Positions 1 to 35,376 of a stretch of 35,376 nt of DNA are shown piece after piece. How positions within the stretch are numbered: the first letter of the stretch is position 1; every line of letters starts with the position of its first letter. The notes below the pieces were generated by a model. That model made no database searches. It saw nothing but the letters and a program-made list of their open reading frames with translations, and was not told where the DNA came from. This stretch comes from a virus, in the IMG/VR virus record IMGVR_UViG_3300043425_000570, positions 1 through 35,376 of that record; one strand, written 5' to 3'. A program made the position numbers and the translations under genes.

Positions 1-1
1 A

Positions 2-349
2 AGAATCAAGATTGGTAGTCAGGTTTGGACTGTAGAAGAACGCACAAAGAATACAGATGGATTACTTAATGATGGCAGTTATGGATATACCATTCAAGAG
101 GGAAATATCATCGTAATTGATAAAGCTGCCACTCCTAGTCGCAAGCGTCAGGTCCTATTCCATGAATTATTTCACGCAGTAAGATTTTCGTCAGGCAGTT
201 CTGGTATTAAGCCAAACGTAGAAGATGTTCAGCCTAACGAGATCATTGATGTATGGGAACACTACTTTATTGCTATGTACGAAGATGCCTTCCTAACCAT
301 AATTCGTGACAATCCAGACGTAATAAATTACCTACTAAGCAACGAATAA
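2..349 (+). CDS. HExxH putative metallopeptidase-like protein, 5' partial
   Basis: The open frame enters from the window edge and ends at TAA 347-349; about 115 residues are visible. The core is HELFHAVRF (codons near 161-187), which fits the zincin HExxH motif with two histidine ligands and a catalytic glutamate. It follows a short beta-rich stretch (GNIIVIDKAATPSRKRQVLF), an arrangement seen in ImmA/IrrE-like and other small phage zincins. A third metal ligand could be one of the later acidic residues (EDVQPNEIIDVWEHYF). The family is not certain: HExxH alone is short, and the N-terminus is missing. It could be a peptidase or a catalytically inactive regulatory relative. Confidence 0.7.
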   Translation, partial: RIKIGSQVWTVEERTKNTDGLLNDGSYGYTIQEGNIIVIDKAATPSRKRQVLFHELFHAVRFSSGSSGIKPNVEDVQPNEIIDVWEHYFIAMYEDAFLTIIRDNPDVINYLLSNE

Positions 350-352
350 TAC

Positions 353-381
353 TTGACAAATCCTAACTCAGAGAGTAGAAT
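353..381 (+). promoter_or_regulatory. Sigma70-type promoter for a leaderless gene
   Basis: TTGACA (353-358), a 17-base spacer and TAGAAT (376-381). Six bases follow and then ATG at 388, so transcription should start at or beside the start codon. No Shine-Dalgarno sequence is visible. Confidence 0.8.
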
Positions 382-387
382 ATATAC

Positions 388-576
388 ATGAGCGTAGATG
401 AAAAAGATGAAAGAGAAGAAGTTTGGGAATGGCTTCAGATTGGTATAGACAAGGGTTGGGTAACTGAGCCATTCTGCTACACGCATGATGGAGATCCATA
501 CATGTCAGAAGAAGAAGAAAAAGAGTGGGAAGATGGCGGAGACCCATGTTCTCCAGTAATTAAAATTCTAGCGTAA
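388..576 (+). CDS. Small acidic hypothetical protein
   Basis: A 62-residue, strongly acidic protein with many Glu and Asp residues and a run SEEEEKEWEDG near positions 40-50. I do not recognise a family. The ATG lies seven bases after a strong -10 box, so the mRNA is predicted to be leaderless. The stop is 11 bases before the protease gene, so the two are probably co-transcribed. Very acidic small phage proteins are sometimes DNA mimics or inhibitors, but nothing here proves that. Confidence 0.65.
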   Translation: MSVDEKDEREEVWEWLQIGIDKGWVTEPFCYTHDGDPYMSEEEEKEWEDGGDPCSPVIKILA

Positions 577-587
577 AGAAAAAGGGT

Positions 588-1364
588 ATGAAGAAAACAG
601 CAATTATTTTGGGTGCACTACTTGCATCTGTATCACTATCACCAGCACAGGCTGCTGAAACAAAATCACTAGCAATTATTGACTCATACTTTGACAATGC
701 GTCAGTATGTGTTGCTAGCAGTGGATGTAATATCACGTTGGCCTCAAAGCCAGCACTAATCTCTAATCCAGCTAACCATGGAAATGGAATGGTAGAGGTT
801 GCAAAACGACAGAATCCAAATCTAAAGATTATTACAGTAAGGTCTGCCAATACATCTGCAAAGGCCACTAATGAGATGACAACTGGAGACTTTATCCGTG
901 CATTGATTTGGGTAAACAATAACTCATCTAACATTGGTGCTGTATCTATTTCTAGAGCATTTAATGGTAATAAGGCCTGTTCTCCAAATACAGCAGGTAC
1001 AGCAGAGTTTGGTGGTGCTACTAAGGCAGACCAAACGATCAAAGGCCTGATTGCATCCCTATCAGCTAAGGGTATTCCAGTATTTGCTGCAACAGGAAAT
1101 AAGTTTGGTGCACCAGTGGACTATCCTGCTTGTCTTGTAGAAACTAATTCTGTTAGTGTAGGAGCATTAAATAAGACTGGTCAAGCAGTTAGCTCATTCT
1201 CTTTTGACAGTAACACAGACTACTTTGCAACGTCAATAGTATACTCATACAAGTCGTCAGTATTCGGTTTAATTCCAAATACTACATCTGCTGGTAACGT
1301 TGCTGTGGCTGCAAAATTTGTTTCTGGAATTCTTGACACCAAGTTTGTAAATGTGATACCATAG
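588..1364 (+). CDS. Secreted subtilisin-like (S8) serine protease
   Basis: A 258-residue protein with a signal peptide: KK at positions 2-3, a hydrophobic core at 5-17 and a likely AQA cleavage site at 20-22. The mature part shows the S8 catalytic set in order: Asp32 (LAIIDSYFD), His64 (NHGNGM), oxyanion-hole Asn171 (FAATGN) and Ser234 in TTSAGNVAVAA, where subtilases have GTSxAxP. The stretch DYPACLVETNSVSVGAL (178-194) is typical of the subtilase fold. At about 235 mature residues it is a minimal catalytic domain. The serine motif lacks the usual Pro. AAGGG-type ribosome binding bases precede ATG 588. An exported protease could act on host surface proteins; that role is inference. Confidence 0.82.
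   Translation: MKKTAIILGALLASVSLSPAQAAETKSLAIIDSYFDNASVCVASSGCNITLASKPALISNPANHGNGMVEVAKRQNPNLKIITVRSANTSAKATNEMTTGDFIRALIWVNNNSSNIGAVSISRAFNGNKACSPNTAGTAEFGGATKADQTIKGLIASLSAKGIPVFAATGNKFGAPVDYPACLVETNSVSVGALNKTGQAVSSFSFDSNTDYFATSIVYSYKSSVFGLIPNTTSAGNVAVAAKFVSGILDTKFVNVIP
1333..1362 (+). promoter_or_regulatory. Promoter inside the protease 3' end, reading into tRNA-Asn
   Basis: TTGACA (1333-1338) and, 18 bases on, TACCAT (1357-1362) preceded by TG at 1354-1355 (extended -10). It overlaps the last codons of the protease gene. The predicted start lies about 28 bases before the tRNA-Asn gene. Confidence 0.5.
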
Positions 1365-1396
1365 TATTAAAGGAAGTCCATCCTTAAACGGACGAT

Positions 1397-1469
1397 TGGG
1401 ACATAGCTCAGCTGGCAGAGCGTTCGACTGTTAATCGAAATGTCGCAGGTTCGATCCCTGCTGTCCCAG
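1397..1469 (+). tRNA. tRNA-Asn (anticodon GUU)
   Basis: Acceptor TGGGACA pairs with TGTCCCA (1462-1468), with discriminator G. D stem GCTC/GAGC, anticodon stem TTCGA/TCGAA around loop CTGTTAA, and T arm GCAGG-TTCGATC-CCTGC. It has 73 bases and no encoded CCA. Confidence 0.95.
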
Positions 1470-1536
1470 CTAATGGTTCCGCTTGCACCACTCCTCGGGT
1501 ATAGGATAAAAGCAAGCAACACAATTAAATAGAGAT

Positions 1537-1578
1537 CCTTCCAAATTAATATAAGTTTGGAAAGAAATGTGCTATACT
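1537..1578 (+). promoter_or_regulatory. Inverted repeat plus extended -10 promoter of the HNH gene
   Basis: TTCCAAA (1539-1545) and TTTGGAA (1556-1562) are perfect inverted arms around a 10-base AT-rich centre covering the expected -35 area. TG-C-TATACT (1570-1578) is an extended -10, and ATG 1585 follows six bases later. The repeat could be an operator or a terminator-like hairpin. Confidence 0.5.
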
Positions 1579-1584
1579 AAGTTT

Positions 1585-2016
1585 ATGAAAACTTGTAGTA
1601 AATGCGGTATTGAAAAAGATTTTGATATGTTCAATAAAAAGCATGGTAAGCCTCAATCAGTGTGTAAAACGTGCCACTCTATATATCGTAAACAACACTA
1701 TCAGGATAATAAACAAAAGTATATTGATAAAGCTGCAAAAAACAAAAACACTTATCGTGATGACTATTATAAATGGTTATCCACAAAGTCTTGCATAGAC
1801 TGTGGTAATTCGGACATTAGGGTTTTAGAGCAAGATCATTTAAGAGATAAAAGCTTTAATGTCTCTAGAATGGTTGGGGTACTTACTTTAGAAACCCTTA
1901 TGAATGAATTAGATAAGTGTGAAACTGTTTGTGCAAATTGTCATAGAATTAGAACAGTCACTAGAGGTGGTTGGTCTAAGTCTAATTTCGGGGATATAGT
2001 TCAACGGCTAGAATGA
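1585..2016 (+). CDS. HNH endonuclease (homing type)
   Basis: A 143-residue protein. Two N-terminal zinc pairs (CSKC, CKTC; residues 4-32) form a finger, followed by a basic linker and a C-terminal HNH/zinc module: CIDCG near residue 71, EQDHL with the catalytic His near 86, and CANCHRIRT near 117. This is the usual order for small phage HNH nucleases. I chose ATG 1585 over the in-frame ATG 1567 because the -10 TATACT (1573-1578) lies between them and the next six bases lead to ATG 1585. The last eight codons plus the stop lie inside tRNA-Gly. Insertion into a tRNA cluster suggests a selfish mobile gene. Confidence 0.85.
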   Translation: MKTCSKCGIEKDFDMFNKKHGKPQSVCKTCHSIYRKQHYQDNKQKYIDKAAKNKNTYRDDYYKWLSTKSCIDCGNSDIRVLEQDHLRDKSFNVSRMVGVLTLETLMNELDKCETVCANCHRIRTVTRGGWSKSNFGDIVQRLE

Positions 2017-2061
2017 GACTCTTCCAAAGTTTAGATGAGGTTTCGATTACCTCTATCCCCT
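1990..2061 (+). tRNA. tRNA-Gly (anticodon UCC)
   Basis: Acceptor GGGGATA pairs with TATCCCC (2054-2060), with discriminator T. Anticodon stem AGACT/AGTTT has one G-U pair and encloses loop CTTCCAA; the T arm is GAGGT-TTCGATT-ACCTC. Its first 27 bases also encode the end of the HNH protein. Confidence 0.9.
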
Positions 2062-2512
2062 CTATAGGCTAATCACCTATACGTGTACAAGTGCACGTAA
2101 AAAATTCAACACTTGTTGCTGTCCAGGCAGTAGATACTCTGGCGTGTAGGTAATCTCACGATATAGGTTCGGGGTTGGTCACCCGTCTTAGGAAACGACT
2201 CAGGGATATGGATCTGATTAATCTGATATCCCACTTGAACAGATGGTGTAATAGGCAACACGGCACTGATCAGCAAGCTAGAGGTTCGACTCCTCTTCTG
2301 TTCGCAAACACAGCAACGACGGTTTCTGTGGAGTATGGCCGAATAATTCCCAGAGTCAAATGGGGGGAATAAGGCAACTTGGGGACTAGCGTCCAAGCTT
2401 AGCAAGCTAAACTGAGGGTGTGCTCAAAAGCGGATCTTACAGAACCGTATTGACTAGGCACTGGTGGTAAAAGGCAATCCACCTACTCACCCTCCCAGTA
2501 ATGGGGGGTTCT
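2062..2512 (+). other. Hairpin-rich spacer in the tRNA cluster (possible structured RNAs)
   Basis: About 450 bases with no convincing protein gene but many inverted repeats: TATAGG-CTAATCA-CCTATA (2063-2081), ACGTG/CACGT (2081-2098), CCAG/CTGG near 2116-2140, CGTG/CACG near 2140-2160, GGGATAT (2203-2209)/ATATCCC (2226-2232), CACAG/CTGTG near 2309-2330, ATTCCC/GGGAAT near 2345-2370, CTTGG/CCAAG near 2379-2398, GAGGGTG/CACCCTC closing about 80 bases (near 2414-2493), GGTGG/CCACC nested inside it, and CCCTCC/GGGGGG near 2490-2508, which would compete with CACCCTC. It also holds the tRNA-like gene at 2237-2304. The phrase AATAGGCAA, AATAAGGCAA or TAAAAGGCAA recurs in three hairpins like a D loop. 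It may hold decayed or highly divergent tRNA-like genes; I cannot assign an identity. Confidence 0.5.
2237..2304 (+). tRNA. tRNA-like gene lacking a normal anticodon arm
   Basis: Three of the four tRNA arms are perfect: acceptor GAACAGA/TCTGTTC (2237-2243, 2297-2303) with discriminator G, D arm GTGT-AATAGGCA-ACAC (2246-2261), and T arm AGAGG-TTCGACT-CCTCT (2280-2296). Only 18 bases lie between the D and T stems (2262-2279), where a tRNA needs about 22-23. Those 18 contain the palindrome CTGATCAG (2266-2273), as if a CTGA/TCAG stem had lost its 7-base loop. No anticodon can be read. It is either a deletion pseudogene or an unusual tRNA-like RNA. Confidence 0.55.
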
Positions 2513-2586
2513 GGCTCCATAGCTCAGTTGGTTAGAGCACCACCCTGTCACGGTGGGGGTCGTGGGTTCAAGTCCCATTGGAGTCG
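2513..2586 (+). tRNA. tRNA-Asp (anticodon GUC)
   Basis: Acceptor GGCTCCA pairs with TGGAGTC (2579-2585, one G-U pair), with discriminator G. D arm GCTC/GAGC, anticodon arm CCACC-CTGTCAC-GGTGG, and T arm with loop TTCAAGT. It has 74 bases and no encoded CCA. Confidence 0.95.
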
Positions 2587-2587
2587 C

Positions 2588-2662
2588 AAAAAGTGGTGAA
2601 GTGGAGTATGTTGCAACTAAACTCTTCGTAAGAAACCCAGTGATGCTGGACATCCACTTTTT
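2588..2662 (+). ncRNA. 75-base element closed by a 9-bp inverted repeat between two tRNAs
   Basis: AAAAAGTGG (2588-2596) and CCACTTTTT (2654-2662) are perfectly complementary and fill the gap between tRNA-Asp and tRNA-Thr. Smaller hairpins lie inside: CCAG-TGATG-CTGG, GAGT/ACTC and CTT-CGT-AAG. The end could act as a weak terminator (stem then T run), a tRNA processing stem, or the closing helix of a small RNA. It has no T loop, so it is not a tRNA. Confidence 0.45.
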
Positions 2663-2664
2663 AT

Positions 2665-2737
2665 GCCTCCATAGCTCATCTGGTAGAGCGACGCACTTGT
2701 AATGCGTAGGTGACGGGTTCAAGTCCTGTTGGAGGCT
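2665..2737 (+). tRNA. tRNA-Thr (anticodon UGU)
   Basis: Acceptor GCCTCCA pairs with TGGAGGC (2730-2736), with discriminator T. D stem GCTC/GAGC, anticodon stem ACGCA/TGCGT around loop CTTGTAA, and T loop TTCAAGT. It has 73 bases. Confidence 0.95.
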
Positions 2738-2752
2738 CTCAGAAGGGGATTT

Positions 2753-3439
2753 ATGGAAAAGCCAGCAATAAGTACACAGCAAGCTAATAACTTTAATATT
2801 TGGTATGAAACAGAAGATCCTAACTTTATTGAAATCTCTATGAAATCCAATATTCCAAGAAATTGGCTATCTTATCAGAACATATTGATTGGCAGACATA
2901 AAGACTCTATCATTAAACCAATCAATAGGTATGTTGAAAGGCTTGTCCCATCACCAGAGCTAGTAAGTATTAAAGATAATATAGTTAGGCTTCGCCAGGG
3001 AAACCATGCAGAAATATTTTTATTAGAAAGGGATGATGGGTCATTCTACAACGTGGATAGGCCCTGGATGCGTCAATACTACAATACCTCGCAATCTGGG
3101 TACGATACTCCCAATGGATGCTTTCCAGGAGCTTATAAGTTCTATGTTCCTTGGATATTAGATGAGTCAGCTTATGTAAGTATAGAGCCTGTAGAGGATA
3201 GCCCTTTTTATGTATATCCACAAGCTATGAATTGTCATCCTATAGAAAAAAGTTTAGAATATCTGCATCCGTTCTTTGTTCCATTTCATTTTAAAAGGCT
3301 AGGTGATCATATGGTAACGGAAAAATTTGGCAAAATAAAAAGACAGTCCCCAATGTTTGACATGGTTTTTTCTGCAACTGATATAATGATAGATAGGATT
3401 AAGGAATTTTATGAAAAAGAAGAGCCATCAAATAATTAA
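2753..3439 (+). CDS. Hypothetical protein, first gene of the modification operon
   Basis: A 228-residue soluble protein. ATG 2753 is chosen because AGAAGGGGA lies just before it and an earlier in-frame start would begin inside tRNA-Thr. I do not recognise the family with confidence. Its C-terminal half (a VSIEPVEDSPF segment, then VPFHFKR and KFGKIKRQSPMFDMVF) has the same order of elements as the two proteins encoded next, where the parallel piece reads KGTPLxQxIPFxR, so it may be a diverged third member. It overlaps the next gene by 29 bases, which implies translational coupling. Confidence 0.7.
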   Translation: MEKPAISTQQANNFNIWYETEDPNFIEISMKSNIPRNWLSYQNILIGRHKDSIIKPINRYVERLVPSPELVSIKDNIVRLRQGNHAEIFLLERDDGSFYNVDRPWMRQYYNTSQSGYDTPNGCFPGAYKFYVPWILDESAYVSIEPVEDSPFYVYPQAMNCHPIEKSLEYLHPFFVPFHFKRLGDHMVTEKFGKIKRQSPMFDMVFSATDIMIDRIKEFYEKEEPSNN

Positions 3440-4151
3440 GTTTTATCCCCTAAACGATAAGACCATAACCTTTACACCAGAGCCAAAGCCAGCATCTAAA
3501 GCAATTCCAGAATGGTACAAGCAGCAGCCAGGAACTATGGATAACGGAGAGTCATTATCTAAATTTGGACAGCCTACCAATACTGTAAAGAAATGCTTAC
3601 CAATCTTTGATGCCATTACTGCTGGATATATTTTAGTTGCACCATCTGACATTTTTATTGATGCCTCAGATCCAGAAAAGCTTACCTATCAAATACCAGC
3701 ACCATTGTCTCCATTCAAGGCAGATCTATTCGCAAGTCACGAGAGAAAGCAGTATAGCTATCTTCCAATGCCAGCAGAGGTATATCACCAAGACCTTCTC
3801 AGAATTATGCCATTTTGGATAGCATCTACTCCACCAGGATACAGTGCACTGTTCCTTGATCCAATAAATAGAGACATTTCTCCACTAACAGCAATAACTG
3901 GAATAATTGATACAGATGGCTATCCATCGGATGGACACTTCTCATTTAAGGTCCAAGCTGGCTTTGTTGGTGTAATTAAGCAAGGAACTCCTCTAGTACA
4001 GATCATTCCATTTAGAAGGGAAGACTGGAAGATGGAAGTGGCTGACCCACAAGAGTCAGAAGGCTTCCTCAAAAAACACAGAATGAATCTTAGAAGCACT
4101 TTTAGTAATGGATATAAAAATAAGTTTAGATCACCAAAGGAGTATAAGTGA
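3411..4151 (+). CDS. Phage protein of a DUF6065-like family, copy 1
   Basis: A 246-residue protein, a clear paralogue of the next gene. Shared signatures run in the same order: IPEWYK or VPEWYR near residue 35, KKCLPIFDAITAGY or TKMCMPYFDALTAGY, TPPGYS, SGIVDSD or TGIIDTDGY, and GTPLVQIIPFRRDxW. This set resembles the family I recall as DUF6065 in environmental phages; no enzymatic function is known to me. ATG 3411 has AAGGA upstream. It ends in a TGA that overlaps the GTG start of copy 2. Neighbours are oxygenases and glycosyltransferases, so a role in the same modification system is likely but unproven. Confidence 0.75.
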   Translation: MKKKSHQIIKFYPLNDKTITFTPEPKPASKAIPEWYKQQPGTMDNGESLSKFGQPTNTVKKCLPIFDAITAGYILVAPSDIFIDASDPEKLTYQIPAPLSPFKADLFASHERKQYSYLPMPAEVYHQDLLRIMPFWIASTPPGYSALFLDPINRDISPLTAITGIIDTDGYPSDGHFSFKVQAGFVGVIKQGTPLVQIIPFRREDWKMEVADPQESEGFLKKHRMNLRSTFSNGYKNKFRSPKEYK

Positions 4152-4921
4152 ATGACCAGCCACTCAATATCACCTTTATTCCATCTTATTTGAAAAATGG
4201 TGAAACTCCTTATCTAAATGCTGAACCAGCAGTTAAGCATGTTCCAGAATGGTATAGGTCATTAGCTCGCCACGACGTCTCTAATAGTGATATAACTTTA
4301 AATCCTCAAAACCACATTGGCACTGACGGAGCCCAGGTATCTACAAAGATGTGTATGCCATATTTTGACGCACTTACTGCTGGATACTACTATTGCTTAG
4401 AAGATGATTTATACGTTGATATGGATGAGCTGGGGCACCCAATTCTTTCTTGGAAGGGTGATACCATGCTAGTCGATACAAGGCCAATATTCGATGTTCC
4501 CCTGCCAGACAATTGTCATCCAATACACTATGGCTGGAGAATGACTTGGTATTATGAAACTCCGCCAGGGTATTCTGTCCTAATAACACATCCTATGAAT
4601 AGACATGAGCTTCCATTCTACACCCTATCAGGAATAGTCGATTCAGATATCTGGGGCCTTCCAGTTTTTACTGCATTCTTTTTGAAGCGTAATTTTCGTG
4701 GAGTAATTCCAAAAGGAACTCCACTATTTCAGATGATTCCTTTTAAAAGAGATAGTTGGGAACTAAAGGTAGATCCTTCTCCAGAGTCTATGGATGAGCA
4801 TTGGTTTAGAGCAGAGAATAGAAGATCAATGCTTTATGGGTATTACAAAAAAGTTGCTTGGAGAAAAAAGTTTTTTGGAATTTTCGGCAAAAAAGAAAAA
4901 GAGGTAAACCACGATGACTAG
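4148..4921 (+). CDS. Phage protein of a DUF6065-like family, copy 2
   Basis: 257 residues, beginning at GTG 4148 with AAAGGAG a few bases upstream. It carries the same ordered motifs as the preceding gene: HVPEWYRSLA, MCMPYFDALTAGYYY, ETPPGYSVLITHPMNR, SGIVDSD, and PKGTPLFQMIPFKRDSWE. Compared with copy 1 it has a longer basic tail (KKVAWRKKFFGIFGKKEKE). The two copies differ substantially outside the motifs, so the duplication is not recent. It overlaps the next start by 8 bases. The function is unknown. Confidence 0.75.
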   Translation: MNDQPLNITFIPSYLKNGETPYLNAEPAVKHVPEWYRSLARHDVSNSDITLNPQNHIGTDGAQVSTKMCMPYFDALTAGYYYCLEDDLYVDMDELGHPILSWKGDTMLVDTRPIFDVPLPDNCHPIHYGWRMTWYYETPPGYSVLITHPMNRHELPFYTLSGIVDSDIWGLPVFTAFFLKRNFRGVIPKGTPLFQMIPFKRDSWELKVDPSPESMDEHWFRAENRRSMLYGYYKKVAWRKKFFGIFGKKEKEVNHDD

Positions 4922-5777
4922 TGCCACAATTTCTATAATTTTAGTTGGTTATAAAGATAAAAATTTACACAATGCTGCCATCCATCTAAAAAATGTAACA
5001 GTATCAGATAACTTTATTCACGTGTTTGATCAGCACCCAATTGTGCATTCAAAAGAATTTTCTGAAATTCCTAACTGCCACTACGAGCATAGAATTTGGG
5101 ACAGCATGAAGGGGCCAGCCTATAGAAGAGCTACAAAAGTATTTGATACTTCTGGAGAAGCAGATTATGTCTGCATAATTAGTCCAGACATAGAGCTAAG
5201 TCATGGTTGGGATCTAGAATTAATCTCGAGATTGGGTACCTCAAAAACTATTTTTTCTGGTTCTGGAAATGCTATCGTAAAGCAAAAGGATCTTTTTTCA
5301 ATTGGAGTGGATTATGAACCATCTGACTCTTATTCTCTAACACAAATAGTTGATCGAAACTTTATATTTGGAAGAACAGAATCTTTTGCAGAAATTGTTA
5401 TGCCAGACTTTTTGAAGTACCATGGAGAAAATGAGTATCTGTCTATTGCTTTCCTGTCAGCAGGGTACTCAATAATGTCTATCCCGTCTCAAATGTATAC
5501 AGACTCTAAAGAAAGATCCGTTGAAAATATGTATCACACATTCTCTTTAGAGCATAACTATAACGTAGTAATTGATTTGCTAAATTGTAAAAATGTTTCC
5601 AGGTACAAGATTACAGAGAGTGCCGTAAAAAGCTTTTTAAGCTTTCATCAAATAGATATCTCTAAGATTCATCGTTTACCATACAATGCAGACGACGTAC
5701 TTTACGACCCATATGACCTTAAGATGCACAAGATAGATGCAAGAAGATTCTTAACTGGCACAAAAGCCATTTATTGA
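4914..5777 (+). CDS. Glycosyltransferase, GlcNAc-transferase-like (Skp1 GnT1 family)
   Basis: A 287-residue GT-A-type protein. N-terminal SIILVGYKDKNLHNAAIHL is the nucleotide-binding strand. WDSMKGPAYRRA (62-73) matches the GPxxAR segment of the family, and YVCIISPDIELSHGWD (85-100) matches the metal-binding segment that reads DSHMxFxxxWD in the paralogue at 8460-9410. Family knowledge: PF11397-type enzymes include the polypeptide GlcNAc transferase that modifies hydroxyproline on Skp1. Here the usual DxH/DxD is SPD, so metal use or activity may differ. Two P4H-like oxygenase genes follow directly, which makes a hydroxylate-then-glycosylate pathway plausible. Confidence 0.7.
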   Translation: MTSATISIILVGYKDKNLHNAAIHLKNVTVSDNFIHVFDQHPIVHSKEFSEIPNCHYEHRIWDSMKGPAYRRATKVFDTSGEADYVCIISPDIELSHGWDLELISRLGTSKTIFSGSGNAIVKQKDLFSIGVDYEPSDSYSLTQIVDRNFIFGRTESFAEIVMPDFLKYHGENEYLSIAFLSAGYSIMSIPSQMYTDSKERSVENMYHTFSLEHNYNVVIDLLNCKNVSRYKITESAVKSFLSFHQIDISKIHRLPYNADDVLYDPYDLKMHKIDARRFLTGTKAIY

Positions 5778-5783
5778 TATAAT
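5775..5783 (+). promoter_or_regulatory. Extended -10 promoter inside the operon
   Basis: TG-A-TATAAT (5775-5783) spans the end of the glycosyltransferase gene. A start near 5790 would give a roughly 10-base leader containing GGAGAA before ATG 5800. No clear -35. Confidence 0.5.
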
Positions 5784-5799
5784 TTACTAGGAGAAGAAA

Positions 5800-6399
5800 A
5801 TGCACAGAATTCACATAATTGATAATTTTATTGACCCAGAGGATGCAGCAATCCTAATTGAGGAACAGTCTCGCCCATCTGAGATAAACCCTTATCCAGA
5901 ATACTATAAGGAGCGTTTTGGTGGCACAGCCTTCCCATACAATAAGCGTGTTATGGATCTTTTAGTTAAGTATGGTAGAAAAGCTAATGATGTTCACAAA
6001 GAGGTTAATGGCTTCGTTAACCCTATTTATGTATTTAAAGCATTTGGGTCTGTCTGGGCTCCAGGAACAAAAGGCAGCCTTCACATAGATGCTCAAGGAC
6101 CAGAGCCATTTATAGAGTTTAGTACAATTATCTATTTAAATAGCCCAGACGAATACGAAGGTGGAGTTATCTATTTCCCAAATCAGGATTTTGAGTATAA
6201 GCCAAGACAATATTCAGCTGTGTTTTTCCCCTCAGCTGGGTCTGAATATATTCATGGAATAACTACTGTAACTTCTGGCATGAGAAATACAGCATTATAT
6301 ATGCACACAAGCTTGCCAAACCACGCTGATCCAGACTTCCACTCACAGGAGGAAACTGCTGTCTGGGCAGCAAGAGAAAATAAGAATGTGAGTAAATAA
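5800..6399 (+). CDS. 2OG-Fe(II) oxygenase, prolyl 4-hydroxylase-like, copy 1
   Basis: 199 residues with the double-stranded beta-helix signature: His95 and Asp97 (LHIDAQ), distal His152 (YIHGITTV) and Arg162 (GMRNT), which binds the 2-oxoglutarate carboxylate. FSTIIYLN (near 107-114) and GGVIYFPNQ lie at the usual places. Such enzymes use O2 and 2-oxoglutarate to hydroxylate a protein side chain or small molecule; substrate prediction is not possible from sequence. AGGAG precedes ATG 5800. It is followed within 1 base by a second oxygenase of only moderate similarity. Confidence in the fold is high and in the substrate low. Confidence 0.88.
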   Translation: MHRIHIIDNFIDPEDAAILIEEQSRPSEINPYPEYYKERFGGTAFPYNKRVMDLLVKYGRKANDVHKEVNGFVNPIYVFKAFGSVWAPGTKGSLHIDAQGPEPFIEFSTIIYLNSPDEYEGGVIYFPNQDFEYKPRQYSAVFFPSAGSEYIHGITTVTSGMRNTALYMHTSLPNHADPDFHSQEETAVWAARENKNVSK

Positions 6400-6400
6400 G

Positions 6401-7048
6401 ATGGATTATAGGGTATTGGATCTTGGTCTTGTTTACTATAAGAATGTTATTCAGGAACCACAACTTTTAATAGATGCGATAGAAGAACTTAATGTAAGAT
6501 TCTTGGCAAAAGAGCATGTGAATGATGCACGAACTGTGGTAAGAGACTGGACTCCTTGGTCATATGGAGAGATGATATTTAATTATCAAAAGTTTTTCCC
6601 AGAGGCAAAAGATATTTCAGACACAGACTACTATGCAAAAGAAATGAAGCATATTGCCAATGTTCTTTATGGCTCATTAGATAGGGCATTTGCTCATTAT
6701 TCGCAGCAGCTTTATCCATTTGCTGGCAAAAATATTAAGACCAGAGAACAGAGTATACATCTTTTGAAGTATGGTGTTGGTGGCCATCTACCAGCACATC
6801 AAGATCAGGGTATTAGCTCTAGAGTGCTTTCTACCGTTATGTATTTGAATGATGACTATCTGGGCGGAGAGATCGAGTTCAGGCAGTCTGGAGTCAAAAT
6901 TAAGCCAGAAGCTGGAAGCATTATATTTTTCCCATCAAACTTCTTGTATGTCCATGAAGTTTATCCAATTACAGAAGGATTTAGGTACTCGATGCCACAC
7001 TGGTACCACAATATGTATAACCCTATTAATTCGAATGGGAACGAATGA
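6401..7048 (+). CDS. 2OG-Fe(II) oxygenase, prolyl 4-hydroxylase-like, copy 2
   Basis: 215 residues. The iron facial triad is His133, Asp135 (AHQDQG) and His185 (YVHEVYPI), with Arg195 (GFRYSM) as the 2OG anchor. The strand STVMYLNDDYLGGEIEF and the SIIFFPSNF turn are typical of P4H proteins. It most resembles the reverse-strand copy at 15384-16094 (shared DDYxGGELEF-like block, KIKPxAG, YPVT/YPIT). The start follows the previous stop by one base and its end overlaps the carbamoyltransferase start by 4 bases, so the three genes are translationally coupled. The likely role is hydroxylation of a side chain used by the neighbouring transferases; that is inference. Confidence 0.88.
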   Translation: MDYRVLDLGLVYYKNVIQEPQLLIDAIEELNVRFLAKEHVNDARTVVRDWTPWSYGEMIFNYQKFFPEAKDISDTDYYAKEMKHIANVLYGSLDRAFAHYSQQLYPFAGKNIKTREQSIHLLKYGVGGHLPAHQDQGISSRVLSTVMYLNDDYLGGEIEFRQSGVKIKPEAGSIIFFPSNFLYVHEVYPITEGFRYSMPHWYHNMYNPINSNGNE

Positions 7049-8457
7049 AGATTCTAGGCTTTAATGAGACATCTCATGACGCAGCCATGTCTTTAATTGA
7101 CGATAATGGAAATATCTTGTTTGCTGGTCATGCAGAAAGATATAGCAAAAGCAAGAATGACTGGTACACTAATGGTAATCTTTTGGATGATCTTGTCAAA
7201 TACGGAAGCCCAGACAAAATAGCCTATTACGAAAAGCCTTACCTCAAGAAGCTTAGGTTGTTGCTGGGTGGGTACGCAGATTGGAAGCCTAATGTCAAAT
7301 ACGACCAGTCTTTTAGGCATCACCATTCTCATGCAGCAGCAGGGTACTATACCAGTCCATTTAGAGATGCTGTAATTGTAGTCCTTGATGCTATCGGTGA
7401 GTTCACAACAAGTTCTGTTTGGATCGGTGATGGTGACAAAATAACTCTGCATAAAAAATGGAATTATCCATTTAGCTATGGCCTATTCTATTCGGCATTT
7501 ACAGATCTCATTGGTCTCAAGGCTAACGAAGAAGAGTACATCATGATGGGCATGGCTGCTTATGGTGACCCAGACCTATACTATGAAAAGGTTGAGGAGT
7601 ATTTCCCAGCAGTTTACAAGCAGAAATATAACTTTCACAAAGGTATCTATGACTGGGGACAGGACATTACAGCAAATGATAAATTCCATATAGCCGCTGC
7701 TGTGCAAAGGGTATACGAAGATAGGCTGTGGGATTTTATGTACATAGCCAGACAAGAATTAGATAGTTCAAACCTAGTGTTCATGGGTGGCTGTGCACTT
7801 AACAGTAAAGCTAATACTATGCTGTGGGACATATTCCCAGATGTATGGATTATGCCTAATCCAGGAGACGCAGGAAGCTCTCTAGGAGCTGCTGCAGCTA
7901 TGCATGGCAAGCACCTAAATTGGCAAGGTCCATATCTAGGCCACGATCTCGGCGGAGAATACCCAGTAGATAAAATCTTTAATGAAATTATGACAAAAAA
8001 GATTGCAGCAGTAGCCACTGGAAGAGCAGAATTTGGTCCAAGAGCCCTAGGAAATAGGAGTATTCTAGCTGACCCACGTGACCCAGATATAAAGAATAAA
8101 GTTAATAAGATAAAGAAGCGTGAAGAGTTTAGACCATTTGCTCCAGTAGTTATGGAAGAATATGCTTCAGAATGGTTTGACATGCACTATGCAAGCCCTT
8201 ATATGCAGTACACGCCTAAGTGCCTAAAGCCAGAGCTTATCCCGTCTGTTGTTCACTATGATGGAACTTCCAGGGTACAGACAGTAAATGCTAATCAGCA
8301 CCCAGGGCTATACGCACTACTAAAAAAGTTTTATGAAGAGACTGGAGTGCCAATATTACTGAATACTAGCCTTAACATTAAGGGTCAGCCATTATTAAAT
8401 GACGAAGAAGACATTAACAGGTGGCAGAAGATGTATGGACAGGATATAATTAGATAA
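7045..8457 (+). CDS. O-carbamoyltransferase (NodU/CmcH family)
   Basis: 470 residues. N-terminal MKILGFNETSHDAAMSLID is the ASKHA-fold opening of this family, and HHHSHAAAGY (near 93-102) gives the conserved histidines of the Kae1-like domain that binds metal and carbamoyl-adenylate. GGCALNSKAN, PGDAGSSLGAAA and, in the C-terminal YrdC-like-substituting domain, GPRALGNRSILADP follow in the normal order. The reaction is transfer of a carbamoyl group from carbamoyl phosphate, with ATP, to a hydroxyl of a sugar or antibiotic. It is shorter than most NodU proteins (usually above 550), mainly at the C-terminus. Here it probably decorates a glycan or a hydroxylated group made by its neighbours. Confidence 0.88.
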   Translation: MKILGFNETSHDAAMSLIDDNGNILFAGHAERYSKSKNDWYTNGNLLDDLVKYGSPDKIAYYEKPYLKKLRLLLGGYADWKPNVKYDQSFRHHHSHAAAGYYTSPFRDAVIVVLDAIGEFTTSSVWIGDGDKITLHKKWNYPFSYGLFYSAFTDLIGLKANEEEYIMMGMAAYGDPDLYYEKVEEYFPAVYKQKYNFHKGIYDWGQDITANDKFHIAAAVQRVYEDRLWDFMYIARQELDSSNLVFMGGCALNSKANTMLWDIFPDVWIMPNPGDAGSSLGAAAAMHGKHLNWQGPYLGHDLGGEYPVDKIFNEIMTKKIAAVATGRAEFGPRALGNRSILADPRDPDIKNKVNKIKKREEFRPFAPVVMEEYASEWFDMHYASPYMQYTPKCLKPELIPSVVHYDGTSRVQTVNANQHPGLYALLKKFYEETGVPILLNTSLNIKGQPLLNDEEDINRWQKMYGQDIIR

Positions 8458-8459
8458 TT

Positions 8460-9410
8460 ATGGTAAATAAAGATAAAACAATTTTTATAACTATTCCAGC
8501 ATATGAAGATCCGCTGTTATTGCCAACAATTAAGGGTGCACTAGATAACGCTTTAAATCCAGATAGATTGTTTTTTTGTATTGGCATGCAGTATGCTGAG
8601 CTTCCAGATATCTCTCCATATATAAACAATCCAAACTTCAAATTTTTATTCTATGAGGTTAGCAAAAGACCAGGAGTTTATTGGATAAGAAGAGAAATGG
8701 CAGAGCAGCACTCTGGCCAAGACTATTTCCTAATGCTAGACTCCCACATGACATTCTCTAAAAATTGGGATGCAAAGATTATAAATGATTATGAGGACCT
8801 TGTTCGGAGACACGGACAAAGAACTATTATGTCCACATCTTTGTCTCCGCAGCCAGCCGATACTTATGAAGATAACACCATAACTCTTAAGACTTGCTGG
8901 AAGGTAAACTGGGGATTTGAGCCAAAAAGCATAGAGAGAACCGTTATCCCTGGATATATTCATGCCCCATGGGATGGAGAAAGATACCAAAAAACCTTAT
9001 ACTCCTGCAGCCATTTTTTCTTTACAAATAAAGACTATCTGTCGGACGTTGGATTTCACCAAACAATACGCTCATACTCAGAAGAGTATACGATTGCAGT
9101 AACAACGTTTTTGTCTGGATGGGACTACTATCGTTTGCCAGAGTTTGCACATCTTGGGCACAACGATAGCCCAACGGCAAGAGCTATATATAAAAAAGAT
9201 AGATATACTTTGGCTGAAGGCAAGAGGTACCAAGCAATATTTGAAACACCAGAGGAAAAGCTAGAAATTGAAAAATTTGTTTTGCTTGATAACTCTAGTA
9301 TTTTTAAGGTAAAGAACCAGAGACGATCAATTGAGGACTTCTATGAAGAGGGTGGGGAAGATCTAAAAAATGCCAGAGACAAGTTCCTAGAAATATTCGG
9401 TTTAAAATGA
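8460..9410 (+). CDS. Polypeptide GlcNAc-transferase-like glycosyltransferase (Skp1 GnT1 family)
   Basis: 316 residues and the clearest member of the PF11397-type family in the window. IFITIPAYEDPLLLPTI (8-24) opens the Rossmann-like fold, LFFCIGMQY follows, RPGVYWIRREMAE (70-82) is the conserved GPxxAR-like segment, and YFLMLDSHMTFSKNWD (89-104) carries the DSH metal site. In eukaryotes this family adds GlcNAc to hydroxyproline of Skp1; related genes occur in phages. It is encoded two bases after the carbamoyltransferase and overlaps the RmlB-like gene, with P4H-like genes in the same operon. The donor sugar is unknown. Confidence 0.85.
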   Translation: MVNKDKTIFITIPAYEDPLLLPTIKGALDNALNPDRLFFCIGMQYAELPDISPYINNPNFKFLFYEVSKRPGVYWIRREMAEQHSGQDYFLMLDSHMTFSKNWDAKIINDYEDLVRRHGQRTIMSTSLSPQPADTYEDNTITLKTCWKVNWGFEPKSIERTVIPGYIHAPWDGERYQKTLYSCSHFFFTNKDYLSDVGFHQTIRSYSEEYTIAVTTFLSGWDYYRLPEFAHLGHNDSPTARAIYKKDRYTLAEGKRYQAIFETPEEKLEIEKFVLLDNSSIFKVKNQRRSIEDFYEEGGEDLKNARDKFLEIFGLK

Positions 9411-10411
9411 CAAAGAGAGTTTTAATAACTGGCGGAGATGGCTTTGTTGCTGCCCATGTCATGAAGAGAATACTGGACACTACCAATTGGGAGATTGTCG
9501 CTTTAACATTAAAGAGTCATTCGGAATTGCCAGCAAGAATTAGATTTGCCACAAGCAATGATGATTCTAAGTTTGCAAGAATATCCCTGATCTCGTGCGA
9601 CCTATCTGTGCCTATTTCTAGGGAAATGGCAGCTAGGTTTGGAAAGATTGATTACTTAATTAACTTAGCCAGCGAATCCCATGTGGATAGGAGCATCGCT
9701 GACCCAGCAAACTTTATCATCAATAATGTCCAAGTAATTTGCAACGTTCTTGACTGGGCAAGAGAATACAGGCCAGAAAAAGTTCTTCACGTGTCAACAG
9801 ATGAAGTTTTTGGCCCATACGACCAGCATAAATTTTTAGAGTGGGATACACATCTTCCAAGCAATCCATACAGTGCCTCTAAGGCAGCACAAGAAGATAT
9901 AATCTTTGCTTACTGGAGAACTTACAGTGTTCCAGTGTCAATCATCAATATTATGAATTTGGTGGGTGAGGCTCAGAATGCTGAGAAGTTTACGCCAATG
10001 GTAATTAACAAAATTATTAATGATCAGGAATTGGACATTCATACATATGATAATGGCAAAGTTGGTATGCGTTATTGGCTACATGCTGGTAATCAGGCAT
10101 CCGCATTGCTACATGTTTTGAGTTTGCCAATGGCTCTACCATCTGATAGCGAGAAGCCACATAAATTTAATGTTGGTGGGGATGCCGAATACTCAAACCT
10201 AGAATGGGCAGAAATAATTGCAACTATCATGGGCAAAAATATTAAGTACAAGCTTGTAGATTCTTCAACAGTTAGACCAGGGTATGACTCTAGATATGGA
10301 TTAAACAATTCTAAGCTTTTAGAATCTGGATGGGTTGCCCCATACAACCTAAATGAAGAATTACCGAATATTATTAAATGGTATATTGATAACCCAGGGG
10401 TGACAGAATAA
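9407..10411 (+). CDS. NAD-dependent sugar-nucleotide epimerase/dehydratase (RmlB-like)
   Basis: 334 residues, an extended short-chain dehydrogenase. GGDGFVAAHV (8-17) is the GxxGxxG dinucleotide site, ASESHVDRSI and STDEVFG are hallmarks of dTDP-glucose 4,6-dehydratases, and PYSASKAAQE contains the catalytic YxxxK. The likely reaction is formation of a 4-keto-6-deoxy sugar nucleotide. The N-terminal loop TLKSHSELPARI differs from classical RmlB (which has YAGN), so another NDP-sugar could be used. It overlaps the upstream and downstream genes and thus belongs to the same operon as the two GnT1-like transferases, for which it may supply the donor. Confidence 0.85.
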   Translation: MTKRVLITGGDGFVAAHVMKRILDTTNWEIVALTLKSHSELPARIRFATSNDDSKFARISLISCDLSVPISREMAARFGKIDYLINLASESHVDRSIADPANFIINNVQVICNVLDWAREYRPEKVLHVSTDEVFGPYDQHKFLEWDTHLPSNPYSASKAAQEDIIFAYWRTYSVPVSIINIMNLVGEAQNAEKFTPMVINKIINDQELDIHTYDNGKVGMRYWLHAGNQASALLHVLSLPMALPSDSEKPHKFNVGGDAEYSNLEWAEIIATIMGKNIKYKLVDSSTVRPGYDSRYGLNNSKLLESGWVAPYNLNEELPNIIKWYIDNPGVTE

Positions 10412-11238
10412 TGGCTCACCAAATGGAATCAATACCGTTAGTTCAGTTTTCTCCTTTTTGTCACGACATCGCCACCTTATATCCATCTTATGAAAAAATC
10501 CTAGACCCTAATAAAAAATTTGATTGGATGGATCCAGATAAAGAGTTAAACCTAAAACTATATAGATCCGACGAGTTCTCTAAGGATCATGGTAGTAAAA
10601 AGCATATACTTTTTTCTGGTTGTTCTGTAACTTATGGTACTGGACTTCTTTTAGAAGAAACCTGGACCCGTCAAATCTGGCAAACTCTGCAAGACACTTC
10701 TGGGTATTTTAATCTTGCCATGGAGGGCAATAACATTTCAAACATGGTTTTTGAAATAATAAAGTACTGCTCTATTTATGGAAATCCAAATACGATTGTG
10801 CTCAATCTGCCAGATCCATATAGATCTATGCAGCCAATGCCTGGAGGCAGTACTAACTTCATATTTGACAGGCCAAAATTTGACAATAAGAAGAATATGC
10901 CACTAGACAGTGAGACAGAATTGCTAAAGGCTAAGCTTGAGCTAGCAGTATTTCAGTCATATAAAGTACTAGAGCTTTATTGCAAAAGCCACAACATAGA
11001 GCTATATTCATTTAGCTGGGACATGAAGACCGAAGATCTATTCGGTAGCCCTGATTTCCCAACATTCTTTAAAATAGACCAGGGCTGGCTTGCTGCAACA
11101 ATGGTAGAGTACCTAGAACTTAACCCAGACAAAGAAGAGTTTTCTATTTACGCAAGGGACCAGGCAAAGCATCCAGGTACCGCCTACCACTATGCTTATT
11201 TTAAGTTCATAAAGCAGATAATTAATAATGCTATCTAG
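10411..11238 (+). CDS. SGNH/GDSL-hydrolase-like protein, copy 1
   Basis: 275 residues. HILFSGCSVTYGTG (65-78) resembles block I of SGNH esterases with Ser72 as nucleophile; FNLAMEGNNISNM gives the Gly of block II and the Asn of block III; and ARDQAKHPG near 248-256 has Asp and His in the block V position (spacing DxxxH rather than DxxH). A homologue with the same blocks is on the reverse strand at 16739-17644. The family may remove or transfer acyl groups on glycans. Assignment is by motif only, and the block V spacing is unusual, so activity is uncertain. It starts on the last base of the preceding stop codon and closes the operon. Confidence 0.6.
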   Translation: MAHQMESIPLVQFSPFCHDIATLYPSYEKILDPNKKFDWMDPDKELNLKLYRSDEFSKDHGSKKHILFSGCSVTYGTGLLLEETWTRQIWQTLQDTSGYFNLAMEGNNISNMVFEIIKYCSIYGNPNTIVLNLPDPYRSMQPMPGGSTNFIFDRPKFDNKKNMPLDSETELLKAKLELAVFQSYKVLELYCKSHNIELYSFSWDMKTEDLFGSPDFPTFFKIDQGWLAATMVEYLELNPDKEEFSIYARDQAKHPGTAYHYAYFKFIKQIINNAI

Positions 11239-11267
11239 CTAAAGTTATTTACAAGGCAAAATGCAAA

Positions 11268-11292
11268 ATAAGATATAATTATAGTATCTTAT
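11268..11292 (+). promoter_or_regulatory. Promoter with overlapping inverted repeat before the endolysin gene
   Basis: ATAAGATA (11268-11275) and TATCTTAT (11285-11292) are perfect 8-base inverted arms that flank and overlap the -10 TATAAT (11274-11279). AAGGAG lies 11298-11303, before ATG 11309. The repeat could be a repressor site that times lysis, or a 5' hairpin. Confidence 0.5.
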
Positions 11293-11308
11293 CGGATAAG
11301 GAGATAAA

Positions 11309-11929
11309 ATGGCAAAGACACAGTTTCCAATAGATGGAAAATTGGGGAAGCAATACAAGGTAACATCTGAATATGGATGGCGTATTCACCCAGTCGAAAA
11401 GACAAAGAAACACCACAATGGAGTAGACCTTTGGGGTGCAGCAGCAACTATCTACATTGAATCATTCCATGACGGAAAGGTTATTTTTGCTGGTCCATCT
11501 AGCAAGAAAAATCCAGATGGTTCAGTTGGTGGATTTGGCTACCATGTAATGGTACAGCACAAGATTGACGGAAAGTTTTATGTATCTGTTTATGCTCACA
11601 TGCGTAAGGGATCTCTAAAGGTTAAGGTTGGTCAAAAGATTGAGGCTGGAACAGTTCTGGGCATCATGGATGCTACTGGAATGGTTACTGGAAAGCACCT
11701 ACACTGGGAAATCTGTGTTGGAAAGAAGTATGTCTGGACTGGCAACGGCAAGGGCTACGTTGACCCAATGAAGTTTACCAAGGCACTTATCACTAAGGAA
11801 GCTGCTCTTGCAGAAGCAGCAGTTGCTACCCCAGAAGATGGATCAGTTGCCCCAGCACCTACTCACGATGAAGATCAGGCTGCAGCACTGGATGCACAGC
11901 GTCAAGCAGCTAAGGCAGCTCAGGCATAA
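11309..11929 (+). CDS. Peptidase M23 (LytM-type) endolysin
   Basis: 206 residues. The zinc site is complete: His36 and Asp40 (HHNGVDLWG), His97 (YAHM) and His130-x-His132 (KHLHWE). GWRIHP is the usual opening. These enzymes cut the peptide cross-links of peptidoglycan. There is no signal peptide or SH3/LysM domain; instead an Ala/Glu/Gln-rich tail of about 45 residues follows position 160 and could be a flexible linker or wall-interacting segment. It lies at the head of a gene block with a DUF2061 membrane protein overlapping by one base, a plausible lysis cassette. The role as endolysin rather than virion-associated lysin is inference. Confidence 0.85.
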   Translation: MAKTQFPIDGKLGKQYKVTSEYGWRIHPVEKTKKHHNGVDLWGAAATIYIESFHDGKVIFAGPSSKKNPDGSVGGFGYHVMVQHKIDGKFYVSVYAHMRKGSLKVKVGQKIEAGTVLGIMDATGMVTGKHLHWEICVGKKYVWTGNGKGYVDPMKFTKALITKEAALAEAAVATPEDGSVAPAPTHDEDQAAALDAQRQAAKAAQA

Positions 11930-12126
11930 TGTCAAAAAAGAGAAGTCTTAAAAAAACAGTTAGTTGGCAAATTGTTCACCTTGGCTTTGTTGCCACAGTG
12001 ATCTATTTGTTTACTGGTGAATGGGAATATGCTGGTATTGGTGCTTTGGGGTATATGGCATGGGAGTCAACAGCATATTACTTTCACGAACGGGCTTGGG
12101 AAAGATTCGGGAAAGCAGATAAATAA
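11929..12126 (+). CDS. DUF2061-like small membrane protein
   Basis: 65 residues. RSLKKTVSWQIVHLGFVATVIYLFTGEWEYAG and YYFHERAWERFG match the DUF2061 pattern (start KTxSW, a membrane segment ending in TG, and a final YYxHERxW). One or two membrane helices span roughly 14-30 and 34-48. The function of DUF2061 is unknown. The start overlaps the endolysin stop, and its own stop overlaps the next start. Its position after an endolysin makes a holin-like role conceivable but unproven. Confidence 0.75.
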   Translation: MSKKRSLKKTVSWQIVHLGFVATVIYLFTGEWEYAGIGALGYMAWESTAYYFHERAWERFGKADK

Positions 12127-12302
12127 TGGCAACATATGAATACGTCTGTCGTGAATGTGAAACAAAATTAACAGTCTCTAGAGGAATATCGGATGCAGAT
12201 CCAGGATATTTATGTGAGACTTGCGGAAATAGGATGAATAAGGTATACTCTATAGGAGCCGTTACTTTTAACGGTAGCGGATTCTATAGTAAGGACAAGT
12301 AG
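12126..12302 (+). CDS. FmdB-like zinc-ribbon protein
   Basis: A 58-residue protein from ATG 12126 (overlapping the previous TAA) to TAG 12300-12302. CREC near 8-11 and CETC near 32-35 form a zinc ribbon, and FNGSGFYSKD at the end matches the GxGFYxxD tail of the FmdB/CxxC_CxxC_SSSS family. The N-terminal MATYEYVC is also typical. Members are proposed regulators, without a proven mechanism. Confidence 0.75.
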   Translation: MATYEYVCRECETKLTVSRGISDADPGYLCETCGNRMNKVYSIGAVTFNGSGFYSKDK

Positions 12303-12536
12303 TTGGTAGAGACAGCAGAGTGGGTACTTACTGCTAATGATCGATGCGATGCAAGAGATTGCGGAGCACAGGCATATGTGAAGGCCACAGGAGTAACTGG
12401 AGAGTTATGTTTCTGTGGCCATCACTATGAGCTGGTTGTTAACAATGCAGTGGGGTATGACAAAATGATGAAGTTTGCCTTTAGCATTATAGATGAAAGA
12501 GACCGCCTGGTCTCTAATAGACTTAAGGAAGATTAA
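12303..12536 (+). CDS. DUF7455-like zinc protein
   Basis: 77 residues from TTG 12303, with AAGGA about ten bases upstream. LTANDRCDARDCGAQAYV followed by GELCFCGHH matches the small actinobacterial and actinophage family I know as DUF7455: an N-terminal Cys pair and a C-terminal CxHH, probably one zinc site. The function is unknown. It is useful mainly as a host marker, because the family is concentrated in Actinobacteria and their phages. Confidence 0.72.
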   Translation: MVETAEWVLTANDRCDARDCGAQAYVKATGVTGELCFCGHHYELVVNNAVGYDKMMKFAFSIIDERDRLVSNRLKED

Positions 12537-12944
12537 ATGTTTGAGTATTATGTAAAAGAAGTGACCAACGTAGTAGATGGTGACACCATTGACGTTGTAA
12601 TTGATCTAGGGTTTGATATTAGTTTTACTTCACGCGTTCGTCTAGCTGGTATTGATACCCCAGAATCACGAACTACTGACAAGGTAGAGAAGGCTCTCGG
12701 TCTGGAGTCTAAGGAATATCTTAAGAAGGCTATTAAGGCTGCTAAGACTGTTGTGATTAAGACTGAGAAGATGGACTCATCTGAAAAGTATGGTCGCATT
12801 CTTGGCTGGGTATACCTAGATGGTTCTGGGAATTCACTTAATCACGAGATGATTGAAAAGGGATATGCCTGGGGATATCTTGGAGACACCAAGGTAAAAG
12901 ACTTTGAGGCACTTGCAAAGGCAAGAGCAAAAGCCAGTAAATAA
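12537..12944 (+). CDS. Staphylococcal nuclease-like (SNase) endonuclease
   Basis: 135 residues, the length of a bare SNase OB-fold domain. VVDGDTIDVVIDLG (11-24) carries the calcium-binding Asp, VRLAGIDTPE (35-44) the catalytic Arg and second Asp, and EKYGRILGWVYL (83-94) the second catalytic Arg. Glu43-equivalent is present in DTPESR. There is no signal peptide, so it should act inside the cell, perhaps in host DNA breakdown for nucleotide recycling. It starts immediately after the previous stop with AGGA upstream. Confidence 0.87.
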   Translation: MFEYYVKEVTNVVDGDTIDVVIDLGFDISFTSRVRLAGIDTPESRTTDKVEKALGLESKEYLKKAIKAAKTVVIKTEKMDSSEKYGRILGWVYLDGSGNSLNHEMIEKGYAWGYLGDTKVKDFEALAKARAKASK

Positions 12945-12949
12945 AATAG

Positions 12950-12955
12950 TATAAT
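12950..12955 (+). promoter_or_regulatory. -10 box for leaderless gene at 12962
   Basis: TATAAT (12950-12955) lies six bases before ATG 12962, so the mRNA should start at the A of the start codon. No good -35 and no Shine-Dalgarno sequence. Confidence 0.6.
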
Positions 12956-12961
12956 TATCCT

Positions 12962-13396
12962 ATGGAATACTTTGTTGGTTCGATTTTAACCTTAGCTACA
13001 GTTTCTGTCTGTAATATTCTTTTATTTAAAAATAAAAAGAAAAGGGTTAATCTTGAGGTTCAGTTTAGGCAATCTCGACTTAACGAGCTTTTGAAGCCAA
13101 TAAAGGCCATAGAAGATTTGGTTCGGGCAATAACAAAACCTCCATCTCCAACTCAGAGCAGGAACCACCAGGCGTCACAGCATGTCAGGGTAATCATGTC
13201 TGAGACAGAGGCATACTGGATTGCTAATAATACATTTTATGTTGCCGATGTGAAAGATAGTCTCATCGTTCAAGAAACAACAAGAGAGGTTGACACAATG
13301 TCGATGGATGATGTACAATTGAAAAAGATTATAGAAATCGTAGAAATGTTAGGAGATACAAATGATAGTAGTGGTCCAAGGGGCAAAGGGATTTGA
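12962..13396 (+). CDS. Membrane-anchored hypothetical protein
   Basis: 144 residues. A single hydrophobic segment at about 5-21 (YFVGSILTLATVSVCNILLF) is followed by a basic patch (KNKKKR), so the protein is probably anchored with the rest in the cytoplasm. A Pro/Ser/Gln-rich linker near 55-72 leads to a small acidic C-terminal domain. I do not recognise the family. Predicted leaderless; the 3' end overlaps the next gene by 35 bases. Confidence 0.7.
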   Translation: MEYFVGSILTLATVSVCNILLFKNKKKRVNLEVQFRQSRLNELLKPIKAIEDLVRAITKPPSPTQSRNHQASQHVRVIMSETEAYWIANNTFYVADVKDSLIVQETTREVDTMSMDDVQLKKIIEIVEMLGDTNDSSGPRGKGI

Positions 13397-13712
13397 CGAT
13401 TATTCGATATTCCTATCTGGAATGCGATCTGCCTTAATTAATCTACCAGATGATGACAAGCAGTTTACGGTTTTTAGTGCTGGCCCAGTAAATATTAATA
13501 ACATGGCTATGGAGTTTATTAATGTTACAGAAAGAGGTCTGAAAGCAAGAGGAATTCGATCAAAGCTTGTTAAGATACCACCTAGCTGGATTGAACAGAA
13601 TCATCACGATATCGATCTTTTGGCATATTACACCTTGCCAAAAGAGCCAATTCCTGGTATGATTACTAAGGTTGGCAACAAGGGCGTTAACGTCCAAGTC
13701 TATCGATTTTAA
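13362..13712 (+). CDS. Hypothetical protein, possibly SLOG/Rossmann-like
   Basis: 116 residues, from ATG 13362 with AGGAG 7 bases upstream. VVVQGAKGFDDYSIFLSGM (3-21) resembles the first strand and loop of YspA/SLOG proteins (GxRxFxDY), and FTVFSAGPVNINNMAMEFINVTERGLKARG looks like a second Rossmann strand with a conserved Asn-rich loop. SLOG proteins bind nucleotides. This is a resemblance by eye only. It overlaps the previous gene, so translation is coupled. Confidence 0.6.
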   Translation: MIVVVQGAKGFDDYSIFLSGMRSALINLPDDDKQFTVFSAGPVNINNMAMEFINVTERGLKARGIRSKLVKIPPSWIEQNHHDIDLLAYYTLPKEPIPGMITKVGNKGVNVQVYRF

Positions 13713-13789
13713 ATACTGACCTAGAGGTATTTAATAGTTCCGTAGATATTCGGGACACAAATAAACAAAAAATATAAGGAGCAGAGACG

Positions 13790-14002
13790 ATGAAAACTAT
13801 TACGTCTCTAGAACAAATGGACAAGATTGTCCGATCAGAGAAGTCTTTGCGTTGGAATGGTTGGGATGTAGAACATACAGTTCCGAATCCAACAGCGTGG
13901 AGCAAGCCAAATGGCGTTTTTATCAGGGGCAGATGGTATGTTAAACAAGTTTTTCCTATCACTGAAACTGGTTGGGAGATCCCTGGTAAGTTTGTGAGGT
14001 AA
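13790..14002 (+). CDS. Small hypothetical phage protein
   Basis: 70 residues, rich in Trp (LRWNGWDVEH, TAWSKP, GRWYVKQVF, GWEIP), suggesting a compact beta-sheet domain. Similar Trp-rich proteins occur in actinophages, but I know no function. AAGGAG lies before ATG 13790. It is followed by WhiB after 3 bases, so the two are probably one operon. Confidence 0.65.
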   Translation: MKTITSLEQMDKIVRSEKSLRWNGWDVEHTVPNPTAWSKPNGVFIRGRWYVKQVFPITETGWEIPGKFVR

Positions 14003-14005
14003 CTT

Positions 14006-14296
14006 ATGAATATATCCAGAGATAAGTGGAAAGAAAACGCCAGCTGTCTTAAATTTGACACTAACTTATTTTTTGACGAGTATGAGGAAGACCCAGAGCT
14101 AAGACCAGACATTGATGAGATGTGTGCTGGATGTCCAGTTGCAAGACAATGTTTTGCTATTGGGGTATCACAGAAATCTTGGGGAGTCTGGGGTGGAATA
14201 TACTTGGAAGATGGTGAAATATCTAAAGAGTTTAATAGACACAAGACTAAGGCTCAATGGGGCAAGACTTGGCAAAAACTAACAAATGATGGGTAA
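14006..14296 (+). CDS. WhiB-family [4Fe-4S] transcriptional regulator
   Basis: 96 residues with the complete WhiB signature: Cys14, Cys40, Cys43 and Cys49 (spacing C-x25-C-x2-C-x5-C), then GVWGG at 60-64 and a basic C-terminus (NRHKTKAQWGK) for DNA binding. Wbl proteins are restricted to Actinobacteria and their phages; they bind the region 4 of the primary sigma factor and change promoter choice. In mycobacteriophage TM4 a WhiB protein interferes with host division genes and superinfection. GAGGT lies before ATG 14006. This is the strongest host marker in the window. Confidence 0.93.
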   Translation: MNISRDKWKENASCLKFDTNLFFDEYEEDPELRPDIDEMCAGCPVARQCFAIGVSQKSWGVWGGIYLEDGEISKEFNRHKTKAQWGKTWQKLTNDG

Positions 14297-14304
14297 GGGA
14301 TTGA

Positions 14305-14541
14305 ATGTACACTGATGCGATGAGAAGAGCATTTCATTCTATTCCTGCACCCAAAAACTTTGGAGTAAGTCTAGAAGATAACGATACCTTTTTAACTATC
14401 AGGGCTAAGGAAGACATATTTATGAGGCTAAGCGGAGAAGAAAAAATCTCAGCAGTCGAATACATGATCAGAATTAAGAAAGCTTTGGAGGATAACGGGG
14501 CTATCGTATTGCTAGTTAGAGAGGGGGGTAGGGAACAATGA
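14305..14541 (+). CDS. Hypothetical phage protein
   Basis: 78 residues, from ATG 14305 after AAGGGA. RAFHSIPAPKNFGVSLEDNDTFLTIRA followed by a helix (EEKISAVEYMIRIKKALEDNG) suggests a small alpha/beta domain. I do not recognise a function. It overlaps the next gene by 4 bases. Confidence 0.65.
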   Translation: MYTDAMRRAFHSIPAPKNFGVSLEDNDTFLTIRAKEDIFMRLSGEEKISAVEYMIRIKKALEDNGAIVLLVREGGREQ

Positions 14542-14936
14542 TTAATTTAATAGATATTGTTTATATTATTCCAATTCTTTTGTGTATTGTTCTTGCCTAT
14601 AGATATTTGGTAATAAAAAAAGAAAATAGAAAACTATTTGCCCTAACTCTACAGGCAGAGGCAGACAAAGATCTTCTGAGAGGCCAAATATTGCAGACAA
14701 TTGAAGATAAGAAGCTCGTGGAGTCAGAAGAGTTCATGATGTTTCTAAATAAAAGTCGTGAGGATGCCTTTTCCTATATCGAAGACGTTCAAGCAGCTAT
14801 TCTAAAATTTGATTCAGCTGTACTTGAGGCCCAGATACAGGGCACAAGCTCTAGCGAGGTATTATCAAGAATTCTGGATGCAAACAAAGAGCTACAAAAA
14901 TTGTTACCAGAGAATATAAAAAACAATAACATTTAA
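14538..14936 (+). CDS. Membrane-anchored coiled-coil hypothetical protein
   Basis: 132 residues. A membrane helix at about 4-23 (LIDIVYIIPILLCIVLAYRY) is followed by a charged, helical remainder with heptad-like spacing (EADKDLLRGQILQTIEDKK and later), predicted cytoplasmic. It could be a spanin-like or scaffold protein, but there is no lipobox partner beside it. It precedes the possible holin-like gene. Confidence 0.65.
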   Translation: MINLIDIVYIIPILLCIVLAYRYLVIKKENRKLFALTLQAEADKDLLRGQILQTIEDKKLVESEEFMMFLNKSREDAFSYIEDVQAAILKFDSAVLEAQIQGTSSSEVLSRILDANKELQKLLPENIKNNNI

Positions 14937-14947
14937 GGAGAACCACA

Positions 14948-15328
14948 ATGAATGAAAAACTAAAGGCAGCACTAGCATCATATGCGAGATCAGTTCTTGC
15001 AGCAGCTTCTGCACTATACCTAGCTGGAGTGACTGACCCAGTTGATCTAGCAAAGGCACTAATCGCAGGTCTTCTTCCAGTAGCACTACGTGCACTAAAC
15101 AAGAAGGACCCAGCATTTGGTCTAGTCGAAAAGCTTGCACAGCCACATCTGGCTAAGCTTTCAGATGGTGAAGCAGTAATCTCTAAGGAATACGTAGAGA
15201 AGAACAAGGCTGCAATCGAAAAGCTAGTTAGCGAGGCACAGAAGGCTAAGAAGGCACAGGCAGCAAAGCCAGCAGCTAAACCAGCCGCCAAGCCAGCTGC
15301 AAAGAAGTCTGCTCCACCCAAGAAGTAG
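14948..15328 (+). CDS. Holin-like or DNA-binding hypothetical protein with AKPA repeats
   Basis: 126 residues. N-terminal half: moderately hydrophobic Ala/Leu-rich helices (ASYARSVLAAASALYLAGV, then LAKALIAGLLPVALRALN) followed by KKDPAFG, a pattern I recall from small actinophage membrane proteins near lysis genes. C-terminal tail from about 105: repeated AAKPAAKPAAKPAAK units, lysine-rich like histone H1 tails. AAGGAG precedes ATG 14948. Membrane insertion versus nucleic acid binding cannot be decided by eye. It ends just before a strong intrinsic terminator. Confidence 0.6.
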   Translation: MNEKLKAALASYARSVLAAASALYLAGVTDPVDLAKALIAGLLPVALRALNKKDPAFGLVEKLAQPHLAKLSDGEAVISKEYVEKNKAAIEKLVSEAQKAKKAQAAKPAAKPAAKPAAKKSAPPKK

Positions 15329-15343
15329 TATTTAGCATAAAAG

Positions 15344-15372
15344 AAAAGCCAGGCTAACCACCTGGCTTTTTC
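15344..15372. terminator. Bidirectional intrinsic terminator
   Basis: A 10-bp perfect stem AAAAGCCAGG / CCTGGCTTTT (15344-15353, 15361-15370) with a 7-base loop, T-rich on the + side and A-rich on the other. It lies between the convergent genes ending at 15328 and 15384, so it can stop transcription from both. Confidence 0.9.
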
Positions 15373-15383
15373 TTATGTTTAGT

Positions 15384-16094
15384 TTATTGACCAAAGTTTG
15401 AAGCAAATACATATTTTAAATCAGCCTTGTAAAAGCTATTCTGGCTAATAGCTTTGTGTCTGTTTTGAATTTCTTGATTGCTCATCTGATTAAAAAAGGT
15501 TACCATTGTTCTTCTATATCCACCACCAGTGACTGGATAAATTTTGTGTTCATAGCTATATCCTGCAGGGAAAAGAAATAACTGCCCAGCCTTTGGCTTA
15601 ATCTTTACACCAAAATGAATAAACTCAAGCTCACCACCCTCATAGTCATCATTCGGGTAATAGACTAGAGATGTAGTTCTGGGGGTAGCAAAAGAGTCAT
15701 CTGGGTGCATTCCAAAAAATTCTCCGTTAGGTTCATATCTAGTTATCCTAAGAGACTCACGGCTGTGTGGATCTAGATCCCAGTGCCACAAATAAGAATC
15801 TACGACTTCTTCTAGATTGTCCTGTACCTCTTGGTCGTGCCATATCCAGCATGTACGACTTTTCTTTCCAACTAGATCGTCTAGATAATCTTCCCGAATC
15901 CACTTCTTATTCCCAGGAGCTGGGTTATCTTCCCAGTATTGGTCTCCGTCTACCTTTTCAAACCACTCTAAAGAGTTTGGCCAGACATTGCTATAAATAT
16001 GAACACCTGGAATTGGTGACTCATAGCTAAACTTATTTCCTTTACGGCTTTCCGTAACATTATTAGCATGATTTTGTAGTTTTTGGCTATCCAT
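15384..16094 (-). CDS. 2OG-Fe(II) oxygenase, prolyl 4-hydroxylase-like, copy 3
   Basis: 236 residues from the start at 16094, chosen because AAGAAGGA and an extended -10 lie just upstream; a longer frame would read through that promoter. Iron ligands are His130 and Asp132 (MHPDDS) and His183 (YEHKIYPV); Arg194/195 anchors 2-oxoglutarate. LVYYPNDDYEGGELEF and KIKPKAGQLFLFPAG closely parallel copy 2. It stands alone between a terminator and its own promoter on the reverse strand, divergent from hsp20. The substrate is unknown; protein side-chain hydroxylation is the family norm. Confidence 0.88.
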   Translation of the reverse strand: MDSQKLQNHANNVTESRKGNKFSYESPIPGVHIYSNVWPNSLEWFEKVDGDQYWEDNPAPGNKKWIREDYLDDLVGKKSRTCWIWHDQEVQDNLEEVVDSYLWHWDLDPHSRESLRITRYEPNGEFFGMHPDDSFATPRTTSLVYYPNDDYEGGELEFIHFGVKIKPKAGQLFLFPAGYSYEHKIYPVTGGGYRRTMVTFFNQMSNQEIQNRHKAISQNSFYKADLKYVFASNFGQ

Positions 16095-16116
16095 TAATCC
16101 ATCCTTCTTAACAAAA

Positions 16117-16125
16117 AGTATAGCA
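16117..16125 (-). promoter_or_regulatory. Extended -10 promoter of the reverse oxygenase gene
   Basis: On the reverse strand TG-C-TATACT, followed by a leader of about 15 bases with AAGAAGGA before the start at 16094. The same TGCTATACT occurs on the reverse strand before the dehydratase gene at 26212. Confidence 0.65.
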
Positions 16126-16140
16126 TAATTGGAATTTCCT

Positions 16141-16149
16141 TGGTATAAT
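16141..16149 (+). promoter_or_regulatory. Extended -10 promoter of hsp20
   Basis: TG-G-TATAAT (16141-16149), predicted start near 16156, giving a leader of about 49 bases before ATG 16205. It is divergent from the oxygenase promoter 16 bases away. Confidence 0.65.
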
Positions 16150-16178
16150 ATATATGCCTGCCAAACGGGGGCAATTAA

Positions 16179-16196
16179 CTCGCTTAATATAAGGAG
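16179..16196 (+). promoter_or_regulatory. Hairpin burying the hsp20 Shine-Dalgarno (possible RNA thermometer)
   Basis: The Shine-Dalgarno AAGGAG (16191-16196) is fully complementary to CTC (16179-16181) plus CTT (16183-16185), with one bulged G (16182) and the loop AATAT. The stem is short and bulged, as in heat-opened 5' leaders of small heat-shock genes. ATG 16205 lies eight bases beyond. Confidence 0.45.
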
Positions 16197-16204
16197 ATGA
16201 TAAC

Positions 16205-16621
16205 ATGGTATACACACGTACACCACATGTAGGAAGAGACCTGCTTTTCCCATTCGGAAGCCTTGCTCAGGAATTTGAGAAGGTATTCGCAGAGCCAGTA
16301 AAGGCCACTTACCCACCATATAACATCAACAAAATCTCAGACGAACACTATGTTCTTGAGTTTGCTGTTGCTGGATTTAATCGTGGGGGCATTGATATCT
16401 CAGTAGAGAAGGATGTGCTAACAATCAAGGGTGAGCGTCAGGAGGACGAGGGGGCAAACTATATCCACAAGGGTATTGCAGCTCGCAAGTTTACTCGCTC
16501 ATTTAATCTACCAGAGTATTTTGAGGTAGATCGTGCAAGTATGCTGGATGGCATTCTGTATATTGATCTATACAAGAATGTTCCAGAAGAAAAGAAGCCT
16601 AAGAAGATTGCTATCAAGTAA
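16205..16621 (+). CDS. Small heat-shock protein Hsp20 (IbpA type)
   Basis: 138 residues. YPPYNI (near 37) opens the alpha-crystallin domain, AVAGF and KGERQ lie in it, and YIHKGIAARKFTRSF (82-96) is the hallmark seen in IbpA and in phage Hsp20 proteins. The C-terminal KKIAIK supplies the I-x-I anchor used in oligomerisation. It acts as an ATP-independent holdase. Phage copies are common in cyanophages, where they are thought to aid virion protein folding. It has its own promoter and a leader that can hide the ribosome binding site. Confidence 0.93.
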   Translation: MVYTRTPHVGRDLLFPFGSLAQEFEKVFAEPVKATYPPYNINKISDEHYVLEFAVAGFNRGGIDISVEKDVLTIKGERQEDEGANYIHKGIAARKFTRSFNLPEYFEVDRASMLDGILYIDLYKNVPEEKKPKKIAIK

Positions 16622-16623
16622 TT

Positions 16624-16671
16624 TATTAGTCATGGACTCCTGGGTATGAGTATAAACTACCCTACTAATAT
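16624..16671 (+). terminator. Possible hairpin after hsp20
   Basis: ATTAGT and ACTAAT enclose GGGTA/TACCC about 48 bases across, ending near 16671; T-rich sequence follows at 16678-16715. It could end hsp20 transcription, but it is not a compact stem. The remaining intergenic bases to 16739 show nothing else. Confidence 0.3.
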
Positions 16672-16738
16672 ATAAAGTTCTTTTTCTTTTTAAGCTGCTT
16701 TTTTATTTTTTTAAATCTATACCAAACAACCAACTTCT

Positions 16739-17644
16739 TTAGCATGACCAACCTCTTTTATCAAACTCTGCTTTAAATGACATTGCCCAGTATTCATTTA
16801 CCAGAATTCCACCATGCCCATCTCTTCTAGAGATATCAAATTTATCCATTTTGCCATCTGGCCTTTTAGATTTTATAAACTCAAACAAGCCCTCCTGTGA
16901 CAATGGGATATAGTTTTTAGACACCTTCGATATCTCATAGTTCTTATTTTCTTCATAATCCCAGGATGACCAAATCATTTTAGTACCTATAGCCTCACAA
17001 TATTTTTCAAATAACTTCCAGCTAATAGCAAAATCTACAAATGATCTACGATGTTCTTGTTTTGTCAATACCTCTTCTTTAAAGTTTTCTGTTGGCATTT
17101 CAATGCCACCAGTTTGCCTCTTTTCGGGATCTGAATTATTTGGATATCTTTGAACATATAAAAACTTATTATTTTCGTTATCCCACTCAAAGAATCTGCC
17201 TATGTTTGGAAGCAAAATAAATAGATATGAGGGGACGCCATACTTTTCTACGTATACCATAAAGTTTGTAATCACTTTTTGCCATCCAAAACCAGCTCTT
17301 GCAATGCTATAAAAACCTAAGTCTTTGCCCAGCGTAGACAATAGGACTTTTGTCCATACCGTATCTATTGGAGCCCCCACCCCTTCGCTTTCTGAACAGC
17401 CAGCAAATAAGATGTGTGGGCCGTTGTGCTTATCAGTAAAATTATCACATCTAAAAAAGTCTTTATTGTACTCGTAAAGCACGTTGCCGTCGTCATAAGC
17501 TACCTCGATTGGCAACTTTGTATATACCCTGTCTGGCTCTGGCCCATTAGGATCACTTTTCAACCAAGTCCTATCGAAATCATTAAAAAATACATCATCT
17601 ATCGATCCAGAAATGTTTTTAAATATTAACTCATTATCTTTCAT
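16739..17644 (-). CDS. SGNH/GDSL-hydrolase-like protein, copy 2
   Basis: 301 residues. HILFAGCSESEGVG (77-90) has the nucleophile Ser84 in the same setting as copy 1 (HILFSGCSVTYGTG); FYSIARAGFGWQKV aligns with its FNLAMEGNN block; RRDGHGG near 273-279 supplies candidate Asp275 and His277. The whole order of blocks matches the protein at 10411-11238, so these are homologues on opposite strands. Block III has Gly-Trp where SGNH enzymes have Asn, so the family link is tentative. It starts within the stop of the upstream methyltransferase gene (ATGA overlap). Confidence 0.6.
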   Translation of the reverse strand: MKDNELIFKNISGSIDDVFFNDFDRTWLKSDPNGPEPDRVYTKLPIEVAYDDGNVLYEYNKDFFRCDNFTDKHNGPHILFAGCSESEGVGAPIDTVWTKVLLSTLGKDLGFYSIARAGFGWQKVITNFMVYVEKYGVPSYLFILLPNIGRFFEWDNENNKFLYVQRYPNNSDPEKRQTGGIEMPTENFKEEVLTKQEHRRSFVDFAISWKLFEKYCEAIGTKMIWSSWDYEENKNYEISKVSKNYIPLSQEGLFEFIKSKRPDGKMDKFDISRRDGHGGILVNEYWAMSFKAEFDKRGWSC

Positions 17645-18360
17645 TCGAAAATCTTTCTAAGGTATATGTCGTAGAATCCTAGCGGATGTAATGCTAGGGC
17701 ATCCACAACCCAATTTTTATTTCTGTCTAAAAATTCATTTACTGTCTGAAATGTTCCATATGCAGTTTCTTCAATGATCCCGTCAAAAATAGTGTAGTCG
17801 TTTAAACCAATTATACCATTTACAGGAACCAGATCTTGAGCGGACTTCAGGATTTCTCTAGTAAGAATTCTATCGTTAGACAGGTCTATATATATAAAGT
17901 CATATTCAGATTTGAGATTCTTAATAATCTTATTAGCTTCACCTTTTAAAGTTTTAACTCGGGGATGCCATGAGAAAAGGTCCTTGACATAATCTTCGTG
18001 TGTTTCTGCAGTATACAGTAGTTCATGCTTCATACCGTCACAGCGACATTCACCAAATTTTCTCCAAGACCAGCACTTCAGATCTTGGTTGTACCAATCA
18101 ATTAGGTCTGCGGAATAGGCCTCCGTCTCTTTAATAAACATATTGGCAGAATAGCCCCAAGCAACCCCTAGTTCTAAGTATCTAATTCCTTTTGGTAATT
18201 GCTTTGAGTAAGACTCTCTCGATGAAAAAATCTTAGCATGGTCAAGCTGTGCTTGAGCAATAGCTGGGCTATTCTCGACACTGTCTAAATTATCAAACTT
18301 TTCAAAGCTATCATAAGGCAACTCTGGCCTTGTCCATTTTGGCATATTCAATTTTAACAT
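17641..18360 (-). CDS. Class I SAM-dependent methyltransferase
   Basis: 239 residues from the ATG at 18360 (an in-frame TTG lies two codons earlier). IRYLELGVAWGYSANMF near 57-73 is motif I (ExGxxxG), YSADLIDW places the acidic residue of motif II, YDFIYIDLS is motif IV and GIIGLNDYT follows. It resembles the Methyltransf_24 group, which often modifies sugars or small metabolites. It probably methylates a hydroxyl on the glycan assembled by the neighbouring genes. Translationally coupled to the SGNH-like gene. No clear promoter or Shine-Dalgarno sequence found upstream. Confidence 0.75.
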   Translation of the reverse strand: MLKLNMPKWTRPELPYDSFEKFDNLDSVENSPAIAQAQLDHAKIFSSRESYSKQLPKGIRYLELGVAWGYSANMFIKETEAYSADLIDWYNQDLKCWSWRKFGECRCDGMKHELLYTAETHEDYVKDLFSWHPRVKTLKGEANKIIKNLKSEYDFIYIDLSNDRILTREILKSAQDLVPVNGIIGLNDYTIFDGIIEETAYGTFQTVNEFLDRNKNWVVDALALHPLGFYDIYLRKIFE

Positions 18361-18371
18361 AAACAAAACGT

Positions 18372-18380
18372 TGATATAAT
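18372..18380 (+). promoter_or_regulatory. Extended -10 promoter of the candidate small RNA
   Basis: TG-A-TATAAT (18372-18380). The predicted start is about 18387, which is two bases before the 5' arm of the long stem. Confidence 0.6.
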
Positions 18381-18386
18381 AATAGT

Positions 18387-18477
18387 GTCCCTCATACAGG
18401 ACTACGCTTAGGATGGATTAGTTACCTATTTTATGACCGTGGCCTTCGTGCTTGAATAGCCTGTATGGGGGATTTTT
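18387..18477 (+). ncRNA. Candidate small structured RNA
   Basis: The first transcribed bases hold CCCTCATACAGG (18389-18400), which pairs over 12 positions (one G-U) with CCTGTATGGGGG (18460-18471); a T run (18473-18477) follows, so the closing helix may double as the terminator. Inside, CTATTT near 18426-18431 pairs with GAATAG (18454-18459), stacking on the closing helix, and a small TAGG/CCTA hairpin is possible. No protein frame fits the stretch. Its size and end pairing recall a tRNA, but there is no T loop. I cannot match it to a known RNA family. Confidence 0.6.
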
Positions 18478-18485
18478 GGTATTTG

Positions 18486-18494
18486 TGGTATAAT
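18486..18494 (+). promoter_or_regulatory. Extended -10 promoter for leaderless dps
   Basis: TG-G-TATAAT (18486-18494), six bases, then ATG 18501. An out-of-frame ATG at 18497 lies in the spacer. No Shine-Dalgarno sequence. Confidence 0.7.
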
Positions 18495-18500
18495 TTATGA

Positions 18501-18926
18501 ATGGATCAATTACTAAAAGAGCTGCTGTCAGACACCGTAGCCCTAAGATTTAAAGCTCAGGGATACCACTGGAATGTCGAGGGCATTAACTTTCACCAGT
18601 TCCACGACCTATTCTCTGACATCTATGAAGAATACGAATCAGCAATTGATCCATTGGCTGAATGGCTACGCAAACTTGGGTTCATAGCCCCTAGTGATCT
18701 ACTATCATTTTATAACAACACCAACGTGTCTGAGTCTGTATCAGGTACAGATGCTTTGTCAATGGTAATAGATTTAAAAGAATCTAACTATTTAATGATT
18801 AGTAAGTTTCAAAATGCTGTAGCCGAAGCTACAATGATGAAGCAACACGCACTAGCAAACTTTTTTGCAGAGCGTATGGATGCTCACCAAAAAATTGACT
18901 GGCAGCTAACGGCTACCGCTAAGTAA
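18501..18926 (+). CDS. Dps/ferritin-like DNA-protection protein
   Basis: 141 residues. YHWNVEGINFHQFHDLFSDIY (22-42) followed by EYESAIDPLAEWLRKLG is the Dps signature, giving the His/His and Asp/Glu ligands of the intersubunit ferroxidase centre. Dps dodecamers oxidise and store iron with peroxide and can coat DNA. It is slightly shorter than typical Dps (about 155-170): the C-terminus is clipped and there is no lysine-rich N-terminal tail, so DNA binding may be weak. Predicted leaderless with its own promoter; the morphogenesis-type gene follows after 11 bases. Confidence 0.88.
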   Translation: MDQLLKELLSDTVALRFKAQGYHWNVEGINFHQFHDLFSDIYEEYESAIDPLAEWLRKLGFIAPSDLLSFYNNTNVSESVSGTDALSMVIDLKESNYLMISKFQNAVAEATMMKQHALANFFAERMDAHQKIDWQLTATAK

Positions 18927-18937
18927 AGGAAAATATT

Positions 18938-19939
18938 ATGCCATACCATGTAGGTAAAAAGGGTTCATACGGATGCGAAGGCTATCCTGCTCTAAAAGAT
19001 GACGGAACTGTTATGGGCTGCCACAAGACTGCAAAAGAAGCAGCAGGTCAAATTTACGCTATCAATCGTAGCGAAGGGAATCTTGGCAAGGCTATGGTCT
19101 CCATCGGAGATTTTGTAATCGCTTCCTGCCAAGATGAAATTCACATTGGTCGTGTAGAACACGTAATGGCCGAGGGATCTGTCGGTATTGAAGGGTCAGA
19201 GTATTACATGGAAGCTACTGCAGAAAATCCAGCGGTAGTAGTTAGAACTCTAGAGTTTGACTCTGAGGGTCAATACTGGGAAGAGACTAGCTATCTAATT
19301 AATGTTGCTGCTAGTGAAACTGTAGCAATTAGCCCACTACCAATGGAGGTAGAGATGGTTCAGAAGGATCTCGGATGCTGTCCAGAAGAGTCCATTGAGA
19401 AACAGGCTCCATGTTGGGATGGATATGTTCAGCGTGGCATGAAGCCAAAGGATGGCAAAATGGTTCCTAACTGTGTTCCTGCAGCAAAAGCAGATGATCT
19501 GTTTGAAGACTCCGATGATGTAGAGTATGAAACTGACTCTATGATTAAAGCTGATGGATATTCTCCCCCAGCAGGTGCACGTGCAGCAGCACGTAGAGCA
19601 ATTAAGTTTAAAGAAGATGGAAAAGCAAATGGTGCTGGAACAGCTGTAGGCTGGACTCGTGCAGGACAACTTGCAAGAGGTGAAACCCTATCTCTTAGCA
19701 CTGTTAAGCGTATGTATTCTTACTTCTCACGACACGAGGTAGACAAGAAGGGCAAGGACTGGGGAAACCAGGCTAACCCATCTAATGGATACATTATGTG
19801 GCTTGCATGGGGTGGAGACGCAGGATTCTCTTGGTCACGCTCTATTGTAAACCGTGAGGCAGACAAATCATTGTTTGCTGATTTCGGTAAGGATTACACA
19901 AAGTCTAAAACTGAGACATACTCAGTATCACAAGATTAA
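18938..19939 (+). CDS. Phage morphogenesis-associated multidomain protein
   Basis: 333 residues. The N-terminal MPYHVGKKGSYGCEGYPALKDDG with MGCHKTAKEAAGQI matches a small motif often fused to phage prohead proteins; a beta-rich domain spans about 50-140; PCWDGYVQRGMKPKDGKMVPNC is a Cys-containing linker; and the C-terminal part (near 210-305: PPAGARAAARRAIKFK, GWTRAGQLARGE, YFSRHEVD, WLAWGGDAG) is a domain frequently found in or beside phage protease/portal proteins. I know no defined activity. It is the only hint of structural genes here. Its end overlaps the convergent sulfotransferase gene by 12 bases. Confidence 0.65.
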   Translation: MPYHVGKKGSYGCEGYPALKDDGTVMGCHKTAKEAAGQIYAINRSEGNLGKAMVSIGDFVIASCQDEIHIGRVEHVMAEGSVGIEGSEYYMEATAENPAVVVRTLEFDSEGQYWEETSYLINVAASETVAISPLPMEVEMVQKDLGCCPEESIEKQAPCWDGYVQRGMKPKDGKMVPNCVPAAKADDLFEDSDDVEYETDSMIKADGYSPPAGARAAARRAIKFKEDGKANGAGTAVGWTRAGQLARGETLSLSTVKRMYSYFSRHEVDKKGKDWGNQANPSNGYIMWLAWGGDAGFSWSRSIVNREADKSLFADFGKDYTKSKTETYSVSQD

Positions 19940-20683
19940 GTCTGTAAATCCTAGATCGTTTTGTCTTTTTGCAAAGGCCTCTTTAGCCTTTTCGTATTCA
20001 TCTAAAATTGCTGGTAGCATAGAGTATTTCTCTACAGCATCTCTTATTATGTAATACTCTTCTGGCTTTTCTATTGGTAACCCATTAGACGCCCCAGACG
20101 TAAACGCAATGTCGCTTTGAGCATGCTTAGTTGTATTTTCTATAAAAGTTTTTACAAATTCACTATCTATATATCTGTAGTTGTCTGATTTCTCAGAAAC
20201 ACTGTATAGTGTAGACAAAACTTCTGGAGTTTGTTTCGTTAGCTGCTCGAATGTATATGGAATAATTCTATCAATAGCTAGCATTGCCCCATAAGTATAT
20301 CCACTCCACATTCGACATTCCTGGTATAAAGATTCTTTTAGGTGCTCTTCTTTTTTGTCATGTAGAAAGTTTACATTTGCATCTATAATTTCTTGTTTAC
20401 CAGCGATTGTCCTTGGGCTAAAGCCATAAGTGCTTTTTAAAATTTGAGACGAGATGACGTCAACAGGGTTTCTCAGAATTGTTGTCATTGTTACATCTGG
20501 GATATTGCTACGAAATAGCAGTGGCTCATGAGCATTGATTATCCAGTTGTCTGTTTGATGCCATTCACCAGATAGCATGGGATTCTGATAATCCCTAATG
20601 TCGTGAGAATACATCGATCTTGCTAGAAAAAATAAGAAATTGCTACCACTTCTAGGCAAAGAGTTTATAATTATTTTGTACAT
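19928..20683 (-). CDS. Sulfotransferase-like P-loop protein
   Basis: 251 residues. INSLPRSGSNFL (6-17) matches the 5'-phosphosulfate-binding loop (PRSGSTxL) of PAPS-dependent sulfotransferases, and ILRNPVDVISSQ (69-80) matches the 3'-phosphate site (RxPxDxxxS). The general fold is helical with a final coiled stretch. The reaction would be transfer of sulfate from PAPS to a hydroxyl or amine of a sugar or protein. The acceptor is unknown; a phage glycan is plausible given the other transferases. The gene has its own leaderless promoter on the reverse strand. Confidence 0.82.
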   Translation of the reverse strand: MYKIIINSLPRSGSNFLFFLARSMYSHDIRDYQNPMLSGEWHQTDNWIINAHEPLLFRSNIPDVTMTTILRNPVDVISSQILKSTYGFSPRTIAGKQEIIDANVNFLHDKKEEHLKESLYQECRMWSGYTYGAMLAIDRIIPYTFEQLTKQTPEVLSTLYSVSEKSDNYRYIDSEFVKTFIENTTKHAQSDIAFTSGASNGLPIEKPEEYYIIRDAVEKYSMLPAILDEYEKAKEAFAKRQNDLGFTDLIL

Positions 20684-20689
20684 TGAATG

Positions 20690-20698
20690 ATTATATCA
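20690..20698 (-). promoter_or_regulatory. Extended -10 promoter for leaderless sulfotransferase gene
   Basis: On the reverse strand TG-A-TATAAT, six bases, then the ATG at 20683. It lies in the 17-base gap after the HNH stop. Confidence 0.7.
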
Positions 20699-20700
20699 GG

Positions 20701-20946
20701 TTAGGCAACTAAGCGTTCCCTCAAGTATGTGCGTTCTTTATGGCAGTTAGAACAAACAACATCACACTTTCTTACTTCTTTCCAGGCCGCATCTCTACCA
20801 AACTTTTTTAGTACACGATAGACTATGTCTACCTTCTTTACCCCTGGGCGGTGATCAAACTCAAGGATATAGTGGGGGTACTTAACCTTGCAGTCATGGC
20901 AGCCCATCTTTTCCTTATACGCTTGAAATTCAAGAAAGCTTGTCAT
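20701..20946 (-). CDS. Small HNH endonuclease
   Basis: 81 residues. CHDC near 16-19, EFDHRPGVKK with the catalytic His near 31, and CDVVCSNCHKERT near 61-72 reproduce the zinc and HNH core of small phage HNH nucleases. Compared with the HNH at 1585-2016 the N-terminal finger is absent, but the last module (CxNCHxxRT) is alike. It may be a free-standing homing nuclease. It reads outward from a shared 38-base promoter gap with the gene at 20985. Confidence 0.82.
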   Translation of the reverse strand: MTSFLEFQAYKEKMGCHDCKVKYPHYILEFDHRPGVKKVDIVYRVLKKFGRDAAWKEVRKCDVVCSNCHKERTYLRERLVA

Positions 20947-20953
20947 CTATTAA

Positions 20954-20978
20954 ATTATAACATTATTAGATGTATAAT
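20954..20978. promoter_or_regulatory. Divergent -10 pair
   Basis: Reverse TATAAT (20954-20959) lies seven bases before the HNH start at 20946, and forward TATAAT (20973-20978) six bases before ATG 20985. Both genes are predicted leaderless. Confidence 0.65.
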
Positions 20979-20984
20979 TAGTGT

Positions 20985-21212
20985 ATGGATTTGAACATTG
21001 AAACCGTAGATGATATTGAGATAAGGTCTCGACAGCTGTTGCAAAAGATTGATGACGTAACAGCAGACCTCTATAGCCTAGGTGGCCTAGAAGAGCGAAT
21101 ATCGTTTATGACTAAATTTCAAGAGCTTATTACAGAAAAAGATCTGGCTGGGGATCAGGTAGCGATAGATGTTTTAAATTGGGCCTGGCAAAGACTTGCA
21201 GAAGCAGACTAA
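20985..21212 (+). CDS. Small acidic helical hypothetical protein
   Basis: 75 residues, nearly all predicted helical, with Leu/Glu heptad-like spacing (RSRQLLQKIDDVTADLYSL). I do not recognise a family. Predicted leaderless. Its stop lies next to the extended -10 of the downstream tRNA cluster. Confidence 0.6.
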   Translation: MDLNIETVDDIEIRSRQLLQKIDDVTADLYSLGGLEERISFMTKFQELITEKDLAGDQVAIDVLNWAWQRLAEAD

Positions 21213-21215
21213 CTC

Positions 21216-21224
21216 TGCTACAAT
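21216..21224 (+). promoter_or_regulatory. tRNA-cluster promoter (extended -10)
   Basis: TG-C-TACAAT (21216-21224); predicted start about 21231, two bases before tRNA-Glu. Confidence 0.6.
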
Positions 21225-21232
21225 AGCTTTTT

Positions 21233-21304
21233 GGCCCCATCGTTTAATGGTTAGGACACCAGGTTTTCATCCTGGCAATCGGAGTTCGATTCTCCGTGGG
21301 GTCA
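21233..21304 (+). tRNA. tRNA-Glu (anticodon UUC)
   Basis: Acceptor GGCCCCA pairs with TGGGGTC (21297-21303), with discriminator A. Anticodon stem CCAGG/CCTGG with loop TTTTCAT, T arm CGGAG-TTCGATT-CTCCG. It has 72 bases. Confidence 0.95.
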
Positions 21305-21309
21305 CGCAT

Positions 21310-21380
21310 ATCGCCAAAGTGTTACGGTAGCACATCAGTCTCCAAAACTGAGGGACAAGGTTCAATTCCTTGTGGCGGTG
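21310..21380 (+). tRNA. tRNA-Trp (anticodon CCA)
   Basis: Acceptor ATCGCCA pairs with TGGCGGT (21373-21379, one G-U pair), with discriminator G. D stem GTGT/GCAC, anticodon arm TCAGT-CTCCAAA-ACTGA, T arm CAAGG-TTCAATT-CCTTG. It starts five bases after tRNA-Glu. Confidence 0.93.
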
Positions 21381-21383
21381 CAG

Positions 21384-21455
21384 ACCAACATAGCTCAACG
21401 GAAGAGCACTTGTCTACGAAGCAAGTTGTTGAAGGTTCGAATCCTTCTGTTGGTA
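21384..21455 (+). tRNA. tRNA-Arg (anticodon ACG)
   Basis: Acceptor ACCAACA pairs with TGTTGGT (21448-21454), with discriminator A. Anticodon arm CTTGT-CTACGAA-GCAAG, T arm GAAGG-TTCGAAT-CCTTC. A34 would need host TadA to become inosine. Three bases separate it from tRNA-Trp. Confidence 0.93.
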
Positions 21456-21459
21456 CCAA

Positions 21460-21541
21460 GGAAGTACGCTGGAGTTGGAGAGCCAGGGCAGACTGTAAAT
21501 CTGTTGCTTATGCTTAGTGGGTTCGAATCCCTCTACTTTCA
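21460..21541 (+). tRNA. tRNA-Tyr (anticodon GUA)
   Basis: Acceptor GGAAGTA pairs with TACTTTC (21534-21540, one G-U pair), with discriminator A. Anticodon loop CTGTAAA between CAGA and TCTG, a long class II variable arm as expected for bacterial Tyr, and T loop TTCGAAT. It has 82 bases. Confidence 0.93.
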
Positions 21542-21603
21542 CTGCAGAGTTACTTTGTTACACAATCGTAATACAAATAAAAATAATCTATTAAACAAAA
21601 CTG

Positions 21604-21609
21604 TATAAT
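21604..21609 (+). promoter_or_regulatory. -10 box of the redoxin gene
   Basis: TATAAT (21604-21609), with a leader of about 20 bases that contains AAGGAG before ATG 21636. Unlike many genes here, this one keeps a Shine-Dalgarno sequence. Confidence 0.55.
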
Positions 21610-21635
21610 AGATCTACAACTATAAAGGAGATAAT

Positions 21636-21857
21636 ATGACAACGGTTTATACTAAGCCAGCATGCGTTCAATGTGAACAGACAAAGAAACTATTGGACAA
21701 AAACGGGGTGAAGTATACACTTGTCGATATTACCCAGGACCAGCAAGCATTCGAAAAGGTGGTTGCTATGGGATTTGCGTCTGCACCAGTGGTTATTTCT
21801 GGTGACCAGAGCTGGGCAGGGTTCCAGCCAGATAAAATTAATTCGATTGCTGCTTGA
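21636..21857 (+). CDS. nrdH: NrdH/glutaredoxin-like redoxin
   Basis: 73 residues. VYTKPACVQCEQTKKLLDKNG (4-24) has the redox pair Cys10-Val-Gln-Cys13, and APVVIS followed by WAGFQPDKI matches the cis-Pro strand and C-terminal motif of NrdH. NrdH carries electrons from thioredoxin reductase to class Ib ribonucleotide reductase. It fits with thyX and dNMP kinase downstream as nucleotide supply. No reductase gene is in the window, so it may serve a host or distant phage enzyme. Confidence 0.88.
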   Translation: MTTVYTKPACVQCEQTKKLLDKNGVKYTLVDITQDQQAFEKVVAMGFASAPVVISGDQSWAGFQPDKINSIAA

Positions 21858-21882
21858 CAACCCCTCTCACCTTTAGTATAAT
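21854..21882 (+). promoter_or_regulatory. Consensus promoter before 21913
   Basis: TTGACA (21854-21859), a 17-base spacer and TATAAT (21877-21882). It overlaps the redoxin stop codon. The leader of about 24 bases contains GAGAGGA before ATG 21913. Confidence 0.85.
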
Positions 21883-21912
21883 ATTTATACAAACGGTATG
21901 AGAGGAAATAAA

Positions 21913-22113
21913 ATGCACGACCACGAACACGAATCTGTTCTTGACACAATTGTAGAAGTAACCTTTGGCCTAGAGCACATGGTTTCAGAGTTTTTCTGGA
22001 ATGCAGTATTTTTAATTGTTGGCTACGCAGTATCTAAAGCAATCGCTTTGCGTAAGATCCACAAATATATCGATGATAAGCACGGTGTAACTCACCAGAA
22101 GGATGAATACTAA
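21913..22113 (+). CDS. Small membrane protein with His-rich N-terminus
   Basis: 66 residues from ATG 21913, preferred over the in-frame ATG 21898 because AGAGGA lies between them. The N-terminus MHDHEHES is rich in His and acidic residues; one membrane helix spans about 30-46 (WNAVFLIVGYAVSKAIAL). I do not recognise the family. Driven by a consensus promoter and followed by groES. Confidence 0.65.
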   Translation: MHDHEHESVLDTIVEVTFGLEHMVSEFFWNAVFLIVGYAVSKAIALRKIHKYIDDKHGVTHQKDEY

Positions 22114-22114
22114 A

Positions 22115-22405
22115 ATGAGTATTAAGCCACTAGAAGATAAGGTAGTCTTAGAGCTACCTCAAAAAGAAGAAAAGAAGACCGAGTTTGGACTTATCATTGC
22201 AGGAGCAGCTGATGAGAAGCCACAGGAAGCCACTGTAGTAGCTGTTGGTCCTGGAGCAACTTTTGCAGATGGTAGCAAGATGGAGATCGATCTAAAGGCT
22301 GGAGACAGAGTTATCTTTTCAAAGTATCAGGGAACAGAGATTACTCACGAGGGCAAAGAATATCTTATCATTGCATACCGTGACATCTTTGCAGTGATTG
22401 GTTAA
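22115..22405 (+). CDS. groES: GroES-like co-chaperonin
   Basis: 96 residues from ATG 22115 (MSIKPLED), the usual GroES opening; an earlier in-frame ATG at 22103 sits too close to AAGGA. TVVAVGPG, LKAGDRVIFSKYQGTEI and EYLIIAYRDIFAVIG match the GroES beta-barrel. The mobile loop (EKKTEFGLIIAG, near 19-30) is present, so it can cap GroEL. No groEL gene is nearby; like T4 gp31 it probably replaces host GroES to fold a phage capsid protein. Confidence 0.92.
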   Translation: MSIKPLEDKVVLELPQKEEKKTEFGLIIAGAADEKPQEATVVAVGPGATFADGSKMEIDLKAGDRVIFSKYQGTEITHEGKEYLIIAYRDIFAVIG

Positions 22406-22409
22406 TAAG

Positions 22410-22607
22410 ATGGGTAGAATTCCAGACATTAATTATTTTGACGAATACCAGGCTGGATATGAAGCAGCACTTCACGCTATCCATGATGAATTCGAGCAGG
22501 AATATTACAAGGTTGCATCAGAAGATCCCTATTACGCATACTATATTAAGCATGTTCTTAATGTAATTCGTAAAAAGATTAACCCACTCATTGATATTGA
22601 TGAGTAG
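22410..22607 (+). CDS. Hypothetical protein
   Basis: 65 residues from ATG 22410; an in-frame TTG at 22398 is the alternative, and neither has a good ribosome binding site. Aromatic and acidic (FDEYQAGYEAALHAIHDEFEQEYY), predicted helical. I do not recognise the family. The end overlaps the next start by 8 bases. Confidence 0.6.
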   Translation: MGRIPDINYFDEYQAGYEAALHAIHDEFEQEYYKVASEDPYYAYYIKHVLNVIRKKINPLIDIDE

Positions 22608-22764
22608 GCACAAGTTTGCTACAGATTGGACACATCTGTGGGGTATGCTTAGATATCCTATTCCAGTTTATAGACATTGGTTTTTAAATAACTGGAACTA
22701 CTTTACAAAACCAAAGCTACGTGCTAAAATTAAAAACTTAAGGAGCAGGAATGATCTACGATAA
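22600..22764 (+). CDS. Small basic, aromatic hypothetical protein
   Basis: 54 residues, from ATG 22600 to TAA 22762-22764. It starts MSRHKFATDWTHLWGMLRYP and ends in a basic stretch (KPKLRAKIKNLRSRNDLR). No recognised family. It overlaps both neighbours in different frames, as in a coupled gene string; its end covers the ribosome binding site and start of the next gene. Confidence 0.5.
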   Translation: MSRHKFATDWTHLWGMLRYPIPVYRHWFLNNWNYFTKPKLRAKIKNLRSRNDLR

Positions 22765-22906
22765 CTCACAAGACCGTGAACGAATCATTCGTATTCTACA
22801 AAACCATGGACTTCTATGTAAGTCTGAAGAAGAAGTATGTAACCTATCAGCTAAAAACCTTGGCTGTAACTGCGGAGACATCATGAGAGAAATCAGGGAG
22901 CAGTAA
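22751..22906 (+). CDS. Small Cys-containing hypothetical protein
   Basis: 51 residues, from ATG 22751 after AAGGAGCAGG to TAA 22904-22906. Four Cys (CK, CN, CNC) could bind a metal: LLCKSEEEVCNL and LGCNCGD. The next gene begins at the following base. Family unknown. Confidence 0.6.
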   Translation: MIYDNSQDRERIIRILQNHGLLCKSEEEVCNLSAKNLGCNCGDIMREIREQ

Positions 22907-23200
22907 ATGACAGAGCCAATTGAAGGCCAGCTAAAAGGTATTGGACTTCGTCTAGACCCACAAGAGATACTAATCGCACCGCATGAAGAAGGTGGTCTCT
23001 CGTGGGGCTATACGATAATTGATAAGACCCAGATTCCTACAATGTATATTGGTGGAGAGTGGAAGAATGTCGTCCCAGAGGGTGTCTGGCTGCAAATGCT
23101 AGACAACTGGGATGCCATTAAGAAGACTGCCAGAGAGGTTTTGGCAGAATACCCAGAGTATCTAAAATATCCAGAATTGAAGGCATTACTTGATGACTAG
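22907..23200 (+). CDS. Hypothetical protein
   Basis: 97 residues. PHEEGGLSWGYTIIDKTQIPTMYIGGEW suggests a beta-sheet N-terminal half and EYPEYLKYPELKALLDD a helical end. I do not recognise the family. It directly follows the previous stop and overlaps thyX, so it belongs to the nucleotide-metabolism operon. Confidence 0.6.
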   Translation: MTEPIEGQLKGIGLRLDPQEILIAPHEEGGLSWGYTIIDKTQIPTMYIGGEWKNVVPEGVWLQMLDNWDAIKKTAREVLAEYPEYLKYPELKALLDD

Positions 23201-23882
23201 TATTAAAGTTTTAGACGAGGGCTATGTTCGTCTTGTAGATACATTGGGAGACGATCTTTCAGTAGTAAACGCTGCGAGAGTATCTTACGACAAAGAGTCT
23301 GGAGAGTTTGAACCAAGAGATGAAAAGCTTATTAACTTCCTTGTCCGTGAAGGACATACTAGCCCTTTCCGCCATGCAGCACTCACCTTTGAAGTCTATG
23401 CACCTTTATTTGTCGCAAGACAATGGTGGAAGTATGCAGTAGCATCTTCACATGTAGATGATCAGAATGGTTGGAATGAGTCTAGCCGTAGGTACATTAC
23501 AGAAGATGAGAAGTTTTATGTTCCTGGTCCAGATAAATGGCGTAGCAAGCCTGAGAATAGTAAACAGGGTAGTGGAGAACCTATCAATGAAAACCTTGGT
23601 CAGTTTTATTTCAAGAAACTAATTGAGACTATTGCTAGTGGCACAAGCCTATATCACCAAGCTATGGATGACAATGTTGCACCAGAGATTGCACGTCTAT
23701 TTTTGCCAGCATATAGTATGTATGTCCGTTGGCGTTGGACAGCATCACTGCAGTCAGTCATGACATTTTTAGATCAGCGTTTGGAGCACGACGCACAGGT
23801 AGAAATCCAAGAATATGCAAAAGCAGTTGAAAAACTAACTAAAGAGGTATTCCCACAAACCATGAAAGCAGCAGTGCAATGA
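23193..23882 (+). CDS. thyX: Flavin-dependent thymidylate synthase ThyX (variant motif)
   Basis: 229 residues from ATG 23193 (an in-frame TTG lies one codon earlier). It makes dTMP from dUMP using methylene-THF, NADPH and FAD. HTSPFRHAALTFEV and the C-terminal RLFLPAYSMYVRW with DQRLEHDAQVEIQEYA are typical, the last giving the conserved Arg near the dUMP site. The ThyX motif (normally RHRxxSxNExSxRY) is altered: RQWWKYAVASSHVDDQNG then WNESSRRY, so RHR is replaced by WKY and several residues are inserted before NESSRRY. Overlaps the dNMP kinase start. Confidence 0.9.
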   Translation: MTSIKVLDEGYVRLVDTLGDDLSVVNAARVSYDKESGEFEPRDEKLINFLVREGHTSPFRHAALTFEVYAPLFVARQWWKYAVASSHVDDQNGWNESSRRYITEDEKFYVPGPDKWRSKPENSKQGSGEPINENLGQFYFKKLIETIASGTSLYHQAMDDNVAPEIARLFLPAYSMYVRWRWTASLQSVMTFLDQRLEHDAQVEIQEYAKAVEKLTKEVFPQTMKAAVQ

Positions 23883-24418
23883 TTTTAGGTTTATCTGGAT
23901 ACGCTCAATCTGGCAAAGACACAATTGCTAATTATTTAGTTAAGAATTATGGTTTTGTTAAGATTTCTTTTGCGGATCCAATTAGAAAAGCACTCTACAC
24001 TCTTAATCCTAAGATTGATATTGCAGATATGCGTGGTGTTCCTTTGTCCGCTGCCGTAGATGGTCTTGGCTGGGAAAACGTTAAAGCAGATAGTCCAGAC
24101 ACTAGAGAGCTACTCCAGCGAATGGGAACCGAGGTTGGGCGTGAGCTATTTGGAAAAGACTTCTGGGTAAACCAGGCAATGCTAAAGGCCAGAGAGCACG
24201 ACAAAGTGGTCTTTGCGGATGTCAGATTCGAAAATGAGGTTCAGGCCATCCTGGAGGCTTCTGGGGCCGTTTGGAGGGTATCTAAGCCAGACGTAGAAGC
24301 TGTAAATAGACATATATCTGAGACATCCCTAGACAACTATAACTTTAAGAAACACATCCATAACATAGGATCTTTAGACGACCTTTACCAGATAGTAGAC
24401 TATTTTATTAGTCATTAG
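23879..24418 (+). CDS. Deoxynucleoside monophosphate kinase
   Basis: 179 residues. GLSGYAQSGKDT (4-15) is the Walker A loop of the phage dNMP kinase family; FADPIRKALYTLNP and TRELLQRMGTEVGRELFGKDFWV match the substrate-binding segments, and VVFADVRFENE holds the Walker B/lid region. It phosphorylates dNMPs with ATP for DNA synthesis. It starts inside the thyX stop (ATGA), so both enzymes of dTTP supply are made together. Confidence 0.88.
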   Translation: MILGLSGYAQSGKDTIANYLVKNYGFVKISFADPIRKALYTLNPKIDIADMRGVPLSAAVDGLGWENVKADSPDTRELLQRMGTEVGRELFGKDFWVNQAMLKAREHDKVVFADVRFENEVQAILEASGAVWRVSKPDVEAVNRHISETSLDNYNFKKHIHNIGSLDDLYQIVDYFISH

Positions 24419-24424
24419 CTATAA

Positions 24425-24498
24425 GCTGCGATATCATAACAGGTCAATGAACCACTCTTATAAGGTGGCCTATGAGGGTTCAAATCCCTCTCGCAGTA
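24425..24498 (+). tRNA. tRNA-Ile (anticodon UAU)
   Basis: Acceptor GCTGCGA pairs with TCGCAGT (24491-24497, terminal G-U), with discriminator A. D arm TCAT/ATGA, anticodon arm CCACT-CTTATAA-GGTGG, T arm GAGGG-TTCAAAT-CCCTC. The anticodon UAU reads AUA directly. The last 19 bases overlap the end of the reverse gene. Confidence 0.9.
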
Positions 24499-25178
24499 CT
24501 TTCATATGGAGATGGCTCAGGGAACAGGGATTCAAGTAATGGTTTTATTTGATCAAAAGAACTGTCTTCAGTAGATAGAAAGTATGACCCACCATCGGCA
24601 AAATCATATGACCTAGAACTCATTCTGCCAGTAGAGTAAACTTTGACATCGGTGCTTTTTGATCCTCCTATGCCGTAGATGTTTCCATAGTTAGATCTTT
24701 CCAGGTATGGCATATTGATTGTTTGCTTAAGTAACTCTTTATTCATAATCATTGGAACGTGTATGTCATAGTCCAGTGGGCTACTGATCCCTAGCTTAAT
24801 TAGTCTTTTGTGAGTATTTGCAAGCAGTCTTGTGTAAACAGAACTAGGAGATAGCTTTTCATATTCTTCTACACGACCCTTAAGTGGTCCACCATGCAAT
24901 ACTGGAACTTCATCTAATTTATTAGTAATAAAGAAGTCATCATGCATTGACACAAAGTTTTCAGATATCTCGGGATTGTTTGCAATCTCAGACATACACT
25001 TCTTAATATTATCAAACTTATATCTTGCATCTTTTACTGAGATAAAGTTTCCACTATACCAGTCTGGTTTATATCCAACAATCCAGATTTTGCCAGGCGG
25101 CAGGTTTTCAACGACAGATCTAATAGAATATCTAAGCTCTTCGTTATCACCTTTACGACAGATGTAGACGTAATCCAT
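24480..25178 (-). CDS. Stealth-like hexose phosphotransferase
   Basis: 232 residues. DYVYICRKGDNEELRYSIRSV (2-22) and IWIVGYKPDW match conserved region 1 of Stealth proteins, with FVSMHDDFFI the central acidic region and DYDIHVPMIM the later conserved His block. Stealth enzymes transfer sugar-1-phosphate to a polymer, for example in capsule synthesis. It is shorter than bacterial versions (often above 300). It starts on the last base of the upstream dehydratase stop and is translated with it. Its 3' end overlaps tRNA-Ile. Confidence 0.78.
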   Translation of the reverse strand: MDYVYICRKGDNEELRYSIRSVVENLPPGKIWIVGYKPDWYSGNFISVKDARYKFDNIKKCMSEIANNPEISENFVSMHDDFFITNKLDEVPVLHGGPLKGRVEEYEKLSPSSVYTRLLANTHKRLIKLGISSPLDYDIHVPMIMNKELLKQTINMPYLERSNYGNIYGIGGSKSTDVKVYSTGRMSSRSYDFADGGSYFLSTEDSSFDQIKPLLESLFPEPSPYESTARGI

Positions 25179-26212
25179 TATTCTCCAGGATAGTCTGGAA
25201 ATACCTTTGGTGTGTTTTCACACATATCTGCCACTAGATCATCGAACGAACGCTTTCTAACCCAGCCAAGCTTCTTAACTGCTTTGCCACAGTCTCCAAG
25301 CAATGTTTCTACTTCTGCTGGCCTAAAGAACTTAGGGTTTATCTTGACAATCTCTTTTCCAGTGTTACCGTCAAAGCCAACTTCGTTAAGCCCCTCGTTT
25401 CTCCACCAGATCTTCATCCCAAAATGCTCTCCAGCCTTTTCAATGAACTCACGAACTGAATGTTGCTCTCCAGTAGAGATAACGTAGTCGTCTGGTTCAT
25501 CCTGCTGTAGCATCAGCCACATCGCATACACAAAGTCTTTGGCATGACCCCAGTCACGCATTGCATCTAGATTGCCTAACTCTAGGATATCCTGTTTACC
25601 ATTAACAATATTGTTTAAACCAAGAACAATCTTGCTAGTAACAAAGTTTGCACCACGACGAGGGCTTTCGTGATTAAACAGGATTCCACTAGAAGCATGT
25701 AGGCCATAGGATTCACGATAGTTTTTAGTAATCCAATGTCCGTATAGCTTTGCTACACCATATGGGGAGCGAGGATAGAAGTCTGTAGTTTCTTTTTGTG
25801 GAACTTCCTGCACTTTACCGAACATTTCTGACGTAGATGCCTGATAGAACCTAGTCCTATCTTTTAGGCCCAATACTCTAATTGCCTCTAGTATTCTTAG
25901 TGGCCCAAGAGCGTCTGCTTCTGCGGTAAATTCTGCGGTATCGAAGGATATCTGAACGTGAGACTGAGCACCTAGATTGTAGATCTCGTCAGGCTCAATT
26001 ATCTTAATAAGGTTAGTTATTGATCCAGCATCAGTAAGGTCTCCTTGGTGAAGGAAAAGGCTATCATTATCTAGAATGTGTTTAATTCTTACAAAGTTGT
26101 TTGTAGATGATCTACGAACTAGGCCATGGACTTCGTATCCAAGGTTGAGCAGCAATTCTGCTAGGTATGAACCATCTTGTCCAGTGATTCCTGTGATGAG
26201 AGCTTTCTTCAT
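25178..26212 (-). CDS. gmd: GDP-mannose 4,6-dehydratase
   Basis: 344 residues, the full length of the family. [13 protein letters not shown] (8-20) is the NADP-binding GxxGxx[10 protein letters not shown] and STSEMFG follow, PYGVAKLY has the catalytic Tyr and Lys, and [17 protein letters not shown] is diagnostic of GMD. It converts GDP-mannose to GDP-4-keto-6-deoxymannose, the precursor of GDP-fucose, GDP-rhamnose and GDP-perosamine. No fucose synthase (WcaG) lies in the window, so the product may be finished by the host or another phage gene. It shares a transcript with the Stealth-like gene. Confidence 0.95.
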
Positions 26213-26233
26213 TTATAATCCTATCTTATAAAA

Positions 26234-26242
26234 AGTATAGCA
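26234..26242 (-). promoter_or_regulatory. Extended -10 promoter of gmd
   Basis: On the reverse strand TG-C-TATACT, identical to the box before the reverse oxygenase at 16094. The start is expected near 26227, leaving a short leader with AGGA. Confidence 0.6.
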
Positions 26243-26279
26243 TAAGAGACTATGATACACTTATTGTTAGGAGCTCACA

Positions 26280-28208
26280 TTGTCAAGAATATTAGTATTA
26301 TCTTCAACCCCAGATCCGTTTTCAGAAAACCATGGGGGTAAGCAGCGACTTGTAAAGCTGGTCACGTATCTGTCAAAGAGACATTCTGTTACTCTGCTAT
26401 CGCTTAGCTGGGAGGGTCAGGAGTTTAGAAAAGAGATATCCGAAAGCCTAATACATGTATCAGTTGCAGTAGAGCCAGAGGTTCTTCGTGCAGCTAGGGG
26501 CAGGACAACCCTGAAGAAGCCAAACAATGATACCAGAATTGCATACTTTAAGAGATACTTTAAAAATTACAGGGCAAAGCTGAGGGATCTGGCAGAGGTT
26601 CACGACATCATTGTCGTAGACCATTACGCAACAGCACCACTTGTCAGCTCTGTCAAGAATGACATTCCAATATTCTACTCCTCCCAGAACTTTGAGACAG
26701 ATCTCGCTAGCCAGGTATTTCCAAAAAGATCTGAAGACATAAGAATAATAAATGAAACTGAGAAAGATATTATAGATAGGTCATCTGCAATAGGATATTG
26801 CTCAGTGGATGACTTTGAAGCAATGAAGTCTCATTTTATTATCAATAAGCCAGCATACTACATTCCAAATGGAAATGACATTGTCCCTGGCATATCTGCT
26901 GGAGCTGGCCAGAAGTCAAATAGGATCATCTTTATTGGAAGCGGTCACCCACCAAACATTATTGCAGCAGAAAGAGTTATAGGGTTGGCAAAAATGGTTC
27001 CAAACTATGACTTCGTAATAGCTGGATCCTGCGTTGGTGGAATTGACCACTTACCTTCACCAAAGAACCTTATCAAGATAAAAGAAATTAGCAATGATGA
27101 AGTGGAGGACTTGTTCTCCAAGGCGTTTGCTTTTATCAATCCGATGAAGTCTGGCTCTGGAACACACCTCAAGATGATGAAGGCCCTTAGCTATGGTCTA
27201 CCAATTATATCGTCGCCAGTAGGAGCCAGAGGATTTTCTGATGCAGAAAAGGATAGCTGCATGGTTATCTCCGAGAGCCCAGAGGAAATGGCAAAGGCTA
27301 TAAAACTTATTAGCGATTCTGCGGTATATAAGAAGATGTCTGAAAGATCCCTAGAGCTTTCAAAAGACTATGACTGGAAAAAAATCGGGGAGGCGTTCAT
27401 CTCTGCGATTGAGCAAACAATAGCAAATAAAAGAAAGGGTCTGCCCATGACACAGGTTGAAGCTAACAATGATCCAAAAAAAGAAAAGATTCTACTATAT
27501 TCAATTATTAGAAATGAAAGTAAGTATATAGATTCATATCACAAGAAGCTAAACAACATTGTTAAGAACTTTCCAAACTATGAATTCTATCTCTCTATAT
27601 ATGAAAATGATTCTACTGATGACACCAAACAAAAGCTACAGAGCAAAGACTGGTCAGCATTCTCTAGAGTATCTTTGATTCTTGAGGATCTGCAAACCAA
27701 GTTTTATGGCTCTGTCAAAGACGGTGATCGAGTCAAGAATCTGTCTATTGCCAGGAATAAGGCTATCGAGGCTGGTGGCTTTATTAATGATGTAGATTAC
27801 GTCATGATGGTAGAAGCAGATGTAGAATTTGACATGAATACGGTGTCCAGGATTCTTAGCTTTAAGAATGTTGTGCCAGACTTTGATATTGTTTCTGGAA
27901 TAACTATTCGCAACAAGAGACTTTACGATCAGTGGGCTACCAGGAAGCAGCCAGTGTACGACGAGGGCATCTACCCAATAGAAGATGACTATAAGATGAA
28001 GGCTTATGATAGATATTATTCTACTTCAAATGGTATTTGTCTATATAGAGCCAAACCATTTCAAGAAGGAATTAGGTATGGCTGGATAAATAAGGTCACT
28101 AATGAATTCGACTGTGAAATGGTTGTCGTTTGCCAAAGCTTCCACGATGCTGGCTATAACAATGTCTATATAATCCATGATGCTGAGATATATCACGAGC
28201 ACAAGTAA
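26280..28208 (+). CDS. Bifunctional glycosyltransferase (GT4-like plus CAP59/CMT1-like)
   Basis: 642 residues from TTG 26280, with AGGAG six bases upstream. Residues 1 to about 385 form a GT-B enzyme: HGGKQRLVKLVTYL near the acceptor side, GSGHPPN, and the donor motif SGSGTHLKMMKALSYGLP. After a linker, residues from about 400 (LLYSIIRNESKYIDSYHKKL) resemble fungal CAP59/CMT1 alpha-1,3-mannosyltransferases: IARNKAIE and YVMMVEADVEFDMNTVSRIL with the acidic metal site, then STSNGICLYRA. It could add two sugars in succession. It is divergent from gmd, whose GDP-sugar product could be a donor. Confidence 0.78.
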   Translation: MSRILVLSSTPDPFSENHGGKQRLVKLVTYLSKRHSVTLLSLSWEGQEFRKEISESLIHVSVAVEPEVLRAARGRTTLKKPNNDTRIAYFKRYFKNYRAKLRDLAEVHDIIVVDHYATAPLVSSVKNDIPIFYSSQNFETDLASQVFPKRSEDIRIINETEKDIIDRSSAIGYCSVDDFEAMKSHFIINKPAYYIPNGNDIVPGISAGAGQKSNRIIFIGSGHPPNIIAAERVIGLAKMVPNYDFVIAGSCVGGIDHLPSPKNLIKIKEISNDEVEDLFSKAFAFINPMKSGSGTHLKMMKALSYGLPIISSPVGARGFSDAEKDSCMVISESPEEMAKAIKLISDSAVYKKMSERSLELSKDYDWKKIGEAFISAIEQTIANKRKGLPMTQVEANNDPKKEKILLYSIIRNESKYIDSYHKKLNNIVKNFPNYEFYLSIYENDSTDDTKQKLQSKDWSAFSRVSLILEDLQTKFYGSVKDGDRVKNLSIARNKAIEAGGFINDVDYVMMVEADVEFDMNTVSRILSFKNVVPDFDIVSGITIRNKRLYDQWATRKQPVYDEGIYPIEDDYKMKAYDRYYSTSNGICLYRAKPFQEGIRYGWINKVTNEFDCEMVVVCQSFHDAGYNNVYIIHDAEIYHEHK

Positions 28209-28211
28209 TTA

Positions 28212-28240
28212 TTGACATCGGTCACTGATAGTGATATACT
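28212..28240 (+). promoter_or_regulatory. Consensus promoter before 28283
   Basis: TTGACA (28212-28217), 17 bases, TATACT (28235-28240) also preceded by TG-A. The leader of about 36 bases carries TTAGGAG before ATG 28283. Confidence 0.85.
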
Positions 28241-28282
28241 TCTAAGTATAAAGACCCACTAGAGAACTATTAGGAGAACATA

Positions 28283-28531
28283 ATGGCTAGCGAATTTAAA
28301 GATAAAGTGCTGAACTATGTAGAGAACTACAAGCTAAAGCGTCCATGTATTGCCTGCAACCAAATGCTGCACTCAAGTCAGCTAGATCCACTGGATGGGA
28401 CAGACGTAGACAAAATTGTTAAATCTGTTACTGATAAAGAAACGTTCGAAAAGTCTAAGCTAAAGATTGCACAGCTAAAGTTTATTTGTGCTAACTGTGG
28501 CAGACTAAAAAAGTTTAAAGAATCTAGATAA
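28283..28531 (+). CDS. Small zinc-finger protein, degenerate HNH-like
   Basis: 82 residues. CIACNQMLHSSQLD near 22-35 and FICANCGRLKKF near 68-79 give two CxxC pairs as in HNH nucleases, but the catalytic DH and the CH after the last Cys are missing (LD and CG). It may be a DNA- or RNA-binding relative without cleavage. It precedes tRNA-Arg by 8 bases and has a consensus promoter that should also serve the tRNA. Confidence 0.65.
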   Translation: MASEFKDKVLNYVENYKLKRPCIACNQMLHSSQLDPLDGTDVDKIVKSVTDKETFEKSKLKIAQLKFICANCGRLKKFKESR

Positions 28532-28539
28532 TCTTCTAG

Positions 28540-28612
28540 CCCTCCATAGCTCAGTGGATAGAGCGTCGGACTTCTAATCCGTGCGTCGTAGGTTCGATCC
28601 CTACTGGGGGGA
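28540..28612 (+). tRNA. tRNA-Arg (anticodon UCU)
   Basis: Acceptor CCCTCCA pairs with TGGGGGG (28605-28611, one G-U pair), with discriminator A. D stem GCTC/GAGC, anticodon arm CGGA-CTTCTAA-TCCG, T arm GTAGG-TTCGATC-CCTAC. It reads AGA, frequent in the neighbouring genes. Confidence 0.95.
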
Positions 28613-28616
28613 CTTG

Positions 28617-28625
28617 TGATATACT
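28617..28625 (+). promoter_or_regulatory. Extended -10 promoter for leaderless gene 28632
   Basis: TG-A-TATACT (28617-28625), six bases, then ATG 28632. It lies just five bases after tRNA-Arg. No Shine-Dalgarno sequence. Confidence 0.7.
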
Positions 28626-28631
28626 TCTAGG

Positions 28632-29327
28632 ATGAGGCTTGGAAATTTTATTGTTTGTGGGAACCACGTGGGTAATCCCAGAGACGTACCGCTAAGAACA
28701 CTAAAAGCAATAGAAGAAGTATCCTATGTTGTTTGTGACAATGCCGAAATTTTTATAAAAGATATATTTGACTATCATGGGCTAGACCCCAATAAGATAT
28801 TGATTGATTCTGTTGAGCATAATTCTGAAAAAATACTAAAAATTCTAGATATTTTAAAGTCTGGCGAAGATGTAGTATTTATTTGCGATAATGGAATGCC
28901 TGGATTTGCTGATTATGGTAATGACTTAGTAAGAACTGTAAGAGATAAAGGAGTTAATGTTGTTATTATTCCTGGTCCAGATGTTGTGGGAACCTCTCTT
29001 GCTGCCTCTGGATTGTCTAGCGGTGGACCAGTAATCTTTGAGGCATTTATGGGCAAGCCAGAGAGCTCAGTAGTTGACAGTATACATAAATTTTCTAAAA
29101 TAGAGGGTTTGCTTGTATTAATAGACTTTCCAGACAAGATGGTTGATCTAATTACATTGTGCGGAGAAATTATTGGTTATGAGAATCAGGCTACGTTTTG
29201 CAGAAAAGCATCCCTAGATGATCAGACAATTTTTTCTGGCACAATAGCTGAAGTATGTGACTTTATGAAAAAAGAAGAAACTCTTGGCTTCTCATCTATT
29301 GTTGTAAAGACAAATGGACTTCGATGA
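28632..29327 (+). CDS. RsmI-like tetrapyrrole-methylase-fold methyltransferase
   Basis: 231 residues. HVGNPRDVPLRTLKAIEEV (12-30) parallels the PIGNLxDITxRAxxxL opening of RsmI; GMPGFADYGNDLV (88-100) parallels GTPxISDPGxxLV; IPGPD (113-117) and AASGL (124-128) are the remaining SAM-site motifs, with FEAFMGKP close to the RsmI FxGFLP. RsmI makes the 2'-O-methyl group of C1402 in the 16S rRNA decoding centre. GMPG for GTPA-type residues and a shorter C-terminus indicate a divergent member, so another substrate is possible. Leaderless, with its own promoter. Confidence 0.78.
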   Translation: MRLGNFIVCGNHVGNPRDVPLRTLKAIEEVSYVVCDNAEIFIKDIFDYHGLDPNKILIDSVEHNSEKILKILDILKSGEDVVFICDNGMPGFADYGNDLVRTVRDKGVNVVIIPGPDVVGTSLAASGLSSGGPVIFEAFMGKPESSVVDSIHKFSKIEGLLVLIDFPDKMVDLITLCGEIIGYENQATFCRKASLDDQTIFSGTIAEVCDFMKKEETLGFSSIVVKTNGLR

Positions 29328-29333
29328 TATAAT
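29325..29333 (+). promoter_or_regulatory. Extended -10 before 29343
   Basis: TG-A-TATAAT (29325-29333) overlaps the end of the preceding gene; ATG 29343 follows nine bases later, so any leader is about three bases. Confidence 0.6.
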
Positions 29334-29342
29334 TGTTAAACA

Positions 29343-29894
29343 ATGACAATTAAGATAATTCACAATTTTTTAACTAGCAAAGAGTCAGACAAGATTATTG
29401 ACTTTATCAATACTAACCAGAACGGCTTTGTCCATAACGAGGGTAGTCGTAGATTTTTATTACGCTTCGGCCATGATGACGAGATGCCAGGCCAATCAGT
29501 TAAGGATATGTCAGTGGTATCGTCCATAAAAGAAGATCTTGTGGATATCTTTAAAAGAGTCTCTTCCATGATCCAAGACGAAGTTTATTTAACTTCTTGG
29601 TTTTTGTCAAAACAGTATCCTACTGGAAAGCTTTTTCCACATTTTGACGGACAAGATGGTGGACCAAATAGCCAGCTAGACTACACAGCAATGCTATATC
29701 TAAATACCCTAGACAATAATGGCACAATATTTTTCCCAGACGCTGGTTTTGGACTTACCCCACAAGCTGGTGATCTAGTTATTTTTAAGTCTAAAAAGGA
29801 CATTCACGAGGTTTTAGAGGTAAAACAAGACAGATACTCTATTAACCTCTGGTTTACAAAAGACAAAAAATTTGAATTTTCTGACTTGAATTAG
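29343..29894 (+). CDS. 2OG-Fe(II) oxygenase, prolyl 4-hydroxylase-like, copy 4
   Basis: 183 residues. IIHNFLTSKESDKIIDFI is the usual P4H N-terminus. Iron ligands are His100 and Asp102 (PHFDGQ) and His155 (DIHEVLEV); Arg164 anchors 2-oxoglutarate. YTAMLYLNTLDNNGTIFFP and TPQAGDLVIF complete the jelly-roll. It is the most distant of the four copies and is transcribed alone from an almost leaderless promoter. The substrate is unknown. Confidence 0.88.
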   Translation: MTIKIIHNFLTSKESDKIIDFINTNQNGFVHNEGSRRFLLRFGHDDEMPGQSVKDMSVVSSIKEDLVDIFKRVSSMIQDEVYLTSWFLSKQYPTGKLFPHFDGQDGGPNSQLDYTAMLYLNTLDNNGTIFFPDAGFGLTPQAGDLVIFKSKKDIHEVLEVKQDRYSINLWFTKDKKFEFSDLN

Positions 29895-29913
29895 GCATAA
29901 ACCACTACTTTTC

Positions 29914-29922
29914 TGGTATACT
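29914..29922 (+). promoter_or_regulatory. Extended -10 for leaderless gene 29930
   Basis: TG-G-TATACT (29914-29922), seven bases, then ATG 29930. Confidence 0.65.
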
Positions 29923-29929
29923 ATAAAGT

Positions 29930-30118
29930 ATGAATTGTCCAATATGCAACAAAGAGTTGGTAAGAGTAGTTTATGGCTACCCAACACCAACAATGATCCA
30001 GAGAGCAAGGAATGAGGAGATTGCTCTTGGTGGATTAGATAACCAGGGGTATGATCAGTACTGCTATGGTTGCAACGATACCGTACCGCCAACTATTTGG
30101 CCAGAACTTTCTGAATAA
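29930..30118 (+). CDS. Small zinc-ribbon protein
   Basis: 62 residues. CPICNKELVRVVYGYPTP (3-20) and, after a helix with EIALGG, YCYGCNDTVPP (44-54) form two CxxC pairs, a zinc ribbon. Proteins with this exact layout (CPxC, YGxP, GG, CxxC) are common in phages and bacteria as hypotheticals. The function is unknown. Predicted leaderless. Confidence 0.7.
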   Translation: MNCPICNKELVRVVYGYPTPTMIQRARNEEIALGGLDNQGYDQYCYGCNDTVPPTIWPELSE

Positions 30119-30122
30119 TCCC

Positions 30123-30151
30123 TTGACATAACTCCTCGGTTGGAGTATAAT
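30123..30151 (+). promoter_or_regulatory. Consensus promoter for leaderless gene 30158
   Basis: TTGACA (30123-30128), 17 bases, TATAAT (30146-30151), six bases, ATG 30158. An in-frame TTG at 30140 would lie inside the promoter, which argues for ATG 30158. Confidence 0.9.
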
Positions 30152-30157
30152 TATAAT

Positions 30158-30367
30158 ATGAGTAAGCGATATACCTACGGATGTAGCTGTGGATTTAGCA
30201 CTAAAAGCTATGCCTCCATTAACGAACATTTTAAAGATAACCTAGATAATCATGGTCCAAAGAGGACATCTACTGGTGCATTCTTGCACGTCCCAGACTC
30301 TATAGTCAGCAGGCAGACATTCATGGACCACTTCTTTAACTATGTTGTAGGGAAGAATGAGAATTAA
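30158..30367 (+). CDS. Small C2H2-like zinc protein
   Basis: 69 residues. CSCGFSTKSYASINEHFKDNLDNHG (9-33) arranges Cys9, Cys11 and two His in a C2H2-like finger with an unusual C-x-C pair. The remainder is basic then acidic. Family not recognised. Leaderless with a consensus promoter; likely a DNA- or RNA-binding protein, but that is only inferred. Confidence 0.65.
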   Translation: MSKRYTYGCSCGFSTKSYASINEHFKDNLDNHGPKRTSTGAFLHVPDSIVSRQTFMDHFFNYVVGKNEN

Positions 30368-30536
30368 GTCCTATTCAGAGGGGCAGCAAGACGAGCGTCA
30401 AAGACTTCTTAGAGCTGTCCAGGAGATTGAAGATATATCTCACAAGACACGTACACCACTATTTCAAGATACGCTATTTACTTTGATTAGAGAGGCAATC
30501 AATGGCAAAGAAAGCATTACTAACCAAAAAGGATAA
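30357..30536 (+). CDS. Hypothetical small charged protein
   Basis: 59 residues, from ATG 30357 (GGGAAG just upstream) to TAA 30534-30536. Mostly helical and charged (EGQQDERQRLLRAVQEIEDIS). It overlaps the previous gene by 11 bases and the next by 35 in different frames; without it a 134-base gap would remain. Family unknown. Confidence 0.5.
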   Translation: MRIKSYSEGQQDERQRLLRAVQEIEDISHKTRTPLFQDTLFTLIREAINGKESITNQKG

Positions 30537-30693
30537 AGAGAGACTGGTCAAAGAACTTGGCCTATCCAGTGTAGAGGACCTTCACCAATTCAACGCAGAG
30601 GTTATTGAACTACTAAATCCGCTAAGCATTCGGAGACAAAAGCTGGATGCAATGAATAGGATCCTAGAAAGACTTAAACCCAGTGATATCTAA
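30502..30693 (+). CDS. Small helical hypothetical protein
   Basis: 63 residues, basic N-terminus (MAKKALLTKKDKERLVKELG) and a long helix to the end. AGAGAGG lies before ATG 30502. No family recognised. The stop overlaps the GTG start of the next gene. Confidence 0.6.
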   Translation: MAKKALLTKKDKERLVKELGLSSVEDLHQFNAEVIELLNPLSIRRQKLDAMNRILERLKPSDI

Positions 30694-30913
30694 CAAAAAG
30701 AAACTTAAACTAATTCAAGAAGCATATGACATGGGATATGCTCACGGTCTTGTTGACGGCAAAGATGAAAAGCATGTAGAAATTGTTCAAATGCTGACTA
30801 AGAAGCTTGATGGTACAGATTGGCTTCAGGAGGATCCACTGCGTATTCATGATGTCGTTCCCTTGGTAAAGGGTGAACTTCCTACAAATAAGAGCGAAAA
30901 TGTCTGGGGGTAA
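30683..30913 (+). CDS. Hypothetical protein
   Basis: 76 residues from GTG 30683. AYDMGYAHGLVDGKDEKH (14-31) is a GYxxGxxDG-type helix seen in several small phage proteins, followed by an acidic tail. Function unknown. It ends two bases before the -35 box of the next promoter. Confidence 0.6.
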   Translation: MISNKKKLKLIQEAYDMGYAHGLVDGKDEKHVEIVQMLTKKLDGTDWLQEDPLRIHDVVPLVKGELPTNKSENVWG

Positions 30914-30915
30914 CC

Positions 30916-30944
30916 TTGACAAATGCCTTCCCAGCCTATATACT
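30916..30944 (+). promoter_or_regulatory. Consensus promoter for leaderless gene 30951
   Basis: TTGACA (30916-30921), 17 bases, TATACT (30939-30944), six bases, ATG 30951. Same geometry as at 353-388 and 30123-30158. Confidence 0.9.
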
Positions 30945-30950
30945 TAATAC

Positions 30951-31202
30951 ATGCAGCTATTAACACGTAATAAACCAACCACCCTTGTATGCACAGCTAA
31001 TACTGAATACGAGATGGAGTGGGATAGTCCAGAGCCACTGTTCCTGATCAAGAACAATGACAAAATAATTAAAGAACTTGAAGACCAGGGGTATCTAATG
31101 CACCCACTAGTACCAGAGATTATCGTATGGAGCAAGTCGCTAGACTTTAAGACTACCTATGTAGCACGGGAAGAAGACTTTGATTATATGGAGATGTTTT
31201 AA
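30951..31202 (+). CDS. Hypothetical protein upstream of the RNA-repair genes
   Basis: 83 residues, mixed alpha/beta (TTLVCTANTEYEMEW, later IKELEDQGYLMHPLVPEIIVW). I do not recognise a family. Leaderless promoter; its stop overlaps the metallophosphoesterase start by one base, so it heads the operon that includes rtcB. Confidence 0.62.
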   Translation: MQLLTRNKPTTLVCTANTEYEMEWDSPEPLFLIKNNDKIIKELEDQGYLMHPLVPEIIVWSKSLDFKTTYVAREEDFDYMEMF

Positions 31203-31687
31203 TGACTGTGTTCTTAATTAGCGATACTCACTTTGGTCACGCTAATATTATTAGGTATGCAGAGCGTCCCTTCAATACCGTTGAAGAAATGAACGAGGCC
31301 ATGGTTGAGAACTGGAACAGCGTTGTTAAGCAAGGAGATAAGGTATATCACCTTGGTGATGTTACTATGAACTCTAAAAGTCTAGACATTTTATCTAGAC
31401 TAAATGGTCGTAAGGTATTGATCAAGGGCAACCACGATATCCAGAAGCTAAAGTTTTATACTCCACACTTCTACGATATACGTGGTAGCCACGAACTAGA
31501 TAACTTTGTACTAACTCACATTCCAGTTAGTGATACCCAAAAGTTGCGGTATAAAGGAAACATTCACGGACACACTCACGAGAAGAACCTACAAGATCCT
31601 TGGTACTTTAACGTAAGTGTAGAACAAATCAATTACACACCAATAGCATTTGATGAAATAATTAAGGATATAAGATGGAACAAGTAA
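31202..31687 (+). CDS. Metallophosphoesterase
   Basis: 161 residues with all calcineurin-type motifs: SDTHFGH (7-13; Asp8, His10), YHLGDV near 50, KGNHD near 74 and HGHTH near 122. It is a minimal, cytosolic, single-domain enzyme of the YfcE-like type, using two metal ions to cleave phosphomonoesters or diesters. It overlaps rtcB by 13 bases. That linkage suggests, without proof, that it trims RNA ends (for example a cyclic phosphate) for or against the ligase. Confidence 0.88.
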   Translation: MTVFLISDTHFGHANIIRYAERPFNTVEEMNEAMVENWNSVVKQGDKVYHLGDVTMNSKSLDILSRLNGRKVLIKGNHDIQKLKFYTPHFYDIRGSHELDNFVLTHIPVSDTQKLRYKGNIHGHTHEKNLQDPWYFNVSVEQINYTPIAFDEIIKDIRWNK

Positions 31688-32841
31688 CTAATAAACTATT
31701 TAACTGGGCATCTATTCTAGATGAGAAGACACTTGAGCAGGCTAAGACTACTTCGTCAATGCCGTTCATTTTTCCACACCTTGCACTAATGCCAGACGCA
31801 CACCTTGGAAAGGGGTCAACTGTTGGATCAGCAATCCCTACACAAGGAGCTATTATGCCTGCTGCAATTGGGGTAGATATTGGTTGTGGAATGATGGCTA
31901 TTAAGACTAATAAGACTGTAGATGATTTGGCTACCGTAGACCTCAAGGGTTTGCGTGAATCAATTGAGTCTGCTATTCCATTGTCAGCATTTAAGCATAA
32001 CCAGACAGTCAAGCCAGATGCACTAGACGCAGCAACCGAGCTATTGGAACTAGCACTGGACGCAGGGTTCAACCCATCTGACTATGCAAGCAACTGGACA
32101 CATCAGATTGGATCACTTGGTTCTGGTAATCACTTTATTGAGATTACAAAAGATGAAGGTGGGTCTATCTGGCTATTCTTGCACTCAGGTTCACGTGGAG
32201 TTGGTAATAAGATTGCTACACATCACATTGCTGTTGCACAGATGTACGCTGTAAAAAACTTTATTACTCTGGCAGATCCAGACCTAGCGTACCTTGTAGA
32301 AGGAACTGTAGAGTTTGACAGGTACATTGCTGAAATGACTTGGGCACAAAAATTTGCATTTAAGAATCGTGAAGTAATGATGAATCGTGTTAAAAAGGCA
32401 TTCAGGCATCACGTTGGTGATTTTGAAATTATTGAAGAAATTAACTGTCATCACAACTTTACTCAGCCTGAAAATCACTGGGGAAAGAATCTGTGGATAA
32501 CTCGTAAGGGTGCTATCTCTGCTAATGAGGGGCAGATGGGGCTTATTCCAGGGTCAATGGGTACTGCATCTTATGTAGTTGAAGGGCTTGGAAATAAGCT
32601 TTCATTCTGCACTGCACCACACGGTGCTGGGCGTGAATACTCTCGTAATGAAGCACGTAAGACCTTTACAAAAGAGTCTTTAGATGCTATGATGGAGGGT
32701 ATTGAATGGTCACACTCTGAAGCATTCATTGATGAACATCCAAATGCATACAAGGATATTGACGTTGTCATGGAAGATGCAAAAGACTTAGTAAAGATTA
32801 GACACACACTACGACAGATTATTAACGTAAAGGGAGATTAA
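31675..32841 (+). CDS. rtcB: RNA-splicing ligase RtcB
   Basis: 388 residues, close to bacterial RtcB (about 400). ALMPDAHLGKGSTVGSAIPT (42-61) and VDIGCGM (with the metal-binding Cys), GSLGSGNHFIEI, HSGSRGVGN, GLIPGSMGTASYVVEG and APHGAGRE follow in order; the His of HGAGRE is the residue that becomes guanylylated. RtcB joins 2',3'-cyclic phosphate or 3'-phosphate RNA ends to 5'-OH ends with GTP. In a phage with ten tRNAs it probably repairs tRNAs cut by host anticodon nucleases. No archease gene is visible. Confidence 0.95.
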   Translation: MEQVTNKLFNWASILDEKTLEQAKTTSSMPFIFPHLALMPDAHLGKGSTVGSAIPTQGAIMPAAIGVDIGCGMMAIKTNKTVDDLATVDLKGLRESIESAIPLSAFKHNQTVKPDALDAATELLELALDAGFNPSDYASNWTHQIGSLGSGNHFIEITKDEGGSIWLFLHSGSRGVGNKIATHHIAVAQMYAVKNFITLADPDLAYLVEGTVEFDRYIAEMTWAQKFAFKNREVMMNRVKKAFRHHVGDFEIIEEINCHHNFTQPENHWGKNLWITRKGAISANEGQMGLIPGSMGTASYVVEGLGNKLSFCTAPHGAGREYSRNEARKTFTKESLDAMMEGIEWSHSEAFIDEHPNAYKDIDVVMEDAKDLVKIRHTLRQIINVKGD

Positions 32842-32842
32842 A

Positions 32843-33253
32843 TTGAATAAGAAGCTAGTTGCAGCTGCATTGATTGCACTTGGTGCAACGACATCGCTAA
32901 CTGGATGTGCAACCCAGGCGGATGGGGTGTCCTACAACCTATCACAAGAGGCTGAGAAATTCCAGGTACTACGTAGGATCGTATTCTTTAATGGAATTAC
33001 TGACAAATACCTGCTTGAATTGCAGGGCTATTGTGCGGTAGATACAGGAGACAACTCTGCATTGGCAGGGGCATTGGAAGTAACCTGTATGACTGGACCC
33101 AATAAGTATAAGAAGCATTACCTTGGCTTAAGTGACAATGTATCTTATTTTGTTGAACAGCTTGAAAGCAATAATGTAAAGGCTTTCCACTATCAGGTTA
33201 ACTTCCATCCAGAAAACATTATTCCAGATATTTCAATAACTACTGAGGGGTAG
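32843..33253 (+). CDS. Exported lipoprotein of phage type
   Basis: 136 residues from TTG 32843, with AAAGGGAG upstream. Lipoprotein signal: KK, hydrophobic core AAALIALGATTSL and lipobox LTGC with Cys at about 22. The mature part (YNLSQEAEKFQVLRRIVFFNG, TDKYLLELQGYC, NNVKAFHYQVNFHPENI) resembles a small beta-sandwich lipoprotein family I recall from actinophages. Surface lipoproteins of phages can block superinfection; that role is inferred. It starts one base after the rtcB stop. Confidence 0.75.
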   Translation: MNKKLVAAALIALGATTSLTGCATQADGVSYNLSQEAEKFQVLRRIVFFNGITDKYLLELQGYCAVDTGDNSALAGALEVTCMTGPNKYKKHYLGLSDNVSYFVEQLESNNVKAFHYQVNFHPENIIPDISITTEG

Positions 33254-33257
33254 TAGT

Positions 33258-33680
33258 ATGACTCTATACTATGTAAAACAAGATGACTCTTATGTTGGCT
33301 GTAGTGAGCCAGGATGTTGTGGAGAATCCTACGAGGCAACTGAAGAAACCTTCGTAAACTGTGAATGTGACATTCCTGAAAATGAAATGACTGGAGACCA
33401 CTTGCATGGATGCAATGGCGGTGGGCCTGTTCTCAAGTGGCGTAAGGCTAAGAAGAATGAAGTCCAGGCATACGAGGATGGAAAGACTCAGGGATTCCAG
33501 GAGGGGTCTGATTGGGGTATTGAATGGCAAAAGAAAAAGGCTGATGATGCAGCTATGAAACTATTTCGTCCAGTACAAGATATGACTGTAAGAGAGTTGA
33601 CAAAACTTGGATATACTGTTAGACTTGAAGGAGAAGCAATTGGAAAAGCCAATAGTACTCACATTTATGAGGAAGTATAA
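33258..33680 (+). CDS. Cys-rich hypothetical protein
   Basis: 140 residues. The first 55 residues hold eight Cys and two His (VGCSEPGCCGES, NCECDIP, LHGCNGGG), suggesting one or two zinc sites; the second half is charged, with GKTQGFQEGSDWGIEW (a GxxxGFxxG helix) and a small end domain. Not recognised. It ends in TAATG, overlapping the next start. Confidence 0.6.
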   Translation: MTLYYVKQDDSYVGCSEPGCCGESYEATEETFVNCECDIPENEMTGDHLHGCNGGGPVLKWRKAKKNEVQAYEDGKTQGFQEGSDWGIEWQKKKADDAAMKLFRPVQDMTVRELTKLGYTVRLEGEAIGKANSTHIYEEV

Positions 33681-33952
33681 TGAAGAATCAAATATCTATT
33701 AAAACAATTAACTCATCGGCATATAAACTTGACTATCCATATACTGATCATGGCCTTGGCTTCCAGCCACCAGAATTAGAATATATTTTAGTTGTAAATG
33801 GTGAAGAGGTCCCTATCTCAAGTGATATGGCTTTTGGTATAGCTGGAGCACTTGATGAATATAAAGAAGACGTTCGTATTGAACTTGAAGAAAAGAGATT
33901 TCCATATACTTTTCACAAAACTTTTGGGGAACACAAAGGAACAGACAAGTGA
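33680..33952 (+). CDS. Hypothetical protein
   Basis: 90 residues. PPELEYILVVNGEEVPISSDMAFGIAGALDEYKEDVRIELEEKR suggests a beta hairpin plus a long charged helix. No family recognised. Its last bases overlap the GTG start of the next gene (GTGA). Confidence 0.6.
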   Translation: MKNQISIKTINSSAYKLDYPYTDHGLGFQPPELEYILVVNGEEVPISSDMAFGIAGALDEYKEDVRIELEEKRFPYTFHKTFGEHKGTDK

Positions 33953-34119
33953 AACTAACTAACTACACTGTTGAAACAATGAAGAGAGAAATCCAGGAAC
34001 ATCTGTTTATTTACTGGCTTAAGTCTAGTTCAAGTGACTGGAAAGATCCAGATATGAGAGAGATATGGTTGCTATGGCATGACGCTATGGCTAGTCAGAT
34101 TGTAGTAGTAGATGACTGA
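33949..34119 (+). CDS. Small hypothetical protein
   Basis: 56 residues from GTG 33949 to TGA 34117-34119. It has Trp and aromatic residues (EHLFIYWLKSSSSDWKDP and IWLLWHDAMA), possibly amphipathic. It is supported by its tight overlaps: 4 bases upstream and 8 downstream. An ATG ten codons in is an alternative start. Family unknown. Confidence 0.55.
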   Translation: MKLTNYTVETMKREIQEHLFIYWLKSSSSDWKDPDMREIWLLWHDAMASQIVVVDD

Positions 34120-34345
34120 TATAGATGAGCTGTACTACTCGCTACGCTATTGTGATGAATGTGGTGGGCATCAAAAGAATTGTGAGCATTACTGGAATGG
34201 CTGGACAAAGGGTAAAGCTTTTCGTAATGCTGAGATTATCAACCTGATTGAAAACCTAGCGTATATAGATGAAGATGGTCATGAAATGATATCTGAGTCT
34301 AAAGATGAATTAATTAATCTTATTAAGACTGGAAAATTTAGCTAA
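34112..34345 (+). CDS. Small hypothetical protein with CxxC-CEH segment
   Basis: 77 residues. YCDECGGHQKNCEHYWNGWTKG (13-34) provides Cys and His for a possible zinc site, followed by a helix (KAFRNAEIINLIENL). No family recognised. It starts inside the previous gene and ends six bases before the next promoter. Confidence 0.6.
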   Translation: MTDIDELYYSLRYCDECGGHQKNCEHYWNGWTKGKAFRNAEIINLIENLAYIDEDGHEMISESKDELINLIKTGKFS

Positions 34346-34350
34346 TCCTA

Positions 34351-34379
34351 TTGACAATTAGCGGTATTGAGAGTACAAT
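34351..34379 (+). promoter_or_regulatory. Consensus promoter of the last gene block
   Basis: TTGACA (34351-34356), 17 bases, TACAAT (34374-34379). A leader of about 30 bases with AAGGAAA precedes ATG 34417, so this unit is not leaderless. Confidence 0.8.
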
Positions 34380-34416
34380 TACATTAAACATAAAATATAT
34401 TTCATTTAAGGAAAAC

Positions 34417-34503
34417 ATGGAAATCTTTGGAAGCTTTTCGGGATACGTAATTGGTATCGTAATCTCTATCGTAATTATAGCAATACACAAGAGGGTGTTC
34501 TAA
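34417..34503 (+). CDS. Very small membrane protein
   Basis: 28 residues, from ATG 34417 (AAGGAAA upstream) to TAA 34501-34503. The peptide is almost one membrane helix (GYVIGIVISIVIIAIH) ending in basic residues. The strong promoter, ribosome binding site and 1-base overlap with the next start support it as real. Function unknown. Confidence 0.6.
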   Translation: MEIFGSFSGYVIGIVISIVIIAIHKRVF

Positions 34504-34682
34504 TGAAGACACAATTTGACATTGAAGACTACCTAGAGTATCTAACTGATCACCTACGCAAGACCCTCACTAAAGATTTTGGGGCAGACGGTGGACACAT
34601 TGTAGACCTACTATCTAATACAACTACACAGATAGACGCTATCTTTTACTGGATGGCTGATTACCCACGAGAAATTAAATGA
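34503..34682 (+). CDS. Small hypothetical protein
   Basis: 59 residues, from ATG 34503 to TGA 34680-34682. Predicted helical and acidic (QFDIEDYLEYLTDHLRK, later TTTQIDAIFYWMADYP). It overlaps both neighbours by 1-4 bases. Family unknown. Confidence 0.58.
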   Translation: MKTQFDIEDYLEYLTDHLRKTLTKDFGADGGHIVDLLSNTTTQIDAIFYWMADYPREIK

Positions 34683-34822
34683 TTAAGTATAAACATACTG
34701 TAAACAGAATAGATCCTGCTAAGCTTTTTGGTATTGTTGTTGAGAGACATCCTAAGTATAGAGGTGTTATGTTCTTCTTTGGACACCACACCTTCGATTT
34801 TTGGAGTGGGTATCGTAAATGA
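34679..34822 (+). CDS. Small basic hypothetical protein
   Basis: 47 residues, from ATG 34679 to TGA 34820-34822; basic and aromatic (ERHPKYRGVMFFFGHHTFDF). It overlaps the genes on either side by 4 bases, typical of a coupled string. Family unknown. Confidence 0.55.
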   Translation: MIKYKHTVNRIDPAKLFGIVVERHPKYRGVMFFFGHHTFDFWSGYRK

Positions 34823-35100
34823 CAGGTATGATGCGTGGTGGGAGATTTAACTCTCAATGCCCATGTTGCAATGATGATGTATGTGATGGTTTTCGTACAC
34901 GTGAAAAGAATGAATGGAAAAAAGAAGTGGAAGAGTATAAGGGATTAGGTCCAAGCTTTGCTGCATTTGATGAACTGAGCACGATAGAGCCACAAATTTT
35001 CAAGGTATCTGCAGAAGAGTATGATAAATTAGAAAAACTTCTAGCTGAACCACCACAGGTAAATGAAAGACTAAAAAGACTATTAAAGGGTAAAGAGTAA
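34819..35100 (+). CDS. Hypothetical protein with N-terminal CPCC
   Basis: 93 residues. CPCCNDDVCDGF (14-25) looks like a small zinc knuckle; the rest is a charged helix-rich tail ending in NERLKRLLKGKE. The middle (IFKVSAEEYDKLEKLLAEPP) is a common phage motif of unknown function. In-frame ATGs at 34828 and 34831 are alternative starts. The stop overlaps the next start. Confidence 0.62.
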   Translation: MTGMMRGGRFNSQCPCCNDDVCDGFRTREKNEWKKEVEEYKGLGPSFAAFDELSTIEPQIFKVSAEEYDKLEKLLAEPPQVNERLKRLLKGKE

Positions 35101-35375
35101 TGAACGGATTTCAAAAGCGAGTGGCCCTACTAGAGAAGTGGGCACCAAATCTATTACCAAAGCTCAAAGATATTGACGACATGGCTGAAATTATCCTGGA
35201 CGTTTGGGATGAAGCAGAGGCACATACTGATGATCACATTATCAAGTTGCTAGAAGAGCACGTTTGGCAGTTAGATGTGGCACCTGATGGTAAATGGAAG
35301 CAACGATGCCGTTGTGGATTTTATGGGGTATTCAATGACCACCTAATCAAACTTATCAAGGGAGAAACAAAATGA
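35100..35375 (+). CDS. Hypothetical protein
   Basis: 91 residues. An N-terminal helix-rich part (KRVALLEKWAPNLLPKLKDI) leads to WQLDVAPDGKWKQRCRCGFYG (68-88), with a CRC pair that may bind a metal with nearby His. Family unknown. The stop lies at the window edge, and an ATG at 35372 may begin a further gene beyond the window. Confidence 0.6.
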   Translation: MNGFQKRVALLEKWAPNLLPKLKDIDDMAEIILDVWDEAEAHTDDHIIKLLEEHVWQLDVAPDGKWKQRCRCGFYGVFNDHLIKLIKGETK

Positions 35376-35376
35376 G

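Follow-up and report, generated by a model that had tools for sequence, protein, structure and literature searches.

The stretch of viral DNA analysed here (the window; 35,376 nucleotides, IMG/VR record IMGVR_UViG_3300043425_000570) carries a conserved gene unit in the order g2729, DUF6065 (one or two copies), GTa, P4Ha and P4Hb. The arrangement is seen again in dozens of divergent phage contigs and is therefore more than chance. We favor, tentatively, a reading in which the unit first hydroxylates and then glycosylates a fibrous or surface protein encoded by the phage. The data show the genes, their folds, the linkage and the catalytic residues of P4Ha, P4Hb and GTb; the reactions, their order, the substrate and the role of DUF6065 described below are those that we infer. 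A carbamoyltransferase (CarbT) and a second glycosyltransferase (GTb) are accessory to the unit. An initial annotation had joined two glycosyltransferases, two P4H-like oxygenases and the carbamoyltransferase in one operon. Its open reading frames (ORFs) were all confirmed on the same strand, overlapping or nearly abutting, and GTa, P4Ha and P4Hb do recur together, whereas GTb (present in 8 of the 73 P4Ha loci sampled) and CarbT fall outside the unit, and the g2729 and DUF6065 genes (2729-4921) had been missed. The genes are as follows.

2729..3439, + strand: g2729, DUF6065-like, first gene of the recurring unit (profile-profile link to DUF6065)
3411..4151, + strand: DUF6065a, predicted dUTPase-superfamily fold by homology to DUF6065b (phrog_7084, 1.3e-43)
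4148..4921, + strand: DUF6065b, modelled dUTPase-superfamily fold (phrog_7084, 1.2e-29; AlphaFold2)
4914..5777, + strand: GTa, predicted GT-A-fold protein of the PF11397 (GT60) type, metal site eroded (family profiles, model)
5800..6399, + strand: P4Ha, P4H-type 2OG-Fe(II) oxygenase (PF13640, residue alignment)
6401..7048, + strand: P4Hb, P4H-type 2OG-Fe(II) oxygenase (PF13640, residue alignment)
7045..8457, + strand: CarbT, NodU/TobZ-type O-carbamoyltransferase, accessory (N- and C-terminal Pfam domains)
8460..9410, + strand: GTb, PF11397 glycosyltransferase with DxH, accessory (Pfam, residue alignment)
9407..10411, + strand: NAD-dependent sugar epimerase/dehydratase, accessory (PF01370, 9.8e-40)
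10411..11238, + strand: SGNH-like protein, accessory (labelled by eye, GCS-type motif)

For g2729, the TTG at 2729 overlaps a tRNA-Thr gene (2665-2738), and the ATG at 2753 is the likelier start.

Linkage was scored from several baits. Around P4Ha, GTa was found within 4.5 kb in 65 of 73 loci, g2729 in 60 and DUF6065a in 44. Because the full GTa alignment (A1) proved too diverse for scanning, one of nine relatives (A10) took its place; it yielded 31 loci, and P4Ha and P4Hb were both present in 29/29 of those having at least 2 kb downstream. Since 15 of the 31 lay on contigs already in the P4Ha set and one of the 16 new ones was dropped for its short flank, 15 new contigs were scored, and all 15 held both oxygenases, with CarbT in three and the SGNH-like gene in two. 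The DUF6065 bait gave 79 loci, of which 66 lay on contigs absent from the P4Ha set; among the 61 scored, GTa was present in 35, P4Ha in 32 and P4Hb in 27. Each set includes several closely related contigs, and because the sampled phages are related these counts are not independent events. The co-occurrence of P4H and GnT1-like genes in related phages, proposed initially as a check, is thus borne out by the P4Ha loci and the new GTa contigs, as well as by two further loci (L312 and L330, below). GTa does not travel alongside the oxygenases throughout: six loci read methyltransferase, P4Ha, P4Hb, CarbT, with GTa not adjacent to the oxygenases. Replacement of GTa by the methyltransferase was considered and rejected, as GTa occurs elsewhere in the two longest of these six contigs (98 and 55 kb). 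At the end of the 55-kb contig (L290) the order is g2729, DUF6065, DUF6065, GTa, so the parts are split in these phages, not replaced.

Both oxygenases match PF13640 above its 27-bit cut-off (P4Ha, 1.3e-6; P4Hb, 2.4e-16), in agreement with their initial designation, and the iron triad is kept. In P4Ha, the HxD at 95/97, H152 and R162 are conserved in 29/29 rows; in P4Hb, the HxD at 133/135 and H185 are present in 30/30, with residue 195 Arg in 28 and Lys in 2. In these alignments, the two enzymes keep their iron and 2-oxoglutarate residues. The nearest solved relative by sequence is prolyl 3-hydroxylase 1 for P4Ha (1.4e-8) and bacterial prolyl 4-hydroxylases for P4Hb (4.7e-9), with LH3 among the weak matches of the latter. 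Among isolated phages, P4Ha has 11 cyanophage matches (37% over 44% of P4Ha), none of them close, and environmental phages carry as many as 15 PF13640 matches on one contig. P4Ha and P4Hb may hydroxylate side chains (Pro, Lys or other) of an extended phage-encoded protein, for example a tail fibre or secreted surface protein, and the new hydroxyl would then receive a sugar from a GT60/GT27-like glycosyltransferase. GTb would do this where it is present; in its absence the sugar would come from GTa, working with a non-canonical metal site, or from a different glycosyltransferase.

GTb is a clear PF11397 member (1.1e-15, 58.5 bits, cut-off 21) with an intact DxH motif (D94 and H96 in 14/14 rows). 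For the window's GTa protein itself, neither Pfam nor PHROG gives a match at E 0.1; 22 of its 37 aligned relatives match PF11397 individually (listing limit E 0.1, best 4.2e-10), and the GTa and GTb profiles match each other (hhalign probability 98.7, E 1.6e-16). The initial description of both as PF11397-type therefore holds at the family level, directly by Pfam for GTb and through its relatives for GTa. A search of isolated phages with the GTa protein alone gave zero close relatives, and PDB sequence searches with the GTa, GTb and DUF6065 profiles turned up nothing usable. Structure prediction, suggested at the outset, did recover a GT-A fold for GTa, nearest to polypeptide GalNAc-transferases (Z 20.3, rmsd 3.0, 240 aligned), with LH3 and COLGALT1 among the structural matches. 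The view of the P4H-linked glycosyltransferase as a GnT1-like enzyme fared less well. In the alignment its metal site is eroded: the first DxD/DxH Asp is absent in 37/37 relatives, the site reads NPN in four rows and position 172 is Gln in six. Together with the lower conservation of GTa (mean column identity 42% vs 62% for P4Ha) and the presence of DUF6065 beside fibre genes where P4H is absent by profile (11 of 17 loci, below), this would fit a non-catalytic GTa: GTa and DUF6065 would serve in binding or assembly, perhaps of fibres, while the oxygenases act alone. However, an Asp lies one residue further along in 24/37 rows, E174 is kept in 30/37, the fold is well predicted, and some GT-A enzymes are active in spite of lacking the DxD motif; we consider a purely non-catalytic role unlikely.

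Hydroxylation followed by glycosylation has precedents outside phages. Skp1 is modified by the prolyl 4-hydroxylase PhyA and the GT60 enzyme Gnt1 in Dictyostelium and Toxoplasma (PMC8724618, PMC6939170). Similar to that pair as described there, the phage unit combines a P4H with a PF11397/GT60-type glycosyltransferase as soluble enzymes without targeting domains; it differs in having two P4Hs, DUF6065 partners and an eroded GTa metal site, and it is without a known counterpart of the Skp1 substrate. The collagen enzymes LH3 and COLGALT1 share with the phage unit the order of hydroxylation and glycosylation, predicted on the phage side, and LH3 illustrates that the two activities can share one polypeptide, whereas the window has separate ORFs. 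Mimivirus L230 is another case of hydroxylation followed by glycosylation where both activities can sit in one polypeptide. In the open-licence literature searched, we found no description of a phage hydroxylate-then-glycosylate system like this unit. Should the favored reading hold, phages would hydroxylate and glycosylate structural or surface proteins using enzymes associated until now chiefly with eukaryotes and one giant virus. Some of the abundant P4H-type oxygenases of environmental phages would then have a role, and DUF6065 would have a fold and a context. The five-gene unit is small enough for testing in E. coli.

For the DUF6065 family, the open-licence literature searched yielded no paper. 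DUF6065a matches Pfam DUF6065 below the cut-off (0.0018), and g2729, which has no Pfam or PHROG match, belongs to a family whose profile aligns with that of DUF6065 (hhalign E 3.8e-5, probability 70.7). The AlphaFold2 model of DUF6065b (pLDDT 80.1, pTM 0.74) has dCTP deaminase and dUTPases as its best PDB matches (Foldseek 5.6e-4; VIA Z 10.4, rmsd 5.3, 128 aligned), and DUF6065 is thus predicted to have a dUTPase-like fold. A stretch resembling motif 3 of dUTPases retains D/E165 and D167 and lacks the usual tyrosine. Unlike members of the dUTPase/dCTP deaminase superfamily, DUF6065 comes without a PF00692 match (0/25 contigs holding DUF6065 or P4Ha relatives). In bacterial genomes, five DUF6065 loci were found, none with a glycosyltransferase, P4H or CarbT by profile. 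Under the favored reading these proteins may bind nucleotide, nucleotide-sugar or substrate.

The predicted fold would also suit modification of nucleic acids or nucleotides in the manner of TET and 5hmC, with DUF6065 handling the nucleotide, the P4Hs oxidising the base, and glycosyltransferase and CarbT decorating it. ThyX and a dNMP kinase are encoded in the window, and in HF2 a DUF6065 gene lies near ribonucleotide reductase. A phage 5hmC carbamoyltransferase, of the same NodU/TobZ type as CarbT, is known and co-occurs with a ThyA homologue (PMC8670742); the ThyA family (PF00303), to which a dCMP hydroxymethylase would belong, is found, like PF00692, in 0/25 of our unit- or P4Ha-bearing contigs (45.8-123.5 kb, all possibly incomplete). 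PF12851 exceeds its cut-off in 0/25, with sub-threshold matches in 18, and the window's unit has no Tet_JBP match above cut-off. On these profile searches TET/5hmC-type DNA modification is weakened, and we regard a nucleotide substrate as improbable.

The carbamoyltransferase was correctly identified, with both domains matching (PF02543, 3e-41; PF16861, 3.9e-54), and is closest to small-molecule O-carbamoyltransferases. Its inclusion in the system did not survive sampling. In the best 80 of 572 CarbT loci, 22 with less than 3.8 kb upstream were dropped, and among the remaining 58 the gene adjoined relatives of the SGNH-like protein (itself without Pfam or PHROG match) in 41 and P4Ha in 13. Core membership was rejected on this basis; CarbT is an independent module. 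In Xanthomonas phage XacN1 a GTb-like gene adjoins a CarbT gene. These associations argue for the main rival explanation, that the unit makes or modifies a glycan, either host surface polysaccharide or on the virion, with the oxygenases hydroxylating sugars or lipids and the carbamoyl-, methyl- and SGNH-type proteins adding groups, e.g. to block superinfection. The window's two sugar epimerase/dehydratase genes, GT4/CAP59 fusion, Methyltransf_24 and weak Stealth and sulfotransferase-like genes point in the same direction. Against it, the unit is also found where CarbT, SGNH or sugar-nucleotide genes are absent (most of the new GTa contigs lack CarbT and the SGNH-like gene), and its P4Hs are closest to protein hydroxylases. 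A glycan substrate is a serious possibility, although short of probable. If instead a protein is the acceptor, as we favor, carbamoyl, methyl and SGNH-dependent groups would be optional later decorations.

Candidate acceptors were sought among neighboring genes. In DUF6065 loci without GTa, fibre-like genes (PHROG labels) lie within about 6 kb in 17/29, and a P4H is present by profile in six of these 17 vs one of the other 12. Two of the 17, L312 and L330, combine DUF6065 and a P4H with an additional PF11397 enzyme whose DxH is intact (DAH), all beside tail-fibre genes; the fibres next to these enzymes are proline-poor (at most 1-8 Pro per 50 residues), which speaks against their prolyl hydroxylation. 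Among phages of the window's group, only 8/25 unit-bearing contigs were found to hold a phrog_454 fibre, some 36-66 kb from P4Ha. In L010, a longer copy of the window phage, the region upstream of the window codes for a protein that looks secreted and contains long PTPEP/QPEP stretches (L010:2611-4227). The acceptor could be such a proline-rich stalk protein, or a tail fibre, in a phage hydroxyproline-glycoprotein pathway comparable to plant extensins and Skp1, where the P4Hs act on a proline-rich or collagen-like protein, GT60/GT27-like enzymes glycosylate it and DUF6065, a repurposed dUTPase fold, is a dedicated partner; we find this specific version doubtful. Of the 306 plus-strand ORFs of 150 aa or longer that lie upstream in the P4Ha-anchored set, 38 reach at least 12 Pro in 50 residues, vs 0 of 815 other ORFs. 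In this set 35 of 43 ORFs of the proline-rich neighbor family (some partial) attain that level, and at loci with the full cassette, e.g. L015, L037 and L053, the neighbor falls below it. Sampling by an alignment of this family (A8) mostly undid the association, because the family is widespread and the unit rarely follows: of the 53 loci that extend 8 kb or more downstream, just one has the full unit there (L096, the L020 contig again), while L098, L102, L158 and L159 have parts of it. The neighbor was accordingly rejected as an obligatory substrate. Within 27 A8 contigs, GTa is found in two (one strong) and PF13640 in 16, and proline-richness is higher in the contigs with PF13640 (16 vs 11, p 0.004, kinship ignored).

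P4Ha and P4Hb, two oxygenases of the window, belong to a recurring gene unit, usually g2729 - DUF6065 - GTa - P4Ha - P4Hb, which can be split and which has CarbT, SGNH, GTb and a methyltransferase as variable neighbours. The genes concerned are as follows.

2729-3439: g2729
3411-4151 and 4148-4921: DUF6065a and DUF6065b, in phrog_7084, a PHROG of unknown function
4914-5777: GTa, GT-A-fold protein, PF11397 type at family level
5800-6399 and 6401-7048: P4Ha and P4Hb, P4H-type 2OG-Fe(II) oxygenases, PF13640, each above cut-off
7045-8457: CarbT, carbamoyltransferase with both carbamoyltransferase domains (Pfam)
8460-9410: GTb, PF11397 glycosyltransferase (1.1e-15)
10411-11238: SGNH, SGNH-like protein

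Across 73 loci (67 sampled with P4Ha as bait, 6 with GTb; truncated flanks counted), the genes within 4.5 kb of P4Ha on the same strand were P4Hb (69), GTa and CarbT (65 each), DUF6065b (62), g2729 (60), DUF6065a (44) and GTb (8). Because P4Ha had itself served as bait, sampling was repeated from the other direction. With GTa as bait, all 15 scored new contigs carried P4Ha, P4Hb, DUF6065 and g2729, and only three carried CarbT. With CarbT as bait (58 loci scored, from the best 80 of 572), SGNH was the commonest partner (41/58), GTa and P4Ha being found in 14 and 13 loci. Six loci were ordered methyltransferase - P4Ha - P4Hb - CarbT, with GTa and DUF6065 absent within the flank; GTa lay elsewhere on the two longest of these contigs. 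These results together define the unit and its variable surroundings.

The iron triad of both oxygenases, whose absence would have told against the system proposed in the initial annotation, is intact: HxD...H...R is conserved in 29/29 P4Ha rows and HxD...H in 30/30 P4Hb rows, of which 28 have R at the last motif position and two have K. Among solved structures, P4Ha is closest in sequence to prolyl 3-hydroxylase 1 (1.4e-8) and P4Hb to bacterial prolyl 4-hydroxylases (4.7e-9). Further PF13640 oxygenases lie at 15384-16319 (-) and 29343-29894 (+), and four phage contigs (G048, G037, G039 and G056, behind L131, L106, L111 and L169) hold 11-15 PF13640 matches each, partly in tandem arrays.

The assignment of both glycosyltransferases to the PF11397 type also holds. 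GTb retains D94xH96 in 14/14 aligned rows; GTa itself had no match in Pfam and PHROG searches, but 22 of 37 aligned relatives matched PF11397 and its profile matched that of GTb (1.6e-16). The AlphaFold2 model of GTa (pLDDT 88.4, pTM 0.86) bears out the expected glycosyltransferase fold, being nearest to polypeptide GalNAc-transferase 2 (Foldseek 3.1e-10; Z 20.3, rmsd 3.0, 240 aligned), with COLGALT1, TarP and LH3 ranked lower. At the first position of its metal motif all 37 relatives have S, G, T, N, A, C or Y, with Asp one residue later in 24/37 and two later in 14/37; GTa could work without a metal, in an unusual way or not at all. In the unrelated jumbo phage XacN1 of Xanthomonas (L083, record positions 215777-230499), a 765-aa carbamoyltransferase comes directly after a GTb-like gene of the PF11397 type.

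Mimivirus L230 provides a hydroxylation-then-glycosylation comparison. The pairing of hydroxylase and glycosyltransferase, likened initially to the eukaryotic Skp1 enzymes, is real and recurrent, but the metal site of its usual glycosyltransferase is eroded. The phage unit and the Skp1 system each combine a P4H with a GT60-type enzyme (the Skp1 and GT60 relationship is described in PMC8724618 and PMC6939170), and the Skp1 pair is a fair analogy for the gene identities.

The DUF6065 pair just before GTa lay outside the initial account. A sequence motif hinted at dUTPase, and the DUF6065b model (pLDDT 80.1, pTM 0.74) agrees, its best PDB matches being a dCTP deaminase and dUTPases and its named top viral matches dUTPases. 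Since the canonical family PF00692 was found in 0/25 contigs despite this model, DUF6065 is predicted to be a diverged dUTPase branch. Haloviruses, among them HF2 (where it is near ribonucleotide reductase), carry relatives, as do two Synechococcus phages.

The unit might instead modify DNA (TET/5hmC-type). A published 5hmC carbamoyltransferase is described in PMC8670742 as travelling with a ThyA homologue; that companion is missing here, and the 25 contigs gave no PF00303, no PF12851 above its cut-off and no PF00692. As the contigs may be incomplete, DNA modification is made less probable rather than dismissed.

For the protein-directed reading, the guess with most support, albeit a tentative one, is that the substrate is a fibrous or surface protein. 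GTa was absent from 29 of 79 DUF6065-sampled loci, and 17 of these 29 had fibre-like genes within ~6 kb. The tested genes bore a PHROG tail/fibre/virion label in L302, L304, L305, L307, L308, L310, L311, L312, L318, L325, L327 and L330 and none in L323 and L332; L306, L324 and L326 were assigned by motif or resemblance. Profiles detected a P4H in 6/17 fibre-adjacent loci versus 1/12 of the remainder. Two loci stand apart: L312 lines up a collagen-like fibre, two more genes, a DAH-bearing PF11397 enzyme, a DUF6065 pair and a P4H, and L330 has a P4H and a DAH-bearing PF11397 enzyme together with fibre genes and DUF6065 copies. Both were sampled via DUF6065, P4H and glycosyltransferase playing no part in selection. 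Against a fibre substrate, the phrog_454 fibre occurs in 8/25 unit-bearing contigs of the window's group, ~36-66 kb from P4Ha. Against proline, the L312 and L330 fibre genes hold at most 1-8 Pro per 50 residues, and the collagen-like repeats of L312 are Thr/Gln-rich. In L307 a 344-aa protein with GHYGGF/GHYSNF repeats (L307:3428-4462) lies between a tail-fibre gene and a DUF6065 pair, and in L318 what looks by eye like a tryptophan-halogenase-type flavoprotein (L318:4136-5728) lies between fibre genes and such a pair.

A secreted proline-rich protein near the unit was rejected as an obligatory substrate because it did not pass its control. One such gene lies upstream of the window in the longer copy of its phage (L010:2578-4227), with relatives in L015, L017, L019, L023, L026, L033, L039, L040, L053 and L055. 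In 11 of 12 relatives (L012 being unclear) its start codon is apparently ATT, ATA or ATC, preceded by a purine-rich stretch that resembles a Shine-Dalgarno sequence, and this putative start would restore a signal peptide.

The window (35,376 bases, a single IMG/VR record, GC 39.5%) encodes ten tRNAs, WhiB, RtcB, ThyX and a dNMP kinase. It is probably a genome fragment, as a 45.8 kb contig with 100%-identical proteins (IMGVR_UViG_3300047476_001079) runs further upstream. WhiB points to an actinobacterial host, and WhiB and glycosyltransferases are also mentioned for Nanopelagicales phages in PMC10202952. Elsewhere the window encodes a subtilase-like, secreted protein (588-1364, by eye; Pfam and PHROG searches without match), a GroES (Cpn10) homologue (22103-22405, 7.7e-31) and a 642-aa fusion of GT4 and CAP59/Anp1-type mannosyltransferase domains (26280-28208).

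Follow-up and report, generated by a model that had tools for sequence, protein, structure and literature searches.

The window, by which we mean the whole stretch of DNA analysed, is a 35,376-bp virus record from IMG/VR. An open reading frame on its plus strand (28632–29327, ATG to TGA) encodes a protein of 231 amino acids, P0001, which profile searches, phmmer and a predicted AlphaFold2 fold assign to the RsmI-like methyltransferases of the tetrapyrrole-methylase fold; the gene is termed TPM. It occupies a variable cargo slot whose left edge is formed by tRNA-Arg(TCT), called by ARAGORN at 28540–28613 (+) and ending 18 bp upstream of TPM, and whose right edge is a small conserved Cys-rich protein (29930–30118, +). 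The second gene of the slot begins 15 bp downstream of TPM and encodes a P4H-like 2OG-Fe(II) oxygenase (29343–29894, +; PF13640, E = 1.2e-11). To the left of the tRNA, an 82-amino-acid HNH/zinc-finger-like protein (28283–28531, +; phrog_3106, E = 6.2e-5) is conserved at the slot edge, with homologues in genome G005 and locus L008. The same tRNA-Arg(TCT) borders the corresponding slot in L008, where a Stealth-like gene and other genes are found instead of TPM and the oxygenase; because the content of the slot differs in this way, the TPM slot is regarded as movable cargo.

An extended −10-like element, TGATATACT, read by eye at 28617–28625 (+), stands 6 bp before the ATG of TPM. Hexamers of the −10 type peak 5–9 bp before start codons in the window and in genomes G006 and G119, a spacing that suggests that the mRNA of TPM is leaderless and that such transcripts are numerous in the lineage. 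Two copies of the 14-mer GTGATATACTTCTA are present in the window, at 28231–28244 and 28617–28630; the first copy is accompanied by TTGACA at 28212–28217, 17 bp before TATACT, and looks by eye like a strong sigma-70-like promoter. Genomes of the lineage carry 5–12 tRNAs each, and a tRNA lies within 80 bp of TPM in 9 of 47 copies, whereas 37 of 423 other genes have one as close (p = 0.035, a value that ignores ancestry). Such proximity would fit either a role in RNA or the use of a tRNA edge as insertion site. The tRNA-adjacent copies are those of the window and of loci L293, L306, L318, L320, L322, L329, L331 and L334.

The open reading frame is confirmed as a real gene, far from a chance match. 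P0001 carries the motifs GNPRD (residues 14–18), GMPGFADYG (88–96), IPGPD (113–117) and SGL (126–128), and its score against PF00590 (TP_methylase; 64.3 bits, E = 1.9e-17) is above the cut-off of 27.8. The best NCBI family is TIGR00096 (RsmI; E = 1.1e-21), but the score of 77.5 bits is less than half of the equivalog cut-off of 167.9. The closest solved sequence found by phmmer is E. coli RsmI (5hw4, E = 2.7e-15), and all 46 members of sequence set A4 match RsmI models. P0001 stays below the cut-offs for corrin and porphyrin methylases (25.7 bits against 258 for NF004455, 13 against 259.65 for TIGR01465), and diphthine synthase (Dph5) is absent from its NCBIfam matches. The borosin-type peptide alpha-N-methyltransferase dbOphM gives a weak profile match (E = 0.013, residues 2–119); P0001 stops right after the fold and therefore has no fused borosin-type core peptide.

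The AlphaFold2 model of P0001, built from a 46-sequence alignment, has a pLDDT of 91.3. Its nearest fold is that of E. coli RsmI (Z 26.0, 2.1 Å over 223 residues), followed by a second RsmI structure (Z 25.9) and by 3kwp (Z 25.5); the next subfamily is represented by CbiL (Z 19.2), while the best Dph5 structure reaches Z 17.2. With this distance between RsmI and the next subfamily, no other tetrapyrrole methylase matches the model better, and the predicted fold agrees with the RsmI-type assignment that an earlier inspection of the letters (the sequence-only reading) had drawn from the order of motifs.

The same reading had taken the gene to be phage-encoded, and its surroundings bear this out. 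Many genes of the window stand in the order seen in two phage genomes of 107 and 110 kb, both of which lack the TPM gene, and with this synteny the window is not a stray host fragment. The portal protein of the collinear genomes is about 47% identical to its counterparts in Yaboi, Mandalore and similar Streptomyces phages, so that the group is taken as actinophage-like. A portal search matched 15 of 34 records at 53–100% identity, including G005 and G006, which are TPM-negative; TPM records that gave no portal match may be fragments. The 12 TPM-positive genomes checked, each >75 kb, all belong to a single Streptomyces-phage-like portal lineage and hold one to three TPM copies each, and homologues of the same clade sit in contigs of about 75–123 kb that carry the lineage portal. 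Contamination of the contig by a fragment of host rsmI would have a parallel in matches from the phage collection, where rsmI stands beside host-type genes wherever the surroundings were read, but the synteny of the window and the homologues inside portal-bearing contigs refute it, and we give it next to no weight.

Relatives were reached through phages that share the endonuclease of the window, from which a viral alignment was made and used for scanning. Four records among these phages hold divergent TPM homologues (three distinct sequences), and the scan with the viral alignment yielded 55 loci; many have two copies in the locus, with up to three per genome. Two divergent copies lie within about 3 kb of each other in, for example, L285, L288, L292, L293 and L303, and genomes G111 and G116 have three copies each. 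A single-sequence scan of viral contigs gave no TPM homologues and a DNA pattern for GMPGFADYG gave no match. Three loci from a search with an RsmI-dominated alignment were rejected, their rsmI being full-length or among host-type genes.

A tree of 43 distinct viral proteins and 28 cellular RsmIs places all of the viral proteins on one branch (support 100/99, stem 1.18), apart from the RsmIs. The root of this tree is unreliable, such that nesting within RsmI and a sister relationship to it are indistinguishable, and the branch of P0001 is long and joined to other long branches, which makes its exact place unsure. A phylogeny, which had been proposed as a check, supports a viral clade as such. 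Values of dN/dS range from 0.025 to 0.27 in 12 pairs of TPM relatives, which are under strong purifying selection. This viral clade had not previously been collected, and the searches of isolated phages gave no member of it. No PHROG profile matches P0001 or the clade, and tblastn against isolate phages and plasmids gives, among the matches listed, only proteins of <34% identity. Those isolate-phage matches that were opened prove to be rsmI of a host chromosome or contigs that are labelled as phage but carry host-type genes; H1, H3, H7, H16 and H32, whose surroundings were read, are host-type rsmI loci. A literature search on phage RsmI or tetrapyrrole methylases found no such report among the papers listed, and the earlier remark that no phage RsmI is established stands.

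Residues are numbered here as in E. coli RsmI, in which Asp100 and Ala124 are vital for AdoMet binding (PMC5053481). Conservation was taken from 81 RsmI proteins, namely that of E. coli, 77 encoded by bacterial genomes and three by contigs of the virus collection. At a threshold of at least 85% conservation they define 60 positions, of which individual RsmIs keep 49–60 and P0001 keeps 25. Alignment of 43 viral sequences with 78 RsmIs shows that nearly all viral members retain G22, N23, D26, G94, D100, P101, G102, P120 and G121 (43/43 for G94, 42/43 for each of D100, P120 and G121). P0001 keeps the equivalent of D100 (D94) and has valine (V118) at the equivalent of A124, a position that is variable within the viral clade. 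Other positions are lost. Residues 44–47 are EDTR or EDSR in each of the 78 RsmIs, whereas no listed viral motif has either sequence and 13 read EREE; R47, present in 78/78 RsmIs, is mostly E or D in the viral clade and most often E. Likewise, A93 is replaced by E or D in 40 of 43 viral sequences and E197 by N or D in 39 of 43, K200 is kept in only seven and is M, T or L in most, and E227, invariant in the 78 cellular RsmIs, is gone. Arg174, which touches the rRNA backbone in a published RsmI docking model (PMC5053481), is E in 23 of 43, while R190, T199 and E203 are often retained. In P0001 itself, DNAE takes the place of EDTR, R174 is replaced by K and K200 by L, and R196 is kept; with basic residues at 174 and 196 its loss of positive charge is partial. 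The mean pI is 5.2 for the viral proteins and 6.0 for RsmI, with 4.7 for P0001. A missing C-terminal extension was dropped as an argument against RsmI because several cellular RsmIs are equally short. With the AdoMet pocket kept and RsmI-invariant residues lost, the clade reads at the sequence level as RsmI-derived and not as ordinary RsmI. Action on 16S C1402, which had been suggested from the motifs, is unsupported given that residues invariant in 78 RsmIs are lost clade-wide, and because RsmI-defining features such as the equivalog score and the invariant positions fail, TPM is not filed as RsmI.

The window also encodes a set of putative tailoring enzymes. Two P4H-like 2OG oxygenases (5800–6399 and 6401–7048, together 5800–7048, +) are followed by a NodU-type carbamoyltransferase (7045–8457, +; PF16861, E = 3.9e-54; phrog_1601) and by a GlcNAc-type glycosyltransferase (8460–9410, +; E = 1.1e-15) of PF11397, a family that presumably includes hydroxyproline GlcNAc-transferases; the run as a whole (5800–9410) resembles a hydroxylation–glycosylation–carbamoylation cassette. 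A Methyltransf_24-type methyltransferase (17641–18366, −; PF13578, E = 2.2e-5, just under the cut-off) belongs to the same set, and its protein clusters with neighbours of TPM. A protein of the c16 family (2729–3439, +; E = 4e-79) tracks the presence of TPM. Members of this family, of about 220 amino acids and with no Pfam match, lie directly 3′ of TPM in L318, L320, L322, L331 and L334.

Co-occurrence was tabulated in 21 genomes >75 kb with the lineage portal, 12 with TPM and 9 without. The 2OGb family is found in 12/12 of the former and 1/9 of the latter (Fisher p = 4e-5, ignoring ancestry), c4 in 12/12 and 2/9, NodU in 10/12 and 1/9, Methyltransf_24 (MT24) in 10/12 and 0/9, and c16 in 11/12 and 0/9; 2OGa genes are common without TPM too (6/9), and Hsp20 and DUF6065 show no association with TPM in the 21 genomes. 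The enzymes that TPM copies have as neighbours, besides sharing genomes with them, are 2OG oxygenases, a NodU carbamoyltransferase and class-I methyltransferases. 2OGb adjoins TPM 14 times and occurs elsewhere in the loci six times; it was called an oxygenase by eye from its H.D...H pattern, the example tested having no Pfam match, and c4 (SGNH-like) and ‘Sulfo’ (sulfotransferase-like) were also named by eye, with examples tested that lack a supporting Pfam match. NodU, c4, MT24 and 2OGa are present in the window and 2OGb is absent from this fragment, while its relatives G005 and G006 have neither TPM nor the tailoring set. The portal tree contains only three independent TPM contrasts, too few for significance, with the window as an informal fourth, and the statistical claim of co-occurrence is toned down for that reason. 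The sequence-only reading had also seen a functional set in TPM and rtcB, which does not hold: RtcB is encoded in 0/32 other TPM-bearing records and in 0/12 TPM-positive against 2/9 TPM-negative genomes, and the two near-complete relatives with RtcB carry no TPM gene, so that a module of RtcB and TPM is rejected. Ten IMG/VR loci, on nine contigs, encode an RtcB 91–94% identical to that of the window, and a further locus encodes one with 70% identity. Among 23 genomes tabulated, RtcB and ThyX are confined to the window and its close relatives G005 and G006 (RtcB also occurs in G004).

We propose that TPM is an O-methyltransferase of class III (tetrapyrrole-methylase fold) that depends on SAM and is either a descendant of bacterial RsmI or its sister, and that one lineage of 100–125 kb phages would keep it as an accessory gene. 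Its chemistry, which in RsmI places a methyl group on a ribose hydroxyl, may have moved to another substrate. The most likely one would be a hydroxyl, on a sugar or a protein, that arises through the phage's own 2OG hydroxylases, glycosyltransferases, carbamoyltransferase and methyltransferases; such tailoring would probably decorate virion proteins or glycans, a virion-protein target being a guess. TPM is likely to be catalytically active, and we are fairly confident that it no longer methylates the 2′-OH of 16S C1402. The complete proposal, an active SAM O-methyltransferase retargeted from C1402, is put forward tentatively, at somewhat less than an even chance; glycan or protein tailoring is the most likely new role, with gene association as its evidence. 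A more elaborate version, in which an RsmI turned non-ribosomal decorates virion proteins or glycans together with phage enzymes and has been duplicated up to three times for different sites, is more doubtful still. Counting against tailoring, RNA is to our knowledge the only substrate known for RsmI, the nearest relative.

The retargeted tailoring enzyme is nonetheless ranked above a 2′-O-methyltransferase acting at another RNA site, its main rival; the site could be in a tRNA of phage or host or at a different nucleotide of rRNA, where it might for example shield RNA from ribonucleases that attack through the 2′-OH. This somewhat unlikely alternative draws on the fact that the nearest fold and sequence are those of an RNA 2′-O-methyltransferase, on the tRNAs that each phage genome carries and on the position of TPM beside them; yet the adjacency is weak, its statistic ignores ancestry, RtcB does not travel with TPM, and in most of the clade the cationic R47, K200 and often R174 and R196 have given way to acidic or neutral residues. 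Methylation of C1402 itself during infection, by an RsmI whose substrate surface has diverged but remains equivalent, is ranked lower and is improbable. P0001 finds its best match, in profile and in structure, in RsmI, an enzyme that works close to the ribosomal P site; every A4 member matches RsmI models too, and the AdoMet residue D100 is retained; however, the TIGR00096 score is too low, the whole clade has lost EDTR and further positions that do not vary among RsmIs of many phyla, and up to three divergent copies per phage would be odd for a single site. In addition, all 81 genomes of one actinobacterial order, assumed here as a possible host group, have a single RsmI-type gene of their own, whose open frame spans at least about 280 codons. 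The replacement of A124 by valine in P0001 and its variability in the clade, together with the long branch of P0001, could point to a catalytically dead or AdoMet-binding regulatory relic, given that E. coli RsmI with the A124L substitution no longer bound AdoMet (PMC5053481), but strong purifying selection in the relatives, near-invariant AdoMet-pocket positions and a confident, complete predicted fold make such a relic highly improbable.

The viral clade offers a natural experiment in substrate change of a class III methyltransferase. If TPM acts on RNA, it would add a rare phage-encoded rRNA or tRNA methylase; if it does not, an enzyme that once worked on RNA would have been recruited, unusually, to viral decoration. 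In both cases the label RsmI would be misleading, and there are clear sequences in the clade for testing. RsmI (YraL, the 16S C1402 2′-O-methyltransferase; TIGR00096/COG0313; E. coli structures 5hw4 and 9pzg) shares with P0001 the class III two-domain topology and the AdoMet-pocket motifs GN..D, D.G.P...D.G and PG. P0001 differs from it in being only 21–23% identical, more acidic and part of a separate viral clade, and in lacking EDTR, RELTK..E, E170, E227 and the C-terminal extension, which is also short in some Bacteroidota and other RsmIs. CbiF, CbiL, CysG, NirE and diphthine synthase have the superfamily fold of P0001 (Z 16.8–19.2), with scores clearly weaker than that of RsmI. Among viral structure models in BFVD, the only strong match is A0A6J5P470 from an uncultured Caudovirales phage (TM 0.85, E 2.1e-19), a protein of 237 amino acids that is 21% identical to P0001 and bears the automatic name ‘COG0313 Predicted methyltransferases’. 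Phages can target 16S rRNA, as shown by M.EcoPA8orf6770P, a methyltransferase carried by an Stx prophage and reported to modify 16S rRNA within 30S subunits (PMC10810198); it is of a predicted DNA-adenine-methyltransferase type, works with a second subunit and is set apart from RsmI by its description.
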